In this document: positions 1-64,000 of the stretch, in pieces
How the letters are laid out: every line of letters begins with the position of its first letter
How positions within the stretch are numbered: position 1 is the stretch's first letter
Assembly (NCBI RefSeq): GCF_004212635.1
Contig: NZ_PSRT01000005.1
Location: 1-64,000 of the forward strand
DNA from: Bradyrhizobium genosp. SA-3
Lineage (GTDB): Bacteria > Pseudomonadota > Alphaproteobacteria > Rhizobiales > Xanthobacteraceae
Direction: 5' to 3'
DNA: 64,000 nt
Made by a program: the position numbers and the translations under genes
The notes under the pieces: generated by a model
The model's input: the letters and a program-made list of their open reading frames with translations, nothing else
Told to the model about the DNA's origin: nothing
The model's database searches: none

Positions 1-2
1 CG

Positions 3-389
3 ATGTCGTTGCCCCGCGCCTATGTCGAGCACGTTGCGATCCGCGTGCCGGACGTTGATCGTCACGTCGACTTCTTTCGTGAGGTGCTTGGTCTTGCCAT
101 TCGCGACGAGCAACCCGCCGATGGTGCGCGCCCGCGTCAGGTGTGGGTGCTCGGAAGCGTGCAACTCATCGAAGATCCGAATTTTGTCGGACCAGAGGGG
201 CGTCTCGCCCATCTCGGCATCATGGTCGACGATTACGAAGGTGTGCTCGCCCGTGCCGCCGCGTGGGGCGCCAAGGCGTTGCCCGCCGGGCCGAACTGGC
301 TCGAGCTGCCCGGCGGGCTCAACGTCGAAATCTTGCAAGCCAGCACAGGCGCCGTGGAAGCCGCCCTGGCGATCAATCCCCGTGCCTAG
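3..389 (+). CDS. VOC (glyoxalase/bleomycin-resistance) family protein
   Basis: 128 residues, a single VOC module. The N-terminal half opens with VEHVAIRVPDVDRHVDFF and the second half with AHLGIMVDDYEGVLARA, the usual two beta-alpha-beta-beta-beta repeats. It ends with GLNVEIL, where the Glu is normally a metal ligand. Members are metal-dependent lyases, isomerases or dioxygenases, and the substrate cannot be read from sequence. It lies 13 bases before the MaoC gene and is probably co-transcribed with the catabolic operon. The ATG is at the very edge of the window, so an upstream start cannot be excluded. Confidence 0.8.
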   Translation: MSLPRAYVEHVAIRVPDVDRHVDFFREVLGLAIRDEQPADGARPRQVWVLGSVQLIEDPNFVGPEGRLAHLGIMVDDYEGVLARAAAWGAKALPAGPNWLELPGGLNVEILQASTGAVEAALAINPRA

Positions 390-402
390 AGGAAGACGCG
401 AC

Positions 403-873
403 ATGACCGATGAGCGCTACTGGGACGATGCCAAGGTCGGTGACGAATGCGTCACCCCCTCAGTGACGGTCACCGAAGCGATGGTGAATGCCTATGCCGA
501 ACTGACGGGTGATTTTACGCCGGTCCACGTCGACGAAGAATACGCCAAGACCACACCATTCGGTACGCGCGTCGCGCACGGGCTGTTTGGTCTGTCGCTG
601 GCCGACGGTTTGAAGACCCGTGCCGACTATCGCTTCCTTCCGGGAATGTCGCTGGGCTGGACGTGGGACTTCAAGCTACCGATCAAGCTCGGTGACATCG
701 TGCACGTGAAGTTTCGCGTCGGTTCAATGCGCACCACGAAGCGTGATGGGTGGGGCATCGTTGTGTTGCCCTCAGAGCTCATCAATCAACGCAGCGAAGT
801 GGTGCAGCTCGGTGAGCATCGGCTGATGATTCCGATGCGCCCGAAGACCAATTCCGCAGGAGAGCAGGCATGA
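403..873 (+). CDS. MaoC-family (R)-specific enoyl-CoA hydratase/dehydratase
   Basis: 156 residues, the usual length for a single hot-dog MaoC domain. The hydratase signature is visible as AYAELTGDFTPVHVDEEYA followed by FGTRVAHGLF; the Asp and His of D-x-x-x-x-H are the expected catalytic pair. The ATG at 403 is preceded by AGAGGAAG. A longer frame opens upstream but overlaps the VOC gene, so 403 is preferred. The stop overlaps the start of the CoA-transferase gene (ATGA), showing translational coupling. Likely role: hydration or dehydration of a CoA thioester produced by the neighbouring CoA-transferase; the substrate is unknown. Confidence 0.88.
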   Translation: MTDERYWDDAKVGDECVTPSVTVTEAMVNAYAELTGDFTPVHVDEEYAKTTPFGTRVAHGLFGLSLADGLKTRADYRFLPGMSLGWTWDFKLPIKLGDIVHVKFRVGSMRTTKRDGWGIVVLPSELINQRSEVVQLGEHRLMIPMRPKTNSAGEQA

Positions 874-2096
874 CCGCGCAAGACCTGCCGCTCAAAGGCA
901 TTCGCGTCATCGACTACAGCCATTTCCTGGCAGGCCCGTTCATGGGCCGTTGCCTCGCCGCGATGGGCGCGGAAGTCATCAAGGTGGAGCGTCCGAAGGA
1001 AGGCGATGCGGGCCGGGCCCATGGATATTTCAAGGACGGACAATCCGGCTACTTCCTGCAGCAGAACATGGGGAAGCAGGGGCTCTGCATCGACCTGCGC
1101 GACAAGCGCGGTCTCGACATGATGATGAAGCTGGTCGACATGGCCGACGTCTTCATTGAGAACTACCGCCCCGGCGCACTCGAACGCCTCGGGCTCGGCT
1201 ACAAGGCGCTGTCGGCGCGGAATCCCAGATTGATCTACTGCTCGGTCTCCGCCTATGGCCACACCGGTCCCTATGCCGACCGTCCGGGCTTCGGCCTGAT
1301 CGCGGAGGCGATGTCGGGTGCCCTGGCGCAACTGGGCACTCCCGGCGACGCGCCGCCGCTGCTGCGGATGCCACTGGCCGACATGTATACCGGCATTCAC
1401 GGTGTGGCTGCCATCAATGCAGCGCTGGTCGGCCGCGCGTCGTCCGGGCGCGGCCAGCATATCGATCTGGCGCTGTACGACTGCATGGTCTCGATGCACG
1501 ACTATGCGGTTCAGCGCTACTTCCTCTCCGGCGGTACTGACCTGCCGAAACAGACCGGCAGCGGACAGCCGGACTCGACCATTTACGGAGTCTTTCCGGC
1601 TAAGGACGGCAATCTTGTCATCGCTGCGCAAGTCGATGATGCGTGGCGACGATTGGCGGCGCTGATCGGAGGAAGCAGGTTGGCATCCGACGAACGCTTC
1701 ACCACGCCTGCCGCGCGGAACGCCCATTATGCTGAAGCGATGGATATTGTGCGCAACTGGACGCTGTCGCAGCCGTCTCGGGATGCTTGTCTTGCAGCAC
1801 TCGAGGAAGCAGGTGTGCCGTCCGCTCCCGTGCAGACCATCGAAGAGGTCGTGAAGGATCCGCAGATCCAAGCGCGTGGCATGCTGGTCGAGCAGGAGCA
1901 TCCCGTCCTCGGCAAGGTGACGTTGCCGAACCTGCCCTTCCGCTTCTCCGACTGCGACACCACGGTGCGTACTCCGGCGCCACTGCTCGGCCAGGACAAT
2001 CGCCGCATTGCAGAGTCGCTGGGACTGTCGGCCGAGCTTGTCGAGGCGATGGTGCGTGACGGTGTCCTCTACAACGAAGCTGCAGTGCAGGAGTGA
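870..2096 (+). CDS. Class III CoA-transferase (CaiB/BaiF family)
   Basis: 408 residues, full length for the family. The N-terminal IRVIDYSHFLAGPFMGRCLA and the following KVERPKEGDAGR are typical of family III transferases. The catalytic aspartate that forms the acyl anhydride is most likely Asp171 in PLADMYTG. It moves CoA from a donor thioester to a carboxylic acid, activating an acid for breakdown. It overlaps the MaoC gene by four bases and stops three bases before the first AroE-like gene, so it belongs to the same operon. The acid substrate is unknown; the neighbours suggest a hydroaromatic or ring-opened acid. Confidence 0.9.
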   Translation: MTAQDLPLKGIRVIDYSHFLAGPFMGRCLAAMGAEVIKVERPKEGDAGRAHGYFKDGQSGYFLQQNMGKQGLCIDLRDKRGLDMMMKLVDMADVFIENYRPGALERLGLGYKALSARNPRLIYCSVSAYGHTGPYADRPGFGLIAEAMSGALAQLGTPGDAPPLLRMPLADMYTGIHGVAAINAALVGRASSGRGQHIDLALYDCMVSMHDYAVQRYFLSGGTDLPKQTGSGQPDSTIYGVFPAKDGNLVIAAQVDDAWRRLAALIGGSRLASDERFTTPAARNAHYAEAMDIVRNWTLSQPSRDACLAALEEAGVPSAPVQTIEEVVKDPQIQARGMLVEQEHPVLGKVTLPNLPFRFSDCDTTVRTPAPLLGQDNRRIAESLGLSAELVEAMVRDGVLYNEAAVQE

Positions 2097-2099
2097 GCC

Positions 2100-2927
2100 A
2101 TGAGCGATCGTTATGCGGTGATTGGCAATCCGATCGGCTTCAGCAAATCACCCCTCATCCATGGCACTTTCGCCAAGATGACGGGACAGGACCTTGTCTA
2201 TGAGGCGATCGAGGGCCCCCTCAACGGCTTCAGCGAACGGGTTGATCAATTCCGGACAGAGGGCGCCAAGGGGCTCAATATCACCGCCCCGTTCAAGCTC
2301 GATGCCTTCGCCTATGCAAACGAACTCTCAGAAAGCGCCAAGCGAGCAGGCGCCGCAAACTGCCTGAAGTTCGACGGCGATCGTATCATTGCCGAGAATT
2401 TCGACGGGATTGGCCTGGCGCGTGACATCACGGTCAATCTCGGCGTCAAAGTGGCCGGCCGGCGCGTCCTGATGCTCGGGGCTGGAGGAGCAGCGCGTGG
2501 CGCGCTGCTGCCGTTCCTGCGTCAGGAGCCGTCCGAGTTGGTTCTGGTCAACCGAACGCTGTCGAAAGCGGTGGCATTGGCCGAAGAGTTTGCCGGTTGT
2601 GGTCCCCTGATTGTCAGCGGCTATGCTGAACTGGCCGATCTTGCCGAGGGCTATGACGTCGTGGTCAACGCGACGTCGGCCAGCCTGCGCGGTGAAATGC
2701 CGCCGCTTCCAGGCAATGTCTTCCGCGGTGCGGAGCTGGCGTACGAACTCGCCTACGGCAAAGGGCTGACGCCCTTTCTGCAAGCGGCCCGCGCCGAAGG
2801 CGTGGCCAAGCTGGCCGACGGCGTCGGCATGCTGGTCGAGCAGGCGGCGGAAGCTTTTTCCTGGTGGCGCGGCGTTCGCCCGAGCACGGCTCAGGTCATC
2901 GCCGAACTGACTGTCCCATTGAGCTGA
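2100..2927 (+). CDS. aroE: Shikimate dehydrogenase family protein, NADP-type (AroE-like 1)
   Basis: 275 residues, normal AroE length. It starts YAVIGNPIGFSKSPLIH, has the catalytic Lys in GLNITAPFK and the catalytic Asp in NFDGIGL. The canonical NTD is changed to NFD. The Rossmann loop is GAGGAARG, and the strand after it ends in VNRTLSKA, the N-R-T-x-x-K pattern of NADP-specific AroE. The reaction would be 3-dehydroshikimate to shikimate, or an analogue. Being in a catabolic-looking operon next to a second AroE paralogue argues against a role limited to aromatic amino-acid biosynthesis. Family assignment is firm; the physiological substrate is inferred. Confidence 0.88.
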   Translation: MSDRYAVIGNPIGFSKSPLIHGTFAKMTGQDLVYEAIEGPLNGFSERVDQFRTEGAKGLNITAPFKLDAFAYANELSESAKRAGAANCLKFDGDRIIAENFDGIGLARDITVNLGVKVAGRRVLMLGAGGAARGALLPFLRQEPSELVLVNRTLSKAVALAEEFAGCGPLIVSGYAELADLAEGYDVVVNATSASLRGEMPPLPGNVFRGAELAYELAYGKGLTPFLQAARAEGVAKLADGVGMLVEQAAEAFSWWRGVRPSTAQVIAELTVPLS

Positions 2928-2933
2928 CGGGCG

Positions 2934-3797
2934 ATGCCGACCATGCATCCGAAATCCAGTTTTCTCGTCGGCCTGATCGGCAGCGGCATCGCGGCGTCGC
3001 GCACGCCGCCGATGCACGAAGCCGCCGCTGATGCAGCCGGCATCCGCTATCTCTACAAGAAGATCGATCTGGCCGAGTTGAAACTTGGTGCCGAAGCGCT
3101 GCCGGAATTGCTCACGGCAGCAAAGCGGATGGGCTTTGACGGGCTGAATGTGACCCATCCCTGCAAGCAGGCGATCCTTCCGCTGTTGGACGAACTTTCG
3201 CCTGACGCGCAGGCGCTTGGTGCCGTGAACACCGTGGTCGTCAGGAATGGTCGAATGACCGGCCACAACACCGACTGGTTCGGTTTCGCCGAGAACTTTC
3301 GCCGCAACATGCAAGGTGCATCACTCGGTCGCGTCGTCCAATTCGGCGCGGGCGGCGCAGGCGCGGCGGTCGCTTTCGCGCTCATGAAGCTCGGCGTGCA
3401 GGAACTGACCATCATAGACGTCAACTTGGTAAAGGCTCAGAGTTTGGTGGACGGTTTGTCCCCCCGATTTGTAGAAGGGCGCTTGAGAGCCGGCCAGGAT
3501 GTCGCAGCGGCCGTGGCTGCCGCAGACGGAATTGTCAACGCGACGCCGATCGGCATGGACAAGTATCCAGGCACGCCGCTGCCGACGGCCCTGCTGCGTC
3601 CCGATCTGTGGGTCGCCGAGATCGTCTACTTCCCGATGGAAACCGCGCTGCTGCGCGCGGCGCGTGCCCTCGGCTGCCGCACCGTCGATGGCGGTGGCAT
3701 GGCGATCTTCCAGGGCACTGAGGCATTTCGCCTGTTCACGGGCACCTCACCTGATCCAGACGTCTTCTTCGCGACATTTGCATCCCTGGGAGGGTGA
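2934..3797 (+). CDS. Quinate/shikimate dehydrogenase family protein, NAD-type (AroE-like 2)
   Basis: 287 residues. It has the catalytic Lys in GLNVTHPCK and the catalytic Asp in HNTDWFGF, and a GAGGAGAAV nucleotide loop. The strand after the loop ends IIDVNLVKA: an acidic residue at this position favours NAD over NADP, as in catabolic quinate/shikimate dehydrogenases. The first gene of the pair carries the NADP-type NRTxxK instead. The start is the ATG at 2934, with another ATG nine bases later that is equally possible. Inference: this is the oxidising, catabolic enzyme of the operon. Confidence 0.87.
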   Translation: MPTMHPKSSFLVGLIGSGIAASRTPPMHEAAADAAGIRYLYKKIDLAELKLGAEALPELLTAAKRMGFDGLNVTHPCKQAILPLLDELSPDAQALGAVNTVVVRNGRMTGHNTDWFGFAENFRRNMQGASLGRVVQFGAGGAGAAVAFALMKLGVQELTIIDVNLVKAQSLVDGLSPRFVEGRLRAGQDVAAAVAAADGIVNATPIGMDKYPGTPLPTALLRPDLWVAEIVYFPMETALLRAARALGCRTVDGGGMAIFQGTEAFRLFTGTSPDPDVFFATFASLGG

Positions 3798-3848
3798 CAC
3801 CCGGCCGATGGGCGAGCGGCACGCACAACGCCCGAGAGGAAACGCAAG

Positions 3849-4517
3849 ATGGGCTACACGCTCGATTTCTCGGTGGTTTGGCATGCAATGCCCGCGCTGC
3901 TGTGGGGGTGCGTTGGTACCTTGGGCTTGGCGCTTGCCGGAATGACGCTCGCAATGATGATCGGTGTCGCGGGCGTCGCGGCACGCGATTCGAGGGCGGC
4001 GTGGTTGCGTGCTCTCGTGATCGGCTTCGTCGAGACTGTGCGTAATACACCTTTCCTGGTGCAGATCTTTTTTCTGTTCTTCGCCCTGCCGCTCGTCGGA
4101 TTGAAGCTCAATCCGACAGCCACCGCCATTATCGCGCTCGGTGTCAATGGCGGCGCTTACGCCATCGAGATCATCCGCGGTGGCGTGCAGTCTATTCATA
4201 ACGGACAGGTAGAAGCCGGCTACGCGCTCGGACTGCACAAAGGGCAGGTATTCCGGTTCATCGTGCTCAAGCCAGCGCTTCGCGCGATCTATCCCTCGCT
4301 CACGGGTCAGTTCATCATGCTGACGCTGACCTCGTCGATCTGCTCGGCCGTATCGGCCTACGAATTGACGTCGGTTGCGCAGCGCATCGAAAGCGACACA
4401 TTCCGCAGCTTCGAGGTCTACTTCTTCGTCACTTTCCTCTACCTCGCGATCTCCTGGCTCTTGATGCTGGGCTTCGCGGTCATCTCTCACCGCTTATTCT
4501 CATATCCGACACGCTGA
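3849..4517 (+). CDS. Amino-acid-type ABC transporter permease 1
   Basis: 222 residues, inner-membrane permease of the polar amino acid (HisM/GlnP) family. It has several hydrophobic segments, the family motif ETVRNTPFLVQIFFLFFALP and the cytoplasmic EAA-type loop around GQVEAGYALGLHKGQVFRF. The SD-like GAGAGGAAA precedes the ATG. It is paired with a second permease starting 10 bases after its stop, then a binding protein and an ATPase, so the whole importer is present. Given the dehydrogenases and dehydroquinase around it, the substrate may be a hydroaromatic acid and not an amino acid; this is inference. Confidence 0.9.
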   Translation: MGYTLDFSVVWHAMPALLWGCVGTLGLALAGMTLAMMIGVAGVAARDSRAAWLRALVIGFVETVRNTPFLVQIFFLFFALPLVGLKLNPTATAIIALGVNGGAYAIEIIRGGVQSIHNGQVEAGYALGLHKGQVFRFIVLKPALRAIYPSLTGQFIMLTLTSSICSAVSAYELTSVAQRIESDTFRSFEVYFFVTFLYLAISWLLMLGFAVISHRLFSYPTR

Positions 4518-4527
4518 GGGGGAGATC

Positions 4528-5184
4528 ATGGCACCGCATTTTGGCCTCCCTGAGTTCGGTTTCCTGTTGCGTGGGTTGCAATGGACGATGCTGCTTACGC
4601 TGGTCGCGTTTGCGGGCGGCTGCACGGCGGGGCTGGCTGTCGCATTGCTGCGCACCTGTGGTCACAAGGGCGTGGAACGGATCACCCGCATTTACATCGG
4701 GATATTCCAAGGCACTCCGTTGCTGCTGCAGCTTTTCGTCGTGTACTACGGATTGGCGCTAACCGGGCTGAAGCTCGACGCCTTCGTCGCGGTGGCGATC
4801 GGTTTCACCGTGAATGCATCCGCCTTCCTTGGTGAAATTTGGCGCGGAGCGATACAGGCGGTGCCGCGCGGCCAGACCGAGGCGGCGATGGCGCTTGGAC
4901 TGCACTATTCGTCCCGCATGCGCGACATCGTGCTGCCGCAGGCGATCCGCATCTCGCTGCCGGCGACCATCGGCTATCTCGTACAGCTCATCAAGGGCAC
5001 TTCGCTCGCTGCCATCGTCGGCTTCATCGAACTCGCCCGCGCCGGTCAAATCGTATCGAACCAGACCTTTCAGCCGTTGCTCGTCTTCGGCGTGGTCGGC
5101 GCGATGTACTTCATCCTCTGCTGGCCACTGTCGTGGTGGGGCAGCCGGATGGAGGCCAGGCTCGCCCTGGCCAATCAAAGGTAG
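4528..5184 (+). CDS. Amino-acid-type ABC transporter permease 2
   Basis: 218 residues, second inner-membrane permease of the importer. The motif RIYIGIFQGTPLLLQLFVVY is the conserved N-terminal permease signature, and the EAA loop reads GQTEAAMALGLHYSSRMRD. GGGGGAG lies just upstream of the ATG. It forms a heterodimer with the preceding permease, as is usual for this family. Confidence 0.9.
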   Translation: MAPHFGLPEFGFLLRGLQWTMLLTLVAFAGGCTAGLAVALLRTCGHKGVERITRIYIGIFQGTPLLLQLFVVYYGLALTGLKLDAFVAVAIGFTVNASAFLGEIWRGAIQAVPRGQTEAAMALGLHYSSRMRDIVLPQAIRISLPATIGYLVQLIKGTSLAAIVGFIELARAGQIVSNQTFQPLLVFGVVGAMYFILCWPLSWWGSRMEARLALANQR

Positions 5185-5239
5185 GAACGGCGCACCTACC
5201 CAATCAAACACAGCCATCACCAGCAGGAGGAAACATCAG

Positions 5240-6067
5240 ATGTCATTTTCACTCAATCGTCGCCAGCTCGGCATTGCGCTGCTGACGCTGGGGGCCATCG
5301 CTGTCGCAGGCGAATCGCAGGCGGGCACTCTGGAAGACGTGAAGAAGAAGGGCGCCGTCGTGATCGGCATTCAGGGCGACAATCCTCCTTGGGGTTATGT
5401 CGATAGCTCAGGAAAGCAGGATGGCATCGATGCCGACCTGGGGCGTGCCTTCGCTGAATATCTCGGTGTGAAGGCCGAGTTCGTTCCGCTGGCGGTGGCC
5501 AATCGTATTCCGGCGCTGACCACAGGCCGCGTCGACATTCTGTTCGCAACCATGGCTATGCTGCCCGAGCGCGCAAAGGCGGTGCAGTATTCCAAGCCGT
5601 ATGTTGCCAACGAGATTACCCTTGTCGCTGCCCAGGCGACCCCGATCAACAGCAATGCCGATATGGGCAAGTACGTTATTGGCGTTCCGAGGTCCTCCAC
5701 GCAGGACACCCAGGTCACCAATAGTGCTCCAGCGGGCACCGAAATCCGCAGGTTTGATGATGACGCGGCCACGATCCAGGCGCTGCTCTCCGGTCAGGTG
5801 CAGGCCGTCGGCGCAAACAGCTTCTACCCGCAGCGTCTGAATGCCGCGAAGCCGGAACTCGGGTTCGAACCCAAGCTTCACTTCACCGCTCTGTACAACG
5901 GAGCCTGCACGCGCCTGGGAGACAAGGAGTGGAACGAGACGGCCAACAAGTTCATCGACCAGATCAAGTCGAACGGCAAGTTGGCCGCCTTCTACGCCAA
6001 GTGGATGAAGGTGCCCGTGCCGACCTTCCCCGACTCCGTCCCCGGCGTTCCCTTCACCGTCCAGTAG
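5240..6067 (+). CDS. ABC transporter periplasmic substrate-binding protein
   Basis: 275 residues. The ATG at 5240 follows AGGAGG by nine bases, and a longer frame upstream overlaps the permease and is rejected. It has a signal peptide: basic NRRQ, hydrophobic [14 protein letters not shown], cleavage probably after SQA. The mature part begins [16 protein letters not shown], typical of family 3 (amino acid) binding proteins, with [15 protein letters not shown] and [10 protein letters not shown] further in. It delivers the ligand to the two permeases. Family-3 proteins bind small acids as well as amino acids, so the ligand cannot be fixed from sequence. Confidence 0.9.
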
Positions 6068-6126
6068 CCACTGCGAGCGGCCGACGCGCGATCCGCGTTG
6101 GCCGCCGCCCGATAGCGGAGACCAGC

Positions 6127-6873
6127 ATGCAGGACCAGATCCTGATCGAAATGACGGGTGTGCAGAAGTGGTACGGCGGGTACCAAGCTCTCCGCAACGT
6201 CGATCTCACCGTACGCAAGGGCGAAAAGATCGTGCTCTGCGGTCCGTCCGGTTCGGGCAAATCGACGCTGATCCGCTGCATCAACCGCCTCGAGGCGATC
6301 CAGCAAGGCAGTATCGTGGTGAACGGTCATCGGTTGGACGACAGCATCAAGGCTATCGATGTCGTGCGTCAGGACGTCGGAATGGTCTTTCAGAGCTTCA
6401 ACCTTTTTCCGCATATGACGGTCCTGCAGAACTGTACGCTCGCGCCCATTCGCGCGCGCAGCATCAGCAAGACCGAGGCGGAAGCGACGGCGCGAAAATA
6501 CCTCGAGCGCGTGCGCATCGGTGACCAGGCCGAGAAGTATCCGGCCCAGCTTTCGGGCGGTCAGCAACAGCGCGTCGCGATCGCGCGCGCGCTCTGCATG
6601 CAGCCCAAGGTCATGCTGTTTGATGAACCGACCTCGGCTCTCGATCCGGAAATGGTCAAGGAAGTGCTCGATACGATGATCGGCCTCGCCAACGACGGCA
6701 TGACCATGATTTGCGTCACCCACGAGATGGGCTTTGCCCGCCAGGTTGCCGATCGTGTCATCTTCATGGCTGAGGGGAAGATCATCGAAGAAGGCGCGCC
6801 CGACGCTTTCTTCCGCAATCCACAGCACGCCCGCACCAAGCAGTTCCTTGGCGAGATCCTTGCCCATCACTGA
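6127..6873 (+). CDS. Amino-acid-type ABC transporter ATP-binding protein
   Basis: 248 residues. Walker A is GPSGSGKST, the Q-loop region reads [13 protein letters not shown], the ABC signature is LSGGQQQR, and Walker B is [14 protein letters not shown] followed by the switch His in CVTHEMGFA. Length and motifs match GlnQ/HisP. The ATG at 6127 is chosen because the longer frame overlaps the binding-protein gene. It powers the importer encoded just upstream. Confidence 0.92.
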
Positions 6874-6886
6874 ACGGAGTTGTTTC

Positions 6887-7336
6887 ATGAATCGTCTTGT
6901 CTACGTCCTCAACGGGCCAAATCTCAATTTGCTCGGCAAGCGCCAGCCCCACATCTACGGTCACGAGACGCTTGCGGACGTGGAGCGGGATTGCCGGGCG
7001 CTGGCCGGGGAGCTCGCAATGGAGATGCGCTTTCACCAGTCGAACAGGGAATACGAGCTGATCGACTGGATCCACGAGGCGCGCGAGACGGCTGCCGGTA
7101 TCGTGATGAATCCCGCGGCTTTCACCCACACGTCGGTCGCCATCCTGGATGCCTTGAACACGTTCGATGGGACAGTGATCGAGGTGCATATTTCCAACGT
7201 GCACAAGCGCGAGGAATTCCGCCACCACTCGTTTGTCTCCAAACGAGCTGATGGGGTCATCGCGGGCTTCGGCACGCAGGGTTATCTGCTCGGCCTGCGT
7301 CGCGTGGCCAAGCTGCTTGACGAGAAGAATGGATAG
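6887..7336 (+). CDS. aroQ: Type II 3-dehydroquinate dehydratase
   Basis: 149 residues, exact size for the dodecameric type II enzyme. It has the N-terminal [17 protein letters not shown] (with the catalytic Tyr in IYG and Arg in KRQ), [23 protein letters not shown] and [16 protein letters not shown]. It interconverts 3-dehydroquinate and 3-dehydroshikimate. With the NAD-type quinate/shikimate dehydrogenase it would give a route from quinate to dehydroshikimate. Start at ATG 6887 after ACGGAG; the gene follows the ABC ATPase by 13 bases. Confidence 0.93.
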
Positions 7337-7342
7337 CATCGT

Positions 7343-8377
7343 ATGAGTGCACCTGTCCGCCTGTCGGTGATGGGAGCGGGTCTCATCGGCAAGCGACACA
7401 TCGAACACATTCTCGCGCGGCCGGAGGCGATACTGTCGTCGATCGTCGATCCGATGCCGGCGGCCCGAGAGTTGGCGGTTTCGCTGAACGTGGGCTGGTT
7501 TCCGTCCTTTCAAGACATGCTATCCGAAAATCGGCCGGACGGGGTGGTTGTCGCCACCCCTAACCAGGTGCATGTGGCCAACGGCATGGATTGCATCGCT
7601 GCTGGCATTCCAGCGCTCATCGAGAAGCCGTTAGCGGATGATGTCGCCGCTGCACAGGCCCTGGTCGAAGCCTCCGAGCGGGCGGGCGTCCCGCTGCTCA
7701 CCGGCCATCATCGCCGCCACAACCCGATGGTCCAGCGCGCCAAGGCGGAGATCGACAGCGGCCGGCTCGGCCCGATCGTGTCGGTGCATGGCATGTTTTG
7801 GCTGATCAAGCCGGGCGATTATTTCGATGTGGCCTGGCGTCGCGAAAAAGGGGCGGGGCCTGTTTTCTTGAATCTCATCCACGATGTCGACCTGCTGCGG
7901 TACCTGTGTGGGGATATCGTGGCGGTACAGGCTGCCCAATCCAATCGACTGCGTGGAAACGCGGTTGAAGAGACAGCGGTGATCATCCTGCACTTCGCTT
8001 CCGGCGCGCTGGGAACGGTCAATGTCTCCGACACCATCCAGTCGCCTTGGAGCTGGGAATTCACCGCTGGTGAGAACCCGGCCTACAGTCATACGCAGGA
8101 GACGTGTTACCAGATCGGCGGCACGAGGGCATCGCTGGCTCTTCCGCAACTCGATCTATGGCATCACCCAAGCGAGGCCAGCTGGTGGGCGCCGATTGAG
8201 CGCGAGCGGCTGAGTTACGAGAAAGAAGACCCGCTCGGCCTGCAGATCACAAATTTCTGCGGGGTGATCCGCGGTACAGCCGCGCCTGTCGTGAGTGGGC
8301 GCGAGGGGTTGAAGACCCTCAGAGTGATCGAGGCGATCAAACGCGCAGCGGAAACCGGAGATTTGGTGTCGGTTTGA
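7343..8377 (+). CDS. Gfo/Idh/MocA family NAD(P)-dependent oxidoreductase
   Basis: 344 residues. The N-terminal Rossmann fold shows VMGAGLIGKRH and VVVATPNQVH. The conserved EKP motif is in ALIEKPLADD, and the catalytic His-type motif is in LNLIHDVDLLRYLCG. The family oxidises hydroxyl groups of sugars and polyols (inositol is the classic case). It is the last recognisable gene of the operon, six bases after aroQ. Its substrate is probably the hydroxylated ring compound handled by the operon; that is inference. Confidence 0.9.
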   Translation: MSAPVRLSVMGAGLIGKRHIEHILARPEAILSSIVDPMPAARELAVSLNVGWFPSFQDMLSENRPDGVVVATPNQVHVANGMDCIAAGIPALIEKPLADDVAAAQALVEASERAGVPLLTGHHRRHNPMVQRAKAEIDSGRLGPIVSVHGMFWLIKPGDYFDVAWRREKGAGPVFLNLIHDVDLLRYLCGDIVAVQAAQSNRLRGNAVEETAVIILHFASGALGTVNVSDTIQSPWSWEFTAGENPAYSHTQETCYQIGGTRASLALPQLDLWHHPSEASWWAPIERERLSYEKEDPLGLQITNFCGVIRGTAAPVVSGREGLKTLRVIEAIKRAAETGDLVSV

Positions 8378-8562
8378 TACCGGGAGCACGGGTGTCAATG
8401 CCGGCGTATTGAGGCTGTAGCTCAAGAAAGTCGACATTTGGCGAACCCTCAAAGCGCCGCTAATAGAGCAACTAAGCATTACGATCGTGCGACGAATACC
8501 CATTTAGGGCCGGATAAGCCCAGTGGGTCGACCAGTAAGTCATTGATTGTTCTTAACCCATC

Positions 8563-8613
8563 GCTGACTCTTAATCAGCGGGTCCCAGGTTCGAGCCCTG
8601 GTGCGCCCACCAT
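8563..8613 (+). tRNA. tRNA-Lys(CTT) 3' fragment (attachment-site scar)
   Basis: The last 51 bases match the 3' two thirds of a tRNA-Lys: anticodon arm GCTGA-CTCTTAA-TCAGC (anticodon CTT), variable loop, T-arm CCAGG-TTCGAGC-CCTGG, acceptor strand TGCGCCC, discriminator A and encoded CCA. The 5' part (acceptor 5' strand and D-arm) is absent; the bases before 8563 have no GGGCGCA nor a D-loop. This is not a functional tRNA. Such 3' pieces are what site-specific integration into a tRNA gene leaves at the far end of an island. No integrase gene is visible in the window. Confidence 0.85.
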
Positions 8614-8672
8614 TTGCAAACCTGTTGTTCGATAGATTTGCCGGAACACTTGCCGAGAACAAAACGGGTTTC

Positions 8673-8701
8673 GTGCGACGTTGTTTAGCCGGACGTCGCA
8701 C
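8673..8701. repeat. Perfect 9-bp inverted repeat downstream of tRNA fragment
   Basis: GTGCGACGT and ACGTCGCAC form a perfect 9-bp inverted repeat with an 11-base loop. There is no T-run after it, so it is not a clear intrinsic terminator. It sits 60 bases after the tRNA-Lys scar, and could be a recombinase or regulator site, or chance. Confidence 0.4.
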
Positions 8702-8829
8702 GCCGGAGTGCTCCTTTGGTTGTTCGCCTATCGATAGACGATGCAAATCCGATGGTTACGTGACATCCTACTGTACTCAAGCTTGCCAGGAGCGCTTGAG
8801 CATCGCGCGCCTGTGTTTGATTATTGCGA

Positions 8830-9681
8830 TCATTCCGTCCCTAGAATGACGCGAGCCAGTTCCGACGGATTCTCAACAGCCGAGAAGTGGCCGGTATTCT
8901 TGAGCGTCACCATCTGCACGCCAGGGATCAGCGACTGTGTGCGCTCGCGCTCATTTGGCCGAGACCAGTCGCTGTCGCCATAGATGAGCGTTACCGGAGC
9001 CGAGATCTGCCGATAATAGTCGCGGGCCTTGCTCCAGGATCGCCAACCAGCCAGCACCTTGCGTGCGATCCGCTTGTATCCCGGGCGGTGGGCGACTTCG
9101 TCGAACTCGGCGAGCAGATCGGCCGGCAGCCTGTGGGGATCGTGATATCCCCCGCCCATGATCTTGCCGAGGATCATCTTGTTTTCGAGCGACGCATTCA
9201 TCGCGCCGAGCACCGGGATCTGCAAACTTCCGATGATGAAGTTCGCGAGCCAGTTGCCGCGTCGAATCCCGTCCCCGTAGCGGGTCTCGTAGTCGTAAGG
9301 GTTGATCGCATAGACCCGCTTCACGCGCTGTGGAAGCGACGCCGCCACCGTGAGGGCCAGTGCCCCGCCGATCGACTCGCCCACGATCGTGACGTCCGAG
9401 AGATCGAACTCGTCGATGAAGCCAATGACAGCCCGCCTGAAATAGGGTTCGTCAAAGCTCGCAGTTGAATCTATTGGTGAGTGTCCGTGGCCTGGAAGGT
9501 CAATGGCGTATACCGTGTGCGATCCGGCGAGAAGGGGGGCAAGACTGCGGAAATATTCGAGCTGAGTCCGGATCGTATGTATGAGGAGCAGCGGAGGCCC
9601 GTTGCCGGTCTTTTGAAAACGTACACTCAGCGTGTCGGATATCTTGAGCAGACTTGGTTTGATGTCACTCGGGCTAAGCAT
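8830..9681 (-). CDS. Alpha/beta hydrolase
   Basis: 283 residues from the ATG at 9681; a longer frame starting at 9753 overlaps the TetR gene and is less likely. Motifs: oxyanion-hole region LLLIHTIRT, AIDLPGHGHS, nucleophile elbow VGESIGGA (catalytic Ser), acid in GDSDWSRP and catalytic His in NTGHFSAVE. Cytosolic esterase or C-C hydrolase with unknown substrate. It sits 31 bases downstream of the TetR gene on the same strand, so it may be co-regulated with the efflux system. Confidence 0.87.
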   Translation of the reverse strand: MLSPSDIKPSLLKISDTLSVRFQKTGNGPPLLLIHTIRTQLEYFRSLAPLLAGSHTVYAIDLPGHGHSPIDSTASFDEPYFRRAVIGFIDEFDLSDVTIVGESIGGALALTVAASLPQRVKRVYAINPYDYETRYGDGIRRGNWLANFIIGSLQIPVLGAMNASLENKMILGKIMGGGYHDPHRLPADLLAEFDEVAHRPGYKRIARKVLAGWRSWSKARDYYRQISAPVTLIYGDSDWSRPNERERTQSLIPGVQMVTLKNTGHFSAVENPSELARVILGTE

Positions 9682-9712
9682 TCGATCTCTCTGTGCTTTA
9701 AGGGGTGATCTT

Positions 9713-10291
9713 TCAAACGGCAGCGGCGTCGCGAACCTGTTCGACCGCTGCATCCAAAAGCGCCTGAGCCAGATCAGGGTCGTTGACGACGCGCGATAGC
9801 GTCACCGCGCCGACCATGGTTGAGAGAATGGCCATGGCCTTGCCGCGGGACGCCTCGCGGCCGGTCTCGGCAATGAAGCGGCCGAGCACGTCGAGATGCG
9901 CCTTGATTCCCGCTTCGAAGGCCGCTTTCACGTCGGGGCCCTGTCGGGCAGCATCTGAGCCGAGCGCCACGATCGGGCAGCCGTCCATCTTTTCTTCGCG
10001 ATGGTCGCCGCTGAGATAGAACGCGATCACCGCGCCAAGCGGATCGTCCGGATTCTGCTCGGCCGCGTCCGACCATCGGTGGGATGCGCTTTCCAACGCG
10101 CGCCTGGACGCCTCTATCGCCAAATCCTCTTTTGACGCGAATTGCTTGTAGAAGGCGCCCTGGGTTAGCCCGGCCGCCTCCATCAGATCTTTGAGCCCGA
10201 TGCCATCAAAGCCGCGCTCCCTGAAGAGGCGGCTCGCCACATTGATCACGGTTTGGCGGTTCTCCGCGGCCTGAATGCGACTTACTCGCAT
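9713..10291 (-). CDS. TetR-family repressor of the RND efflux pair
   Basis: 192 residues. The N-terminal HTH reads RQTVINVASRLFRERGFDG followed by GLKDLMEAAGLTQGAFYKQF, very typical of TetR. The ATG at 10291 is preceded by GGAGG at seven bases, better than a TTG two codons further up. It is transcribed divergently from the efflux operon, and the 230-base gap between them holds four copies of a 20-bp operator-like motif, so autoregulation and repression of the pump are likely. The C-terminal ligand domain gives no clue to the inducer. Confidence 0.9.
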   Translation of the reverse strand: MRVSRIQAAENRQTVINVASRLFRERGFDGIGLKDLMEAAGLTQGAFYKQFASKEDLAIEASRRALESASHRWSDAAEQNPDDPLGAVIAFYLSGDHREEKMDGCPIVALGSDAARQGPDVKAAFEAGIKAHLDVLGRFIAETGREASRGKAMAILSTMVGAVTLSRVVNDPDLAQALLDAAVEQVRDAAAV

Positions 10292-10307
10292 CGGCAATCC
10301 TCCATTT

Positions 10308-10357
10308 TAGATTACATCCGAACTCTAATATATCAGATAGAAGCTGAACGCAATCTA
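10308..10357. promoter_or_regulatory. TetR operator pair O1 and O2
   Basis: Two 20-bp sites in opposite orientation. O1 (10308-10327) reads TAGATTACATCCGAACTCTA. O2 (10338-10357), read on the - strand, is TAGATTGCGTTCAGCTTCTA. Both start TAGATT and end TCTA. They lie just upstream of the TetR gene start at 10291 and are 30 bp apart, about three helical turns. They probably repress the regulator gene itself. Confidence 0.7.
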
Positions 10358-10459
10358 TCAAGGGGTAAAAGAGGAGCCGTTGGGCAGGAGCTGCGGGAAG
10401 TCACCCACCGTCCAATCTCGCTTGCGGCCCGAATCACATTTTCGTTGCTTCCTCCAGTT

Positions 10460-10508
10460 TAGATTGCGTACGACATCTAAACTTAATATAGAGTTCGAAT
10501 GTAATCTA
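10460..10508. promoter_or_regulatory. TetR operator pair O3 and O4
   Basis: O3 (10460-10479) is TAGATTGCGTACGACATCTA, inside a 26-bp near-palindrome (10457-10482) with perfect 8-bp arms GTTTAGAT/ATCTAAAC. O4 (10489-10508), read on the - strand, is TAGATTACATTCGAACTCTA, differing from O1 at one base. The start-to-start spacing is 29 bp, and O4 ends 15 bases before the ATG of the adaptor gene. The sites probably cover the efflux promoter. Confidence 0.75.
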
Positions 10509-10523
10509 ATTCGGGAGGCGGAC

Positions 10524-11630
10524 ATGAAGATGCGGGGTTTTGCGGTTTTGGCCGGTATTTTGATCCCGGCAGGGGTGGCCACATTCGTTGCTCTCGCCAT
10601 TCCAGCTAAAGAAGCCTCTACCGTGAGTGACCCGAGGCAAGAGCCGCCGATGGTCAGGCTGATTACGGCCGCGCGGGTGAGCGGATCCGAGCGCGGTTTC
10701 ACGGGCACCATCGGCGCGAGGGTGGAAGGCAATCTGGGCTTTCGCGTCGCCGGTAAGATTGTCGAACGGCTCGTGAATATCGGTGAGCAGGTCAAGTCCG
10801 GGCAGCCGCTGATGCGGATTGATGAAACCGACCTGCGCCTTGCGCTTACGGCGAAGCGCAACGCAGTCGCCGCAGCGCGCGCAACGGTCGTTCAGACGGA
10901 TGCGGATGAGCGGCGATACGCCAACCTGGTCAACGACGGGTGGACGTCCCGGCAACGCTACGAGCAGGCGAAGGCCGCGTCGGATACAGCCAAAGCGCAG
11001 CTCGCCGCGGCCGAAGCCGAAGCAGGGGTCGCCGAGAACCAAGCAACTTACTCCGTGCTGGTGGCGGATGCGGACGGAACGGTCACCCAAACGCTTGGCG
11101 AGCCCGGACAAGTGGTCTCCGCCGGCCAGACCGTGGTTCGGCTTGCACAGGCCGGTCCTCGCGAAGCCGTGGTGACGCTTCCCGAAACGATCCGGCCGGC
11201 GATCGGCTCGCTCGCCGAGGCAAGCCTGTATGGGAATGATGGACACCGCTATACGGCGCATCTCCGGCAGTTGTCGGATTCCGCCGACGCCCAAACCCGC
11301 ACCTACGAAGCTCGCTATGTGCTCGACGGTGAGGCTGCGGTAGCACCGCTTGGGGCGACGGTCACTATTCGGCTTGCAAGCCAGGAGGCCAAGCCGGAAG
11401 TCCAGGTCCCGCTGGGAGCCGTGCTTGATAACGGCAGAATGACAGGCGTTTGGGTGTTCGACAGCGCCACCTCGACCGTACGCTTTCAGTCCATCAAGCT
11501 CCTGCGAGTGACCAGCGAAACGGCCGTTATTTCTGGATCGAATTCCGGTGACCAAATTGTTTCCCTCGGTGCTCACCTCCTACACGAGGGCGCGCGCGTC
11601 AGGACTGCCTCTGAAAGCAGGAGCAACTGA
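10524..11630 (+). CDS. RND efflux periplasmic adaptor (membrane fusion protein)
   Basis: 368 residues. ATG at 10524 after GGGAGG; the longer upstream frame runs through the operators and is rejected. It has an N-terminal membrane anchor (hydrophobic GFAVLAGILIPAGVATFVALA) without a lipobox Cys, lipoyl half-motifs GNLGFRVAGKIVERLVNIGE and VLVADADGTVTQTLGEPGQ, and a central Ala-rich alpha-hairpin. It bridges the inner-membrane pump to an outer-membrane channel. It overlaps the pump gene by one base (TGATG). No outer-membrane factor gene is present nearby. Confidence 0.92.
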   Translation: MKMRGFAVLAGILIPAGVATFVALAIPAKEASTVSDPRQEPPMVRLITAARVSGSERGFTGTIGARVEGNLGFRVAGKIVERLVNIGEQVKSGQPLMRIDETDLRLALTAKRNAVAAARATVVQTDADERRYANLVNDGWTSRQRYEQAKAASDTAKAQLAAAEAEAGVAENQATYSVLVADADGTVTQTLGEPGQVVSAGQTVVRLAQAGPREAVVTLPETIRPAIGSLAEASLYGNDGHRYTAHLRQLSDSADAQTRTYEARYVLDGEAAVAPLGATVTIRLASQEAKPEVQVPLGAVLDNGRMTGVWVFDSATSTVRFQSIKLLRVTSETAVISGSNSGDQIVSLGAHLLHEGARVRTASESRSN

Positions 11631-14600
11631 TGAGCTTCAATCTTTCCGCGCTGGCCGTTCGCGAGCGGGCCGTAACCTTCTTCTTCATCCTCCTGCTGGC
11701 GGCCGCGGGTGCCTACGCCTTCGTCATGCTCGGGCGGGCCGAGGACCCGTCCTTCACCATCAAGACACTGACGGTGACCACGGTATGGCCGGGCGCGACG
11801 GCGCGCGAGATGCAGGACCAGGTCGCCGAACCCCTGGAGAAGCGGATTCAGGAGCTGACCTGGTACGACCGGGTGGAGACGACCACGCGGCCCGGTTATG
11901 CGTACATGACGGTGACGCTGAAGGACAGCACGCCGCCATCGAGCGTGCAGGAGGAGTTTTATCAGGCCCGCAAGAAGCTGGGGGATGAAGCCCGCAAGCT
12001 GCCCTCTGGCGTGCTCGGCCCCTTCGTCAACGACGAATATTCAGACGTGAGCTTCGCCCTTTATGCCCTCAAAGCCAAGGGCATGCCGATGCGCGAGCTC
12101 GCCAGGCAAGCCGAGACCGTTCGTCAGGATCTCCTGCATGTGCCCGGCGTCAAGAAGATCAACATTCTCGGTGAGCGTCCTGAACAGATCTTCATCGAGT
12201 TTTCCTATGCCAAACTGACGACCCTCGGCGTATCGGCACAAGATATCGTTGCCGCCTTGCAGCGGCAGAACACGGTCACTCCAGCAGGATCGATCGACAC
12301 CAGGGGGCCGCAGGTCTTCATCCGGGTCGATGGCGCTTATGATAGCGTTCAGGCGATCGCCGACACCCCGATCGTCGCTGCGGGGCGGACGCTGAAACTC
12401 TCCGACATCGCGGAAGTCCGCCGCGGTTACGAGGATCCTCCCACCTACCTCATCCGACATCAGGGCGAGCCCGCTGTGATGCTCGCTGCGGTTATGCAAG
12501 AGGGCTGGGATGGCCTCGCGCTCGGCAAGGCGCTGGAAGCGAGGTCCGCAGCTATCTCTCGCACGCTCCCACTCGGGATGACGCTGGCCAAGGTCAGCGA
12601 CCAGGCCGTCAACATCACCTCGGCGGTTGACGAATTCATGATGAAGTTTGCGATGGCGCTCGGCGTGGTGCTGCTGGTGAGCCTGCTCAGCCTCGGCTGG
12701 CGCGTTGGCATCGTTGTCGCGGCTGCCGTCCCTTTGACGCTTGCCGTCGTGTTCCTCATCATGTTGGAGACCGGACGGTTCTTCGACCGGATCACGCTCG
12801 GCGCTCTCATCCTGGCGCTTGGTCTTCTCGTCGACGATGCCATCATCGCCATCGAGGTGATGGTGGTGAAAATGGAAGAGGGCATGGATCGCCTGTCGGC
12901 GGCGGCTTATGCGTGGAGTCACACGGCGGCGCCGATGCTGTCCGGAACACTCGTAACGGTCGCCGGTTTCCTGCCGGTGGGCTTCGCCCGCTCGACGGCC
13001 GGCGAATACGCCGGCAACATCTTCTGGGTGGTGGGCTTTGCCCTCATCGTCTCCTGGATCGTCGCGGTGGTCTTCACGCCCTATCTTGGCGTCAAGATGC
13101 TGCCCGCGATCAAGCCCGTCGCAGGCGGTCACCACGCGATCTACGACACACCGAACTATCGGCGCCTGCGAGGGCTGATCACCTTCGCAGTCCGCCACAA
13201 ATTCGTGACCAGCGCCATCGTCGCGGTCGCCTTCGTGCTTGCCGGGGCCGGCATGGGCGCCGTCAAACAGCAGTTCTTCCCGACCTCCGACCGCCCGGAA
13301 GTGCTGGTGGAGGTCCGTCTGCCGGAAGGCACCAGCATCGAGACGACGACCGCTACAGTCGAGAAGCTCGAACACTGGCTTGATCACCAGTCCGAGGCCA
13401 AAATCATCACGAGCTATGTCGGTCAGGGGGCGCCGCGCTTCTTCTTCGCGATGGCGCCGGAGCTGCCCGATCCCGCCTTCGCCAAGATCGTCGTACTGAC
13501 ACCGGACGCAGAGGCCCGCGAGGCTTTGAAGCACCGGCTCCGAGAAGCGGTATCACAGGGCCTTGCGGCTGAGGCCAATGTGCGCGTCACTCAGCTCGTT
13601 TTCGGACCCTATACGCCTTTCCCCGTGGAGTTTCGGGTGATGGGCCCCGATCCGGCGCAATTGTACGATATTTCTCAAAAGGCCCTCGGTGTCATGCGTG
13701 GCGTTCCCGACGTACGGCAGGCGAATCGCGACTGGGGTAACCGCACGCCCGTGCTCCGCTTCATCCCGGATCAGGATCGACTGAACCTCATCGGACTTTC
13801 GCCAGCCGAGGTGGGCCGGCAGCTCCAGTTCCTGCTTACAGGCATCACGGTTACGCAGGTCCGCGAAGATATCCGCAATGTCCCCATCGTGGCGCGCAGC
13901 GCCGGCGGCGAGCGGCTGGATCCGGCGCGTCTGGCGGATTTCTCGTTGACGAGCCGGGATGGCCGCTCGATCCCGCTCGACCAGGTCGGTCACTCGGAAG
14001 TCCGACTTGAAGAGCCGATTCTGAAGCGCCGTGATCGCACACCGGTCGTCACGATCCGCTCGGACATTAATGAGGCGACCCAACCTCCGGAGGTTTCCAA
14101 GGAGATCAAGACGGCCCTTCAGCCGCTTATCGCATCCCTTCCGGCCGGCTATCGTATCGAGTTGGGCGGATCGATCGAGGAGGCAACCAAGGCCAATGAC
14201 GCGCTGACGACGATCTTTCCCGCCATGATAGCCGCCATGTTGATCGTCGTCATGCTGCAGGTGCGATCGTTCTCGACGATGGCGATGGTCATGCTAACGG
14301 CTCCGCTGGGCTTGGTCGGCGTCGTGCCGATGTTGCTCACCTTCAATCAACCGTTCGGATTCAACGCGATTCTGGGCCTGATAGGCCTGGCCGGCATCCT
14401 GATGCGCAATACTCTGATCCTGACCGAACAAATCAAGGAGAACCGCGCCGCCGGCCTTGATGACTATCACGCCGTCATCGAGGCCACGGTGCAACGTACG
14501 AGGCCGGTGATCCTGACCGCGCTTGCTGCGGTGCTGGCCTTCATTCCTCTAACTCACTCAGTCTTCTGGGGATCGATGGCCTATACGCTGATCGGCGGCA

Positions 14601-14740
14601 CGGCGATCGGAACGGTCCTGATTCTGCTGTTCCTTCCTGCGCTTTATGCCGCCTGGTTTCGGATCAAGCCGACCGCAGATGACATCCACGAGGTTTCGCG
14701 CGAGAAGCCCGAATTGCGACCAGCATTGGCTGCCGAGTAG
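11630..14740 (+). CDS. RND-family efflux transporter permease (AcrB/HAE1-like)
   Basis: 1036 residues, normal for a proton-driven RND pump. Visible features: first TM segment followed by GRAEDPSFTIKTLTVTTVWP, large periplasmic loops, ALILALGLLVDDAIIAIE (TM4 proton-relay Asp pair), GTLVTVAGFLPVGFA, and the C-terminal GLIGLAGILMRNTLIL. Substrates are probably hydrophobic toxic compounds. It is translated from an overlapping start with the adaptor and is controlled by the divergent TetR through the operator array. Confidence 0.94.
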   Translation: MSFNLSALAVRERAVTFFFILLLAAAGAYAFVMLGRAEDPSFTIKTLTVTTVWPGATAREMQDQVAEPLEKRIQELTWYDRVETTTRPGYAYMTVTLKDSTPPSSVQEEFYQARKKLGDEARKLPSGVLGPFVNDEYSDVSFALYALKAKGMPMRELARQAETVRQDLLHVPGVKKINILGERPEQIFIEFSYAKLTTLGVSAQDIVAALQRQNTVTPAGSIDTRGPQVFIRVDGAYDSVQAIADTPIVAAGRTLKLSDIAEVRRGYEDPPTYLIRHQGEPAVMLAAVMQEGWDGLALGKALEARSAAISRTLPLGMTLAKVSDQAVNITSAVDEFMMKFAMALGVVLLVSLLSLGWRVGIVVAAAVPLTLAVVFLIMLETGRFFDRITLGALILALGLLVDDAIIAIEVMVVKMEEGMDRLSAAAYAWSHTAAPMLSGTLVTVAGFLPVGFARSTAGEYAGNIFWVVGFALIVSWIVAVVFTPYLGVKMLPAIKPVAGGHHAIYDTPNYRRLRGLITFAVRHKFVTSAIVAVAFVLAGAGMGAVKQQFFPTSDRPEVLVEVRLPEGTSIETTTATVEKLEHWLDHQSEAKIITSYVGQGAPRFFFAMAPELPDPAFAKIVVLTPDAEAREALKHRLREAVSQGLAAEANVRVTQLVFGPYTPFPVEFRVMGPDPAQLYDISQKALGVMRGVPDVRQANRDWGNRTPVLRFIPDQDRLNLIGLSPAEVGRQLQFLLTGITVTQVREDIRNVPIVARSAGGERLDPARLADFSLTSRDGRSIPLDQVGHSEVRLEEPILKRRDRTPVVTIRSDINEATQPPEVSKEIKTALQPLIASLPAGYRIELGGSIEEATKANDALTTIFPAMIAAMLIVVMLQVRSFSTMAMVMLTAPLGLVGVVPMLLTFNQPFGFNAILGLIGLAGILMRNTLILTEQIKENRAAGLDDYHAVIEATVQRTRPVILTALAAVLAFIPLTHSVFWGSMAYTLIGGTAIGTVLILLFLPALYAAWFRIKPTADDIHEVSREKPELRPALAAE

Positions 14741-14755
14741 GGCTCCGTCAGATCC

Positions 14756-15394
14756 ATGAATCGTCCGATCCGAGCGGGAAATGATTCAGACGAGGTGCGC
14801 GCGCGCATTCTGGAGGTGGCCGAGGAGCGCTTTCGTAGCGTCGGTTACCACAGGACGTCGGTGGCCGACATCGCCGCCAAACTCGGCATGAGCCCGGCGA
14901 ATGTCTACCGTTTCTTTCCCTCCAGGAATGCGATCAACGAATCCATCTGCGGCCGGCTTGTGAACGAGATCGCGGAAATTGCCTTTGCGATCGCCCGCAC
15001 GAACGGGCCGGCCACGGAGAAACTCGACCAACTCCTGACCGCCATTCACAGCCATACTAAGATGACGCTGGTCAAGGAAAGGTACATGCATGACTTGATT
15101 GCCACTGCCACGCGGGAGAACTGGGCGATCGCCAAAGCGCATATTGAGAGGATGGTAGCGATCGTGGAGGCGATCATACGCGAGGGCATCGAATCCGGCG
15201 AATTCCAGGTTGAAGATGCCGCGGAAGCCGCACGAGCGGTCAGGTTGGCGTTCATGCCATTCTTCCATCCGATTCTGATCAAGCACTGTGTTCAACAGCG
15301 CGGCGACATGGAGACAGACATGCGCGGCCAGATTCGCTTTATCCTGAAGGCGCTCGGCAAGTCTGACCAAGCAGTCTGCCGTATTCGGGCATGA
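14756..15394 (+). CDS. Second TetR-family regulator in the efflux operon
   Basis: 212 residues. HTH: RARILEVAEERFRSVGYHR, then TSVADIAAKLGMSPANVYRF. The start is 15 bases after the pump stop, so it is probably co-transcribed. The C-terminal domain is typical of the family. Two TetR proteins on one efflux system suggest two input signals, or that this one regulates the MFS or other genes downstream. Confidence 0.9.
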   Translation: MNRPIRAGNDSDEVRARILEVAEERFRSVGYHRTSVADIAAKLGMSPANVYRFFPSRNAINESICGRLVNEIAEIAFAIARTNGPATEKLDQLLTAIHSHTKMTLVKERYMHDLIATATRENWAIAKAHIERMVAIVEAIIREGIESGEFQVEDAAEAARAVRLAFMPFFHPILIKHCVQQRGDMETDMRGQIRFILKALGKSDQAVCRIRA

Positions 15395-15497
15395 TGCATT
15401 CACGCGCCGGCCGCGAGAGGTGGGACGCTCTTCCCCCCGGAATAAACGTTTCTGATCCAAGAGTTCATCCTGACCCGTCAGCGATCGTAGATTGAGG

Positions 15498-15713
15498 ATG
15501 CCGTTCTGGAACAAAGTCCCGCCTGGGCGTTGTTTTGGTATGGTTCGTGAAGGCCCAGCAGAGCCGCCCCCTCCGCCCAAGGAGCCCTATCCGGCAGAGA
15601 AGGCAAGGGGCGGAGAGATCATTCTTCGCACGCCGGCGAGAAGAGCGATCTTCTTGGCCGGGCTTATCGGTGCCCTGGTGCTGGCGGTATTCTTCTTCGT
15701 TTTGGCCCGCTAG
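15498..15713 (+). CDS. Small single-pass membrane protein
   Basis: 71 residues from ATG 15498; an in-frame ATG at 15540 would give a 57-residue version. It has a Pro-rich cytoplasmic part (AEPPPPPKEPYPAE) and a C-terminal TM segment AIFLAGLIGALVLAVFFFVLA. No family is recognised. It ends 26 bases before the MFS gene and may be co-transcribed as an accessory peptide. Confidence 0.5.
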   Translation: MPFWNKVPPGRCFGMVREGPAEPPPPPKEPYPAEKARGGEIILRTPARRAIFLAGLIGALVLAVFFFVLAR

Positions 15714-15739
15714 GTGCCGAGATCGGCGGAGAGTAGCGG

Positions 15740-16918
15740 ATGGCGCAGTCCCGAAAGGCTGGTGGCGGCTCGCCCGCGTTTCTCTTCGTGATGACGACGG
15801 GTATTGTCAACCTGTTCGGGGATATCACCTACGAAGGCGGCGCCAGCATCAACGGGCCCTTCATGGCGACGCTGGGTGCGAGCGCGGCCGTCGTCAGCGT
15901 CACGGCGGGGCTGGGTGAGTTTCTCGGCTATGCCTTGCGTCTGCCCGCCGGCTACGCAGCGGACCGCACCGGCCGCTATTGGCTGATCACAATCATCGGC
16001 TACGTGATCAATCTCTTCGCGGTGCCGGCAATGGCCCTCGCCGGGAGCTGGCAGTTGGCCGCCGCTCTCGTTCTCGCCGAGCGGATAGGGCGGGCGCTGC
16101 GGAAGCCCACGATCGAAGCCATGCTCTCCTACACGACGGGTGAGCTCGGCAAAGGGTGGGTCTACGCGCTGAACACCGCGCTCGACGAGATCGGCGCGAC
16201 CTTGGGGCCGCTTATCGTTGCGCTGGTGCTCCTGCTGAAGGGCGATTTCAGGACGGGCTACGCCTTCCTGACGATCTCGGCCGCGGCGGCGCTCATCGCG
16301 CTGGTGGTCGCCCGGGTGAACTTCCCGACGCCATCGCGCCTGGAACACGGCCGCACGGCACCGGCTAGGAACTTCTCCAAAGCCTATTGGCTGTACATGC
16401 TGGCCGGCGCGCTGTTTGCGTCCGGGCTGATGAGCTTCGAACTGATCTCCTACCATCTATCCAAGGCGAAGATTGCCTCCGAGCAGTGGATCCCCGTGAT
16501 GCTTGCGATCTCGACGGCATTCGGCGTTCTTGCGAACCTGGCCTTCGGAAAGATCTATGATCGCATCGGGCTTCCCATCGTGATCGTCGCGGTGTGCATC
16601 GCGGCCGCGTTCTCGCCATTCGTGTTCTTGGGTGGCTTCTGGCTGGTGCTGTTCGGCATGCTGCTCTGGGGCGCCGGCTACGCTATTCAGGACACGCTGC
16701 TCAAGGCGATCGTTGCGGAGGTGCTTCCCGAAGGAAAGCGAAACTTCGCGTTCGGGCGGTACTATGCGGGCTACGGCGTTGGGTGGCTCGTCGGAAGTAT
16801 CGCGACCGGCCTGCTGTACGAGAACTCGCGAGCCGAATTGATCACGTTCTCGATCGTGATGCAGCTCGCCTCCGTACCGGTGTTTATAGTGGCGGAACGG
16901 CAGGGGCGCCCAGGCTGA
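15740..16918 (+). CDS. MFS transporter
   Basis: 392 residues with about 12 TM segments. The conserved MFS loop between TM2 and TM3 is recognisable as RLPAGYAADRTGRYW; the equivalent in the second half is AFGKIYDRIGLP. A notable motif is ERIGRALRKPTIEAML. Direction (import or efflux) and substrate are not determinable; proximity to the RND system favours efflux. Confidence 0.88.
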   Translation: MAQSRKAGGGSPAFLFVMTTGIVNLFGDITYEGGASINGPFMATLGASAAVVSVTAGLGEFLGYALRLPAGYAADRTGRYWLITIIGYVINLFAVPAMALAGSWQLAAALVLAERIGRALRKPTIEAMLSYTTGELGKGWVYALNTALDEIGATLGPLIVALVLLLKGDFRTGYAFLTISAAAALIALVVARVNFPTPSRLEHGRTAPARNFSKAYWLYMLAGALFASGLMSFELISYHLSKAKIASEQWIPVMLAISTAFGVLANLAFGKIYDRIGLPIVIVAVCIAAAFSPFVFLGGFWLVLFGMLLWGAGYAIQDTLLKAIVAEVLPEGKRNFAFGRYYAGYGVGWLVGSIATGLLYENSRAELITFSIVMQLASVPVFIVAERQGRPG

Positions 16919-16971
16919 TGCTTCTCCGAAAGGGCTCGTGCTCCGTGTCCAGTTATCGAGGATGGTGTCTC

Positions 16972-17451
16972 CTAGGCGGTGCTGTTTCCGTAGACGATGT
17001 TCTGGATCGCATCTACGAACGCCTTCGGTGCTTCGCGAGGGACGAAGTGACCGACACCAGGAAGTAAGTGACGCTCATAACGGCTGGTCAAATATTGCTC
17101 TCTGTTCTCAGAGGTGATCGGAAGATTGTCCCGGTCCTCGGCCCCCTGAAGCATGATGGTCGGCACGCCGATCGCGGGCGGCTCCGCCAGACGACGCTCC
17201 ACCCCGCAATCGCGCCGCTTCGCATCGTGGACTCGCGCAGGAAGACGGCGGGACTTGATCAGCTGTTTGCCGCTGGCGACGGATGCTGGGATCGCGCGAA
17301 TTTCTTGGTACCGGCCGGCGATGCGTGTGCTCGTGGAGAGGGCGTCCTGGTGTTGTCCGTCACGTCCGAGATCGGACGAATTCACGATTCGACCAAGTCC
17401 GGTCGTCTGGGACGAGAAGGGCGATAACCTCTCTGCTGTCACCGCGCTCAA
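16972..17451 (-). pseudogene. Alpha/beta hydrolase remnant (C-terminal part only)
   Basis: The last ~80 codons (about 16972-17220) read like the C-terminus of an alpha/beta hydrolase: VERRLAEPPAIGVPTIML, GAEDRD and LPGVGHFVPREAPKAFVDAI with the catalytic His. Upstream, the same frame gives nothing hydrolase-like and there is no nucleophile elbow, so the N-terminal two thirds are lost. Best read as a decayed gene; the 159-codon open frame is probably not a functional protein. Confidence 0.6.
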
Positions 17452-17497
17452 TGTGGTCGACGACGGCGAGTTTCGGGAGGTGGCGGAGTTTCCTCGT

Positions 17498-17941
17498 TCA
17501 GGCTGCTGACGACCTTTGCGCCGGCCACAATGATCGGATCTCCTCGGGCAGCGAGTGTTGCACCTTCTCTATCTGATTGGGATCGACATGGTGACTTAGC
17601 ACGCGGAACACTGCGCGCGCCGCATCAACGGTATCGACCGGTTTCCCCGACTTCATCTGTGCCGATACGAGCGCAATAAATTCATCCACCGACCTCCAGG
17701 TCTGTGGCGTGTCGCTCGGACGCCACTGTTCGAAATAGGTGCCGCGCACCAAGAGCGGTAGTTGCGCCCCAAGGTGAACGGCGAGGTTGAGCGGAACGCG
17801 ATCACGGACGGTCCGTAGTACCGCCCCCAAGACGTGCCACGCCAATTGTCTGTCGCGCGGCAGTGTCGTCATGATCTCATCCAGCCAGACGTTCGTCAGG
17901 TGGATCGTTCTGTCGAATACATCGAGACCTGTGGCGCTCAT
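17498..17941 (-). CDS. DUF2267 domain-containing protein
   Basis: 147 residues from ATG 17941, with GGAG six bases upstream. The pattern is that of DUF2267: FDRTIHLTNVWLDEIMTTL, LAWHVLGAVLRTVRDRVPL, HLGAQLPLLVRGTYFEQW and VDEFIALVSAQM. Function is unknown. The family occurs as short all-helical proteins, often near stress or CBS-domain genes, which fits this neighbourhood. Confidence 0.82.
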   Translation of the reverse strand: MSATGLDVFDRTIHLTNVWLDEIMTTLPRDRQLAWHVLGAVLRTVRDRVPLNLAVHLGAQLPLLVRGTYFEQWRPSDTPQTWRSVDEFIALVSAQMKSGKPVDTVDAARAVFRVLSHHVDPNQIEKVQHSLPEEIRSLWPAQRSSAA

Positions 17942-18265
17942 GGGATCACTCCATCGCTGGTTTGCGAAGGCAATAGAGCGTCCGCGGATACGTTCCAAAA
18001 AGGTTCAGCCAGAGTCGAAGCTGTGATTTGGCTCCGCCTTTCGGGATCTTCTCCGCCAACAACCACCACTCCGGGATGGTTCGCAAGGGAACAGACATTC
18101 AGGGATTCACATTTGGTTGTGCTGTGCCTCGAATGCATCTCACGAGCATGATTATCCTTGCGGCATTGGGTCTGGGAGGCTCCAAGGAATATTTTCTGCA
18201 TGTGCGGACGCACCTGCTGAAGTGCCGTGCCGGACTCATCCGGTTCGGTCCGACGACTCGTCGAG
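17942..18265. other. Intergenic stretch without supported gene
   Basis: About 320 bases between the DUF2267 and nuoB genes. Open frames here lack ribosome sites and family resemblance. Nothing else is seen. Confidence 0.6.
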
Positions 18266-18772
18266 TCACCGCTCGATCGTTCCGGTTCGCCGAATCTTCT
18301 TCTGAAGGAGCACGAGTCCGTAGAGCAGGGCTTCAGCCGTCGGAGGGCAGCCGGGCACATAGATGTCAACGGGCACGATACGGTCGCAGCCGCGCACGAC
18401 CGAGTACGAATAGTGATAGTAGCCGCCCCCGTTGGCGCACGATCCCATCGAGATGACGTAGCGCGGCTCCGGCATCTGGTCATAGACTTTGCGCAGGGCT
18501 GGCGCCATTTTGTTGCAGAGTGTGCCCGAGACGATCATGACGTCAGACTGCCTTGGCGATGCGCGCGGAGCGGCACCAAATCGTTCAATGTCGTACCGCG
18601 GCATCGACACCTGCATCTGCTCGATCGCACAGCATGCGAGCCCAAATGTCATCCACATCAGAGAACCCGATCGCGCCCATGTGATGAGGTCGTCGAGCGG
18701 AGCCACGAAGTAGCCACGGTCACCGAGATGGTCCTGGACATTGTCGAAGGGAACGTTTTCGGGATGATTCAT
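18266..18772 (-). CDS. nuoB: NADH-quinone oxidoreductase subunit B (orphan copy)
   Basis: 168 residues from ATG 18772 (a TTG at 18790 is the alternative). It carries the NuoB cluster-N2 ligands: adjacent cysteines in [10 protein letters not shown], then [20 protein letters not shown] and [14 protein letters not shown]. In complex I this subunit holds the 4Fe-4S centre that reduces quinone. Here no other nuo gene is present: neighbours are DUF2267 and DUF892 genes. It may be a spare copy for complex I or part of another redox complex. Confidence 0.92.
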
Positions 18773-18968
18773 GGCGATATCGCCTCGCAAACCCTGCCCG
18801 ATGCTGCAAGCGCTGCTCCGTCTCGGTGTTCCTAATTCTCCTCCGTCTTCATCGACTTCAAGCTCAAAGTTTTTTGGCAGCTCGGCCGGAGGAACAGTCT
18901 GGCGGATAGGTGGTTGACGGCCAAATCTGGAACTCGGTCATCCTAAACCCAAGCCATAGGCGGACATC

Positions 18969-19463
18969 ATGAGAATCGAAAACTTCAAAGATATGTACAT
19001 CGCCGAGCTGCAGGAACTCGTCAGCATGGAGGACCAGCTTGGTGATGCGCTCAAACGATTGGCCGAGATGGCGGTGCATCCCTCCCTGAAAATTGCCCTG
19101 GCTGACCATCAGCAAGACACCGTGCAACAAGGCCAGCGGCTTCAGATCATCCTGCGGAGACATGGAGCAAACGCACGTGTGCACACCGATCAGGCGGTCG
19201 AGTCCTTGATCAAAGAGACTGCGAAGATGATGAAAATGGTGACGCAGGATGACTTGCGCGACGCCGCTATGATCGCCTCCGTCCAGAAGCTGAAACATTA
19301 CGAGATTGCCGCCTATGGCAGCGCAGCCGCTCTTGCCGGGCAGCTCGAGTTCAGGGAAGACCAGAACATCCTGCACGAGAGCCTGGAGGAGGAGAAGGCG
19401 ACCGACGCCCTGCTGACGACGCTTGCGAAGAGCGAAGTCAACTCCGACGCTCTTGCGGCCTGA
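18969..19463 (+). CDS. DUF892 / YciE-YciF-type ferritin-like protein
   Basis: 164 residues. It begins FKDMYIAELQELVSMEDQL, with TAKMMKM, KLKHYEIAAYGSA and FREDQNILHESLEEEKATD: a four-helix bundle with Glu and His ligands (E, ExxH-like) that could hold a di-iron centre. The family is stress-associated in enterobacteria. It is transcribed alone, facing the terminator at 19510-19549. Confidence 0.88.
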   Translation: MRIENFKDMYIAELQELVSMEDQLGDALKRLAEMAVHPSLKIALADHQQDTVQQGQRLQIILRRHGANARVHTDQAVESLIKETAKMMKMVTQDDLRDAAMIASVQKLKHYEIAAYGSAAALAGQLEFREDQNILHESLEEEKATDALLTTLAKSEVNSDALAA

Positions 19464-19509
19464 TCGGAAGTCGCTTCGGTCGCTGCATTTCGCCCGGGAG
19501 CCGCCGATC

Positions 19510-19549
19510 AAAAAAGACCCCGCCGGTTACCGAGGTAACCTGACGGGGC
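19510..19549 (-). terminator. Intrinsic terminator after the PEBP/CBS operon
   Basis: Read on the - strand, CCCCG...GGTTACC pairs with GGTAACC...CGGGG around a short loop, followed by a run of six T (19510-19515 on the + strand as A). It lies 160 bases past the PEBP stop. The hairpin could also stop + strand transcripts from the DUF892 gene, though there is no U-tract in that direction. Confidence 0.75.
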
Positions 19550-19710
19550 TGTGAACGAATCTTGGGTTTGGTCTATCCGTAGCTTGCGCTCTGGCCTCGC
19601 CATTCCATCGATCGCTCACTGAATTACCAACCGATGACTTCCGTGGACGTTCCGGACGGCGGCTATTTTTAATGTTCCAGGTTCCTGCATTGGCGTGGAC
19701 TGGCCAAGGC

Positions 19711-20178
19711 TCAGCGGCTGTAGGTGCCGACGAGCTCGGCCTGTCCGAGCAGGTGCGTCTGGGCCGCCTTCCAGATATCGCCGACCGCGAGTTTGGGGGC
19801 CTGCGAGAGCGCTTCAACGTCGAGCGCCGCAAGCTTGAAATGATAGTGATGCGTCCCGTGACCTCTGGGCGGTGCAGGTCCGTGGTAGTTTGGCTCGCCG
19901 AAATCGTTGACACCTTTGCCGATGTCCTCCGCTTTCGCCTTACGGCCGCCAACACCTTCCGGCAGGACGGTACGCTCGCCCATGATGTTATAGAGTCCCC
20001 AATGGCGGAAAGTACCCGAGGGTGCATCCGGATCTTCGACGACGAGTGCGAAGCTCTTGGTGCCCGGCGGTGGATCTGACCATTGCAGGGGCGGGGAGAA
20101 GTTCTCGCCATCCGCAGTATATTTGGCCGGTATGCGCTCGCCGTCGCGGAACGCAGGGCTCGTCAAGCTGAATGCCAT
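19711..20178 (-). CDS. YbhB/YbcL family (PEBP, Raf-kinase-inhibitor-like) protein
   Basis: 155 residues. Signature segments: FSPPLQWSDPPPGTKSFALV, VEDPDAPSGTFRHWGLYNI and GHGTHHYHFKLAALD, the phosphate/anion-binding pocket. A strong SD (AAAGGAGG) precedes the ATG. The bacterial family is cytosolic and binds small anions or lipids; its role is unclear. It follows the CBS gene by 14 bases on the same strand. Confidence 0.9.
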   Translation of the reverse strand: MAFSLTSPAFRDGERIPAKYTADGENFSPPLQWSDPPPGTKSFALVVEDPDAPSGTFRHWGLYNIMGERTVLPEGVGGRKAKAEDIGKGVNDFGEPNYHGPAPPRGHGTHHYHFKLAALDVEALSQAPKLAVGDIWKAAQTHLLGQAELVGTYSR

Positions 20179-20192
20179 TGCGGCCTCCTTTG

Positions 20193-20636
20193 CTAGTTGC
20201 TGTGCATCTGGCGACGTTCCTGGTCGGTCGCCTCCGAGTTACCTTGCAGAGCATCCTGTGCGGCGCCAACTTCGCAGCGGCCGAGATCGGCCAGTGCGAC
20301 CACTCCGACCAGCCGCTTGTCGCGATTGAGGACAGGAAGCCGCCGCACCTGGTGCTTTGCCATGATTTGCGCGGCAGCTTGGGCGTCATCATCCTCGAAG
20401 CAGTAGCTGATTCCCTTCGACATCACCTCGCGCACTGCGATGTTCCCGGGCGCGCGATCGGTTGCGACGCCGCGCATGACGATGTCACGGTCCGTCACCA
20501 TCCCGATCAGACGACCATGCTCGCCGACCGGCAATGAACCAATGTTGTCGGCGCGCATCCGGCGTGCGATGTCTCGAACCGTCATGTTGGGATCTGCGAT
20601 CGCTACGTTTCGCTGCATGATCTGCTGGACTTGCAT
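20193..20636 (-). CDS. CBS-domain protein (CBS pair)
   Basis: 147 residues from ATG 20636 with AGGAG at seven bases. Two CBS modules: MTVRDIARRMRADNIGSLPV...LIGMVTDRDIVMR, and AQAAAQIMAKHQVRRLPVLN...LVGVVALADL. Such stand-alone pairs bind adenine nucleotides and act as energy sensors. A decayed copy of the second module lies at about 22445-22575. Confidence 0.9.
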   Translation of the reverse strand: MQVQQIMQRNVAIADPNMTVRDIARRMRADNIGSLPVGEHGRLIGMVTDRDIVMRGVATDRAPGNIAVREVMSKGISYCFEDDDAQAAAQIMAKHQVRRLPVLNRDKRLVGVVALADLGRCEVGAAQDALQGNSEATDQERRQMHSN

Positions 20637-20734
20637 AGGCGTTCTCCTGAACAAAGGATTGCCGTCTTCTGCCCAACGACAGGTCAAGGCAAAGGTTTCT
20701 GCCGTTCCGGTAGACCGATCCGCGAAAACCCCGC

Positions 20735-20985
20735 ACCGGCGTAGGTCTTCCCGCTCAGGTTCCGGCCCAGAAGATGGCGTTGAAGAAATTCGACCTCGTC
20801 AGCGACCACCGCCTCGTGAGGCGGCCCATCGTAAATATCGAAATGATCGATGCCCGGATAAATGCGGAGTTCACCTCTCGAGAGCCCCGCGCGCCGCCTC
20901 GATTGCAGGCCCCGGCTTGTCAACCTGATCGTCTGCGGCGACGCAAACCAGCCAGGGGCAATGAAGCGAGGCGCTGTGTTGGATC
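20735..20985 (-). pseudogene. Dienelactone-hydrolase-like gene, frameshifted fragment
   Basis: On the - strand one frame reads HCPWLVCVAADDQVDKPGPA then IEAARGALER and stops; a neighbouring frame continues GELRIYPGIDHFDIYDGPPH then EAVVADEVEFLQRHLLG. Joined, these form the C-terminal part of an alpha/beta hydrolase (acidic residue and catalytic His). The break near 20880 looks like a two-base loss in GAGAG. The N-terminal part with the Ser elbow is missing. Confidence 0.65.
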
Positions 20986-21052
20986 GGCCTATTGGTGGAC
21001 CCAGAAGCCACGCCGCCGAGACGCGGTTCCGCCCCGAAGACACGATGTTGGA

Positions 21053-22306
21053 CTACTTCGCCTTGCCCGACTGGGACTGCTGAGGCTCATGCGGGAGTTG
21101 ATCCAGCGTCACGTTCAATGAGCTTTGGTTCCCGGCGCGAACCATCGCGAGCTGAACTGTAGAGCCGGGCGCCATCGCGTGAACCTTCTTCGTCAATTCG
21201 GTGGCGCTCTTGATCGACTCTCCGTCCACGGACGTAACTACGTCGCCGCTTCGCAAACCGGCCTTCGCCGCGGGACCATTCTGTTGAACGTTGGCGACGA
21301 TCGCACCATGAAGATTGTCGGCACCGAGACTATCGGCAATCTCGGGAGTCACTGATTGGACTTCGGCACCCATCGACCCCCGCGTTACGGTACCTTTTTC
21401 CTTCAATTGGGGGATCACTGATCGGACGGTGTCGGCAGGGATCGCGAAGGCAACCCCGGACCATCCACCGGACAGCGAGAAGATCATGCTGTTCACACCG
21501 ATGACATCGCCGTTGGTGTTAAGGCTTGGTCCGCCGGAATCTCCGCTGTTGATCGGTGCATCGATCTGAAGGAAACCCTCGCTCGGACCATTCTCGATTT
21601 CGCGTTCGCGAGCCGAGATAATCCCCGCCGTGACCGTACCTCCAAGCCCGAATGGATTGCCAACGGTGAGCACCCAGTCGCCGACGCGTGGCGATTGTTC
21701 CGCTATTTTCACGTAGCCAAAGTCCGTTCGTCCTTCAACCTTGATCAAGGCAAGGTCGCTGAGTGAATCCCGTCCTACCACCTTTGCTGAGTAGGTCTTC
21801 TTGTCGCTCGTGAGAATCGCAGCCGTGTCGTTGTCCCTCACGACGTGGCTGTTGGTCACGGCGTAGCCGTCCGGAGAGATGAAAAATCCTGATCCCATCG
21901 CGATCGATTGGCGCGCATTCGAGCCATTTCTCGGGTCCAGGCCATTCGGTCCAGGAGATCCCTTGCCGGGATGGTCTTCGGGAGCGTCCTCGTCGGGTAC
22001 ATCGTCGAACGGTGGGGCTGGCATCAGTTGCCTGGATCCGGCAGATCGAGAGATGACGCCGATAACAGCGGGTTGAACTCTCTCAGCGACGTCGGCAAGG
22101 CTATTTGGCCCATTGGGCGGCGCGACATCTCGAATTAAGTGAATCGCGCCCTCAGGGCTGACTGCGGGATTGGAGCCGTGGTGCGTGGAGATCGGCTGGG
22201 CAACGGCCGCGCTGATTGTCGCTAGTGCCGCCACGGCCGCGCCGCAATTGGCCGTTGCTCGATGGTAACGCAAGTTCAGCGCTCGAAACGCTATTTCGAC
22301 TTTCAT
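21053..22306 (-). CDS. HtrA/DegP-type periplasmic serine protease with PDZ domain
   Basis: 417 residues from ATG 22306 (another ATG at 22318). It has a signal-peptide-like N-terminus (CGAAVAALATISAAVAQP). Catalytic triad: His in VTNSHVV, Asp in SLSDLALIKV, Ser in NSGDSGGPSL. A single PDZ domain follows (about residues 310-400, GAIVANVQQNGPAAKAGLRS). The linker after the signal peptide is Pro/Asp-rich. It degrades or refolds damaged envelope proteins. Confidence 0.9.
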   Translation of the reverse strand: MKVEIAFRALNLRYHRATANCGAAVAALATISAAVAQPISTHHGSNPAVSPEGAIHLIRDVAPPNGPNSLADVAERVQPAVIGVISRSAGSRQLMPAPPFDDVPDEDAPEDHPGKGSPGPNGLDPRNGSNARQSIAMGSGFFISPDGYAVTNSHVVRDNDTAAILTSDKKTYSAKVVGRDSLSDLALIKVEGRTDFGYVKIAEQSPRVGDWVLTVGNPFGLGGTVTAGIISAREREIENGPSEGFLQIDAPINSGDSGGPSLNTNGDVIGVNSMIFSLSGGWSGVAFAIPADTVRSVIPQLKEKGTVTRGSMGAEVQSVTPEIADSLGADNLHGAIVANVQQNGPAAKAGLRSGDVVTSVDGESIKSATELTKKVHAMAPGSTVQLAMVRAGNQSSLNVTLDQLPHEPQQSQSGKAK

Positions 22307-22444
22307 TCGTGTTCCCATTGTGTGTGGCACCTGTCTCGCCGGCCGCGCTTCGAAGCTTGCCACCAAGATGTTGGTCCGGGCCGAACGTCCAAACGGCAAT
22401 TCTTCTTGTGTGTCGACTTGTGTGTCGACAGCCACGGCCCGGCC

Positions 22445-22575
22445 GGTGGCTTGTCGCGATCGAGGGCGGCAGGACGTTGCATGTGGTGCTTGGTCATGAT
22501 CTGCGCCGCAGCTTGAGCGTCTTCAAGCAAAAGCCAGCCCCTCCGTCATGACCACGCGAACCGTGGTATTCCCAA
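22445..22575 (-). pseudogene. CBS-domain gene fragment, duplicate of the 20193-20636 gene
   Basis: The - strand reads VGNTTVRVVMTEGL in one frame and LEDAQAAAQIMTKHHMQRPA then ALDRDKPPAG in another. This matches the intact gene's GNIAVREVMSKGI and DDDAQAAAQIMAKHQVRRLP then VLNRDKRLVG. A frameshift and loss of about ten bases separate the halves near 22525. It was found by comparing the two loci within the window. Confidence 0.7.
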
Positions 22576-22639
22576 CAAGAAGTCGGCGTAAAGGTTTCCA
22601 TGGGCCGTTGGGAACAGTCCATCGCGGCCCGAGTTTCCG

Positions 22640-23000
22640 ATGGACCGAGCGGCTCGCCGGTTCCGCTTGCTTGACTTTTACAGTCTCGGCCGGTCCATCG
22701 CCGCCGTGATCGATTATCTTGAGAAGGTTGATCCTGTACGCGCCCGTGCGGCGCGGCAACGCTACGGCTGTCTGACTCCCTGGCAGTCCGACCCGGCCGC
22801 CTTTCTCGCCGGTCGCGCCGATTGCGAGAATGCGGTTGCCGAGCAGTTGCGCGAGTTCCTGGAGAAGCGGCTTGCCGATGGTGTAGCGGAAGGGGAGGCA
22901 TTTCTTCAATGCGACGCAGAACGCACGCATCGTACGCGCGGCGGAGCGTTATTTATCGCATCATGTACCGTGGCTCGACGGAGTCCTGAAATTTGCGTGA
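22640..23000 (+). pseudogene. Erythromycin-esterase-family gene, truncated and frameshifted
   Basis: The first frame reads FYSLGRSIAAVIDYLEKVDP, RARAARQRYGCLTPWQSDPA and VAEQLREFLEKRLADG, matching the family's internal helical segment. After about codon 90 the sense moves to another frame: NARIVRAAERYLSHHVPWLD then GVLKFA and a stop at 22998-23000. The N-terminal half with the catalytic Glu/His and the C-terminus are missing. Decayed. Confidence 0.65.
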
Positions 23001-23147
23001 TCGCATCTCCAAACGGCGCGGCGTGTTTCCTTCGCCGCTCGAACCATTGGATTGTCGAAAGGCGAGTCGCGTGTCAGGCGCCGCTCGCGAGCAATGATGG
23101 GAGATCGGGTGTCAGCCATTCTCAGTTGGGGGCGCATCTTATCGTGT

Positions 23148-23273
23148 CAATTGGGGGAAGCTGCCGGACGGCCGGCAGCTTCCGACGTCGCCTCCGTCGC
23201 GGCCGACAGCAAGGACCAGATCTACGTCTTCAACCGCGGCGCCCATCCGATGGTGGTGTACCAGCGTGAATAA
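23148..23273 (+). pseudogene. NHL-repeat (peptidylglycine-lyase-like) gene fragment
   Basis: One frame gives NWGKLPDGRQLP and the next DVASVAADSKDQIYVFNRGA then HPMVVYQRE and a stop. This is the first blade of an NHL-repeat protein, where Asp-Val-x-x-Val-x-Val-Asp and VFNRG.HP are typical. A frameshift near 23190 and the early stop show decay. Confidence 0.55.
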
Positions 23274-23472
23274 CTCCGACTCGGCGTCGACTTCTGACGC
23301 ATCTGCCGCGCGACTTTTCCATGTCAGCCCTCGTCATTCCCGTCCCAGCAGCGAAAGCCTGAGTTGGCACCGTAAGCGGCGGAATTCACAGATATCCACT
23401 CCGCGCCAACTCGCGGTTAGTTGCCACCCCGCACGGCGTAGGCCCAGCCTATGTGGAACGTGATTCGAGAAA

Positions 23473-23643
23473 ATGATGAATCTGGAGCAGTTCAAGGACA
23501 GGTCCATTGATGAGCTGTGGGACCTCCACAGCGTCGTCGAAGCTATTCTTGCGGCGAGGCTCATTGCCAAGAAGGACGAACTTGAAAAGCGTTTGGGATT
23601 GCTCCACACGAAATCCCCGATCGGCCGTCAGTCAGAGCATTGA
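23473..23643 (+). CDS. Short H-NS-like protein, oligomerisation domain only
   Basis: 56 residues: NLEQFKDRSIDELWDLHSVV, then AILAARLIAKKDELEKRLGL and a short tail. This matches the N-termini of the two full H-NS paralogues at 30409-30798 and 31529-31900 (L-E-A-M-x-x-x-x-L-W-x-L-H-E-E...I-L-A...A-E-K-x-E-L-E-K-R-L). The C-terminal TWSGRGK DNA-binding part is absent; the frame stops cleanly with no homology after it. In other bacteria such truncated forms antagonise H-NS by hetero-oligomerising. The ribosome site is weak (CGAGAAA). It could also be a decayed hns gene. Confidence 0.65.
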   Translation: MMNLEQFKDRSIDELWDLHSVVEAILAARLIAKKDELEKRLGLLHTKSPIGRQSEH

Positions 23644-23754
23644 TCTGCCGAAGGCTGCAATATCGGATTAGATCGGCGCTTGGACAACGGCGGCGCGCTC
23701 GTCGCAAGATTTCACACAGTGGCATGGCTGACATGATAATCGCCGAATCCGACC

Positions 23755-23830
23755 GGATAGGCAAAATTAAATAATTAAATGTGTAATAAAAGCCAAAAAT
23801 AATATGGAATAATAATTTAATTTGGGTTAC
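23755..23830. promoter_or_regulatory. AT-rich island
   Basis: A block of nearly pure A/T containing ATTAAATAATTAAAT and AATAATATGGAATAATAA in otherwise GC-rich DNA. It is similar to blocks upstream of EPS genes. Likely curved, H-NS-type binding DNA; no specific promoter can be assigned. Confidence 0.45.
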
Positions 23831-25095
23831 GATGAGCCAATTGTGCCGGACGAACGCACAAGGATCTCGGAAGAGACGACTCCAGCATTCCGCTTTAGCC
23901 CCAGGATGCAGGAGCCGTTTCTCCGAGTACTCGGGTGAGAAGAATCGGATTGAGCGTTCCCCCGGGCGCTGGACAAGATGCGAAGACAAAATTCTTTAGA
24001 AGCTGGTGGACACTGAGCGTCACCGGGCTTTATCGCCCAGACCTTGAACCTAACCGGAAATGAGTTGAAGAGGCGAGGCTATCTCCTCGATTGCCGCTGG
24101 CCATGCAGAAGCAGATCGCAATTGCCCTTTGGTCGTTGGCCGCCGCATGCGTGCTGGCTTTCATATTCGCGGCGATCGTCTCAGGCCGCGAGTTCCGTAG
24201 CGCCCATAAACGTGCGAGCATGGGAACAATCCTAGTTTCAAGCTTGCTCAGCGTAACGTGTGATGCGTGCACCGATCGGGATTATTGAAGTCCCGGCGGC
24301 AAGCTCCAGCTAGAGTTGGGTAATACTTTTCAAGCTCGATTTATGGTGGTAACGATCGGATGCAAGTTCGTTTGAACTTTCGTCATAATAAATCTGAGGC
24401 TCATTTAAATCGATAACCTTAAACCCTGATCCGATCGCAAGCTCAGGGCGAACGCAACGACCTTCAGTTGTTGGGCCTAGTTCTCCAGCCGTACTCCTGA
24501 TGCTGGATCGTTGTGGCAATATCGACATCTTTGCCGGCCGACAGGCGCCAAGCTGCTACCCCGAAGCACAAGGTCAGGGTCAGGGCGAGGGCGAGCAGAA
24601 GCATGGAGAGGAAATGGCTCACGCGTGTGTCCCCGCAAGATCTGAAACTAACAGCAAGAACGAGCACAGAGGCGCGATTCGGAAAATGCAGGCGATCTGA
24701 CCCATCGGCCGTTTTTCCCAATCCAGACACTGCGCCAAAAGCGCTCACGATTGGGACGTGCGCAACAACCGTCCGCCAAGCGGGTAAGTTGGACGATAGG
24801 GTCAATGACCAGTATGAGGATACCTCATGCCCGCGAGGGCCCCTGAGATGGCCCAGACGACTGCTTTTCGGATTTGACCCACAAAAACAACGAAAGATCG
24901 ATTGCAAACAACTGTTGGCGGCACATGCCGCCGGCCGACGCGGCGGAAACCAGAGGTTCGCCGCTTCATGTTGGAGAGCCTCGCCTTAAGGAAGACAAGC
25001 GACGATCGCGAGAACTACATCGGCGGCGAGGTCACCCGAATACATCGACAAGAGCAACTCGGCGCCAAGCACAACTGCAATTGCTTTGAGCGTGA
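23831..25095. other. Accessory stretch with only weak gene candidates
   Basis: About 1.3 kb without a supported gene. Candidates seen: a 61-codon frame at 24103-24288 (+) with one TM segment (IALWSLAAACVLAFIFAAIV) but no ribosome site, and a 46-codon frame at 24464-24604 (-) starting MLLLALALTLTLCFGVAAW. Either could be a small membrane peptide. Nothing else is recognisable. Confidence 0.35.
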
Positions 25096-25365
25096 TCATT
25101 TTGAAACTCCCTCGCCAACAGAGGGGAAGCTAGACCCGCACGGTTTCCGGACTGCTTCGGGGAGGCAGTAAATGATTTCGTTCACCAACCCGTTATCTGC
25201 GACGGCCTCGTATCTGGAGGCTGACGATGGGAGCACCAGCGAGCCTTCAATCCAAAAACACCAAGCCTTGTTTGTCCCACGGCCGCCCCCGGGGCACGTT
25301 CGGGGATATTTTTTAACAAGGATCTGCTGACCGCGCAGTGTGAAATAGGTTATTTCCACAACCAC
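25096..25365 (-). CDS. Possible small hypothetical protein
   Basis: 89 codons from a GTG at 25365, beginning VVEITYFTLRGQQILVKKYP. The composition looks protein-like but no family is recognised and the ribosome site is poor. A G/C hairpin followed by ATATTTTTT (about 25287-25314) inside it, on the + strand, would be a terminator if the frame is not coding. The two readings conflict, so confidence is low. Confidence 0.3.
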   Translation of the reverse strand: MVVEITYFTLRGQQILVKKYPRTCPGGGRGTNKAWCFWIEGSLVLPSSASRYEAVADNGLVNEIIYCLPEAVRKPCGSSFPSVGEGVSK

Positions 25366-25432
25366 AAAATGAGGCTAATATGGCTGAATTAACTGGTAAA
25401 CTCATGTTGTTGTTATATATTGTGAGGGGCCG

Positions 25433-25642
25433 ATGGATGTTCATAGTGCGCGTCTCCAGCGTGTTTCTTCGGAAGGCCGAAAGCTGAAAGATATAATGCA
25501 GGAGATCCAGCGGCTACGCAGACTTATCAACCTTGCAGAGGCCGAAGTGAGAAGCAGGCAGCAGAACAGCCGGCCCACAAAAAGGAACAACCTCAGGCTC
25601 GTTATGGATACAAGCGTCGCAACGAGCGCCAATTCTCACTGA
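25433..25642 (+). CDS. Small coiled-coil protein
   Basis: 69 residues. ATG at 25433 with GAGGGG five bases before. The core LKDIMQEIQRLRRLINLAEA is a predicted amphipathic helix, followed by a basic tail. It has the L-x-x-L-R-x-x-x-x-x-A-E pattern also seen in the proteins at 26480-26665 and 27221-27420. Unknown function. It is preceded by an AT-rich stretch (TTATATATTG) and followed 31 bases later by a 26-residue membrane peptide gene. Confidence 0.55.
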   Translation: MDVHSARLQRVSSEGRKLKDIMQEIQRLRRLINLAEAEVRSRQQNSRPTKRNNLRLVMDTSVATSANSH

Positions 25643-25673
25643 TCTCACTGACCTCTTTTCGAGGAGGACTCCG

Positions 25674-25754
25674 ATGAGACTAGCTCTGCCTTATACCGGC
25701 TTTGCGGTTTGTCTCGCAGTCGCAGCCTGGCTTACCTTCGTTCACATTTTATAG
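25674..25754 (+). CDS. 26-residue single-TM miniprotein
   Basis: An ATG at 25674 is preceded by GAGGAGG at six bases, one of the best ribosome sites in the region. The peptide is MRLALPYTGF followed by a hydrophobic AVCLAVAAWLTFVHIL, enough for one membrane span. It lies 31 bases after the small coiled-coil gene, suggesting a two-gene transcript. No homologue is known to me; it could be a membrane-active peptide, toxin-like, or a chance frame. Confidence 0.45.
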   Translation: MRLALPYTGFAVCLAVAAWLTFVHIL

Positions 25755-26479
25755 GACGATCAAAGGCAGGTGCCCCGCCAAAAGCCTCGATGGGCGACCA
25801 GCCAGCAGGCTTGGCTCGCTGCCGCCGCGCACAATCACGCCGCGTAGCCGTAAGCCTTGCAGATAACCCGGTGGCTGCGGCTCGTCAGGCCATCAGTCGA
25901 CGAGGGCCGGTCCCAGATTCACCTTGCCCGCTTTCATCGGTGTAGCCCTGACAGGAGGCGAGCAGGTCACGCACGCCGGTTCGCGCATCTCTCCCAACCA
26001 CCGGGCGGCCGCGAGAACGCAACGAAGGTCGGGTTCTCTCTTCGGGCTCAAGCGACTTTTGGAGCAGATGAGGCTCGAGCTCGAAGAGCTGGAATCGTCA
26101 GCAGCCGATGACGAACTGGCGGCCGGGAAGTCTGCGGCTCGAAGAGCCGGACCGTGCAGTCGTTCCTGCAAAAACGTCCCGTAACCCCGTTCGCCGGTCA
26201 TTTGCTGCGCGAGCGGGTCGTGATCGCTGCCCGAGCGACCGAGCTGTGGACGCTAGGAGCGGCACCTCGCCGAGCCGCTCATTGGAAATTAGCGCTGTCT
26301 GGTCGATGGGGCCTAGCAATGGCCGGAACGCCTGGTCAATGCCCGCCGGAGCGCCGGCGCCGGCCGCAAGACCTCCCTTGTACTTGAACGTCTGCTACTG
26401 TCGCTTGACCAATACAATAGCCGTTCCTGTCCAGAACTCGGCCTGCCATTCTAAGCAGCTGATGCTGAGGGGGCCTGTG
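25755..26479. other. Stretch without a supported gene
   Basis: About 720 bases. Several overlapping open frames exist on both strands, but none has both a ribosome site and a recognisable fold. One + frame contains a Glu/Ala-rich helix (QMRLELEELESSAADDELAA, about 26070-26130) that may be a remnant of the small coiled-coil family. Confidence 0.4.
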
Positions 26480-26665
26480 ATGAGCAGCGATGGTTGGGTG
26501 TACGACCGTTCGGTTGTCCTGCATCAGCGCGTTTCGGCTCTCGCCTTCGAGCTTGCAGCGCTCAACAACCTGCGGAGCCGGGTGTCGAGGGCCGAGGAGA
26601 GCAAAGCGGGAATACGCCGGCGACGCCTGATTCTCCATAGGACGCCTTGTCGTGCTGCCACCTGA
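26480..26665 (+). CDS. Small coiled-coil protein (LRxxVxRAE type)
   Basis: 61 residues from ATG 26480 with GAGGGGG six bases upstream. It begins MSSDGWVYDRSVVLHQRVSA and has the helix LAFELAALNNLRSRVSRAEE followed by a basic GIRRRRL tail. It resembles the - strand frame at 27221-27420 (AL...LA.L..LR..V.RAE......RRR). Unknown function. A longer frame upstream is open by chance and is not used. Confidence 0.5.
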   Translation: MSSDGWVYDRSVVLHQRVSALAFELAALNNLRSRVSRAEESKAGIRRRRLILHRTPCRAAT

Positions 26666-26700
26666 CAAAGGGCGAGCGGCGCGTAGAGATCAACGAAGCG

Positions 26701-26925
26701 CTACGCAGTGATGGGCGCGCTCGATCCTGCGGTATTCGGATTATCTCCGATTGGCGGGGGCGAGGAGCTGGCCGTGCATTGATCGACATGCTGACGAAGG
26801 GTGTCATTAGCCAAGTGCTCCCAGAACTCAGCCTCGGCGAGAAGCTTCCAGCTTCGATCAGGATAATGCGCAGAAGTCTGTCGGCACAACAACGCCATCG
26901 CGCGCAAGCGGCGTACGGTCTCCAT
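26701..26925 (-). CDS. Small helical hypothetical protein (PDRSWKLLAEAExWEHLA type)
   Basis: 74 residues with a very good SD (GGGAGGAG) before ATG 26925. The core RAMALLCRQTSAHYPDRSWK then LLAEAEFWEHLANDTLRQH resembles a widespread small-protein family that I recall from Bradyrhizobium genomes: an N-terminal LAxLCRQ helix, PDxSW, then a helix rich in Glu and Trp. Function unknown. It is preceded by an AT-rich block (TTATTTTCTGTTTTGC on the + strand). Confidence 0.65.
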   Translation of the reverse strand: METVRRLRAMALLCRQTSAHYPDRSWKLLAEAEFWEHLANDTLRQHVDQCTASSSPPPIGDNPNTAGSSAPITA

Positions 26926-27220
26926 CCACTCCTCCCATTAGTTTTCCCCACCTTATTTTCTGTTTTGCTTAGTAGCCATTATGATTATGCCAAATAATCA
27001 AGTTTAACTTCCAAGGCGGTAATTCGGAGGCCCGCAACTTGCGCTTTGCTTTCAAATCGCCTCTCGAGCGCGCAACGGCCGGACACAGTTGAAGCGACGC
27101 CTTAATAAAACGAGATAGGCAGATATCAGAAGGGACAAGTGCAACTCAGGTGGAGCGCATGATCGGCGGCAGCGCGTCGCCGGCGGTCGCGTGGCTCGAA
27201 AAGCCACTTGGAAGCCCTCG
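26926..27220. other. Stretch without a supported gene
   Basis: It begins with the AT-rich block ahead of the gene ending at 26701. Open frames on the - strand (27052-27413) have no family resemblance. Confidence 0.4.
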
Positions 27221-27420
27221 CTAGGATTGGACCCGCGTGCGGTAACTTGTCCCAGACCGGGGTCGTCGCATCCGCGACGCCGAGCCCGATCTCCGTCTTT
27301 CTCCGGAGCTTGGCGCTTCCGCCCTTCGTACTTTCTCTCGAAGCCTGACCAATTGAGCAAGTAGGCCAACGAGTGCGATGGACGTGTGACGCAGAACAGC
27401 CAAGCGGCGGCAAACCCCAC
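27221..27420 (-). pseudogene. Probable remnant of a small coiled-coil gene
   Basis: The - strand reads HTSIALVGLLAQLVRLREKV then RRAEAPSSGERRRS, alignable with the protein at 26480-26665. The open frame can be extended to an ATG at 27496 but has no ribosome site there, and no ATG lies near the natural start. Probably a decayed paralogue. Confidence 0.4.
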
Positions 27421-27555
27421 TACTCACTACAGTACCCCCCAAACACGTCCTTGCTGGATCAGCGACGGAAACCTTGAGCTTGTGACGTGCCAGCATGACG
27501 TCTAGCCGAGGGATCGCGGGATCGTCAGTTCGCTTTACGACAATACGCCGAAAAA

Positions 27556-27579
27556 TTTTTTGAACGTCTCTTCAAAAAA
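27556..27579. repeat. AT-rich perfect inverted repeat
   Basis: TTTTTTGAA and TTCAAAAAA separated by CGTCTC: a perfect 9-bp inverted repeat in a gene-free stretch (27497-27802). It could be a hairpin or a regulator site. No coding sequence adjoins it closely. Confidence 0.45.
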
Positions 27580-27802
27580 ACTCATCAATATAAGAACTTG
27601 ATGAATGCATGCGACATGACGCGTGTGAGGACGGAGCGCTCGATGGTCTAGAATCTCCTGAGGTCCGGCTCCCAGATAAGCCAGTGCATGCCGGCGGCAA
27701 CGCCGCTCCAACTGAATTCAGCAAGCATGGTGCGAGATGAGACCGTCCGCCCGAATTGGCGTGATGCCACTTAGTTTGGATCCGCGTCCGTGTCGAAACA
27801 CG

Positions 27803-28024
27803 CTACGCATCGGCACAACGGGCGGCAACGAACATTTCCACGGGCCGAACGACCGGCTCCTCGACCCATGCCTCGCGAGCGAACCAGTTGTGATTGGCAC
27901 GACAGTCCGGGCAATGGGTATTGCCATAAAACACAACGCTCCGCAGGAAAGTCTCACGGTCGGACTTGATACCAGTTGGAATCACACGACCAGTTTGCGG
28001 GCATTTGACCATGACCATACCCAT
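27803..28024 (-). CDS. Small zinc-ribbon-like protein
   Basis: 73 residues from ATG 28024, with GGGAGG six bases upstream. VKCPQTGRVIPTGI and YGNTHCPDCRANHNWFAREA give a C-P-x-T-G ... C-P-x-C-R-x-x-H arrangement, suggesting a zinc site. I recall this pattern from short alphaproteobacterial proteins of unknown role. It stands alone. Confidence 0.68.
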   Translation of the reverse strand: MGMVMVKCPQTGRVIPTGIKSDRETFLRSVVFYGNTHCPDCRANHNWFAREAWVEEPVVRPVEMFVAARCADA

Positions 28025-28723
28025 GTGAGCCTCCCTTGGAAATTTATTTGTTGTTGAAGCGAAGAGGACCGGCCGGCTGGAGTGCGTCGTCATCAGTGCG
28101 GGTTACTTGGGGGGCATCGCGCACCGAGGGTCGTTTGTTCGAGCAAAGGGCGGCGTGCTCGTGACGGCGCTTCTCCAACCGGCCGGATCGCTGCTTGAGC
28201 GATTCGCCGGGCTTTGGCTCGGCAGCGCGTGAGTATCGATTATGCGGTCGCACCCGAGAACCCGTTGGGCGCCATTGAAAACTGGCCCGGCTGAACGGAT
28301 GCGGAATTGTGTCTCGCGACGAAAACGACCACGTCGCCCGTGATGGACCAATCGCCTAACTCGATCACTGGCTTCGCTCCCACGCTCGTCTACGAGGCAA
28401 ATATTCGCTATCGGATTTTAATGTGCAAACTAAATTCGGCGCTGTCGGTCTGGTTTGCGACTCTTGTCCGGATTTATTTGTGTCGTCGTTCGTACGGGAA
28501 GCAAGGCAATTGAAGGCGTCAGGCTCAACAGCGCCGCCGCGCCCTTGTTCGACGGCTTCCGTTCCCTCTATCGCTACGATGCAATGTGCTTCTTTGTCTT
28601 TGAATGGTCGCGTCCGGTTCGAATGCGAAACAAATTTTTATTATATGGTAAAGATATAATTGCGTTGTTAATTGCTGCCGATGGCGTAAGCTAATTCTTC
28701 AAATTCTTCGGTCGGAGGAGACG
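28025..28723. other. Stretch without a supported gene
   Basis: About 700 bases. Open frames on both strands lack ribosome sites. The last ~100 bases before 28680 become AT-rich (AAATTTTTATTATATGGTAAA) and may contain the promoter of the next small gene. Confidence 0.4.
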
Positions 28724-28966
28724 ATGTGGGAATCAATTCATAAGCACAACTCCGCCTCGGCTGCGCAGCAATTGGCCCAAATGCGCGAGGAATTAGCGAG
28801 TATCGGCGAAAAGGAGCGCGTTCTAAGAGAGCGGAGTGCCGATCGAGAAGTTTACCGGTATTTGCTGGAAGCTCACCGGTTGATCGCGCGGACGAGCTTT
28901 CTCGAGCAACAAGTGTTGAATATTTCTCCACCTGCGGCGGGCGAGGGCAGTCAGCTGGCGGCGTGA
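28724..28966 (+). CDS. Small helical hypothetical protein
   Basis: 80 residues with GGAGGAG just before the ATG. It is almost wholly helical: SAAQQLAQMREELASIGEKE then LRERSADREVYRYLLEAHRL. A coiled-coil is likely. No family is recognised. It precedes the PqqD-HprK gene by 224 bases on the same strand and might be its partner, but nothing proves this. Confidence 0.5.
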   Translation: MWESIHKHNSASAAQQLAQMREELASIGEKERVLRERSADREVYRYLLEAHRLIARTSFLEQQVLNISPPAAGEGSQLAA

Positions 28967-29190
28967 CTGGGGTCACATTGTCATTTTGAAGCGAAGCGCA
29001 GCCGGGGAGGTGCACCCGCGCCGGATGAGGACTTGCAGCGCGTAGTGGTCTGAATTTTCTGGGCAACAGCAGTTCGTTTGATCGCGATGAATAATGCATC
29101 TCAGGAAGTTGCCGCCGCCGCGTCGAGACCGCGGCGAGACAGATATTGTTCATATTGGCTGGAGCCGTGCTGGAAAAATCATCGGTAGAG

Positions 29191-30282
29191 ATGGCGTTGA
29201 GACCGGCCGCGGGTGCAGTCTTCGCGCTGCTGGACGGTCGATCAGTGCTTTTCAGCGAGACAAGTCAAAAGATCTATGAGCTGGACCAGGTGGGGGCATT
29301 CATTTGGTGCAAGTTGGCACAAGGCGCTTCTTTGGAAGACGTCCATCGGGAACTCGGCCAGCTAGGCTTTGATGAGCACGCAGCGCGCCAGTTCACGCGG
29401 CAGGTCATGAACATCTGGATCGATCGAGGGTTGCTCGACATCGACTGGCGAATGCCGGCCAATTGTGCCTTCTCAGCGGATCTGGGGCGGCGCAGGATCA
29501 GTGTCCGGGCCGCAAATTGGGACCTCCTGCAACAGTTGATTTCGCTATTTTGCGCTCTGGACGACAGCTCCGGCGAAGACGATATCGTGATCGAGGCAAT
29601 GGTGCTGGACGATCAGGTGTTCTTCCGTGGGAATGATGCTAGGGTCCACAGGTGTGAAGCCGGTGCCGTGGCACCGGCAATCAAAGCTCACATCACCGAG
29701 CGACTTATCCGAAGCGATCGTTGGGTTTTCGCGCTCCACGCCGCTTCTCTTGCGAAGTGCGGTACGGGCCTGCTGCTATGCGGCCAACCGGGAGCCGGAA
29801 AATCGACTCTCACAGTGCGGCTGGTGAACGCTGGATTTCAGTATGCCGGTGATGATGTTGCGCTGATCGGGGCTGACGGAACGATCTGCGGAATCCCATT
29901 TGCCCTCACCCTCAAGGAGGGGTCGTGGGAGGTCCTGTCGCGACTATATGGCGATTGGAACGACGTGACGCATTGCCGGCCCGATGGCGCTCAGGTGCGG
30001 TATTTGCCAATTCCGGACGCGCACAACGGATGCCTTTCCGCCAGCTGGATCGTCTTTCTGAACCGGGTTGCAAGCGGTCCCGTCGAGCTGACCCCGCTGG
30101 ATCAGCTTGGTTCGATGAAGCGGCTCATTGAGGGGGCATTTGCCGCGGACGGGAGACTTTCGCAGGCCGGCTTTTTCGCTTTGAAGCGTATTGTTGCGGG
30201 CGCGCGATCGTTCCAACTTACCTATTCCGAGTCGGCTGAGGCTCGGGGGCTGCTGATGGACCTGTGCAATGGCAAGGCATAA
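29191..30282 (+). CDS. PqqD-like domain fused to HprK-related kinase
   Basis: 363 residues from ATG 29191 (a TTG at 29146 would add 15). Residues about 1-85 are PqqD-like: LRPAAGAVFALLDGRSVLFS then KIYELDQVGAFIWCKLAQGA and a winged-helix-like segment. The rest is HPr-kinase-like, with Walker A GQPGAGKST at about residues 198-206 and YAGDDVALIG after it. PqqD-like proteins bind leader peptides for RiPP enzymes; HprK-like kinases phosphorylate protein or peptide Ser. I recall the pair occurring in polysaccharide loci with asparagine-synthase genes, and one lies at 56092. No precursor peptide or radical SAM gene is visible. Confidence 0.8.
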   Translation: MALRPAAGAVFALLDGRSVLFSETSQKIYELDQVGAFIWCKLAQGASLEDVHRELGQLGFDEHAARQFTRQVMNIWIDRGLLDIDWRMPANCAFSADLGRRRISVRAANWDLLQQLISLFCALDDSSGEDDIVIEAMVLDDQVFFRGNDARVHRCEAGAVAPAIKAHITERLIRSDRWVFALHAASLAKCGTGLLLCGQPGAGKSTLTVRLVNAGFQYAGDDVALIGADGTICGIPFALTLKEGSWEVLSRLYGDWNDVTHCRPDGAQVRYLPIPDAHNGCLSASWIVFLNRVASGPVELTPLDQLGSMKRLIEGAFAADGRLSQAGFFALKRIVAGARSFQLTYSESAEARGLLMDLCNGKA

Positions 30283-30408
30283 GCGGCGCTGACGAGCGTT
30301 GGCAATTGCTTCGCGGTCCGGACCCCCGTCCAGGTCGGCAGATCGCTTTCCATATCCGCAGGGCCAAACATCTCAGACAACCGAAGACATCTCTGCAGCT
30401 GCGCAGAG

Positions 30409-30798
30409 CTAGGAGTGTCCTCGACCACCAGCATTCCGATCGGACGATTCGCCGTTCTCGCGAATTCTGAACTCTTCGAGCGTGTGCCCTGATTGGAGCG
30501 CCGCAACCAGCCAGCGAGGCTGTTTACCGCGTCCCGACCAAGTCTCCGTCGGCTGGAGTGGATTGAAGTATTTCGGCACCACCTTCGGGTATTTGCGGCG
30601 CGGCGGCTGGCCCGTTCCCGTCTCGGCGGCGCCGCTTTCAGCTGCGGCGAACTGCTCAGGCTGGTTGAGCTGCGCAAGGCGTTTTTCGAGTTCCCGCTTC
30701 TCGGCCGTGATCTTTTCGGCAAGTATCTTTGTTAGCTCCTCGTGGAGGAGCCAAAGTTCTTCAAAGTCCATGGCTTCGAGATCTTGCCGATGCAGCAT
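30409..30798 (-). CDS. H-NS family nucleoid-associated regulator 1
   Basis: 129 residues from ATG 30798; a GTG at 30807 is the alternative. The N-terminal coiled-coil oligomerisation domain is DFEELWLLHEELTKILAEKI, then EKRELEKRLAQL. After a Gln/Ala/Gly linker comes the DNA-binding part RRKYPKVVPKYFNP and TETWSGRGKQPRWLVAAL. It silences AT-rich DNA. It is convergent with the PqqD-HprK gene, and the EPS locus begins just beyond. Confidence 0.9.
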   Translation of the reverse strand: MLHRQDLEAMDFEELWLLHEELTKILAEKITAEKRELEKRLAQLNQPEQFAAAESGAAETGTGQPPRRKYPKVVPKYFNPLQPTETWSGRGKQPRWLVAALQSGHTLEEFRIRENGESSDRNAGGRGHS

Positions 30799-30879
30799 TC
30801 TCGTCACCGTTTACCTGACCCCTGATCCATCATCCTCACCTTGCGAGTATCGTTATTCGAGCGGCGAATGAAACGATGG

Positions 30880-30960
30880 ACCAAGGTCAGCGCTTCAATT
30901 GACGCAGCAATAAATAAATAGTATATTATTTAATAATTATTGCGAGGATTATTTTATTAA
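30880..30960. promoter_or_regulatory. AT-rich island upstream of H-NS gene 1 and the 31008 gene
   Basis: AATAAATAAATAGTATATTA followed by TTTAATAATTATTGC and TTATTTTATTAATT: nearly pure A/T, between two divergently oriented small genes. Likely contains their promoters and an H-NS binding tract. Confidence 0.5.
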
Positions 30961-31007
30961 TTGGCTCGACGAGTGAGCAAAAAGTGGCGGTAGGGCACAA
31001 GAGCAAA

Positions 31008-31280
31008 ATGAATATTGTCGATTACCCTCTCAGACGCCTCGAGAGTTCGATCAGCCGGTTTATCGCTCCCTCGGCTGCATTGACGGACGTCCGGGCTTTG
31101 AAGGAGCAAATTGAACTTCGACGGCGCGCGCTTAGCGACATCGAGGCCATTCGCTTCCAGCTGCAGCTGACGGAAGGGCGCATCATAAGAAGTTTTCCCA
31201 GAAGGGGGAAAAGCCGCCTCGCCCGCCGCGCACATTCGCTGAGATTGCGGCGTGGCAGATTACCCTTGCGGCCCGTCTAA
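31008..31280 (+). CDS. Small basic helical protein
   Basis: 90 residues from ATG 31008 (GTG 30984 also possible). It has a long helix, LKEQIELRRRALSDIEAIRF then QLQLTEGRIIR, and a strongly Arg-rich C-terminus (RRGKSRLARRA, LRLRRGRL) that could bind DNA or RNA. No family is recognised. It is preceded by an AT-rich island and sits between the two H-NS genes. Confidence 0.45.
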   Translation: MNIVDYPLRRLESSISRFIAPSAALTDVRALKEQIELRRRALSDIEAIRFQLQLTEGRIIRSFPRRGKSRLARRAHSLRLRRGRLPLRPV

Positions 31281-31528
31281 TTCATTCCTTCATTCTTAGA
31301 ATCGTCCCTTGCCTGCGGACGCGGCTCCACGTATGGCGACGCTATGTCCCTTCCCCGCGATTAAATTGTGCGGATAGTTTATTTTTCCGTCTTGATTAGC
31401 GCCGGTTACTTAGTTAAGTGGGGCACGCATTTCGGTTCGGTTCCATACATTTTTTTTGGAAAACTGACACTCGGACTTGATTAATCAACCGGGGCGGTAT
31501 CAAATGGGCGCAACTACAGGATGCTCGC

Positions 31529-31900
31529 ATGACGACTAAGAAGCTTGAACTAGAAGCAATGTCCCTCGACGATCTTTGGTCGCTTCATGAGGAAATTAGC
31601 GGGATTTTATCAGCCCGGATTAAGGCTGAAAAGCAGGAACTAGAGAAGCGGCTGGCGGTGCTCGGGGGCGGTATGGGCACTTTTGCCAATTCCTCGGCGG
31701 GACCCGAAATTTCGTCGACCGGAAAGCCCAGACGCAAATATCCGCGAGTGCTCCCGAAATACCGCAATCCTCAGACGTCCGAAACCTGGTCGGGTCGGGG
31801 GAAGCGGCCACGATGGCTGGTTGCAGCTATTAAGTCGGGCCGCAAAATCGAGGAGTTCCGCTTGGGCGAAACAAATTCGAGGGTCCGACAGCGGGCGTGA
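31529..31900 (+). CDS. H-NS family nucleoid-associated regulator 2
   Basis: 123 residues, ATG 31529 after AGGATG. N-terminus ELEAMSLDDLWSLHEEISGI then KAEKQELEKRLAVL, linker with a Gly/Ser stretch, C-terminus RRKYPRVLPKYRNP and SETWSGRGKRPRWLVAAI. It is clearly a paralogue of the protein at 30409-30798, about 600 bases away on the other strand. It faces the sugar transferase gene and could regulate the EPS locus. Confidence 0.9.
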   Translation: MTTKKLELEAMSLDDLWSLHEEISGILSARIKAEKQELEKRLAVLGGGMGTFANSSAGPEISSTGKPRRKYPRVLPKYRNPQTSETWSGRGKRPRWLVAAIKSGRKIEEFRLGETNSRVRQRA

Positions 31901-31974
31901 TTTGATCCGATCGCAGCATCCAGTCTCGCGCGGCTGAAAAGTGATTGCCGGCGGGCCGCCATAAGTGATGCAAC

Positions 31975-33441
31975 TCAACAGGCATTGCGGCCCCGCAATA
32001 CCTCAAGAGGAGTCCGAAGCAGGATCTCAAGATCAAGCCGAAGACTCCAATTGTCGACGTACCAAAGATCGTACTCCACACGTCTCTCAACCATGGTCGC
32101 TGTAGGCGTTGGTCCACGGCAGCCATGGATTTGAGCCCATCCGGTCAATCCGGGTCTCACTCGGCGCCGGAAGGCATACTTCCGGACGAGCTTGTCGAAC
32201 TGTCCGTCGTGGGCCACGGCATGGGGGCGTGGGCCTACCAGTGACATGCTGCCGTCGAGAACATTCAACAGCTGCGGCAGCTCGTCGAAGCTCGTTCGCC
32301 GCAGCCATCTGCCGACCCTGGTGATGCGCGGGTCAAGAGGCGTTGCCTGAACGACGACGGGTCCATTCTCAAGCACATGCATCGTCCGAAACTTTCGGAT
32401 AGAAAATATTCGGCCATTGAAGCCGCATCTTTGTTGCTTGAAGAGGATCGGACCGGGAGAATCTAGTCTGATCGCGACCGCAGCTATCGCGAGCAATGGT
32501 GCAAAGACTGTCAACGCGAGTCCCGCACCGATAATATCAACTATTCGCTTGCTTGCGCGCTCGATTGCGGTGAGGGGGCCGGGCTGGATCTCTACGCAAG
32601 CGGCACTTCCCAAGCTCCTCGTCGGATGTCGAAGCAGTTCGGATGCAGCACCAACCGGGACGAACACGATAGGGAAAGGCAGCACCCTCAGGTCGGAGAT
32701 AAAAGCACGAAGGTCGGCCCATCGTTCGGGATTGGCCTCCAGCACGATTTTATCGACCTCGGAATTACGAATATGTTCGATCACGCGGGAGCTGAGCCGT
32801 TTTCTGGAACCAGGGTCCGAGCCCATCGCGGGCAAACCAAAGCGGCCCTTAACGCGATAGCCGAGGAGCGCGAGCGTCTCCGACAGGCCGGCATGAGCCG
32901 AGGGCGGCTGATCGGTGATCAGGACGAGATTCGTCCGAGCGAACCTCCTGCCACTGAAGCATTTTATCAGCAGTATCCTGGCAACGCACCGTTGCGCAAT
33001 CAAAGATGCCAGTCCAAGTGCCGCAAACAGGAGGCCGGCACCTCGGAAGAACTGGGGATTGTCATCGAGCATCTCCACAGCGGCGGCCAGGACGTGCAAC
33101 AAGATCCACGTGAGGCAAATGGCGCGAACTTGGCTTCGGAGTACGAGGAGCTCGGTTGGCCGATACAGTCCCCTGCCTTTCAGAATGTAGACAAAAGATA
33201 CTGATGCTGCTGCCGCGTAGGCGCATGCCTGGGCTAGGCCGGCTGGTGCCGGGCTGCCGGGCGAAAGAAGCACGGAAAGGAAGCCGGCGAATAAAATGGT
33301 CGCGATATCGGCGCAGATCGCTACAAATTCGACAGAGTCGTACCGGACGGGCCATTTGCCTTCATCAGCAATGGACGATTGTGAGCTGACGAGAGTTAGA
33401 TCGCTCTCATGGTCGCCGATATGCCGGTTGATAAAATTCAT
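31975..33441 (-). CDS. Undecaprenyl-phosphate sugar phosphotransferase (EPS initiation)
   Basis: 488 residues. N-terminal half: several TM segments and a CoA-binding-like fold (to about residue 280). C-terminal bacterial sugar transferase domain: [62 protein letters not shown] then GPRP, and [10 protein letters not shown]. It transfers a sugar phosphate to undecaprenyl phosphate, the first step of repeat-unit assembly. AT-rich DNA precedes it. Confidence 0.92.
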
Positions 33442-33614
33442 GGCTAATCAACAAGGAACGCAGGCGGTTAATAATTAATATACTATAAATTTAAATATAT
33501 TAATCAACCTGAATTCGTCGCAGATTCGATAAATTTAATTGGAGCCCGTCAAACGCGTCGCGATATCAATCAGGGACTGATCTGGGTGCGATCGGGCATA
33601 CTGCTGAAAAACGG
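33442..33614. promoter_or_regulatory. AT-rich gap ahead of the sugar transferase gene
   Basis: Contains GTTAATAATTAATATACTAT and AAATTTAAATATATTAATCA around 33468-33510. Probable promoter of the - strand sugar transferase gene and a likely H-NS target. Confidence 0.5.
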
Positions 33615-35627
33615 TTATGGGCCTCGCGAGCGCAACTTCTGAACGTAACCTGGGTCGAGCTCCGAAATCGAGCTCTCGGCAAACGCCCTGCCGTCCGCTG
33701 ATGCCGACTGGTATGCGGTGGCGATGGCTGGCCGGAGTGCGGTCCGGCCGGTAATGGCAACTTTAAGGTCGCGTCGGATAAGATCCCGAAGCTCGGGCTC
33801 CTTGATCGCAGCATCAGTGCCGAGAGCGACGGATAGCCGTAGTGGAATAAGATCCAGCGCGTTTGGTGCAGTATAGTAGGACATCTTAAGTAAGCTTGTC
33901 GTATCATAAGTCGCCGCGTGCTGCTTTGAAAGCGCCGCAAGCATGAGCCAAACGTCGCCTCGAAGGGGTGAGTATTCCAGCACTGAAGAAAAAGCATTCA
34001 AGTCCGCGGACCGCCCGGTGTTCTGCGGGTCCGTAGCCTTGTCAGACTTAAGGCGCACAGTTGCAGTGAAGCCTGAGGTCGCCGCGGCATTCTCGCGCGT
34101 GGATTGGAGCGCTGCGGCCCAGGCTTCGTTCGAACCGGCAACCGCTGCAGCTGAGAGGCGATCTCCAAAAGGCCAGCTTTGCGAGACCATCCAAGCCGCT
34201 TGCGCACCTAACAGCAATCCGATCACTGTCAGAGCAATGCGCGTCACAGGCCATGGGGAAGCGAAGGTGATTGAAGGAATTCGTCGCGCTGCCGTGGTTC
34301 GGTCGCTGGCTTCCTGCGTAAGCTGCCGCAACTCGATGGACTCCACGTCGCGGGCTGTATCGGACAGGCTCTGAGCAAAAGCCAGGCCGTAGACTGCCGC
34401 CACCAATAGTGATGCCCATAAATCGAAAAGGCTATTTTCGGCAAAGGCCAGTATTGTCAACGATACGGAAGCGCCTGCGCCGACCGCCGGGTATAAGTAA
34501 GCATGATTGCGAGACAGGGCGCGCCCGAACAAGATGCAGGCGCTGATGACGGCGGCTATCAACAGGCCGCAGAGGAACGTACGTCCCATCTCGACCGCGA
34601 CCGCGGCGGCAGCGGTCGGCCGTTCGCGCATTGCGAGCATGCCAACGTCCCCATAAATCGGCAGAAGCGCAACAAACGTACCCGCACCGGTTCCAATCGG
34701 GTGAGTGTCCTGTAGCATCCGCTCAGTCGCTGCCCGAGTTTGCGTCGACAAGGCAATCGTCAGGTCAGCATTCCGATTAACCGGAACGAAGGTGAAGCCG
34801 GCGACGAACAACATGGCGGCAGTCGCGAGAACACCAGCTCTGCCCCACAGGCCAAAGAACCATTTGCGAATAGCGACCACCGTGAGGATGGTTGTCGCTC
34901 CGAGCAGAGCGGCAATCAGCGCGGTCGAACCGCTACAAAGCGCGATCGCTGCAACGGAGACGATCAATGATAGAATTGCGCAGCTAAGAATGGCGAGCGG
35001 TCCTGTCGGCGAGCGAGGGGACCGTCTAGGTCGCCGCAGCCGGTCGACCGCACGGATAGCCATTGCAGTGGAGAGAAGGACACCAAGTGCCGCCACGGTC
35101 GAGCCGGTCCAAACTTGTTCGGCGGGCCAGGAGCCACTCAGGTTGTTGTTTCTCCATACCGAAAATATGGAGCTGACGGCGGTGATCGATACAAGGATAT
35201 AGAGGACCTGCGCCGCCCGATGTTTGTCCAGAGTAACGAGTGCGGTGACGAGGGCCGCAGCGATGACAAGGTTGTAATGTGAAAGCGCCAGTATCGTCTC
35301 GCGTACATCAACCGAGAACCTCTCTGCGAGAGGTTGGTCCAGGGCTGCCGACGCTGTCGCCCAGATCTGATTTCCGAGGCCGTGGAGCGGGATCGGAATC
35401 AACTGCAAGACGATCCAAAGCACGGGTGCGGCGAGAGCCAGAATGAACAGGGGCCGCAGAAGCTTCGCGAAGCAGGCGAGGGTCGACGAGGTGGAGAAGA
35501 GGCCGACGGTCAGTATAGCGGCCGCAAGAATGCCCGATAGCACACCTGAAGCCCTTAGGTTCTCGGCCACAGCAAAAGCTGCAGAAATGGCCGCAGGCAC
35601 AGCGAGCATTGTAGACTGGACAACCAT
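33615..35627 (-). CDS. O-antigen ligase/polymerase-like membrane protein
   Basis: 670 residues. About ten TM segments (for example LFILALAAPVLWIVLQLIPI) with a large periplasmic loop containing TAALGVLLSTAMAIRA-like and THPIGTGAGTF segments, the latter reminiscent of the conserved GxG of Wzy/ligase proteins. The C-terminal ~190 residues are soluble and helical (TPR-like). Probably polymerises or ligates the repeat unit. It is in a - strand run between the Wzc-like gene and the sugar transferase, so the three may form one operon with a spacing of 99-173 bases. Confidence 0.75.
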   Translation of the reverse strand: MVVQSTMLAVPAAISAAFAVAENLRASGVLSGILAAAILTVGLFSTSSTLACFAKLLRPLFILALAAPVLWIVLQLIPIPLHGLGNQIWATASAALDQPLAERFSVDVRETILALSHYNLVIAAALVTALVTLDKHRAAQVLYILVSITAVSSIFSVWRNNNLSGSWPAEQVWTGSTVAALGVLLSTAMAIRAVDRLRRPRRSPRSPTGPLAILSCAILSLIVSVAAIALCSGSTALIAALLGATTILTVVAIRKWFFGLWGRAGVLATAAMLFVAGFTFVPVNRNADLTIALSTQTRAATERMLQDTHPIGTGAGTFVALLPIYGDVGMLAMRERPTAAAAVAVEMGRTFLCGLLIAAVISACILFGRALSRNHAYLYPAVGAGASVSLTILAFAENSLFDLWASLLVAAVYGLAFAQSLSDTARDVESIELRQLTQEASDRTTAARRIPSITFASPWPVTRIALTVIGLLLGAQAAWMVSQSWPFGDRLSAAAVAGSNEAWAAALQSTRENAAATSGFTATVRLKSDKATDPQNTGRSADLNAFSSVLEYSPLRGDVWLMLAALSKQHAATYDTTSLLKMSYYTAPNALDLIPLRLSVALGTDAAIKEPELRDLIRRDLKVAITGRTALRPAIATAYQSASADGRAFAESSISELDPGYVQKLRSRGP

Positions 35628-35726
35628 TTTACACCATCTCTGACTCTGACCCGCTTAAATCGGAGAGCATATTGCAGAAGGCGCTGGCTCCATCGTTAGG
35701 TCCGACGTATGTCAGAGAAAATCGTC

Positions 35727-38051
35727 CTAAGAGTCAGACAAGCCATATCTAATGTAGTGGCTGTCATCGTAGTAATCACTTCGGTGAGCGTCGTACCGTG
35801 CCATTGCCCTTATATCAGTCTTGTTAAGGACCACGCCGATCAAGGAATCGCAGATGGTCGGCGCAGTATGCAGGGCATGCTGAACCACATCGATTTTCGT
35901 CCGCCCCCATTCGACAACGAGAACGTAGCAGTCGATCAACGGCGCGGTGACGCGCACATCCACCAGAGGCGAGAGTGGAGGGAAGTCCACAATGACGTAG
36001 TCATAGGTCTGCCGCAAACGATCGAATAGCTTGCTTATGTTTTCGGCAGAAAGGATCTCGCTCGTGTGAAGCAGGGGCCCACGGCGGACGGCGGGCAAGA
36101 ATGCGAGATTGGTTCTGGGATCGTGCCAGAGCGCTTCTTCGAGGGAACGCTTGCCGTTTACGACCTCGAGTAAGCCGAAAGAGGCGTTTGGAGCCATAGC
36201 AGCAGAAAGTGAGGGGTTTCTGAGGTCGCAATCGACTACAATGGCCCGCTTGCCGCTATGTGCGATGAGGTGAGCCAGAGAGGCTGCAATCGTCGTCTTG
36301 CCCTCATTTGGCAGAGCCGACGTGATTCCGATCACCTGGTTGGAGGCCTTCGCGGGGGTGTGGTCTATAGCAAGCTTGATCGAACGGATGGCTTCCGTGA
36401 AGCGCGAGAGCGGCATCCCGATAACGGCCCGGTGAAGCGTCGGCACGTTTGACATCGTGCGTGATCGCAGATCTTCATCCAGTTGCTGGGATCGGACGGT
36501 CGACTTCTGCGCCTTCGGAGACGACAGCAAGGGGACCAGCGACAAGCACGGTAGCTCCAGTGCGGCCTCTATCTGTGAAGAGGTACGAAAAACTCTGTCC
36601 ACGACATCTCTCAGAAGCGCCAAGCCGATCCCGAGTGCGAGTCCAGCGGCTAGGCCGAAGCCCAACACCAACTTTGCCTTCGGCTTGCTCTTGCGCTCTG
36701 GCGGGGAGGCGGGAAAGATCACCCGTGTTTCCGAAATCGGAAATGTTTCCTGCTGAGTCGCCCCCATGGAGTGCTGCAGAAACGCCTCATGCATGGCGCG
36801 CAGACTTTTCGCTCGGCTCTCCAGCTCGCGTATGGTTAGTTCTGCGGAGTTCGTCAGGCGCGATTGCGAGACGGCTCGAGCAAGTTGCTTCTCGAGTTCC
36901 TGCTGGCGCTGCTGAGCGGCTTCCAATTCGTTTCTGCTGGTTTCGGCGAGCCTCTTGACCTCCTCGAGGATCGATGTGCGAATGTCACGTATCCGGGTCC
37001 GCAGGTTGACAACCGCCAAATGGTCGCGGCCGAACCGGGCTGACCAATCGGCTTCGCGACGTGACAACTCGAGATATTGCTGGCGAAGCGTATTGATAAT
37101 CGCACTCTGGAGGATATCGGCGCTCGCCGCGTCAGGAGTGCTGATGGAGGATGAGCCAGCTGCATTGGCGCGCAGGGCCGCTTCGTAGCGGTTGAACTTG
37201 ACCTGTGCATCGGAGGTCTGGGTTCGGGCGGCGACCAATCGGGCGTTGAGATCGTTGACGGGCTGTTCGTCAATCGATTTTCCGCCGGTCGAGACGATGT
37301 TGTTCTGGGACTTATATGCGCTCACGGCGCGTTCGGCCGTCAGTGCTTGCTCATTGAGGTTATGGAGGCGTTCCTGCAACCAACTGGCTGCCGTTCGCGT
37401 GGCCTCGAATTTCGCATTCATCTGGTCGTTGATGTACGCATTAGCCACGGCGTTAGCGATCTCCGCCGCGCGTTCCGCGTTGCTCGAACTGTAGCTGACC
37501 TCGATGATCTTGCTAAATCCGATCCTGTACGCTGAGAGCCTGTCCAACAGCGCGTCGATCGCGCCCTCGTTGGGCGTATCAGCCTTCGAAGCGTGCGCCG
37601 GCTGCTGGCCGGGGTTTCGAATGCGATGCAGTAGCGAGCTAAAGGACCACCGTGAACCGGTAAGGTCTGGATCGTTGGCGAGTTCCAGCTGTGTTATGAC
37701 CGCCGCTGCAATTCCCCGCGACCTTATCATCTGTAGTTGCGTTTCGATCTGGGCCGCGTCGACGACGGGCTCCGGAACAAGCGACTGTTGCTGAACGAAT
37801 TGAGCTCGAGGATTGGACAGTAGGATTTGTACTTGCGCCGTGTAGGTGGGAGGAGCGAACCGCAGGTAGAACATCGCGGCAGCGAGTGCGAGAGCCGCGG
37901 TGACCACGATCATAAGATATCGACGTCTTACAAAGCCGACCGCGAACTTGACGAGATCGCCGATTCCCCCGCCGCTGATTTGGCTCGACTGGGCCTGCTC
38001 ACCCAGAGGCAAGCGCGTTCTGTCGGTCTGTAGAAGATTGCTCTGGAGCAT
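35727..38051 (-). CDS. Wzc-type polysaccharide co-polymerase / tyrosine autokinase
   Basis: 774 residues. N-terminal Wzz domain with TM1 (LMIVVTAALALAAAMFYLRF) and TYTAQVQILL, a long coiled-coil middle (about residues 200-430), TM2 (KAKLVLGFGLAAGLALGIGL), then the BY-kinase domain: Walker A SALPNEGKTT (about 580), IVVDCDLRNPS, and DFPPLSP. The tail YDAHRSDYYDDSHYIRY is a tyrosine cluster for autophosphorylation. It controls chain length and export. Confidence 0.93.
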   Translation of the reverse strand: MLQSNLLQTDRTRLPLGEQAQSSQISGGGIGDLVKFAVGFVRRRYLMIVVTAALALAAAMFYLRFAPPTYTAQVQILLSNPRAQFVQQQSLVPEPVVDAAQIETQLQMIRSRGIAAAVITQLELANDPDLTGSRWSFSSLLHRIRNPGQQPAHASKADTPNEGAIDALLDRLSAYRIGFSKIIEVSYSSSNAERAAEIANAVANAYINDQMNAKFEATRTAASWLQERLHNLNEQALTAERAVSAYKSQNNIVSTGGKSIDEQPVNDLNARLVAARTQTSDAQVKFNRYEAALRANAAGSSSISTPDAASADILQSAIINTLRQQYLELSRREADWSARFGRDHLAVVNLRTRIRDIRTSILEEVKRLAETSRNELEAAQQRQQELEKQLARAVSQSRLTNSAELTIRELESRAKSLRAMHEAFLQHSMGATQQETFPISETRVIFPASPPERKSKPKAKLVLGFGLAAGLALGIGLALLRDVVDRVFRTSSQIEAALELPCLSLVPLLSSPKAQKSTVRSQQLDEDLRSRTMSNVPTLHRAVIGMPLSRFTEAIRSIKLAIDHTPAKASNQVIGITSALPNEGKTTIAASLAHLIAHSGKRAIVVDCDLRNPSLSAAMAPNASFGLLEVVNGKRSLEEALWHDPRTNLAFLPAVRRGPLLHTSEILSAENISKLFDRLRQTYDYVIVDFPPLSPLVDVRVTAPLIDCYVLVVEWGRTKIDVVQHALHTAPTICDSLIGVVLNKTDIRAMARYDAHRSDYYDDSHYIRYGLSDS

Positions 38052-38457
38052 CGGGTACCTGTCTGGGTCGGGAGCATGTCGGATTGGTCGCCCGCATGCG
38101 AGCGTCGAGTATATGATTTATTAATTGAATATACCGCAAAAAATATGATTGCCAAATTAAATGTTATTCGAGTATTAATTGGGCGATTGTTACGGGAGAG
38201 CATTTCTTCACGATTTGCACGCCGCGGTTGTTCGGGCGGTAGTCCGTGATTGAAATTAAATGAGATATGAATTCTGGTGGTTAAAGGATAGCTCGGCGGG
38301 ACCATGGTGATGGTGAAAAGCTTGTCGGGTCTCCCCTATTATTCCACGACGGTCGAACGCTTGAATGGGCCGCGTTTCTGCTGGCATGGCGAGGCGCTGC
38401 GAGTCCGGCTCGATGCCTTCTGGCAGGACTGAGCACCACGTACCGGAGGACGTTTCT
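38052..38457. promoter_or_regulatory. Divergent intergenic region between wzc-like gene and rfb operon
   Basis: 406 bases with no gene. An AT-rich core at 38108-38165 (TGATTTATTAATTGAATATA, AAAAAATATGATTGCC). It must contain promoters for both directions. No operator could be identified. Confidence 0.5.
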
Positions 38458-39015
38458 ATGCTGGAAGTACGGTCTTTAGGGATCCCGGATATTAAGATGA
38501 TTCACACGGATCGAGTATCCGACGCCCGGGGGTACTTCTGTGAGACGTTCCGGCGATCGGCGTTCGCAGAGAGAGGGATTCTCGTCGATTTCGTTCAGGA
38601 CAATCAATCCAGGTCAGATAAGGTCGGGACAGTCCGGGGCTTGCACTTCCAGCGACCGCCGTTCGCCCAGGCGAAGCTCATCCGGGTGCTAAGCGGCGCC
38701 ATTCTCGATGTCGTCGTCGATCTTCGGCGTTCGTCGGCGACCTTCGGAAAGCATATAGCTGTCAAGCTGGATAGCCAAACGGGGGAACAACTGCTTGTCC
38801 CGAAAGGCTTTGCGCACGGTTTCTGCACGCTGCAACCTGAGACCGTCGTGTTCTACAAGGTCGACCAGGTCTACGCTCCAAGCCATGACGGAGGGCTCTA
38901 TTGGGCCGATCCGGCACTGGCGATCGAGTGGCCGGTGACAACAGCCGACGCCCAAGTGTCGCCAAAGGACAGGTCCCTGCCCAAGCTGGACCAGCTTACG
39001 GCCGTTTTCGAGTGA
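38458..39015 (+). CDS. rfbC: dTDP-4-dehydrorhamnose 3,5-epimerase
   Basis: 185 residues. ATG 38458 with CGGAGGA at seven bases; an upstream extension is rejected. Motifs: [26 protein letters not shown] (catalytic His), [26 protein letters not shown] and YKVDQVYAP (catalytic Tyr). Converts dTDP-4-keto-6-deoxyglucose to the L-lyxo form. First gene of rfbC-B-D-A. Confidence 0.93.
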
Positions 39016-39029
39016 CGGAGAGCGGTCAG

Positions 39030-40088
39030 ATGCGCGTTCTGGTGACAGGGGGAGCGGGATTTATCGGCTCTGCGGTGTGCCGCAGCTTGCTGCTGCAGAG
39101 GGGCGCCGCAGTGATCAATGTCGACAAGCTGACTTATGCGGCCAACTTAGCCTCATTAGCGCCCATCCAGGGGCTACAGTCGTATTTGTTCGAGCAGCAG
39201 GACATCTGCGACCGCGAGGCCATGGATTTCGTGTTCAGCAGCTACCAGCCTGACGCGATCATTCACCTCGCGGCCGAGAGTCACGTCGACCGCTCGATCA
39301 CCGGCTCGGCGGCTTTCATTGCCACGAACATTGTGGGCACCTACACGTTATTGGAAGCAGCCAGAAAATATTATGAGGGCCTCTCGGTACCACGACGAAA
39401 GCGGTTTCGTTTCGTTCACGTCTCGACAGATGAGGTTTACGGGTCACTCGGACCCGCTGACTACTTCCGGGAAGAAACGCCTTACCGGCCGAGTTCGCCC
39501 TATTCGGCGAGCAAGGCAGCCTCGGATCATCTCGCGCTTGCCTGGTTCAAGACCTATGGCCTACCGGTCATTGTGTCGAATTGCTCGAACAACTACGGGC
39601 CGTTTCAATTTCCAGAAAAACTCATCCCTTTGACGATTCTCAATGCGATCGAGCGCAAGCCGCTGCCGGTGTATGGCAACGGCCGAAACGTCCGCGACTG
39701 GCTGCATGTTGAAGATCATGCGGCAGGTTTGATCACGCTTCTGTTGGAAGGCAAGCCCGGCGAGAAGTACAATTTCGGCGGCGATAGCGAACGTTCCAAC
39801 CTCGAGGTGGTCACCCAAATCTGCGACGTCGTCGACAGACTGCATCCCGGTCCGGCAACGAGACGATCGATGATTACTTTTGTGCCAGATCGTCCCGGAC
39901 ACGATGTCCGCTACGCGATTGACGCGTCGAAAGCTCACCGAGAGCTCGGCTGGCGGCCCACAAGGACGTTCGAGCAGGGCCTGGCCGAAACCGTCGCATG
40001 GTATCTCAAGAGCCGTGCCTGGTGGGAGTATGCCCGCAGCGGGGTCTATGACGGCTCGCGTTTGGGTCTCTTCGCCACACAACATTGA
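39030..40088 (+). CDS. rfbB: dTDP-glucose 4,6-dehydratase
   Basis: 352 residues. [17 protein letters not shown] nucleotide loop, [21 protein letters not shown], and [13 protein letters not shown] with the YxxxK catalytic pair; [15 protein letters not shown] is diagnostic. Start ATG 39030 after GGAGAGCGGTCAG. Catalyses the first committed step to dTDP-L-rhamnose. Confidence 0.95.
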
Positions 40089-40096
40089 GGCTGCAG

Positions 40097-41083
40097 ATGA
40101 CGGAAAAGCCCATTTTGATTGTTGGTCGCAACGGTCAGTTGGCAAGGTGTCTTCGTGACCTCGCGGCGCTGCACAGCATGCCCGTCGTCGCCCTTGGACG
40201 CAGTGAACTCAATCTGGAGGCCCATGGAGAACTCCGCCGAGCGATCGATCCGCTCGCACCGTCCATGATCATCAACGCTGCCGCTTACACGGCGGTGGAC
40301 CTAGCAGAATCGGAAGTAGCCAGAGCATTCAGCATTAATCGCGACGCAGCGGCCGCGTTGGCCGATGTCGCATGGCAAATGAATATACCGTTCATCCACA
40401 TCTCAACCGACTATGTCTTTGACGGCACAAAGCTGGATGCTTACGAGGAAAGCGATGTTCCTGCGCCACTGAATGTGTACGGCGCGTCGAAACTGGCTGG
40501 CGAAGCGGTGGTTCTAGCTGCTCACCCCCTGGCAACGGTAATTCGCACTTCATGGCTATATAGTTCCCATGGCAACAACTTTGTTCGGACGATGCTGCGG
40601 CTCTGTGAAGCGCAACAGAGCGTCAGGGTCGTTCAGGATCAATGCGGAAATCCAACATCCGCGTTCGATCTTGCGTCGGCGATCCTTCAGCTCTCGGGAC
40701 GGCTGCTAACCCACGATCGTAGAGCCATGGCCGGCATCTTTCATCTTGCCGGACAAGGTGAGACGACTTGGCATGGGTTTGCCCAAGCGATTTTCGCCTT
40801 GCTCGCTCATCGCGGAATCCGAGTGCCGCAGCTTGAGGCGATCACGAGCGAGGAGTACCGGACCGCCGCGCGACGGCCACGGAATTCGCGCCTCGATTCA
40901 TCCAAGGCCGAACGCGTCTTAGGCATTCGATTGCCGTTATGGCCTTGTTCTCTCGAAACCTGTCTCGACCAACTCGCGGAAGGTGGAATCGATGCTGAAA
41001 GGAATCGTGCTGGCTGGCGGCAGCGGAACTCGACTGTATCCAATCACGAGAGCGGTCAGCAAGCAGCTACTGCCGATCTATGA
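40097..41083 (+). CDS. rfbD: dTDP-4-dehydrorhamnose reductase
   Basis: 328 residues, longer than the usual ~290-300. [11 protein letters not shown] nucleotide loop, [33 protein letters not shown] (YxxxK) and [13 protein letters not shown]. The last 30 codons (41 onward from 40992) overlap rfbA by 92 bases and look unrelated to the family, so the normal stop may have been lost. Start ATG 40097 after GAGG. Confidence 0.92.
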
Positions 41084-41867
41084 CAAGCCGATGATCTACT
41101 ATCCATTGTCGACGCTGATGCTGGCAGGCGTGCGCGAGATTCTCATCATAACCACGCCTTCAGATCGGTGTCAGTTCGAACGCTTGCTGGGGGACGGCAG
41201 TCAATGGGGAATTAGACTCAGTTACGCGGAACAGCCCCGACCCGCCGGTCTTGCGGATGCATTCATTGTTGGCGCCGACTTCATCGGGAGCGATCGCGTT
41301 GCGATGGTGCTTGGAGATAATATCTTCTTCGGCGACGGCCTGAGCGACTTGCTCGCAAGGGCTGCCGAGCGCGAGGAAGGTGCAACCGTTTTCGCCTACC
41401 ACGTGCGGGATCCGGAGAGGTATGGCGTCGTTACATTTGATGAGGCCGACCGTCCGCTGCGAATCGAGGAAAAGCCCAAGCAGCCGAGCTCGAACTGGGC
41501 GATCACGGGTCTCTATTTCTTCGACAACAACGTCGTGCGCTACGCACGACGCGTCGAGCCGTCGTCACGCGGCGAACTCGAGATCACGGATCTGCAGATG
41601 CGCTATCTTTCGGCTAAAGCGCTCCATGTTGAGCGAATGGGGCGCGGTTTCGCCTGGCTCGATACAGGCACGGTGGAATCGCTGATCGATGCGGCGATGT
41701 TCGTGCAGACGCTCGAAAAGCGACAGGGGATGAAGGTTGCCTGTCTGGAGGAAATCGCCCTGAGGCAGGGCTTCATCGATCGCGATCAAGTCGCCACGCT
41801 GGCTAGGCCTTTGGAGAAAAGTGGCTACGGCAAGTACCTGAACGAAGTCTCGCATTTCCTTCGATAG
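40992..41867 (+). CDS. rfbA: Glucose-1-phosphate thymidylyltransferase
   Basis: 291 residues, standard length. [44 protein letters not shown], and the Mg/product site in [18 protein letters not shown]. Start ATG 40992 after GGAAGGTGG, inside the 3' end of rfbD. Makes dTDP-glucose. Confidence 0.95.
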
Positions 41868-41984
41868 GACCAGTCGACCGTCTCGGAGCCGGCCGCAGAT
41901 TGGGGTCGCAAACTTTGCGCTGTCCAAACGGCGGCCCCTACGGGCCAATTTCCAATGGCAAGCTTTCGGGCTATTTAATCCGGC

Positions 41985-42085
41985 TCGCGGTATACAGCTC
42001 AGCTCGGAAATAGCAGCCGGCGTTTTCGTTATTTTCTATTTTATTTTTTGCGATTTATGATTTGATTTAAATTGAATAGTGCGAT
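41985..42085. promoter_or_regulatory. AT-rich promoter region ahead of the aminotransferase gene
   Basis: Contains TTATTTTCTATTTTATTTTT and TTTGATTTAAATTGAATAGT between rfbA and the aminotransferase gene. It probably starts a new transcript, and resembles other A/T blocks in the locus. Confidence 0.5.
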
Positions 42086-42106
42086 TAAACTGATTTCGCC
42101 TCGACG

Positions 42107-43291
42107 ATGAGTATGGTAACCGATTTGATACCCTTCTTGGACTTGAAAGCACAAGCTCGGACGGTCGGATCGCAAATCGACGTTGCGATCGCGCATACCA
42201 TTCGAGACGAACGGTCTACATGGAGACGTGAAGCGGGCGCTTTCGAGAAGCGCTTCGCGGATTACTGCAATGTCGCTTGCTGCTGCGCCGTTAACAGTGG
42301 CACATCGGCAATCCGTCTCGCATTGCTGGCCGCTGGAGTGGGGCCGGGCAATGAGGTGATCACGGTCTCGATGAATCTCGTCGCGGCGACGGCTGCCATT
42401 GTCAGCTGCGGTGCAACACCTGTCTTTGTGGACGTTGATCCAGTCACCTGGACGATGAACCCTGCTCTAATCGAGGCGGCGATTACGAACAAAACGAGGG
42501 CGATCCTGCCGGCCCATCTGCATGGGCTCATGGCGGACATGGATCCAATCATGTCGATTGCCCGCCGCCATGGTCTCTCTGTAATCGAGGACGCTGCGCA
42601 GGCGCATGGTGCTGTGTACAAGAGCAGGCGAGCCGGCTCGATCGGAGATTTCGGCTGCTTCAGCTTCTATCCCGACAAGAACCTCGGAGCCCATGGCGAG
42701 GCCGGAGCAGTTGTTACCGATCAGCCGGAACTTGCGCGACGCGTGTCCTTGCTTCTCGATCGGACGGAGGAGGACGAGTGCAATCATGTTGTCGCAAGGT
42801 ACGATGGCCGAATGGACGAAGTGCAGGCGGCAGTACTGAACGTAAAGATGGACCACATCGAAGCCTGGACCGAGGCACGTCGATCGATCGCCGCGGAGTA
42901 TGATCAGGAATTGTCTAATCTGGCACTCGCGCGTCCGCGGCCACCCAGCCACAGCCGGCATGTCTATCATATCTACGCCCTTAGGCTTCGGCATCGCGAT
43001 CAGGCTCTTGCCATGCTGGGCCGCGCGGGGATCGGCGTTGGCATTCATTACCCCGTTCCGGTCCATTTACGACAGAGCTACGTAGAACTTGGATATCGCG
43101 TCGGCGATCTGCCTGTAAGTGAGAGGCTTGCGCGTGAGTTTCTGTGGCTTCCCATTTATCCCGAGCTGTTGCCGGAGCGACCCGGCATTGTTGCCTCCGA
43201 AGTGAGAAAGGTCGCGACACGAGAGGCGCGAATATTCCGAAGCAACTGGGCATTTCAGGACAAAATGCCTCAATATGGCCGATTAGCCTAG
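42107..43291 (+). CDS. DegT/DnrJ/EryC1/StrS family sugar aminotransferase
   Basis: 394 residues. PFLDLKAQAR start, CAVNSGTSAIRLAL, EVITVSMNLVAATAAI, and the PLP-lysine in FSFYPDKNLGAHGEAG. Family enzymes put an amino group on a keto nucleotide sugar. It ends 19 bases before the next SDR gene. It implies that the polysaccharide contains an amino sugar, but the position and substrate are not known. Confidence 0.92.
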   Translation: MSMVTDLIPFLDLKAQARTVGSQIDVAIAHTIRDERSTWRREAGAFEKRFADYCNVACCCAVNSGTSAIRLALLAAGVGPGNEVITVSMNLVAATAAIVSCGATPVFVDVDPVTWTMNPALIEAAITNKTRAILPAHLHGLMADMDPIMSIARRHGLSVIEDAAQAHGAVYKSRRAGSIGDFGCFSFYPDKNLGAHGEAGAVVTDQPELARRVSLLLDRTEEDECNHVVARYDGRMDEVQAAVLNVKMDHIEAWTEARRSIAAEYDQELSNLALARPRPPSHSRHVYHIYALRLRHRDQALAMLGRAGIGVGIHYPVPVHLRQSYVELGYRVGDLPVSERLAREFLWLPIYPELLPERPGIVASEVRKVATREARIFRSNWAFQDKMPQYGRLA

Positions 43292-43310
43292 AACCAGGAG
43301 AGCGGTCAGG

Positions 43311-44309
43311 ATGGATCTCAAGGGCAAACGCGTTCTCGTTACCGGAGGTGCCGGATTCATCGGTTCGCATATCGTAGATTTGTTGTGCGACGAAGGCTGC
43401 GTCGAGATCGTCGCGCTCGACAATATGACGTCCGGCCGACCGGAGAATCTTAAGAAGTCGCTTAATCGAGGACCCGTGCGATTGGTCCGCGGCGATTTGC
43501 GTGACGCCAAGTTGGTAGAAGCTCTTGTAAAGGGAGCCAACATCATCTTTCACCACGCTGCACCATGCAGCGCCCATTGCATGGTCGAACCGCGTCTTGC
43601 CATGGAAGTCATGGTGAACGGTACCTTCGACCTGCTTGAATTTTGCGTCAGGTATGACGTCGAGAAGTTCATCGCCGCGTCCTCCGCTTCGGTGTACGGC
43701 GCGGCGGAGGAATTTCCGACGACGGAGCATCAGAGCCCGTATGGAAACCGTACGGTCTGTGGAACAGCGAAGGTCTGCAATGAAGGCCTGCTCCGCGCCT
43801 ACAACGATATGCATGGTCTCGACTATATCGCTTTGAGATATTTTGACGTGTATGGCAGCCGAATGGACGTGCATGGTCGATACGCCGAGATGTTGATCCG
43901 CTGGATGGAGGAAGTGGAGGCTGGAACGCCGCCGGTGATAGTTGGGCACGATCAGCAGACCTTGGACTTAGTGCATGTCCGTGACGCAGCACGCGCAACC
44001 ATCCTTGCTGCGAAGGCAAAGGTCAGCGACGAGGTGTTCAACGTGGGGAGCGGTATCGAAACAAGCCTGGTACAGCTCGCTTCGGCCTTGGCTTCCGTTA
44101 TGGGCCATGACGGCGTGCTCCCGCAAATCGCGCCCGAGCACTCGATCAATCCTGTACCGCGCCGCGTGGCGTCGACAGGGAAAATGGAACGTCTGCTAGG
44201 CTTCCAAGCCACGGTGCCGCTCGAACTTGGACTGACGGAGTTTGTGAAGTGGTGGCGCTCCGAACGAGGACTTGCGACCGCGCGGCAACGGCAGGCTCTG
44301 GCTTCATGA
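43311..44309 (+). CDS. SDR-family NAD-dependent epimerase/dehydratase with Tyr-to-Cys active site
   Basis: 332 residues. [33 protein letters not shown], and SSASVYGAAEEF are typical of extended SDR enzymes. The catalytic YxxxK position reads NRTVCGTAKVCNEG, with TGT (Cys) where relatives have TAT (Tyr). One base change explains it: the enzyme may be inactive, act as a binding protein, or reflect a sequencing error. Otherwise intact and full length. Preceded by GGAGAGCGGTCAG as is rfbB. Confidence 0.88.
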   Translation: MDLKGKRVLVTGGAGFIGSHIVDLLCDEGCVEIVALDNMTSGRPENLKKSLNRGPVRLVRGDLRDAKLVEALVKGANIIFHHAAPCSAHCMVEPRLAMEVMVNGTFDLLEFCVRYDVEKFIAASSASVYGAAEEFPTTEHQSPYGNRTVCGTAKVCNEGLLRAYNDMHGLDYIALRYFDVYGSRMDVHGRYAEMLIRWMEEVEAGTPPVIVGHDQQTLDLVHVRDAARATILAAKAKVSDEVFNVGSGIETSLVQLASALASVMGHDGVLPQIAPEHSINPVPRRVASTGKMERLLGFQATVPLELGLTEFVKWWRSERGLATARQRQALAS

Positions 44310-44496
44310 GTCCCCTTGCTGTGCCACAACATCCCGTGAAGAAGCCGAAGCCGTGCGTGCAGCCATCCTGGCACTGGACTTTGCGGGCTCGAGGCGGTCT
44401 CCCCGATATGAGGGCGGCATTTGACGGGACGCAGGCCGAAACACTGAAGCCGGGCAAGGTTTCGTTGATGAAAATTGAGTGCGATGGAGAATGGCA

Positions 44497-45549
44497 ATGC
44501 GAGTTCTTGTAACAGGTCATCTTGGCTACATCGGCACGGTCTTGACGCCAATGCTGGTCGGCGCCGGTCACGAGGTGGCTGGAATGGACAGCGACATCTA
44601 CTCCCGGTGTACATACGCTGCCGGCGGTAGCATTCTCGAGGTCCCGACGATTTGGAAGGACGTCAGAGACGCGGAAGTTTCGGATCTCGTTGGCTTCGAC
44701 GCTGTGCTGCATCTAGCCGCGCTCTCCAACGATCCGCTTGGCAATCTGAGGCCTGAACTGACTGACCAGATCAATCATCGCGCAAGCGTTCGCATGGCCG
44801 AGATTGCGAAACATGCCGGCGTACGCCGTTTCGTGTTCGCCTCATCCTGCAGCAACTATGGAAAAGCCGGCGAGGAAATGATCGATGAGACCGCCGCGCT
44901 CAATCCGGTGACAGCCTACGGAGAATCCAAGGTTGCCTCCGAACGTGATATTTCGTCGTTGGCCGGCGACGGGTTTTGCCCGGTGTATCTGAGGCCCGCG
45001 ACAGCGTACGGAGTCTCACCGCGGCTGCGCTTCGATATTGTCCTGAATAACCTTGTTGCATGGGCGTTTACGACAGGAAGAATTCACCTGAAATCGGATG
45101 GCTCGCCCTGGCGGCCGATCGTCCACATCGAGGATATTTCCCGAGCTTTCATAGCCGCATTGGAGGCGCCTGCCGAATCCGTCTTCAATGAGGCATTCAA
45201 TGTCGGTCAAACTGCTCACAATTATCGAATTCGGGATCTAGCCGAGATCGTCGCGAGCGTGGTGCCGAATTCCACGGTGGAGTTTGCCGAGGATGCGAGT
45301 CCAGATGAGCGGTCCTACCGAGTGAGCTTTGAAAAGATCCGCTGCAAGTTGCCAGGGTTCCAGCCACGCTGGGACGCTCGAATGGGCGCCGAACAGCTCT
45401 ACACAGTCTATCGTTCGTCAAAGTTGACTTTGGAGGAGTTCGAGGGGCCGCAATATCAACGCATCGGCCATATTCGGAAGCTGCTGGCGGAGAGAATTCT
45501 CAGTAGTGACTTGCGCCGCACGAGACTGCAGCTTGCAGCGGTGTCATGA
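44497..45549 (+). CDS. SDR-family NAD-dependent epimerase/dehydratase
   Basis: 350 residues from ATG 44497 (GGAGA six bases upstream). [40 protein letters not shown], and the intact catalytic pair in [26 protein letters not shown] follows. A 4,6-dehydratase or epimerase on a nucleotide sugar. A 187-base gap to the previous gene has no supported gene. Confidence 0.88.
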
Positions 45550-46022
45550 ATGGTGAGCTCACCGTAGACGAAAAGCCGGTGGGCGGGAAGCCAGCGCGGG
45601 TATACCGCCGTCGCGCCCCGCGGTTTCGCTAGGGCGGGCCCGCGCTGACTGGCTGGATTTCGGGCGGTGTCTCGGCCAGCACGACGGGTTGCCGATCGTC
45701 ATGCAGAGGACGAGTCATTCGCCCAATTTGCCCACAATGTCGCGGGTAAGGCATTGCAAGGTCGCGTCCTCTTGAAAATCACCAAATGTCGGAATCTCTC
45801 GAGTAGCGGCCAGCCGAGCTTCATTAGGACTATAAGCCGAGAAGCGCTCTGGCGTTGGTGCGGCGATAGTCGTCACCTTATTGTGAGCCAAAGCCGAGAA
45901 ATTTAGATTTGTTAATGACCCGACGCCAAAATCCCGACAAATGGAAATAACATTCTCCGAACCAATGTTAGCGACAAGTGCCATCCTTTTCGATTCCACC
46001 GAAATAGGGAAAGGGCGCCGCG
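45550..46022. other. Intergenic region with a long inverted repeat
   Basis: About 470 bases. GCCAGCGCGGG (45590-45600) pairs with CCCGCGCTGAC (45639-45649) with one mismatch around a 38-base G/C-rich loop; it may end the SDR transcript or be a structured RNA. A - strand frame at 45715-45984 is protein-like but has no ribosome site. Confidence 0.4.
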
Positions 46023-47141
46023 CTGAAGAAGTTTCGAGCGATCGAGGGACTGCGAGGCTGGCTGGCGTGGACCGTAGTCTTGGCGCACCTCGCATACTGT
46101 TCGGGCTCCAATATGGGAGCACTGGGATTGCATGTCAGGTCGTTGGGCCCGCCAGCTGTTCTCGTTTTCCTCGTCGTCAGCGGCTTCGTGATCACACACG
46201 TTGTTATCGAAAAAGCGGAGCCATATCCGGTCTATCTCGTTCAGCGTTTTGCACGACTGTTTCCGTTGTTTGCCACCACCTGCTTTTTTGGTTTCTTCAC
46301 CAACGATCTGCTTGCCATTTCGCTAGCTGTTCCTGGTTTTAATGATTCCGAATTCGCAAGGGTTGTTAATGGTGTCGCCGCAAGCAATCATAAGTACTTC
46401 TGGTCACACCTTCTCGCGCATCTCACGATGCTGCACGGTGCCATTTCCAATGCAGCGCTGCCGTATTCGGAGTACGCATTCAACATGCCAGCCTGGAGCA
46501 TTTCGCTGGAATGGCAATTCTATCTTGTTGCGCCGCTGATAATCTGCATCATCCGAAATGAATTGTTCATCCCGTTGCTGGCCGTCGCAGTTGCGATTTG
46601 TGAATTTTGGTTCAGAAGTGTCGTCGGCACTGCTCAGCCCGGAGCCTTGCCGCTTGGAGTTAGTTACTTCGTGGTGGGAATTGTGAGCCGATTCACCTAC
46701 CCGTATGTGGAAGGCCACAATTGGCTTGTCCCGGCCGTGGCTTTGGCGATGGTCCTTTTTCCGTTGCGCAGTGAACTGCGACCGTTCCTGATCTGGTTTA
46801 TTGTATTTTTTGGTCTTCCGCGGAAGTGCCAGGAGCGGCCGGGACTTGCTGGCAATATATACTCCTGCGCGCTCACGAGTGCCGTGGCGCAATATTTTGG
46901 TTCGCGCTCCTACTCGATCTTTCTGTGTCACTATCCTGTCATCTCCGCGATCGTTTGGCTCCTCTTCAACTACTCTGGGACTGTTCCTGGGATGCTGCTA
47001 CTTTCGTGCCTGAGCATACCCGCCACGATAATCGTTTCAGAACTCACGTATCGATACATTGAACTGCCGGGGATCAAGATGGGAAGACGCGCCGCGGCCT
47101 GGATGCAGCCGCCGATCGCGTCGGGTGTGGCTTCCCAATGA
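46023..47141 (+). CDS. Acyltransferase family 3 (OafA/YrhL-like) membrane protein
   Basis: About 372 residues if it begins at CTG 46023. The expected family N-terminus KKFRAIEGLRGWLAWTVVLA then HLAY (conserved His) is encoded from here, but no ATG, GTG or TTG lies between the in-frame stop at 46005 and 46079; the first usual start (TTG 46080) would cut off the conserved first TM. Further motifs: FFVVSGFVITHVV-like, VQRFARLFPLF, and PAWSISLEWQFYLVAPL. Ten or so TM segments. Probably O-acylates the polysaccharide. Either a CTG start is used or the gene is damaged. Confidence 0.75.
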   Translation: MKKFRAIEGLRGWLAWTVVLAHLAYCSGSNMGALGLHVRSLGPPAVLVFLVVSGFVITHVVIEKAEPYPVYLVQRFARLFPLFATTCFFGFFTNDLLAISLAVPGFNDSEFARVVNGVAASNHKYFWSHLLAHLTMLHGAISNAALPYSEYAFNMPAWSISLEWQFYLVAPLIICIIRNELFIPLLAVAVAICEFWFRSVVGTAQPGALPLGVSYFVVGIVSRFTYPYVEGHNWLVPAVALAMVLFPLRSELRPFLIWFIVFFGLPRKCQERPGLAGNIYSCALTSAVAQYFGSRSYSIFLCHYPVISAIVWLLFNYSGTVPGMLLLSCLSIPATIIVSELTYRYIELPGIKMGRRAAAWMQPPIASGVASQ

Positions 47142-47261
47142 ATATTCATGCGAAGATCCGCTCGCTCAGGATCAACGAGTAAGGCGGGCGAACGGACTCC
47201 TCGCGACGCGTACGCAAGCCTGCGTCACATGGCTCGGCAAACGTGGTCATCATTCAGCCCT

Positions 47262-48605
47262 TCAAGCCGTGAGAGCGAATGAATCATCTCGGATGATCCG
47301 TTGCTCAAGCCAAGTGTTTCCATTGAAGTGCTTGTACTGTTCTGCACGCAGCTTGTCGGCCAGACGACCCGGCGGCAGATCAACATCCGCATATGTCAGG
47401 ACTGCATCCTTTTTGACTGCGTGCCGCAACTTGCAGCCCTCTACGAGACCTTCGGGAAGGTATTGCATTTGGCTCATTTCCTCGGAGTTCACGGCTTCGC
47501 CATAGGTCATGTACATCCCATAGTCATCGAGGACCTCGCCCGCCGCCAAATCACGCTTGGCGACGGCACAGACCTCGACGACCGGACCGGCGATGGGAGG
47601 GGCGACCAAATCTTTGAAAAGAAACGCACGAGCAATCGAGTTCGGCACTTCGAAATGAACGAGGTGATATGGGGTGAAGAACGAGTACAAGGGGCCTTCA
47701 CCCATTTTGTACAAGCTCAAATACTTCTTTTGTTTTGGATCGGTGTGCTCGGCTAGCACGTAGACCTTGGTCAGCGGTGTGCCGACGAGATAGTCGATGA
47801 TTCCGCCCAGGGCGCGGACCTCGTCTATGTCGTAGAGTGTGCCTATCTTCGTGACGTCGCCGCGGTATTCCAGCCCGCGCGACATGCCGCGCGATCTTAC
47901 CTTGAAGCCGGTAGCATTGGCGACGATCGTTTGCTCGAAACTGATCTTGGATCCGTCAGCAAAGCTGGTGACCATGGCTGGGTTCTGTCCCCATTGCTCG
48001 GCAAATCCCTTCTGCGTGGTGGGGGTACGATACGGGTCCTGAAGTCCCTTGATGTTGCCGACAACGCGTGGGATCAAGCCGAGTCCCTTTACCCATCGAA
48101 CCAGGTTCATTTGCACTCCCGGTTCGTCGCCATCGCATGCGGATAGGGAGCCGCCGTACTTCTTTGCATAGACCTGCAAGATCGGCCCGATAGTCGCGTC
48201 AATCTCCGCGTTCATGAGCACCACGGTTTTTTGATGCTTGAAGGCTTCCAGCGCGACGTGGGCGCCGAATTCAACCGATCCGGTTACGTCGACGATCACG
48301 TCGACCAGGTCCGATCTGGCGAGGAGGAACGCGTCCTCGGTGACCGCCGGAACGCCAGCGGCAATGGCTCTGTCTAGCTGTCCTTGGTTGTCCGCGTAAA
48401 CCACGTCGGTTAGGCCGGAATAGTTGAATACGTCACGGCCACGCTGTGGCTTTCGGCTGTATATGGCAACCACGCGCATTCCAGGAACACTGTTGTTTAT
48501 CTGATTGGTAATCCCCTGAACCATGAAACCTGCGCCAAGCAGGCCGACGCGAATTGGCTTTCCGGCCGCATGACGGGCGTTTAGGGCGTGGTCGATGAGT
48601 ATCAT
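47262..48605 (-). CDS. SAF-domain NAD(P)-binding oxidoreductase
   Basis: 447 residues from ATG 48605 (a TTG at 48620 is possible). N-terminal Rossmann fold VGLLGAGFMVQGITNQ; IVDVTGSVEFGAHVA, SACDGDEPGVQMNLVRW; C-terminal SAF domain VCAVAKRDLAAGEVLDDYG. It resembles homoserine-dehydrogenase-like proteins found with sugar nucleotide genes. The gene shares an operon with the second RmlC-like gene and diverges from the cytidylyltransferase gene. Reaction unknown; oxidation or reduction of a sugar intermediate is inferred. Confidence 0.82.
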   Translation of the reverse strand: MILIDHALNARHAAGKPIRVGLLGAGFMVQGITNQINNSVPGMRVVAIYSRKPQRGRDVFNYSGLTDVVYADNQGQLDRAIAAGVPAVTEDAFLLARSDLVDVIVDVTGSVEFGAHVALEAFKHQKTVVLMNAEIDATIGPILQVYAKKYGGSLSACDGDEPGVQMNLVRWVKGLGLIPRVVGNIKGLQDPYRTPTTQKGFAEQWGQNPAMVTSFADGSKISFEQTIVANATGFKVRSRGMSRGLEYRGDVTKIGTLYDIDEVRALGGIIDYLVGTPLTKVYVLAEHTDPKQKKYLSLYKMGEGPLYSFFTPYHLVHFEVPNSIARAFLFKDLVAPPIAGPVVEVCAVAKRDLAAGEVLDDYGMYMTYGEAVNSEEMSQMQYLPEGLVEGCKLRHAVKKDAVLTYADVDLPPGRLADKLRAEQYKHFNGNTWLEQRIIRDDSFALTA

Positions 48606-48664
48606 CGTAGATTCTTTCAACTAGAAGGGATCGGTAAGGGCCTGCGTGCGACGTGCTTTCGGCG

Positions 48665-49243
48665 TCAACCTTCGACGCCGGCGAGTTCCATCCGCCCTTT
48701 CAGTTCGGATTCGACCTCGTTGAGTAAGCGAAATTTCTGATCCTTCTCCGAGATCACGGAAACCGGAAGCGGCCAGGTCAGTCCAAGCTTAGGATCATTG
48801 TACATCAGCCCGCTCTCCGCCTCGGGCGTATAGAATTCTCCCACCTGGTAGCTGGTATCGGTGTTGTCGACGAGAGTCTGATATCCGTGAGCAAAACGTT
48901 CCGGCACATAGAGCGCTCGCTGGTTGGTTTCGTTCAGTTCGACGGCGACATGCTGCAGGTAGGTCGGGCTTCCGGGACGCAGGTCGACTATGATGTCCAG
49001 GATGGCGCCACGCGTACAACGAACCAGTTTCGTCTCCGATGCCGGCGGAAACTGAAAGTGCATGCCGCGCAGGGTTCCCCGCCGGACATTTGACGCGATA
49101 TTCGCCTGCGCGATGACCGGATTGAGCCCGAGGGTCCTAAACTCTCTCTGGCAAAAGGCTCTCGCAAAAAAGCCGCGCGAATCCTCGCGGCGTTCAATAT
49201 CGATAATGTAGGCTCCTTTAAGCTTGGTTTCGGTTATAATCAC
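48665..49243 (-). CDS. dTDP-4-dehydrorhamnose 3,5-epimerase family protein (second copy)
   Basis: 192 residues. REDSRGFFARAFCQREF, RGTLRGMHFQFPPASE (catalytic His), DLRPGSPTYL, and YQVGEFYTPEAE. It differs from rfbC at 38458 in length and has YQVGEFY where RfbC has YKVDQVY, so a different nucleotide sugar, probably a CDP-sugar, is likely. Starts divergent from the cytidylyltransferase gene with an AT-rich gap between them. Confidence 0.88.
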   Translation of the reverse strand: MIITETKLKGAYIIDIERREDSRGFFARAFCQREFRTLGLNPVIAQANIASNVRRGTLRGMHFQFPPASETKLVRCTRGAILDIIVDLRPGSPTYLQHVAVELNETNQRALYVPERFAHGYQTLVDNTDTSYQVGEFYTPEAESGLMYNDPKLGLTWPLPVSVISEKDQKFRLLNEVESELKGRMELAGVEG

Positions 49244-49299
49244 TCCACTTCCTCCTTAATTGCCCGGCCGGCATTAAAATGCATCGAAATGTCAACGAT

Positions 49300-49405
49300 G
49301 ATAATGCTTAAGAGCAAAATTTCAAAATAGTTTTCAAAAAATATTGATTAATTGGTGTCGCCATATAAAATGCGACTATTCAATTTGCGAGATTTATGTA
49401 TTTAA
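49300..49405. promoter_or_regulatory. AT-rich divergent promoter region
   Basis: Contains AAAATTTCAAAATAGTTTTC and AAAAAATATTGATTAATTGG between the - strand RmlC-like gene and the + strand cytidylyltransferase gene. Probable divergent promoters. Confidence 0.5.
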
Positions 49406-49481
49406 ATCGAGACTTGTATGAGCCGCTTTTGGCGATCTGTAGCGACCGAAGCGGTTGGCAGAAACATGGGAAGCGCTGGCC

Positions 49482-50279
49482 ATGAAAGTTGTGCTGTTCT
49501 GTGGGGGGCTCGGGACCCGCATCCGAGAATATTCTGAAAGCATTCCGAAGCCCATGGTGCCCGTCGGCCAACACCCGATGCTGTGGCATGTTATGCAATA
49601 CTATAGTCAGTATGGTCATCGCGATTTTATACTGTGCCTGGGCTACAAGGCCAATGTGATCAAGGAGTACTTCCTCAACTCGGATCGCTGGGCTCACAGC
49701 GATTGCGTTGTTTCCAACTTCGGCAGGAAGGTTGAGGTCATCGGCGAGCAGCCGCCGGATTGGCAGGTTTCGCTAGTTGACACCGGCATTTGGCGAAACA
49801 TCGGTCAGCGCTTGATGGCGGTGCGCTCCCTCGTTGAGAACGAGGACATCTTTCTCGCAAACTACAGTGATGGCCTGACCGACGCGCCGTTGCCCGAAAT
49901 AGTAGAGCGGTTCAAGAAGAGTGGAATGGTCGGATGTTTCGTTGCCGTGCATCCTCCGTTCAATTTTCACCTTGCTGAATTCAATGGTGGAGACACCGTC
50001 AAGCGTTTCCGCTCCAGTCAGCAGTCCGAGATCTGGATCAACGGGGGCTACTTCATCTTCCGGAAGGAGATCTTCGACTACATCCGTGAGGGCGAGGAGC
50101 TTGTGCTCGAACCATTCAATCGCCTGATCGAGGCCGGAAAGCTCATGGCCTACAAGTACGAAGGTTTCTGGCGCGCGATGGATACGCTGCGGGACCGGCA
50201 GGTTCTTGAGGAGATGATTGAGCGGGGCGAAATGCCCTGGAAGATCATCTCGGAAGTGCGGGCGCAGGCAGCTTCATGA
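49482..50279 (+). CDS. rfbF: Glucose-1-phosphate cytidylyltransferase (RfbF-like)
   Basis: 265 residues from ATG 49482 (an upstream ATG at 49455 is less likely because the family begins MKVVLFCGGLGTRIRE). LGYKANVIKEYFLNSD, NYSDGLTD and EIWINGGYFIF are as in RfbF. Makes CDP-glucose from glucose 1-phosphate and CTP. The next enzyme of the CDP-3,6-dideoxyhexose route, CDP-glucose 4,6-dehydratase, is not obvious in the window, unless one of the SDR proteins takes this role. Confidence 0.85.
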   Translation: MKVVLFCGGLGTRIREYSESIPKPMVPVGQHPMLWHVMQYYSQYGHRDFILCLGYKANVIKEYFLNSDRWAHSDCVVSNFGRKVEVIGEQPPDWQVSLVDTGIWRNIGQRLMAVRSLVENEDIFLANYSDGLTDAPLPEIVERFKKSGMVGCFVAVHPPFNFHLAEFNGGDTVKRFRSSQQSEIWINGGYFIFRKEIFDYIREGEELVLEPFNRLIEAGKLMAYKYEGFWRAMDTLRDRQVLEEMIERGEMPWKIISEVRAQAAS

Positions 50280-50932
50280 AGGCATTTCAACTTGCCGCGC
50301 CCGGAGGGCGTCTCTCGATCCTCTGTCTCGGTGCGCACTCGGATGACATCGAAATAGGTGCGGGTGCGACGATCCTCGGCTTGTTGAACCGCGGAGCGCA
50401 TGTCGATGTGCACTGGTGCGTGCTGAGTGCGCCCGGTGGAAGGGAGCGGGAGGCGCGCGAATCTGCGAAGAGCTTCCTGGTTCAAGCAGCCAGTGCGGTG
50501 ATTGAAACGATGCCGTTTCGCGACGGATTCTTTCCGGAGCAGGGCGAGCGGATCAAGTCCTGGTTCGAGGAACTGAAGAGTCGGGCTAATCCCGATCTGA
50601 TCCTGACGCATCGGAGGGACGACCTTCACCAAGATCATCGTGAAGTGTGTCGACTGACATGGAATACGTTTCGCGATCACAGCATCCTCGAATACGAGAT
50701 CCCGAAATGGGATGGAGATCTGGGCAATCCCAATGTCTATGTGCCGGTCTCGGCGAGGACGCTGCAGCGCAAGATCGATCTACTGAAGGCGCATTTCGCA
50801 AGCCAACGATCCAAGCAATGGTTCGACGAGGAGACGTTCCGCGGTTTGGCGCGTCTCCGGGGCATGGAGTGCCGCGCTCCGGAACGCTACGCGGAGGCAT
50901 TCGTCGCCCGCAAGGTGGCCCTCGAACTGTAG
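50276..50932 (+). CDS. PIG-L family deacetylase
   Basis: 218 residues; overlaps the previous gene by four bases (ATGA). Metal site in LGAHSDDIEIGAGATI (the AHxDD motif) and HRRDDLHQDHREV (HxxH). LmbE/PIG-L enzymes remove N-acetyl groups from sugars. With the aminotransferase it suggests a free or differently acylated amino sugar. Coupled to the cytidylyltransferase. Confidence 0.9.
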   Translation: MKAFQLAAPGGRLSILCLGAHSDDIEIGAGATILGLLNRGAHVDVHWCVLSAPGGREREARESAKSFLVQAASAVIETMPFRDGFFPEQGERIKSWFEELKSRANPDLILTHRRDDLHQDHREVCRLTWNTFRDHSILEYEIPKWDGDLGNPNVYVPVSARTLQRKIDLLKAHFASQRSKQWFDEETFRGLARLRGMECRAPERYAEAFVARKVALEL

Positions 50933-51076
50933 TGCGTCGGAAAGCATCGCATGTCAGATCCTGCGTGTGTCTTTAGCGAAAGTGAAGGGGTCGGTACTTT
51001 GCGGACCAGACTGAGACATGAGAATGAGCATTGCGGGCCTAATCCCGTTTGATTTCGTTACCGTTGGGTTTTTGCT

Positions 51077-52543
51077 GTGAACGACTTGAAAGAGCGGGCG
51101 GTTCGTGGCGGCTTGGCGCGGCTCTGTGGTCAGGCTGCAAGCTTCCCTCTGCGCCTTGCTTCGATAGCAATTTTGGCGCGCCTGCTCAGCCCCAATGATT
51201 TTGGTCTGCTCGCCATGGTTACAGCTGTCACGGGCGTGTACGGATTTTTTACCACCGCGGGCCTTTCGTCAGCCACGGTTCAGCAAGACACCATCACCGA
51301 CGCTCAAATCTCGACATTGTTCTGGATCAACATAGCCGTCGGAGCGACATTGTTCCTTTTGTGCTTGGCAACAGCACCCATGCTCGTTGCATTTTATCAC
51401 GAGCCTCGCCTTTTTTGGGTGACGATCGTGACAGGAGCGGGATTTCTATTCAACGCGGCCGGCGTGCAGCACTATGCGCTTCTTCAGCGCCAGCTACGAT
51501 ACGTCACGCTAACAGTTATTGAAACGCTCTCACAAGTGTCGGCGATCGCCGTTGGAATCGCCATGGCGATTGCCGGCTTCGGTTATTGGTCGCTCGTCGC
51601 TATGGCACTCGTTTCGCCTGTGATGAATACATCGTGTCTGTGGTTGACGACCGCATGGATCCCGGAACGGCCGGGCATCAGCGCTGGTACGGGCAATATG
51701 CTGCGTTTCGGCGGGACCATAACTTTGAACGGTCTGGTCGTATATATTGCCTACAATTTCGAGAAAGTTCTTCTCGGGCGTTTCTGGGGCACCGATGCTC
51801 TCGGGCTGTATGGGAGGGCATACACCCTCGTTACCATCCCCACCGACAATCTCAATGCGGCGGTCGGTGCTGTCGTGTTCTCAGCGCTATCGCGCCTTCA
51901 ACAGGATCCCGCGCGTCTGAAGAAATACTTTCTCAAGGCCTATTCTTTGTACGCCTCCTTGACGATTCCCATCACCATCTTTTGTGCGCTATTCAGCGAA
52001 GACATTGTTCGAGTGTTTCTCGGACCGAAGTGGGGTGAAGCAGCCGTCATATTTCGACTGCTAAGCCCAACTGTCCTCATATTTGGGATGATAAATCCGC
52101 TTGGGTGGCTTCTGTTCTCAATTGGACTGCAGCGGCGAAGCTTGGCGATCGCACTCGTTCTCGCTCCGATCGTCATTTCTGCGTACTTCATTGGATTGCC
52201 GTACGGTCCCGGCGGAGTGGCGTTCGCTTATTCGGCCGCGATGACGCTGTGGCTTATTCCGCACATCGTGTGGTGCCTTCATGGCACGATGATATCTCCG
52301 TGGGATCTTTTCATGTCGGTCGGACGTCCGCTTCTCTCGGGCGCTGCGGCAGGGGCGGCCGCGTGGGTTTGTCAATTGTACCTTGCGGGGGAGGAACTTC
52401 CCTTCCTGAGGCTCCTATTGGGCGGTTGTATTATGGCCGGTACTTATTACTCAGTGCTCCTGATCATCATGGGGCAGAGAGCACTATACTTTGATTTATT
52501 CGCCGCCTTGAGAAAACCGGCCTCAATCGAAGGTAGGTCGTAG
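51077..52543 (+). CDS. Wzx-type polysaccharide flippase
   Basis: 488 residues, GTG start, about 12-14 TM segments. Family features: LARLLSPNDFGLLAMVTAVT and GFFTTAGLSSATVQQ, typical of the oligosaccharide flippase (PST) family. Flips lipid-linked repeat units across the inner membrane. The neighbour downstream is the Cys-rich two-domain protein, 75 bases later. Confidence 0.9.
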   Translation: MNDLKERAVRGGLARLCGQAASFPLRLASIAILARLLSPNDFGLLAMVTAVTGVYGFFTTAGLSSATVQQDTITDAQISTLFWINIAVGATLFLLCLATAPMLVAFYHEPRLFWVTIVTGAGFLFNAAGVQHYALLQRQLRYVTLTVIETLSQVSAIAVGIAMAIAGFGYWSLVAMALVSPVMNTSCLWLTTAWIPERPGISAGTGNMLRFGGTITLNGLVVYIAYNFEKVLLGRFWGTDALGLYGRAYTLVTIPTDNLNAAVGAVVFSALSRLQQDPARLKKYFLKAYSLYASLTIPITIFCALFSEDIVRVFLGPKWGEAAVIFRLLSPTVLIFGMINPLGWLLFSIGLQRRSLAIALVLAPIVISAYFIGLPYGPGGVAFAYSAAMTLWLIPHIVWCLHGTMISPWDLFMSVGRPLLSGAAAGAAAWVCQLYLAGEELPFLRLLLGGCIMAGTYYSVLLIIMGQRALYFDLFAALRKPASIEGRS

Positions 52544-52618
52544 GAGCTGTCCTCATTTAGGCGAAGAGACCTACCGAGTAGCAGTGAATCCTGGTCTTCA
52601 TATCGGGGGATTAGTCGA

Positions 52619-53797
52619 ATGACGAGTTTGAGCGCGGGCGATTGGGTAGAAGTTCGCAGCAAGGAAGAAATACTGCGGACTTTGGACAAAAATGGCCGGC
52701 TTGATGAGATGCCGTTTATGCCGCAAATGTTTGAGTATTGTGGTCGGCGCTTCAAAGTCTATAAGCGCGCGCACAAAACGTGCGACACAGTCAACCCAAT
52801 CGCTGGGCGGCGACTTCCGAACTCGGTTCATCTCGATACTCGATGTGACGGTAAGGCCTATGGGGGCTGCCAGGCGGCGTGCCTCTTGTTTTGGAAGGAG
52901 GCGTGGTTGAAGCCGGTCGACGAATCGGCGAGCCCAGTGACCACTTCGGACCACATCGAACCTCCTACATTGCAAACACATACTGGGGGAGCCGGTTGTT
53001 CCGTGCGAGATGTATGGAACGGAACGCGCGCCGCAGATATGGAAGGGGAGCCAAGATACACTTGCCAGGCGACGCAATTGCCCCTCTTCACGCGGCCGCT
53101 CGCATGGTGGGACGCCCGCCAGTATGTCGAGGACTACACGTCCGGCAACACTTCATTAGGGCGCATCACGCGCGGATTCATCTATCTCTTCGTCTGGCAC
53201 ATTCTATTAGCCAAGCGAGGCACGGGGACATCTAACATGGCCAAGAGAGGGATATTGGGCCGGCCAGCCCGACTGCTTTACGACTGGTTCCAGGGTCTTT
53301 GGGGTGGTGTCCCCTTCCCCCGGCGGCAAGGGACTCTCCCTGCCGGCCAAATCGGTCCGCTCTGCGACCTTAACCTGCAGCCCGGCGAGATAGTTAGAAT
53401 GAAATCGTATGAAGAAATACGCGCGACGTTGGTGAGTCATTCAAATACCAATCGCGGACTATCATTCGATGCCGAGCTCGTACCGTTTTGCGGAGGAACT
53501 TACCGTGTAAAGGCTCGCGTGACGACGTTCATAGACGAGAAAACTGGACTTATGAAGTCTCTGAAGACACCTGCCTTGATCTTAGAGAACGTCTGGTGCC
53601 AATCACGTTACAGCAACTGTCGAATGTTTTGTCCGAGAAGCATTTATGCTTGGTGTCGTGAGATTTGGCTCGAGCGTATTCCGAACAGCAACAGTGACCT
53701 CCATAAAACGGTTGCCGGCGTGGGCGTCGCCACGCTTGAGCACATTGCTGACGCGGAGACGCGGACAGTGCGCGAGGGCGAATCCTATGTTCGATAG
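52619..53797 (+). CDS. Unknown protein with two tandem Cys-rich domains
   Basis: 392 residues; ATG 52619 after GGGGG. Two halves match each other. First: GDWVEVRSKEEILRTL, F-x-x-x-C41-G, C76-x7-C84-x3-C88 then WKEAWL. Second: GEIVRMKSYEEIRATL, C291-G, C327-x6-C334-x3-C338 then WCREIWLE. The spacing from the first Cys to the next is 34 and 35 residues. A basic, less conserved linker (about 100-250) joins them, with one hydrophobic stretch (GFIYLFVWHILLA). Such Cys sets could bind zinc or an Fe-S cluster. I do not recognise a family. It overlaps the next GT2 gene by 11 bases and so is part of the EPS operon. Confidence 0.85.
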   Translation: MTSLSAGDWVEVRSKEEILRTLDKNGRLDEMPFMPQMFEYCGRRFKVYKRAHKTCDTVNPIAGRRLPNSVHLDTRCDGKAYGGCQAACLLFWKEAWLKPVDESASPVTTSDHIEPPTLQTHTGGAGCSVRDVWNGTRAADMEGEPRYTCQATQLPLFTRPLAWWDARQYVEDYTSGNTSLGRITRGFIYLFVWHILLAKRGTGTSNMAKRGILGRPARLLYDWFQGLWGGVPFPRRQGTLPAGQIGPLCDLNLQPGEIVRMKSYEEIRATLVSHSNTNRGLSFDAELVPFCGGTYRVKARVTTFIDEKTGLMKSLKTPALILENVWCQSRYSNCRMFCPRSIYAWCREIWLERIPNSNSDLHKTVAGVGVATLEHIADAETRTVREGESYVR

Positions 53798-54812
53798 CAC
53801 TGGCCTGAGTAGGCCGTTCATAACGATTGCGATCCCAACCTACAATCGAGCGATGCTGCTCAAGGAGTGTTTGCGATCCGCCCTGGCGCAGACTTATCCG
53901 CATTTTGAGGTGCTAGTTCTGGACAACGCGTCGACAGATGACACGTCTAAAGTGCTTAGAGGTATTCAGGACAAAAAGCTTCGCGTCGTAACTCAGGAAA
54001 AGAACGTTGGTCTAATTCCGAACTGGAATTCGTGCCTGGCCGAGGCCCGCGGCGACTATGTCGTATTTGTTTCGGACGATGATCAAATTGCACCACATTT
54101 TCTACAGCGATGTGTTGCCCTCATCAATCTGGAGGCAGATCTCCCGATCGTCGTCGCGTTGAGCGACATCTTCATGTCTCAGTTGCACCGCAATGTTGCG
54201 GCGATTCCAAACTCGAAACTGCGAACGGGAATCTGGCCCGGGAAGCATATCCTCGTCGAGTTCTTTAAGCGGCGGATACACACCAACATATGCACAATCT
54301 TGCTTGCCACTCGAGAATTTCGGGCGCGGGGCGGATTTTCCAGCGAGTTTGCTTGCGCAACGGACATGGCTGCTTCGCTTCCCCTTCTGCTGTCGGACAG
54401 AGCCGGTTTTGTCAATGAAACATGCGGATTCCATAGCGTGCACGACACAAGCGCGACTTCAGGTTTGGACCTCGACATACGGCTTGCCGACGACCAAAAG
54501 GTCGTCGATCTGATCGCTAGGACGGTCGAGTGCTCGAAGTTCAATCCGGAGGAACGAAAACTGCTTGTCTTGGAAGGCAGGCGCTGGGCAGCCCGCAACG
54601 TCATATTCGCAATTGCAGAAATTCGGCGGCGGGGCGCCCCCTTGGCGACCGCCATGCACGAGATCTGGCAATGGCATGTACACCTTTATTGTCTTGGCTT
54701 CGGAGATATCTTGCGCCTGGCTAGACCGCTCGCCATTATCGCTCTACCGCGCCAGGTTACGGCATCTGTAGCGCGCGTGAAGAACGCCATGATCGGAAGG
54801 CGGCTCGGTTGA
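53787..54812 (+). CDS. Glycosyltransferase family 2
   Basis: 341 residues from ATG 53787; a 47-codon upstream extension overlaps the previous gene and is rejected. ITIAIPTYNRAMLLKECLRS, VLDNASTDDTS and the DxD-type motif FVSDDDQIAP mark GT-A. Adds one sugar of the repeat unit at the cytoplasmic face. Confidence 0.9.
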   Translation: MFDSTGLSRPFITIAIPTYNRAMLLKECLRSALAQTYPHFEVLVLDNASTDDTSKVLRGIQDKKLRVVTQEKNVGLIPNWNSCLAEARGDYVVFVSDDDQIAPHFLQRCVALINLEADLPIVVALSDIFMSQLHRNVAAIPNSKLRTGIWPGKHILVEFFKRRIHTNICTILLATREFRARGGFSSEFACATDMAASLPLLLSDRAGFVNETCGFHSVHDTSATSGLDLDIRLADDQKVVDLIARTVECSKFNPEERKLLVLEGRRWAARNVIFAIAEIRRRGAPLATAMHEIWQWHVHLYCLGFGDILRLARPLAIIALPRQVTASVARVKNAMIGRRLG

Positions 54813-55042
54813 AACTAGAGTTTCCCGTACCTAAGCTACTCGATGACGGGTCAAGGGGTGGTCGTATCGTATGGCCGCCGGGATCGCTTCAGAGGTATCT
54901 CCGGCACGGCTCTTGAGGGGCACGACGTTCGTTGTTGTTAAATTTGCCAGGGGCCTATGGTTGACCAGCGACGGCTGTATGAACGCTGTGTTCACTTGGT
55001 CCCTTAGCTTGAGAAAGACTACATCTCTGCCGGAGCTCACAT

Positions 55043-56035
55043 ATGGACGACCTGAGCATTATTGTCGTAACGCACAACACGCGCGAGATGACCATTGAAT
55101 GCATTAGGTCCATATTGGAGCAGACGACTCACGTGCAATATGAATTGATCGTGTTCGACAGCGCGTCCACTGACGGCTCCTCCGAAGCGATCCGAGCGCA
55201 ATTTCCGACTGTCAGGGTCATCACTTCCCTACAGAATGTCGGTTTTGGGAAAGCCAACAATATCGCTGCGAAGAGTGCAATGGGACGCCGGCTATTGCTC
55301 ATCAATCCCGATACAGTAGTGCTGGATCACGCCATCGATCGTCTGAACGAATTTGCCGTCAACGCTCCGGAAGCTCGCATTTGGGGAGGGCGCACTGTCT
55401 TTGCCGACGGATCCTTAAATCCGGCATCATGCTGGAAGGATGCGTCTGTATGGAGCGTCTTCTGCTGGGCCATGGGATTGAACACAATTAAGAGTAGCAT
55501 GTTCTTCAATCCGGAATCCTATCCGCGTTGGAAACGGGATTCAGTGCGGCCGGTCGACATAGTCTCAGGCTGCTTCTTCCTGATTGATCGAGCTCTTTGG
55601 CAAACGCTTGACGGATTCGATCCGGTATTCTTCATGTACGCGGAGGAGGCGGATTTGTGCCTGAGAGCACGGAAACTTGGGGCGCGCCCAAGGATAACAC
55701 CGACAGCGACAATCGTGCATTACGGGGGCGCTTCATACCCTCAGAAGAGTGAGTTTCGAATTCAAATGCTGGCCGGTCGCGTGACGCTGATGGACCGACA
55801 TTGGTCCTTGCTTTCCCGAATGATCGGGAGAAAGTTGTATCTGCTGATGCCCCTAACACGATGGCTGGCATATGCTGGGGCCGCAGCCATCTTGAGAAAG
55901 GCGAACTATCGTCAGAATGCGAGTGAGTGGTACAAGGTGTGGGGAAACCGCTGGCGCTGGGCGAGTGGCTGGACGGAGGGAGCGGTAACCGCTGCCTGCG
56001 CGGCAAATTCCGAGACCGGAAGGCACGTGGGCTGA
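55043..56035 (+). CDS. Glycosyltransferase family 2 (rhamnosyltransferase-like)
   Basis: 330 residues. LSIIVVTHNTREMTIECIRS, FDSASTDGSSEAI, LLINPDTVVLD, and MYAEEADLCLRARKLG followed by a C-terminal hydrophobic stretch. The layout is like WbbL/RfbF-type rhamnosyltransferases, fitting dTDP-rhamnose supply by rfbBDAC. Linkage unknown. A 230-base gap before it contains no supported gene. Confidence 0.87.
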   Translation: MDDLSIIVVTHNTREMTIECIRSILEQTTHVQYELIVFDSASTDGSSEAIRAQFPTVRVITSLQNVGFGKANNIAAKSAMGRRLLLINPDTVVLDHAIDRLNEFAVNAPEARIWGGRTVFADGSLNPASCWKDASVWSVFCWAMGLNTIKSSMFFNPESYPRWKRDSVRPVDIVSGCFFLIDRALWQTLDGFDPVFFMYAEEADLCLRARKLGARPRITPTATIVHYGGASYPQKSEFRIQMLAGRVTLMDRHWSLLSRMIGRKLYLLMPLTRWLAYAGAAAILRKANYRQNASEWYKVWGNRWRWASGWTEGAVTAACAANSETGRHVG

Positions 56036-56091
56036 ACGGGTTGGTGGCAAATCCCGGATGCTCGCAATCGGCTCGCTGACCAGAGGCGCGA

Positions 56092-57996
56092 TCAAGCGGC
56101 TTTGGTCCGAATATCTCTTATGCCTGTTGGCTTGAAGGTTCGCAGGAACAGCTCCAGGTTCACCAAAGACCAAAGGACTTTCTCGTTGTTTGCGCGCCCC
56201 TCAAGGTGAGTATTCATGAGCTCACTTATGACCGCGCTGTTACAGATGCGACTGATTTGCGAGGCATTGCTTGTCAGCATGTCGCGGAGGAAGTCCCGAT
56301 AGGGGCCGCGGAACCACTCATCGACTGGTATGCGGAAACCAACCTTCTTACGAAGAAGGATGTCTTTGGGTATCGTCTTATCCATGGCGGCTCGCAAGAT
56401 GAGCTTGCCTTTGATGTTGCCAACCAGGAAGCTGTCGGGAAAGCGTGAGACCAGCGCCGCCAGCTTGGTGTCCATATACGGCATTCGGCCTTCGATGGAT
56501 CCCGCCATCATCATCCGATCTCCGCGTTCCAGCAGATTGTCCGGTAGCCAGGACGTCTGATCAAAAAAGAGCGTACGGCGGACAGGGGACCCGGTCCTTA
56601 TTGAGAATGGATACGGTTCGCGCGGCTCCGGCGATATTAGCTGGCCAAGCAGGGCATTCCGATCTTCGGTCGTGACGCCGCCAAACCACACTCTCATTCG
56701 ATTGGCCAGATCTCGCTCGCCGGCAGCCATCCCAACGATCTTCGCTCTTCGCATCGTGTAGGGCAGGGCTCGCACGGCGGGTCCTATCACACTATCATGC
56801 AGGGTTGACGGCATGATGCGGTGATACAACTCGATCCAACGCTCAGCGCGATGTTTTGGGTAGCCGCCCATTAGCTCGTCGGAGCCCTCACCTGTCAGCA
56901 CCATCTTCACTGTACGAGAGGCCAGCTTCGACAAGATAAGGATGGGGATGTCTGCAGGTTCAGAGACAGGTGCGCCTCTCCGCACCACGGCCGTAGGCCA
57001 TTGCTCCATGAACATATCTGGTTCAACCACGACTTCATGGTGATCAGTATCGAAGCGCTGAGCGATCATCTGTGCGAAGCCGAGCTCGGAGTATTTTGAC
57101 TCACGGAAGCCAACGGAAAAAGTACGTACCTTGTCGGAGGCCTGGCGAGCCATGATGCTGACGATGGCCGATGAGTCCAAGCCGCCTGACAGGAACGCGC
57201 CGAAGGGTGCATCGCTGCGCATTCGAATTCGCACGGATTCATTTAGCGTCTCTCTGAACATTTCGACCGCATCGTCGAAATCCGTGACGTCGGGAGTCGT
57301 TGTTGCAAATGGCGGGACGTAATAGCGTGTCACCGAGAATCGTCCATCCTGCCACAACGCGTAACAACCGGCCGACAGCTTCTTCACGCCTTGAAACAAA
57401 GTGGAGGGACCGGGAACATAGCGATTCAGGAGGTAGTCCTGGAAAGCATCGTGATCCAAACTTCGATCGATTCCGGGAAATTGCATAATCGGCTCGATCT
57501 CGGAGCTGAAGATCCAAGCGCCAAGCATCTCAGAAATGAAGAGGGGTTTTTTTCCGAACTGGTCCCGGCCGACAAGCAAGCGTTGCTCATTCATGTCCCA
57601 AAGCAGGAACGCGAACATACCGCGGAAACGAGCAACCGCCCCCGGACCCCACGCCCTATACGCCTCAATCATCACTTCCGTATCAGAGGACGTCCGGAAT
57701 TGATGTCCAAGATCAGCAAGCTCCTTGCGGAGCTCGATGAAGTTGTAGATCTCACCATTGAAGACGATTACGATCTTCTGATCAGCGCTCCACATCGGCT
57801 GAGTGCCGCCCTGTATGTCAATGATCGAGAGGCGCCGGTGACCAAGTCCTACCTGATGCCGCATGTTGGCGCTGTCGCCAAGCCAATATCCGGAGCCATC
57901 AGGGCCGCGATGTGCCATCAAATCCGTTATCGATACGAGCGTGTTGTAATCCTGTCGTCGAGATCCGGCCAACACCCATCCGAAAATTCCACACAT
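56092..57996 (-). CDS. asnB: Asparagine synthase (glutamine-hydrolysing), EPS-associated
   Basis: 634 residues. N-terminal glutaminase domain starts MCGIFGWVLAG with nucleophile Cys2; MAHRGPDGSGYW; NGEIYNFIELRKEL. C-terminal synthetase: GAFLSGGLDSSAIVSIM (PPi loop) and TGEGSDELMGGY. Members in polysaccharide loci probably amidate uronic acids or make amide-linked amino acids, though they keep both domains. Transcribed opposite to the neighbouring GT2 gene; near convergent. Confidence 0.92.
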   Translation of the reverse strand: MCGIFGWVLAGSRRQDYNTLVSITDLMAHRGPDGSGYWLGDSANMRHQVGLGHRRLSIIDIQGGTQPMWSADQKIVIVFNGEIYNFIELRKELADLGHQFRTSSDTEVMIEAYRAWGPGAVARFRGMFAFLLWDMNEQRLLVGRDQFGKKPLFISEMLGAWIFSSEIEPIMQFPGIDRSLDHDAFQDYLLNRYVPGPSTLFQGVKKLSAGCYALWQDGRFSVTRYYVPPFATTTPDVTDFDDAVEMFRETLNESVRIRMRSDAPFGAFLSGGLDSSAIVSIMARQASDKVRTFSVGFRESKYSELGFAQMIAQRFDTDHHEVVVEPDMFMEQWPTAVVRRGAPVSEPADIPILILSKLASRTVKMVLTGEGSDELMGGYPKHRAERWIELYHRIMPSTLHDSVIGPAVRALPYTMRRAKIVGMAAGERDLANRMRVWFGGVTTEDRNALLGQLISPEPREPYPFSIRTGSPVRRTLFFDQTSWLPDNLLERGDRMMMAGSIEGRMPYMDTKLAALVSRFPDSFLVGNIKGKLILRAAMDKTIPKDILLRKKVGFRIPVDEWFRGPYRDFLRDMLTSNASQISRICNSAVISELMNTHLEGRANNEKVLWSLVNLELFLRTFKPTGIRDIRTKAA

Positions 57997-58051
57997 CAGT
58001 GCACCCTATTCTGCGAGTCTAGGCACGAAGTTAAGATTTTCCGATCCGCCG

Positions 58052-58726
58052 CTACTCATTCATCATCGTCGCGACACATTCAGTACCGCCAATCGCACCA
58101 GCAATCGCGGGCACCAAAATGCGACAAGCCGATTCTGGTATCGGATGCAAACCGTCTGGAATGCGCTCTCTGAGCTCTTGCTTCGTGAGAGTGTTCCATG
58201 CACCAAAATTGTCTATGTATCCTGTGCCCAATTCATCGGCGAGGAGCTTGTAGTCATCGTAGTAGGCGTTTAGCCGGGGTCGAATGCCGCCGCGCAGGCC
58301 AGAAGAGGGGTTCATTGTCATGAGAAAAATCTTGACGTGAGGCTGGGCGGTTCTGATGGTCCGCACAATTTGTCTGACGTTCTCTCGGCTTTGTTTGAGT
58401 GACATTCCGTTGAACAGCGCTGCATCGTTTACAGCGAACTCAATTAAGACGATGTCCGGCTGCGCAAGAATGAGTTCATCCAGAATCGCAACTCCCCATC
58501 CAGACGTTGCGCCGTCGCGACCAAAGTCGAGAACGTTGACCGACCGCTCGAGGCATTTGGCCAACTGCCTCTCAAGCGAGGTGAGCCAGCCGCCACTATG
58601 AGTGAGACTGGTTCCGAGTGCCGCCACCTTCATGGGCTTCTGTTCGGCGCTGGCCTCAGCCAAGCCGCCGCAATCGGTAGCGAGGCAGCATGCAAGAAAT
58701 GTCATAACGAGCTGCGAGGACCTCAT
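58052..58726 (-). CDS. Secreted SGNH/GDSL hydrolase
   Basis: 224 residues with a signal peptide (MTFLACCLATDCGGLAEASA). Block I ALGTSLTHSGGW (catalytic Ser), block III EFAVNDA (Asn), and block V DGLHPIP (Asp and His). Periplasmic esterase or O-acetylesterase acting on the polysaccharide. Stop is 55 bases from the asnB start; same strand as the hexapeptide acyltransferase, starting 4 bases after its stop. Confidence 0.88.
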   Translation of the reverse strand: MRSSQLVMTFLACCLATDCGGLAEASAEQKPMKVAALGTSLTHSGGWLTSLERQLAKCLERSVNVLDFGRDGATSGWGVAILDELILAQPDIVLIEFAVNDAALFNGMSLKQSRENVRQIVRTIRTAQPHVKIFLMTMNPSSGLRGGIRPRLNAYYDDYKLLADELGTGYIDNFGAWNTLTKQELRERIPDGLHPIPESACRILVPAIAGAIGGTECVATMMNE

Positions 58727-58729
58727 TGG

Positions 58730-59251
58730 TTAGCGGACCGGCGCCAGTTCAGTCTGAGCCGCCGTCTCCGCAGCCTTGGCCTTTGTGTAAATGTCTTCGC
58801 GAATGCCCCATTTGCCCGTACGAATTCCAGAATGAATTATTCTTGCTGGATTTCCCGCGACAACGGAGTGCGAAGGGACATCGGTGGTCACCACCGAGCC
58901 GCTACCGACGACACACTCGTCTCCGATTCGAACGCCCGGCAGAATGATCGAGTAAGCGCCAATAAAGCAGTTCTTGCCGATATAGGTGTCAGTCATGACC
59001 AAGCGGGACATGTCGTGTGTGAGGACGACGGCATGGAAAGCGACATAGGTCCCAGCATCGATGTGTACACCACTCGGATTCGTCAGGTCCAAGTTGGCCC
59101 GCAGGGATATCTTGACGGTCGGGTGGATATCCATCTTGACGATCTTGCGCAGGAACCATAGGCGCAAGCCAACCAGTTTTTCCCGCATGCCCAATGCGCC
59201 AGCGAGCACCAAGGCGCGCTTCTTTCGAGGGGCTTCAATTGTCAGATGCAT
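58730..59251 (-). CDS. Hexapeptide-repeat (left-handed beta-helix) acyltransferase
   Basis: 173 residues from ATG 59251, preceded by TAGGAGG; the longer frame to 59353 lacks such a site. Repeats: [81 protein letters not shown]- or N-acetyltransferase of the WcaF/NodL type. It is adjacent to the esterase gene, so addition and removal of acyl groups may be balanced. Confidence 0.9.
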
Positions 59252-59379
59252 AGTTCCTCCTAAGCGGACAAACGGGCGCATAACGTCCACCACGGCCGAG
59301 TTGTGGGGGCTGCGCTCGGGCTGCAAGAGCCCCAGCAAATTCACCGATGACACTATCTCTGCCTTTCGCGCATTCCGCC

Positions 59380-59455
59380 ACGGTTAAATAATTAAATATT
59401 TAATTTGACCGGTGGCGTGATTTAATATATATTATTTGAATTAAGGCCGCAGTAG
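59380..59455. promoter_or_regulatory. AT-rich divergent promoter region
   Basis: GGTTAAATAATTAAATATTT and GATTTAATATATATTATTTG lie between the hexapeptide acyltransferase gene (-) and the Alg14-like gene (+). Likely divergent promoters and H-NS target. Confidence 0.5.
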
Positions 59456-59507
59456 ATTTTTAGGTGTGCCCAGAAATTCCGAATTCGTGGATCGAGGGAG
59501 CCTGTCC

Positions 59508-60005
59508 ATGAGCTTGATGTTGCAACACCGCCGAATGCACGCCCCGGGGCGTGGCTATCGACCGAAGTTGTTGGCGGTCGCCTCGGGCGGAGGACACTGG
59601 GTGCAGCTGTTGCGCATCAGAGATGCCTTCGAAGGTTGCGAGGTTATTTTCGTCACCGTTCACGAGTCCTATCGTGCGCAAGTGCCCGGTCACAAATTCT
59701 ACGTGGTCAACGATGCGAACCGCTGGACGAAGTTCAAGCTTCTAAAGACTGCGAAAAGCCTCACCAGCATCATTTTGCATGAGAGGCCCGATATCGTTGT
59801 GTCTACGGGGGCTGCGCCGGGATACTTGGCGCTTCGGCTCGGACGAATGATGGGCGCGCGAACCGTCTGGCTCGATAGCATCGCCAATGTCGAACACCTT
59901 TCAATGTCCGGATTTAGAATCGGCCACTCCGCCGACCTCTGGTTGACTCAGTGGCCCCATTTGGCGCGACCGGAAGGTCCACATTACGAAGGCTCGGTGC
60001 TATGA
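59508..60005 (+). CDS. Alg14-like glycosyltransferase subunit (PssD-type)
   Basis: 165 residues from ATG 59508 (GTG 59466 upstream is weaker). LLAVASGGGHWVQLLRIRDA, FVTVHESY, DIVVSTGAAPGYLALRLGR and SIANVEHLSMSG are Alg14 family signatures: the membrane-anchoring, acceptor-binding half of a two-part GT. Overlaps its partner by four bases (ATGA). Confidence 0.9.
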   Translation: MSLMLQHRRMHAPGRGYRPKLLAVASGGGHWVQLLRIRDAFEGCEVIFVTVHESYRAQVPGHKFYVVNDANRWTKFKLLKTAKSLTSIILHERPDIVVSTGAAPGYLALRLGRMMGARTVWLDSIANVEHLSMSGFRIGHSADLWLTQWPHLARPEGPHYEGSVL

Positions 60006-60493
60006 TCTTTGTGACGGTAGGGACCCAAGGACAATTTGACCGTTTGGTCCGGACGGTCGATCAATGGGCTGGTTTGCGTGGAAGGGCGGATGTCTTCGCC
60101 CAGACCGGTCCATCAAGCTATCACGCCGAACATATTCATGCCGAACCGTTTATTGATCCTACTGAGTTCAGGCGACGCGTAGAGGCGGCAAGCCTTGTGG
60201 TGGGGCATGCCGGGATGGGCTCGATCATCACGGCTCTCGAATTGGGAAAGAAGATTCTGGTCATGCCTCGCCGCGCGGATTTGGGTGAGCACCGGAATGA
60301 CCATCAGGTCGCAACCGCAAAGCGCTTCGCTGAACAAGGTCGGATCATGGTCGCTCTCAACGAAAGAGAGTTGGTTGATAGTTTGGATCGTCTCGGAATC
60401 GTTGGCGCGGCTGAGCGGCTGGGCGCACAGGCATCACCGCACCTCATCGACACGATCCGGACATTTATCGGAACGGAACAGCCTCACCCTTGA
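60002..60493 (+). CDS. Alg13-like glycosyltransferase subunit (PssE-type)
   Basis: 163 residues. MIFVTVGTQGQFDRLVRTVD and VVGHAGMGSIITALELGKKI are diagnostic of the catalytic, UDP-sugar-binding half that works with Alg14. In rhizobia the PssD/PssE pair adds a glucuronic acid to the lipid-linked unit; here the same is inferred by homology, not shown. Confidence 0.9.
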   Translation: MIFVTVGTQGQFDRLVRTVDQWAGLRGRADVFAQTGPSSYHAEHIHAEPFIDPTEFRRRVEAASLVVGHAGMGSIITALELGKKILVMPRRADLGEHRNDHQVATAKRFAEQGRIMVALNERELVDSLDRLGIVGAAERLGAQASPHLIDTIRTFIGTEQPHP

Positions 60494-60569
60494 GGACGAG
60501 GTAGGCAGAATCCGCGAAGTGCAACTACGAAATCGTTGATGGTCCATCTTCACGCCAGGGGCATAGTTC

Positions 60570-61898
60570 ATGGCAATAGGCGTGGCCGCCCCAATCAGGC
60601 GCCCGGCAAACCTCAGTCGCATCTACGGTCGGAGCATATCGAGGGATACTCTCGATGACGCTGAACGACAGCGTGCGTTCACCATATGGTTCGCCCTGAT
60701 TGGGATCCTTTTTCCGCCAATCCTGATTTCGCTTGGAGACATCAATGTTACGCCGGGCCGTGTCGCCGTAATCCTGCTCTTGATTCCTGCGCTTGTAGTG
60801 TTGTTCTCGCGTGGCCGACACAGAATTGCATCGGATTATTTTGCAATTGCTGCCGCGATTTGGATGGTTGCATCGACAGCCTTTAACAACGGATTCAGGC
60901 CTTATGTCGGCGCGGAAGCGCTCGAATTCATCGGTGCCTATATGGTCGGTCGCGCCCTCGTTTTCGGCCCGTCGAATTTTCAAACGTTCGTCCGGGCGCT
61001 CAGACCGATCACGGTCACGATCATTGTGCTTGCGGTAGTTGACGTCCTGGTCGGTCGCTATGTCACACTGGATAGCTTCGGCGTGCCAAACTTTGTGGCC
61101 GGGCGTTTCGGATGGGTGCGCGCATCCTCGGTGTTTGAGGGAGCAGAACACTATGGAACATTCTGTGTCGCTGCCGCCGCGATTTTTCTCTATGCGGAAC
61201 GGGGCATCAGTCGTTTCGTGTATGTCAGTCTCTGTTATTTCGGATGTGCCTTGTCGCTGTCATCAGGACCTATGTTTGGCTTGGCGATAGTCACGGCCGT
61301 GTCTTGCTACGACCGCATCATGAAGGGGTACGTTTGGAGATGGAAGGTTCTGATCACCGTGATTGCCCTCTTCTTGGGAGGCATATTCCTGATTTCCAAT
61401 CATCCCATCGCATGGATATTGACGCACTTTACGCTGGATTCCCAAACAGGATTCTTTCGGCTAGGCACCTGGAACTTTGCGCTGCCCTTGATTGATCAAT
61501 CTCCCTTTGTCGGGCACGGTGTCGTGTCCCTCGGCGAGCCAGGAGATGCGCTGATCTACCTCAGGAGCGTGGATTCCCTTTGGCTGCTTGAGGCACTCCG
61601 GTACGGTCTGCCGGCAGTGATCCTGTTGCTGATGACGATGTTCTCGCCACTGCTGAAAGGGGCACCCGCCATCGGCACGGGCCATCCGCAAACGGGGCTC
61701 ACCTTAGCTATCGTAGCAACCGCCCTCATTGGGCTGACGGTCCATTTTTGGGATGCAACATGGCTATTCTTGAATCTGTGCGTCGGAATCAGGGCCTCCT
61801 TGGCTGAGTACCAGTCGAGAGACATTTGGCGAGCAGAACTCGCAGATCACGCTCAGGGCTTCAATTTTCCAATGGGCCGACAGCTGCACCTGACCTGA
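60570..61898 (+). CDS. O-antigen polymerase/ligase-like membrane protein (second)
   Basis: 442 residues, ATG 60570 after AGGGG. About 10-12 TM segments (ALIGILFPPILISL, VAVILLLIPALVVLF, and others) with a large loop between TM segments containing PFVGHGVVSLGEPGD. A second Wzy-like protein in the same locus, distinct from the 670-residue one at 33615. Probably the polymerase. Confidence 0.8.
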   Translation: MAIGVAAPIRRPANLSRIYGRSISRDTLDDAERQRAFTIWFALIGILFPPILISLGDINVTPGRVAVILLLIPALVVLFSRGRHRIASDYFAIAAAIWMVASTAFNNGFRPYVGAEALEFIGAYMVGRALVFGPSNFQTFVRALRPITVTIIVLAVVDVLVGRYVTLDSFGVPNFVAGRFGWVRASSVFEGAEHYGTFCVAAAAIFLYAERGISRFVYVSLCYFGCALSLSSGPMFGLAIVTAVSCYDRIMKGYVWRWKVLITVIALFLGGIFLISNHPIAWILTHFTLDSQTGFFRLGTWNFALPLIDQSPFVGHGVVSLGEPGDALIYLRSVDSLWLLEALRYGLPAVILLLMTMFSPLLKGAPAIGTGHPQTGLTLAIVATALIGLTVHFWDATWLFLNLCVGIRASLAEYQSRDIWRAELADHAQGFNFPMGRQLHLT

Positions 61899-61988
61899 GC
61901 GCTTGTTCAGCGCCTTGAAAGGAGCTCGCGACGCGCGGCTGCCAGCGACGTGAAGCGCGCCTCGTTCAAAGCGTCGGCCAGAATCTGG

Positions 61989-63155
61989 TTAAATCGCGTG
62001 TTCTCGTTTCCAGCGCCCTCGGCCACTTGGCCATCTTCCCGCTCGCCAACCGGTTGTTTCGCAGGGACGCGCGGTATCGCCAATCATATCAAAGAAGGCG
62101 GCCTCCAACAGATCAGTTGCGTCGTCCCAAGTGTAGCGGTTGGCCGTCCTGAGTGCGGCGTCCGACATACCTCGCCATTTCGCCTCAGTTAGCCTCAATA
62201 CCTCTCCTAACCGCTCAGAAAGCTCCGAAGGGTTTTCGACCTCGGCTAGAAAACCGTTAATGCCGTCCTCCACAATGTCCGGCGCTCCACCCATGCGTGT
62301 TGATACGACAGGACATCTGCATGCCATGGCCTCGAGCATCGGAAGGTGAAATCCTTCGCGCCGGCTGCCGCACAGCCACACATCGCACTGACCATAGAGT
62401 AGCCGAAGCTCACTCTGGGCCGGAAGATAATGAAACTCCGCCCAGGCCGGCAAAGGGAGTCGCGCCGAAACCGGTTCCGCTCCGAACGCCACCACGCGCA
62501 GATCGCCCATCTGCTTTTTGACTTTCTCGAGCGCAGCCAAGCTCACATCGACTCCTCGCAGATGTAGAGTCGAATAAAGCATCCCCACCGTCGGCCTGTC
62601 GCGCTTACCCCGTGGCGATGCATGGAATTGTCCAGTATCAACGCTATTGGGAATCAGGTGCACGTTCAAATCGTCAAACCGATCCCGCGCGAGATCCACC
62701 AACCATTTCGATACCGCGATCTTATGCAAGGGTAGTCGCCAAGCCGCATCGATCGACCGCTCCCAATGGCCCGGCGAAGTTTCGTATCCCTGCAGCAGAA
62801 TTGCTTTTGCCCCTTTCCGGGGCGACAGTGCCGCCACCCATGGCGCGGTTTTCCAGTACGTGGCCAATACCACGTCAGCATCCGGCACATCATCATCCAC
62901 TACCGGCCTCGCTGACTCGAGCACGCGGTGTGGCACCGCACAATCGTCGAAAAAGGAAGATTCGCGCCCCGGTTCCGTCGGCCATCCCGTGCCGCGCGCC
63001 AGCGACTTCATCTTCCCTAAGAGGGATCTCTTTGTTCGCGGTTGTGAGAGGACCGTTACCTCATGTCCGCGCCGGTTCAGCCGTTCAGCGTAGATCGAAA
63101 GCACCCGAATGCCGCCGGAAAGGCCCGCATGGGGCAGCACGAACGTCACGCGCAT
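61989..63155 (-). CDS. Glycosyltransferase family 4
   Basis: 388 residues from ATG 63155 (TGGAGA five bases before); a longer frame reaching 63335 lacks a site. VTFVLPHAGLSGGIRVLS; KIAVSKWLVDLARDRF; LIPNSVDTGQF; and the EX7E motif in GSRREGFHLPMLEAMACRCP. Retaining GT-B enzyme. Probably adds a repeat-unit sugar. Confidence 0.9.
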   Translation of the reverse strand: MRVTFVLPHAGLSGGIRVLSIYAERLNRRGHEVTVLSQPRTKRSLLGKMKSLARGTGWPTEPGRESSFFDDCAVPHRVLESARPVVDDDVPDADVVLATYWKTAPWVAALSPRKGAKAILLQGYETSPGHWERSIDAAWRLPLHKIAVSKWLVDLARDRFDDLNVHLIPNSVDTGQFHASPRGKRDRPTVGMLYSTLHLRGVDVSLAALEKVKKQMGDLRVVAFGAEPVSARLPLPAWAEFHYLPAQSELRLLYGQCDVWLCGSRREGFHLPMLEAMACRCPVVSTRMGGAPDIVEDGINGFLAEVENPSELSERLGEVLRLTEAKWRGMSDAALRTANRYTWDDATDLLEAAFFDMIGDTARPCETTGWRAGRWPSGRGRWKREHAI

Positions 63156-63250
63156 AGAGTTCTCCACATCTAAGCCAGAAAGTGCCGATGGAAATGTCCT
63201 GGAGACACGCCCAAGGGAAGGTGGACAGAGATCATGAGCATCCCAGAGCT

Positions 63251-64000
63251 CTATTCTTTGCCGGCGCCTACCGGGGTGCTGCGATTCCAGACAATTCCCC
63301 GGTCGGTCGATCGCAGAAGAGTGAGCATCCTCCATGCTCGATAGGAGCGAATAACAACAAGTGTTCCCGAAGCCCCAAGCCGAGCTGAAAGCCCATCAAT
63401 TCGGTCGGATCTTAGAACCTGAGCTATGTCAACGATGGGCGAGCCGAAAACCGCAGCCGCACGGGCGACCCAAAGAAGTTTCCAGTGCCTCCTCCCGCGA
63501 GCTGCAGAAAGCGTGTGTTGAATCAGGCGGTCCCATTGAATGCACAACTGACCAAGCGACGGGCGCGCCGGATGAAACACGATCATTTGCGGAATGTATT
63601 TAAATGCGAAGCCGCAAGCGCGGGCCCGGGCTCCCCAATCCTTGTCTTCGGCTAAGGCAATGCCCGCAAACGGGCCTACTTTGTGGAAATCCTCGGCGCG
63701 TACAGCGAGATTGCCGCTGCCGGAAAAGCCGTAATACTCCACGTGCAATTTTTGACGATATCCGAAGATGCTTTCGAATGCTTCTACCGCCCCCCATCTT
63801 TGCGGATCTTTACGCCAAATCTGCACGTCTCCGCCTAGAATACTGTTCGGCGGGAGGGCATTGAGGGCGTTTAGGGCTGCAGAAAGCCACTCTGGGTGAG
63901 CTCGGCAATCGGCGTCGATAAAGCAATAAATCTTGCCGGCGGCGTGTCTTACACCGAGGTTTCGAGCCGGACCAGGTCCGGGCTCCAATTCGTACAACAG
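63251..64000 (-). CDS. Glycosyltransferase family 2, N-terminus outside window
   Basis: At least 249 codons, open to the right edge, so the start lies beyond 64000. GPGPARNLGVRHAAGKIYCF, the DxD-type FIDADCRAHPEWL, LGGDVQIW and ALAEDKDWGARARACG are GT2 features, ending in a hydrophobic and basic tail. It continues the EPS locus. Confidence 0.87.
   Translation of the reverse strand: MLYELEPGPGPARNLGVRHAAGKIYCFIDADCRAHPEWLSAALNALNALPPNSILGGDVQIWRKDPQRWGAVEAFESIFGYRQKLHVEYYGFSGSGNLAVRAEDFHKVGPFAGIALAEDKDWGARARACGFAFKYIPQMIVFHPARPSLGQLCIQWDRLIQHTLSAARGRRHWKLLWVARAAAVFGSPIVDIAQVLRSDRIDGLSARLGASGTLVVIRSYRAWRMLTLLRSTDRGIVWNRSTPVGAGKE

Follow-up and report, generated by a model that had tools for sequence, protein, structure and literature searches.

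What does a cysteine-rich protein of no recognised family contribute to a polysaccharide locus? The question is posed by one gene, here called X, in a window of 64,000 nucleotides from Bradyrhizobium genosp. SA-3 (the whole stretch of DNA analysed: contig NZ_PSRT01000005.1, positions 1 to 64,000). X is read on the forward strand from an ATG start to a TAG stop (52619..53797), in the frame proposed by the first-pass annotation; it encodes 392 aa and has homologues across phyla. Upstream lies the gene of a Wzx-type MOP flippase (51077..52543, +; Polysacc_synt_3, E = 1.2e-77) and downstream that of a family 2 glycosyltransferase (53787..54812, +; Glycos_transf_2, E = 3.9e-31), whose start at 53787 produces the 11-base overlap with X that had been noted. 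The wider surroundings are likewise those of a polysaccharide locus, as first described. On the forward strand we found a deacetylase of the PIG-L family, part of the sugar cassette (50276..50932; PF02585), and a sugar-1-phosphate nucleotidyltransferase resembling glucose-1-phosphate cytidylyltransferase (49488..50279; PF00483), which scores 220 bits against TIGR02623 (E = 3.2e-65; cut-off 300). On the reverse strand are a gene like the dTDP-4-dehydrorhamnose 3,5-epimerases RfbC/RmlC (48665..49243; PF00908) and a DRL/DLO-type oxidoreductase in place of a C-methyltransferase (47262..48620; DRL_cat, E = 1.5e-45).

That no family could be recognised for X was borne out: Pfam, NCBIfam and PDB sequence searches gave no match past cut-off, the curated cut-offs being used for the first two. 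Below them in Pfam, DUF6504 was matched by 6 of 82 X members (best E = 0.012) and six models by one member each. In the PHROGs scan of the same 82 members nothing rose above cut-off, with two models at E ≤ 0.01 in 2 and 1 members, and the PADLOC scan returned no match. Two apparent leads were discarded. The RiPP precursor SbtA (TIGR04081) fell short of its curated cut-off of 30.5 bits, with 13.3 and 15.1 bits across 15 residues, and the best PDB matches (E = 0.3 with the single sequence, E = 0.12 with the profile) were not taken as kinship; the profile match pairs designed double-psi barrels with the G-[DE]-x-V-x-V start of X. No relatives of X were found in viral contigs and phage records, and a literature search by six sequence motifs and by the kind of protein in EPS loci yielded no paper on the family. 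Judged by its sequences, X is an undescribed, unnamed family present in several bacterial phyla.

The first-pass annotation had described X as two tandem related domains, and comparison of its halves bears this out. X has exactly two copies of the start motif G-[DE]-x-V-x3-S-x-E-E-I-x2-T-L, one at residue 7 and one at residue 256. Aligned as single sequences, the halves scored 73, where shuffled sequences averaged 25.2 (sd 4.3; Z = 11.2). Aligned as profiles, they matched with a probability of 99.7% (E = 3.7e-26) for 82 members and, in hhalign, of 99.9% (E = 2.6e-33) for 116 members, while the N half against the linker, as negative control, gave 0.4–0.5%. The proposed common end W-(K/C)-(E/R)-x-(A/I)-W-L does not hold for both halves: it fits the C half only (WCREIWL), the N half reads FWKEAWL, and the end common to both is [FW]-[WC]-[KR]-E-[AI]-W-L. 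These alignments show that the two halves are homologous. The N-terminal domain (residues 3–103; 52625..52927, +) and the C-terminal domain (residues 248–355; 53360..53683, +) are separated by a linker (residues 104–247; 52928..53359, +) with a Y-x-C-Q-x-T motif and two helices (180–197 and 211–227), and the protein ends in a predicted disordered tail (residues 366–392; 53714..53794, +; pLDDT below 50).

The AlphaFold model of the whole protein had a pLDDT of 87.2 and a pTM of 0.85, with block pLDDT values of 92–98 over residues 1–100. VIA-align 2 ranked Mind bomb repeats first to third with Z of 7.2–7.5 (rmsd 2.0–2.9 over 68–74 residues), below a Z of 8, the level under which it cautions that an arrangement may be a common one; ribosomal proteins and then nitrile hydratase (Z 5.5–5.8) followed. 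Since these rows cover mostly residues 220–360, the C-terminal fold is assigned from hhalign, AlphaFold and VIA-align 2, and that of the N-terminal domain rests on its homology to the C-terminal one in hhalign. We conclude that both halves carry a predicted SH3-like barrel, the fold class that the model displays. The SH3 repeat of Mind bomb, an animal ubiquitin ligase, is of this class and may share the fold of the X barrels (SH3_15, PF18346; PDB 4xi6, 4xi7, 4tse). SH3_15 alone among Pfam models matches over six members, namely 12 of the 82 with E ≤ 0.1. Sub-threshold matches lie at the beginning of the N domain in L055 and L015 and of the C domain in L046; the best (L055, E = 2e-4) has 22.0 bits against the curated cut-off of 24, which none of the 82 members reaches, and no match was reported for the window protein. 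X differs from Mind bomb in its invariant Cys set, its helical linker and its place among bacterial polysaccharide genes. The viral structure library gave no match to the X model at E ≤ 0.001, and Foldseek with the linker-only model gave three rows, all at E ≥ 6, and no usable fold match.

With the whole model, the best Foldseek rows were nitrile hydratase beta chains (E = 5.8e-4), whose C-terminal domain (PF02211) has the SH3-like barrel class in common with the predicted X model. X could on this ground be a metallochaperone or subunit of the nitrile-hydratase-beta kind, but we regard this as highly improbable. The whole-model TM of these rows is 0.13–0.18, and hhalign of the X domains with 18 NHase_beta_C sequences, left from 20 after the empty L207 and L216, gave probabilities of 3.1% and 4.5% over 11–18 columns, which largely refutes a sequence kinship at profile level and provides a second negative control for the match between the X halves. 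None of the 82 X members scanned has an NHase_beta_C match in Pfam, and the window's own genome carries a separate NHase_beta_C match elsewhere.

The Cys pattern C-x34/35-C-x6/7-C-x3-C, which had been taken as a duplicated, evenly spaced set suggesting metal or Fe-S binding, is indeed present twice in X, from C41 and C291; at least two matches were seen in 1 of 20,000 shuffles. We counted each Cys in 116 non-identical members, obtained from 190 ORF hits after removal of four partial sequences and of exact duplicates. C76, C84 and C88 (C-x7-C-x3-C; 52844..52882, +) and C149 in the linker (53063..53065, +) are Cys in every one of the 116. C55 (52781..52783, +) is nearly invariant (115), as are C327 and C338 of the C-terminal domain (53597..53632, +; 115 each), and C334 between these two is variable (50). 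Further counts were 110 for C41, 102 for C291 and 91 for C127. Conservation and pattern part company here: the pattern includes the variable C334 and leaves out C55 and C149.

Equivalence of the Cys in the two halves held in part. The profile alignment pairs C41 with C291, C76 with C327 and C84 with C338, but sets C88 opposite a residue other than Cys and places C334 inside an insertion of the C half; the single-sequence alignment instead pairs C84 with C334 and C88 with C338. Because of the conservation over 116 members, and because C88 lacks a counterpart in the C half of the profile alignment, a single tetra-Cys site made by the N domain and the linker (C76, C84, C88 and C149) is most likely, and not two equal sites. 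The four invariant candidate ligands of an Fe-S or zinc protein are at hand, and binding of a metal or an Fe-S cluster by this candidate site is possible. In the mechanism that we propose, these Cys would most likely bind zinc or an Fe-S cluster in a structural role, and the site would lock the linker onto the first barrel. The linker modelled alone was poor (pLDDT 74, pTM 0.47) but confident in the whole protein (block pLDDT 94–97 for residues 131–190), which agrees with a linker kept in place by the remainder of X. The one sequence without C327 and C338, that of L009, also misses C55; this single case hints that the three may belong together.

The many Cys of the family (about 11.6 on average per domain-trimmed protein) could alternatively form disulphides in a protein acting outside the cytoplasm, on the outward side of the membrane. 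The six sequences lacking C41 all lack C127 too, and co-variation of C41 with C127 and of C291 with C331 gave low p values, uncorrected for kinship. Also, the open frames of L009 and L185 carry hydrophobic N-terminal extensions. Such a location is nevertheless very unlikely in our judgement: 19 members keep C41 without C127, and window X has no signal-like N terminus (the other members were domain-trimmed). No strongly hydrophobic stretch occurs at that N terminus, and the highest 19-residue hydropathy, 1.28, is found in the linker. There, helix 180–197 has a mean hydropathy of 0.77 and helix 211–227 a moment of 0.51, values that are no more than suggestive of a membrane-surface helix and that we left out of the reading.

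By the counts in the genomes searched, the distribution of X is sporadic. It was present in 3 of 398 Pseudomonadota genomes and, within the window's genus, in 37 of 265, the window's own being included in both. The phylum of G490, a Nitrospira record, gave 11 of 198 (G490 and G491, both known beforehand, are among them), that of G492, an Acidobacteria record, 11 of 247 with G492 included, and that of G494 (Limisphaerales, Verrucomicrobiota record) 1 of 194, which is G494 itself. Six plasmid records carry X as well (four of Mesorhizobium, one of Bosea, one of Nonomuraea). On a quick LG+G4 tree of X, which came with warnings of long branches that meet, the phylum labels required 13 changes (minimum 6; shuffled mean 27.1; 25 rows unlabelled) and are thus clustered but mixed. 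Weak linker-only matches in G024 (E = 4e-4) and in the window's own genome (L002, E = 0.1) lie inside DUF899 proteins and were taken as chance, so that 7 and not 8 of 100 relatives carry X; a third weak match, L003, had E = 0.37.

Some frames depart from the usual layout. The upstream in-frame extensions of L005, L028, L032, L049, L068 and L088 contained no Pfam domain at E 0.01, and we claim no gene fusion for them. X-like frames in L009/L179 (G033) and L185 carry hydrophobic segments at the N terminus, as would suit a membrane anchor. The polysaccharide locus L042 holds two distinct copies of X (3793–4962, + and 7204–8328, −) around a gene for a WecG-type glycosyltransferase.

Genome contigs gave 293 confirmed X stretches, and the loci studied for their neighbours are the best 80 of these 293; being those most similar to window X, they bias the association figures to close relatives. 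Neighbours were counted with our own seed-built profiles, not those of Pfam, on ORFs of at least 90 aa, and a divergent flippase would be missed; the ORF cluster 'cl6', mostly antisense and with a representative lacking a Pfam match, was excluded. X is associated with polysaccharide genes: at least one of those searched was present in 76 of the best 80 loci, and in 44 of 48 when one locus was kept per 70%-identity cluster. Among the best 80 we counted GT2a in 55, PIG-L in 51, the flippase in 50, the nucleotidyltransferase in 47, RfbC in 43, the C-methyltransferase in 27, DUF4910 in 23 and the DRL oxidoreductase in 22. Where either side of X offered at least 7 kb (57 loci), the flippase was present in 37 and PIG-L in 40. 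In 30 of the best 80 loci no such flippase was seen in the examined flanks.

Among the genes adjoining X the flippase is the commonest, in 30 of the 50 loci having both among the best 80, lying upstream in 14, downstream in 12 and on opposite strands in 4. GT2a adjoins X in 27 of 55 such loci. For comparison, flippase and GT2a adjoin each other in 13 of 36, and flippase and PIG-L in 9 of 41. After dereplication to 48 loci the corresponding values were 17/29 for X and flippase, 9/23 for flippase and GT2a and 2/21 for flippase and PIG-L; X and GT2a, at 18/34, were nearly equal to X and flippase.

X is often accompanied by a branched-sugar cassette. In 42 of the 44 X loci having both (best 80 of 293), the cytidylyltransferase-like gene adjoins that of the PIG-L deacetylase, a pairing that suggests a constant deacetylation step close to the nucleotide sugar. 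C-methyltransferase/DUF4910 and the DRL/DLO oxidoreductase interchange next to an unchanged set of nucleotidyltransferase, PIG-L and RfbC genes (L016–L095 and the window). Among X loci with a nucleotidyltransferase or PIG-L gene the two are mutually exclusive in all but one case: 25 had the former alone, 21 the latter alone, 1 both and 7 neither (best 80 of 293; Fisher p = 4e-8, uncorrected for kinship), and dereplicated loci gave 13, 13, 1 and 5 (p = 3e-4). On the X tree this switch took 12 changes over 51 labelled rows, against a shuffled mean of 16.2, a number as low being reached in 3 of 200 shuffles; X and cassette type are thus loosely linked. Since X is kept while the cassette swaps C-methyltransferase for DRL, it is probably not specific to one sugar product. 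The DLO oxidoreductases may make branched-chain NDP-sugars, a role put forward because a branched sugar would result from C-methylation as well as from a DXR-like rearrangement. PMC3847144 describes DXR-II-like oxidoreductases as previously uncharacterised. In PMC4000134, a role in making a modified cell-surface carbohydrate is proposed for DUF4910 proteins (CA_C2195) from gene neighbourhood. DUF4910, present in 23 of the best 80 of 293 X loci, resembles X in being uncharacterised and in its cell-surface carbohydrate setting; its fold, metallopeptidase-like with a winged helix according to the same text, is unrelated.

Cassette and X can also be compared among 100 relatives. Close pairs of PIG-L and nucleotidyltransferase (at least 60% identity) are found in 7 of them, and 5 of these 7 carry X; all five relatives with an EPS-type X (best E of 5e-99 or lower) belong to the seven. 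In the other two, G015 and G090, the rest of the cassette is kept without X, and no flippase of this kind occurs in the 20 kb examined. G089 (L198) has X, yet no such flippase in 20 kb around it. From these gene contents X is an accessory and not the pathway itself.

Taken as a whole, we favour a cytosolic, mostly non-catalytic adaptor or chaperone for the Wzx-type flippase and the glycosyltransferase, metal-bearing tetra-Cys site included, and put its probability at roughly 0.37. It is preferred because of the make-up of the conserved columns, the lack of a signal-like N terminus, the SH3-like fold and the adjacency to the flippase. X would be a soluble cytosolic protein of two homologous SH3-like barrels and a helical linker, which would help to finish a lipid-linked repeat unit with an unusual sugar before hand-over to the flippase. 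We infer from the combined observations the cytosolic location, metal binding, the adaptor role and the flippase as partner. That the two genomes with the cassette and no X (G015, G090) are also without such a flippase in the 20 kb examined speaks for the adaptor, as does the retention of X when the cassette switches chemistry. Counting against it are the 30 of the best 80 loci, and G089, with no such flippase in the flanks examined, the fold scores below their thresholds (VIA-align 2 Z under 8, SH3_15 under the Pfam cut-off) and the loose link between X and cassette type.

Columns kept in 115–116 of the 116 members are, besides the Cys, mainly Gly, Pro, Trp, Met and hydrophobic; the polar ones are D23, R75, R347 and E348. 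No His stands in any column kept in at least 95% of these members, and the barrels have no evident catalytic constellation. Against the adaptor, the invariant Cys could be catalytic, and K53 and Q150 are each kept in 112 of 116. X might accordingly act enzymatically in the polysaccharide pathway, perhaps as a transferase or as a modifier of a lipid-linked sugar, working through an invariant Cys or a Cys-held metal. The strict invariance of C76, C84, C88 and C149 across long divergence, the retention of D23, R75, R347 and E348, with K53 nearly so, and the embedding of X among sugar enzymes would agree with this, as would the fact that cassette neighbours such as DUF4910 are themselves uncharacterised. 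We consider it unlikely, however. SH3-like barrels are seldom enzymes, the conserved columns offer no His, X is retained through the change of sugar chemistry, and it is missing in 2 of the 7 genomes with the close PIG-L and nucleotidyltransferase pair, which keep the rest of the cassette.

Divergent members of the family qualify the picture. The first-pass annotation had asked whether homologues always sit in EPS loci; this holds for 76 of the best 80 of 293, but several divergent members have non-EPS surroundings. In a divergent Nitrospirota group (L174–L177) X still lies beside nucleotidyltransferase, PIG-L, C-methyltransferase and DUF4910 genes. In L178 and L180 (window's genus) and in L185–L190 (phylum of G492) the searched genes are absent nearby or there is one at a distance, an SDR in L180 and a sugar transferase in L187. 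In the sister loci L186 (7563–9400, −) and L190 (7518–9272, −), a gene with ScdA_N and Hemerythrin domains adjoins X on the same strand; we take this make-up to be that of the RIC/YtfE-type Fe-S repair proteins. In L192 (406–2406, −) a frame of 222 residues, with the C-terminal X domain only, is found beside a radical SAM protein.

A link of the X family to iron-sulphur chemistry is thus possible through the neighbours in L186 and L190. Since divergent X occur outside EPS loci, two of them by a gene of the Fe-S repair type, X may at root have a broader activity, or one linked to redox. It could then be an Fe-S or redox-sensitive Cys sensor of redox, iron or oxygen that regulates the synthesis or export of polysaccharide or, in divergent members, another process. 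The four invariant Cys (C-x7-C-x3-C and C149), the overall Cys richness, the adjoining RIC-type gene and the radical SAM neighbour of the single-domain relative all point this way. On the other side, X contains no classical Fe-S motif, and no Fe-S family matched in Pfam (82 members) or NCBIfam (window protein); no DNA-binding or signalling domain was found in X; and among the 22 divergent loci searched (L174–L195) the ScdA_N and Hemerythrin gene was seen in none beyond L186 and L190. On balance a sensor seems rather unlikely, although the RIC-type neighbour of two divergent members raises the odds of a redox or Fe-S role somewhat.

Returning to the cytosolic adaptor, its boldest form would be a new family of twin SH3 proteins, locked by a metal or Fe-S cluster, that dock onto Wzx-type flippases and couple the last glycosyl transfer, of an unusual branched sugar, to flipping. 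We hold this form distinctly unlikely as it stands. By what means flippases single out completed lipid-linked repeat units is a standing question, and to our knowledge no gatekeeper of such kind has been described in Wzx/Wzy export. If it were true, X would keep the gate of this route from the cytosolic side, perhaps in a redox-sensitive way. Short of that, X is a testable candidate for a helper: it recurs by Wzx-type flippases, survives a change of sugar chemistry and bears an invariant four-Cys site. The family would also give a name to proteins that the Mesorhizobium and Bosea plasmid records annotate as hypothetical only.
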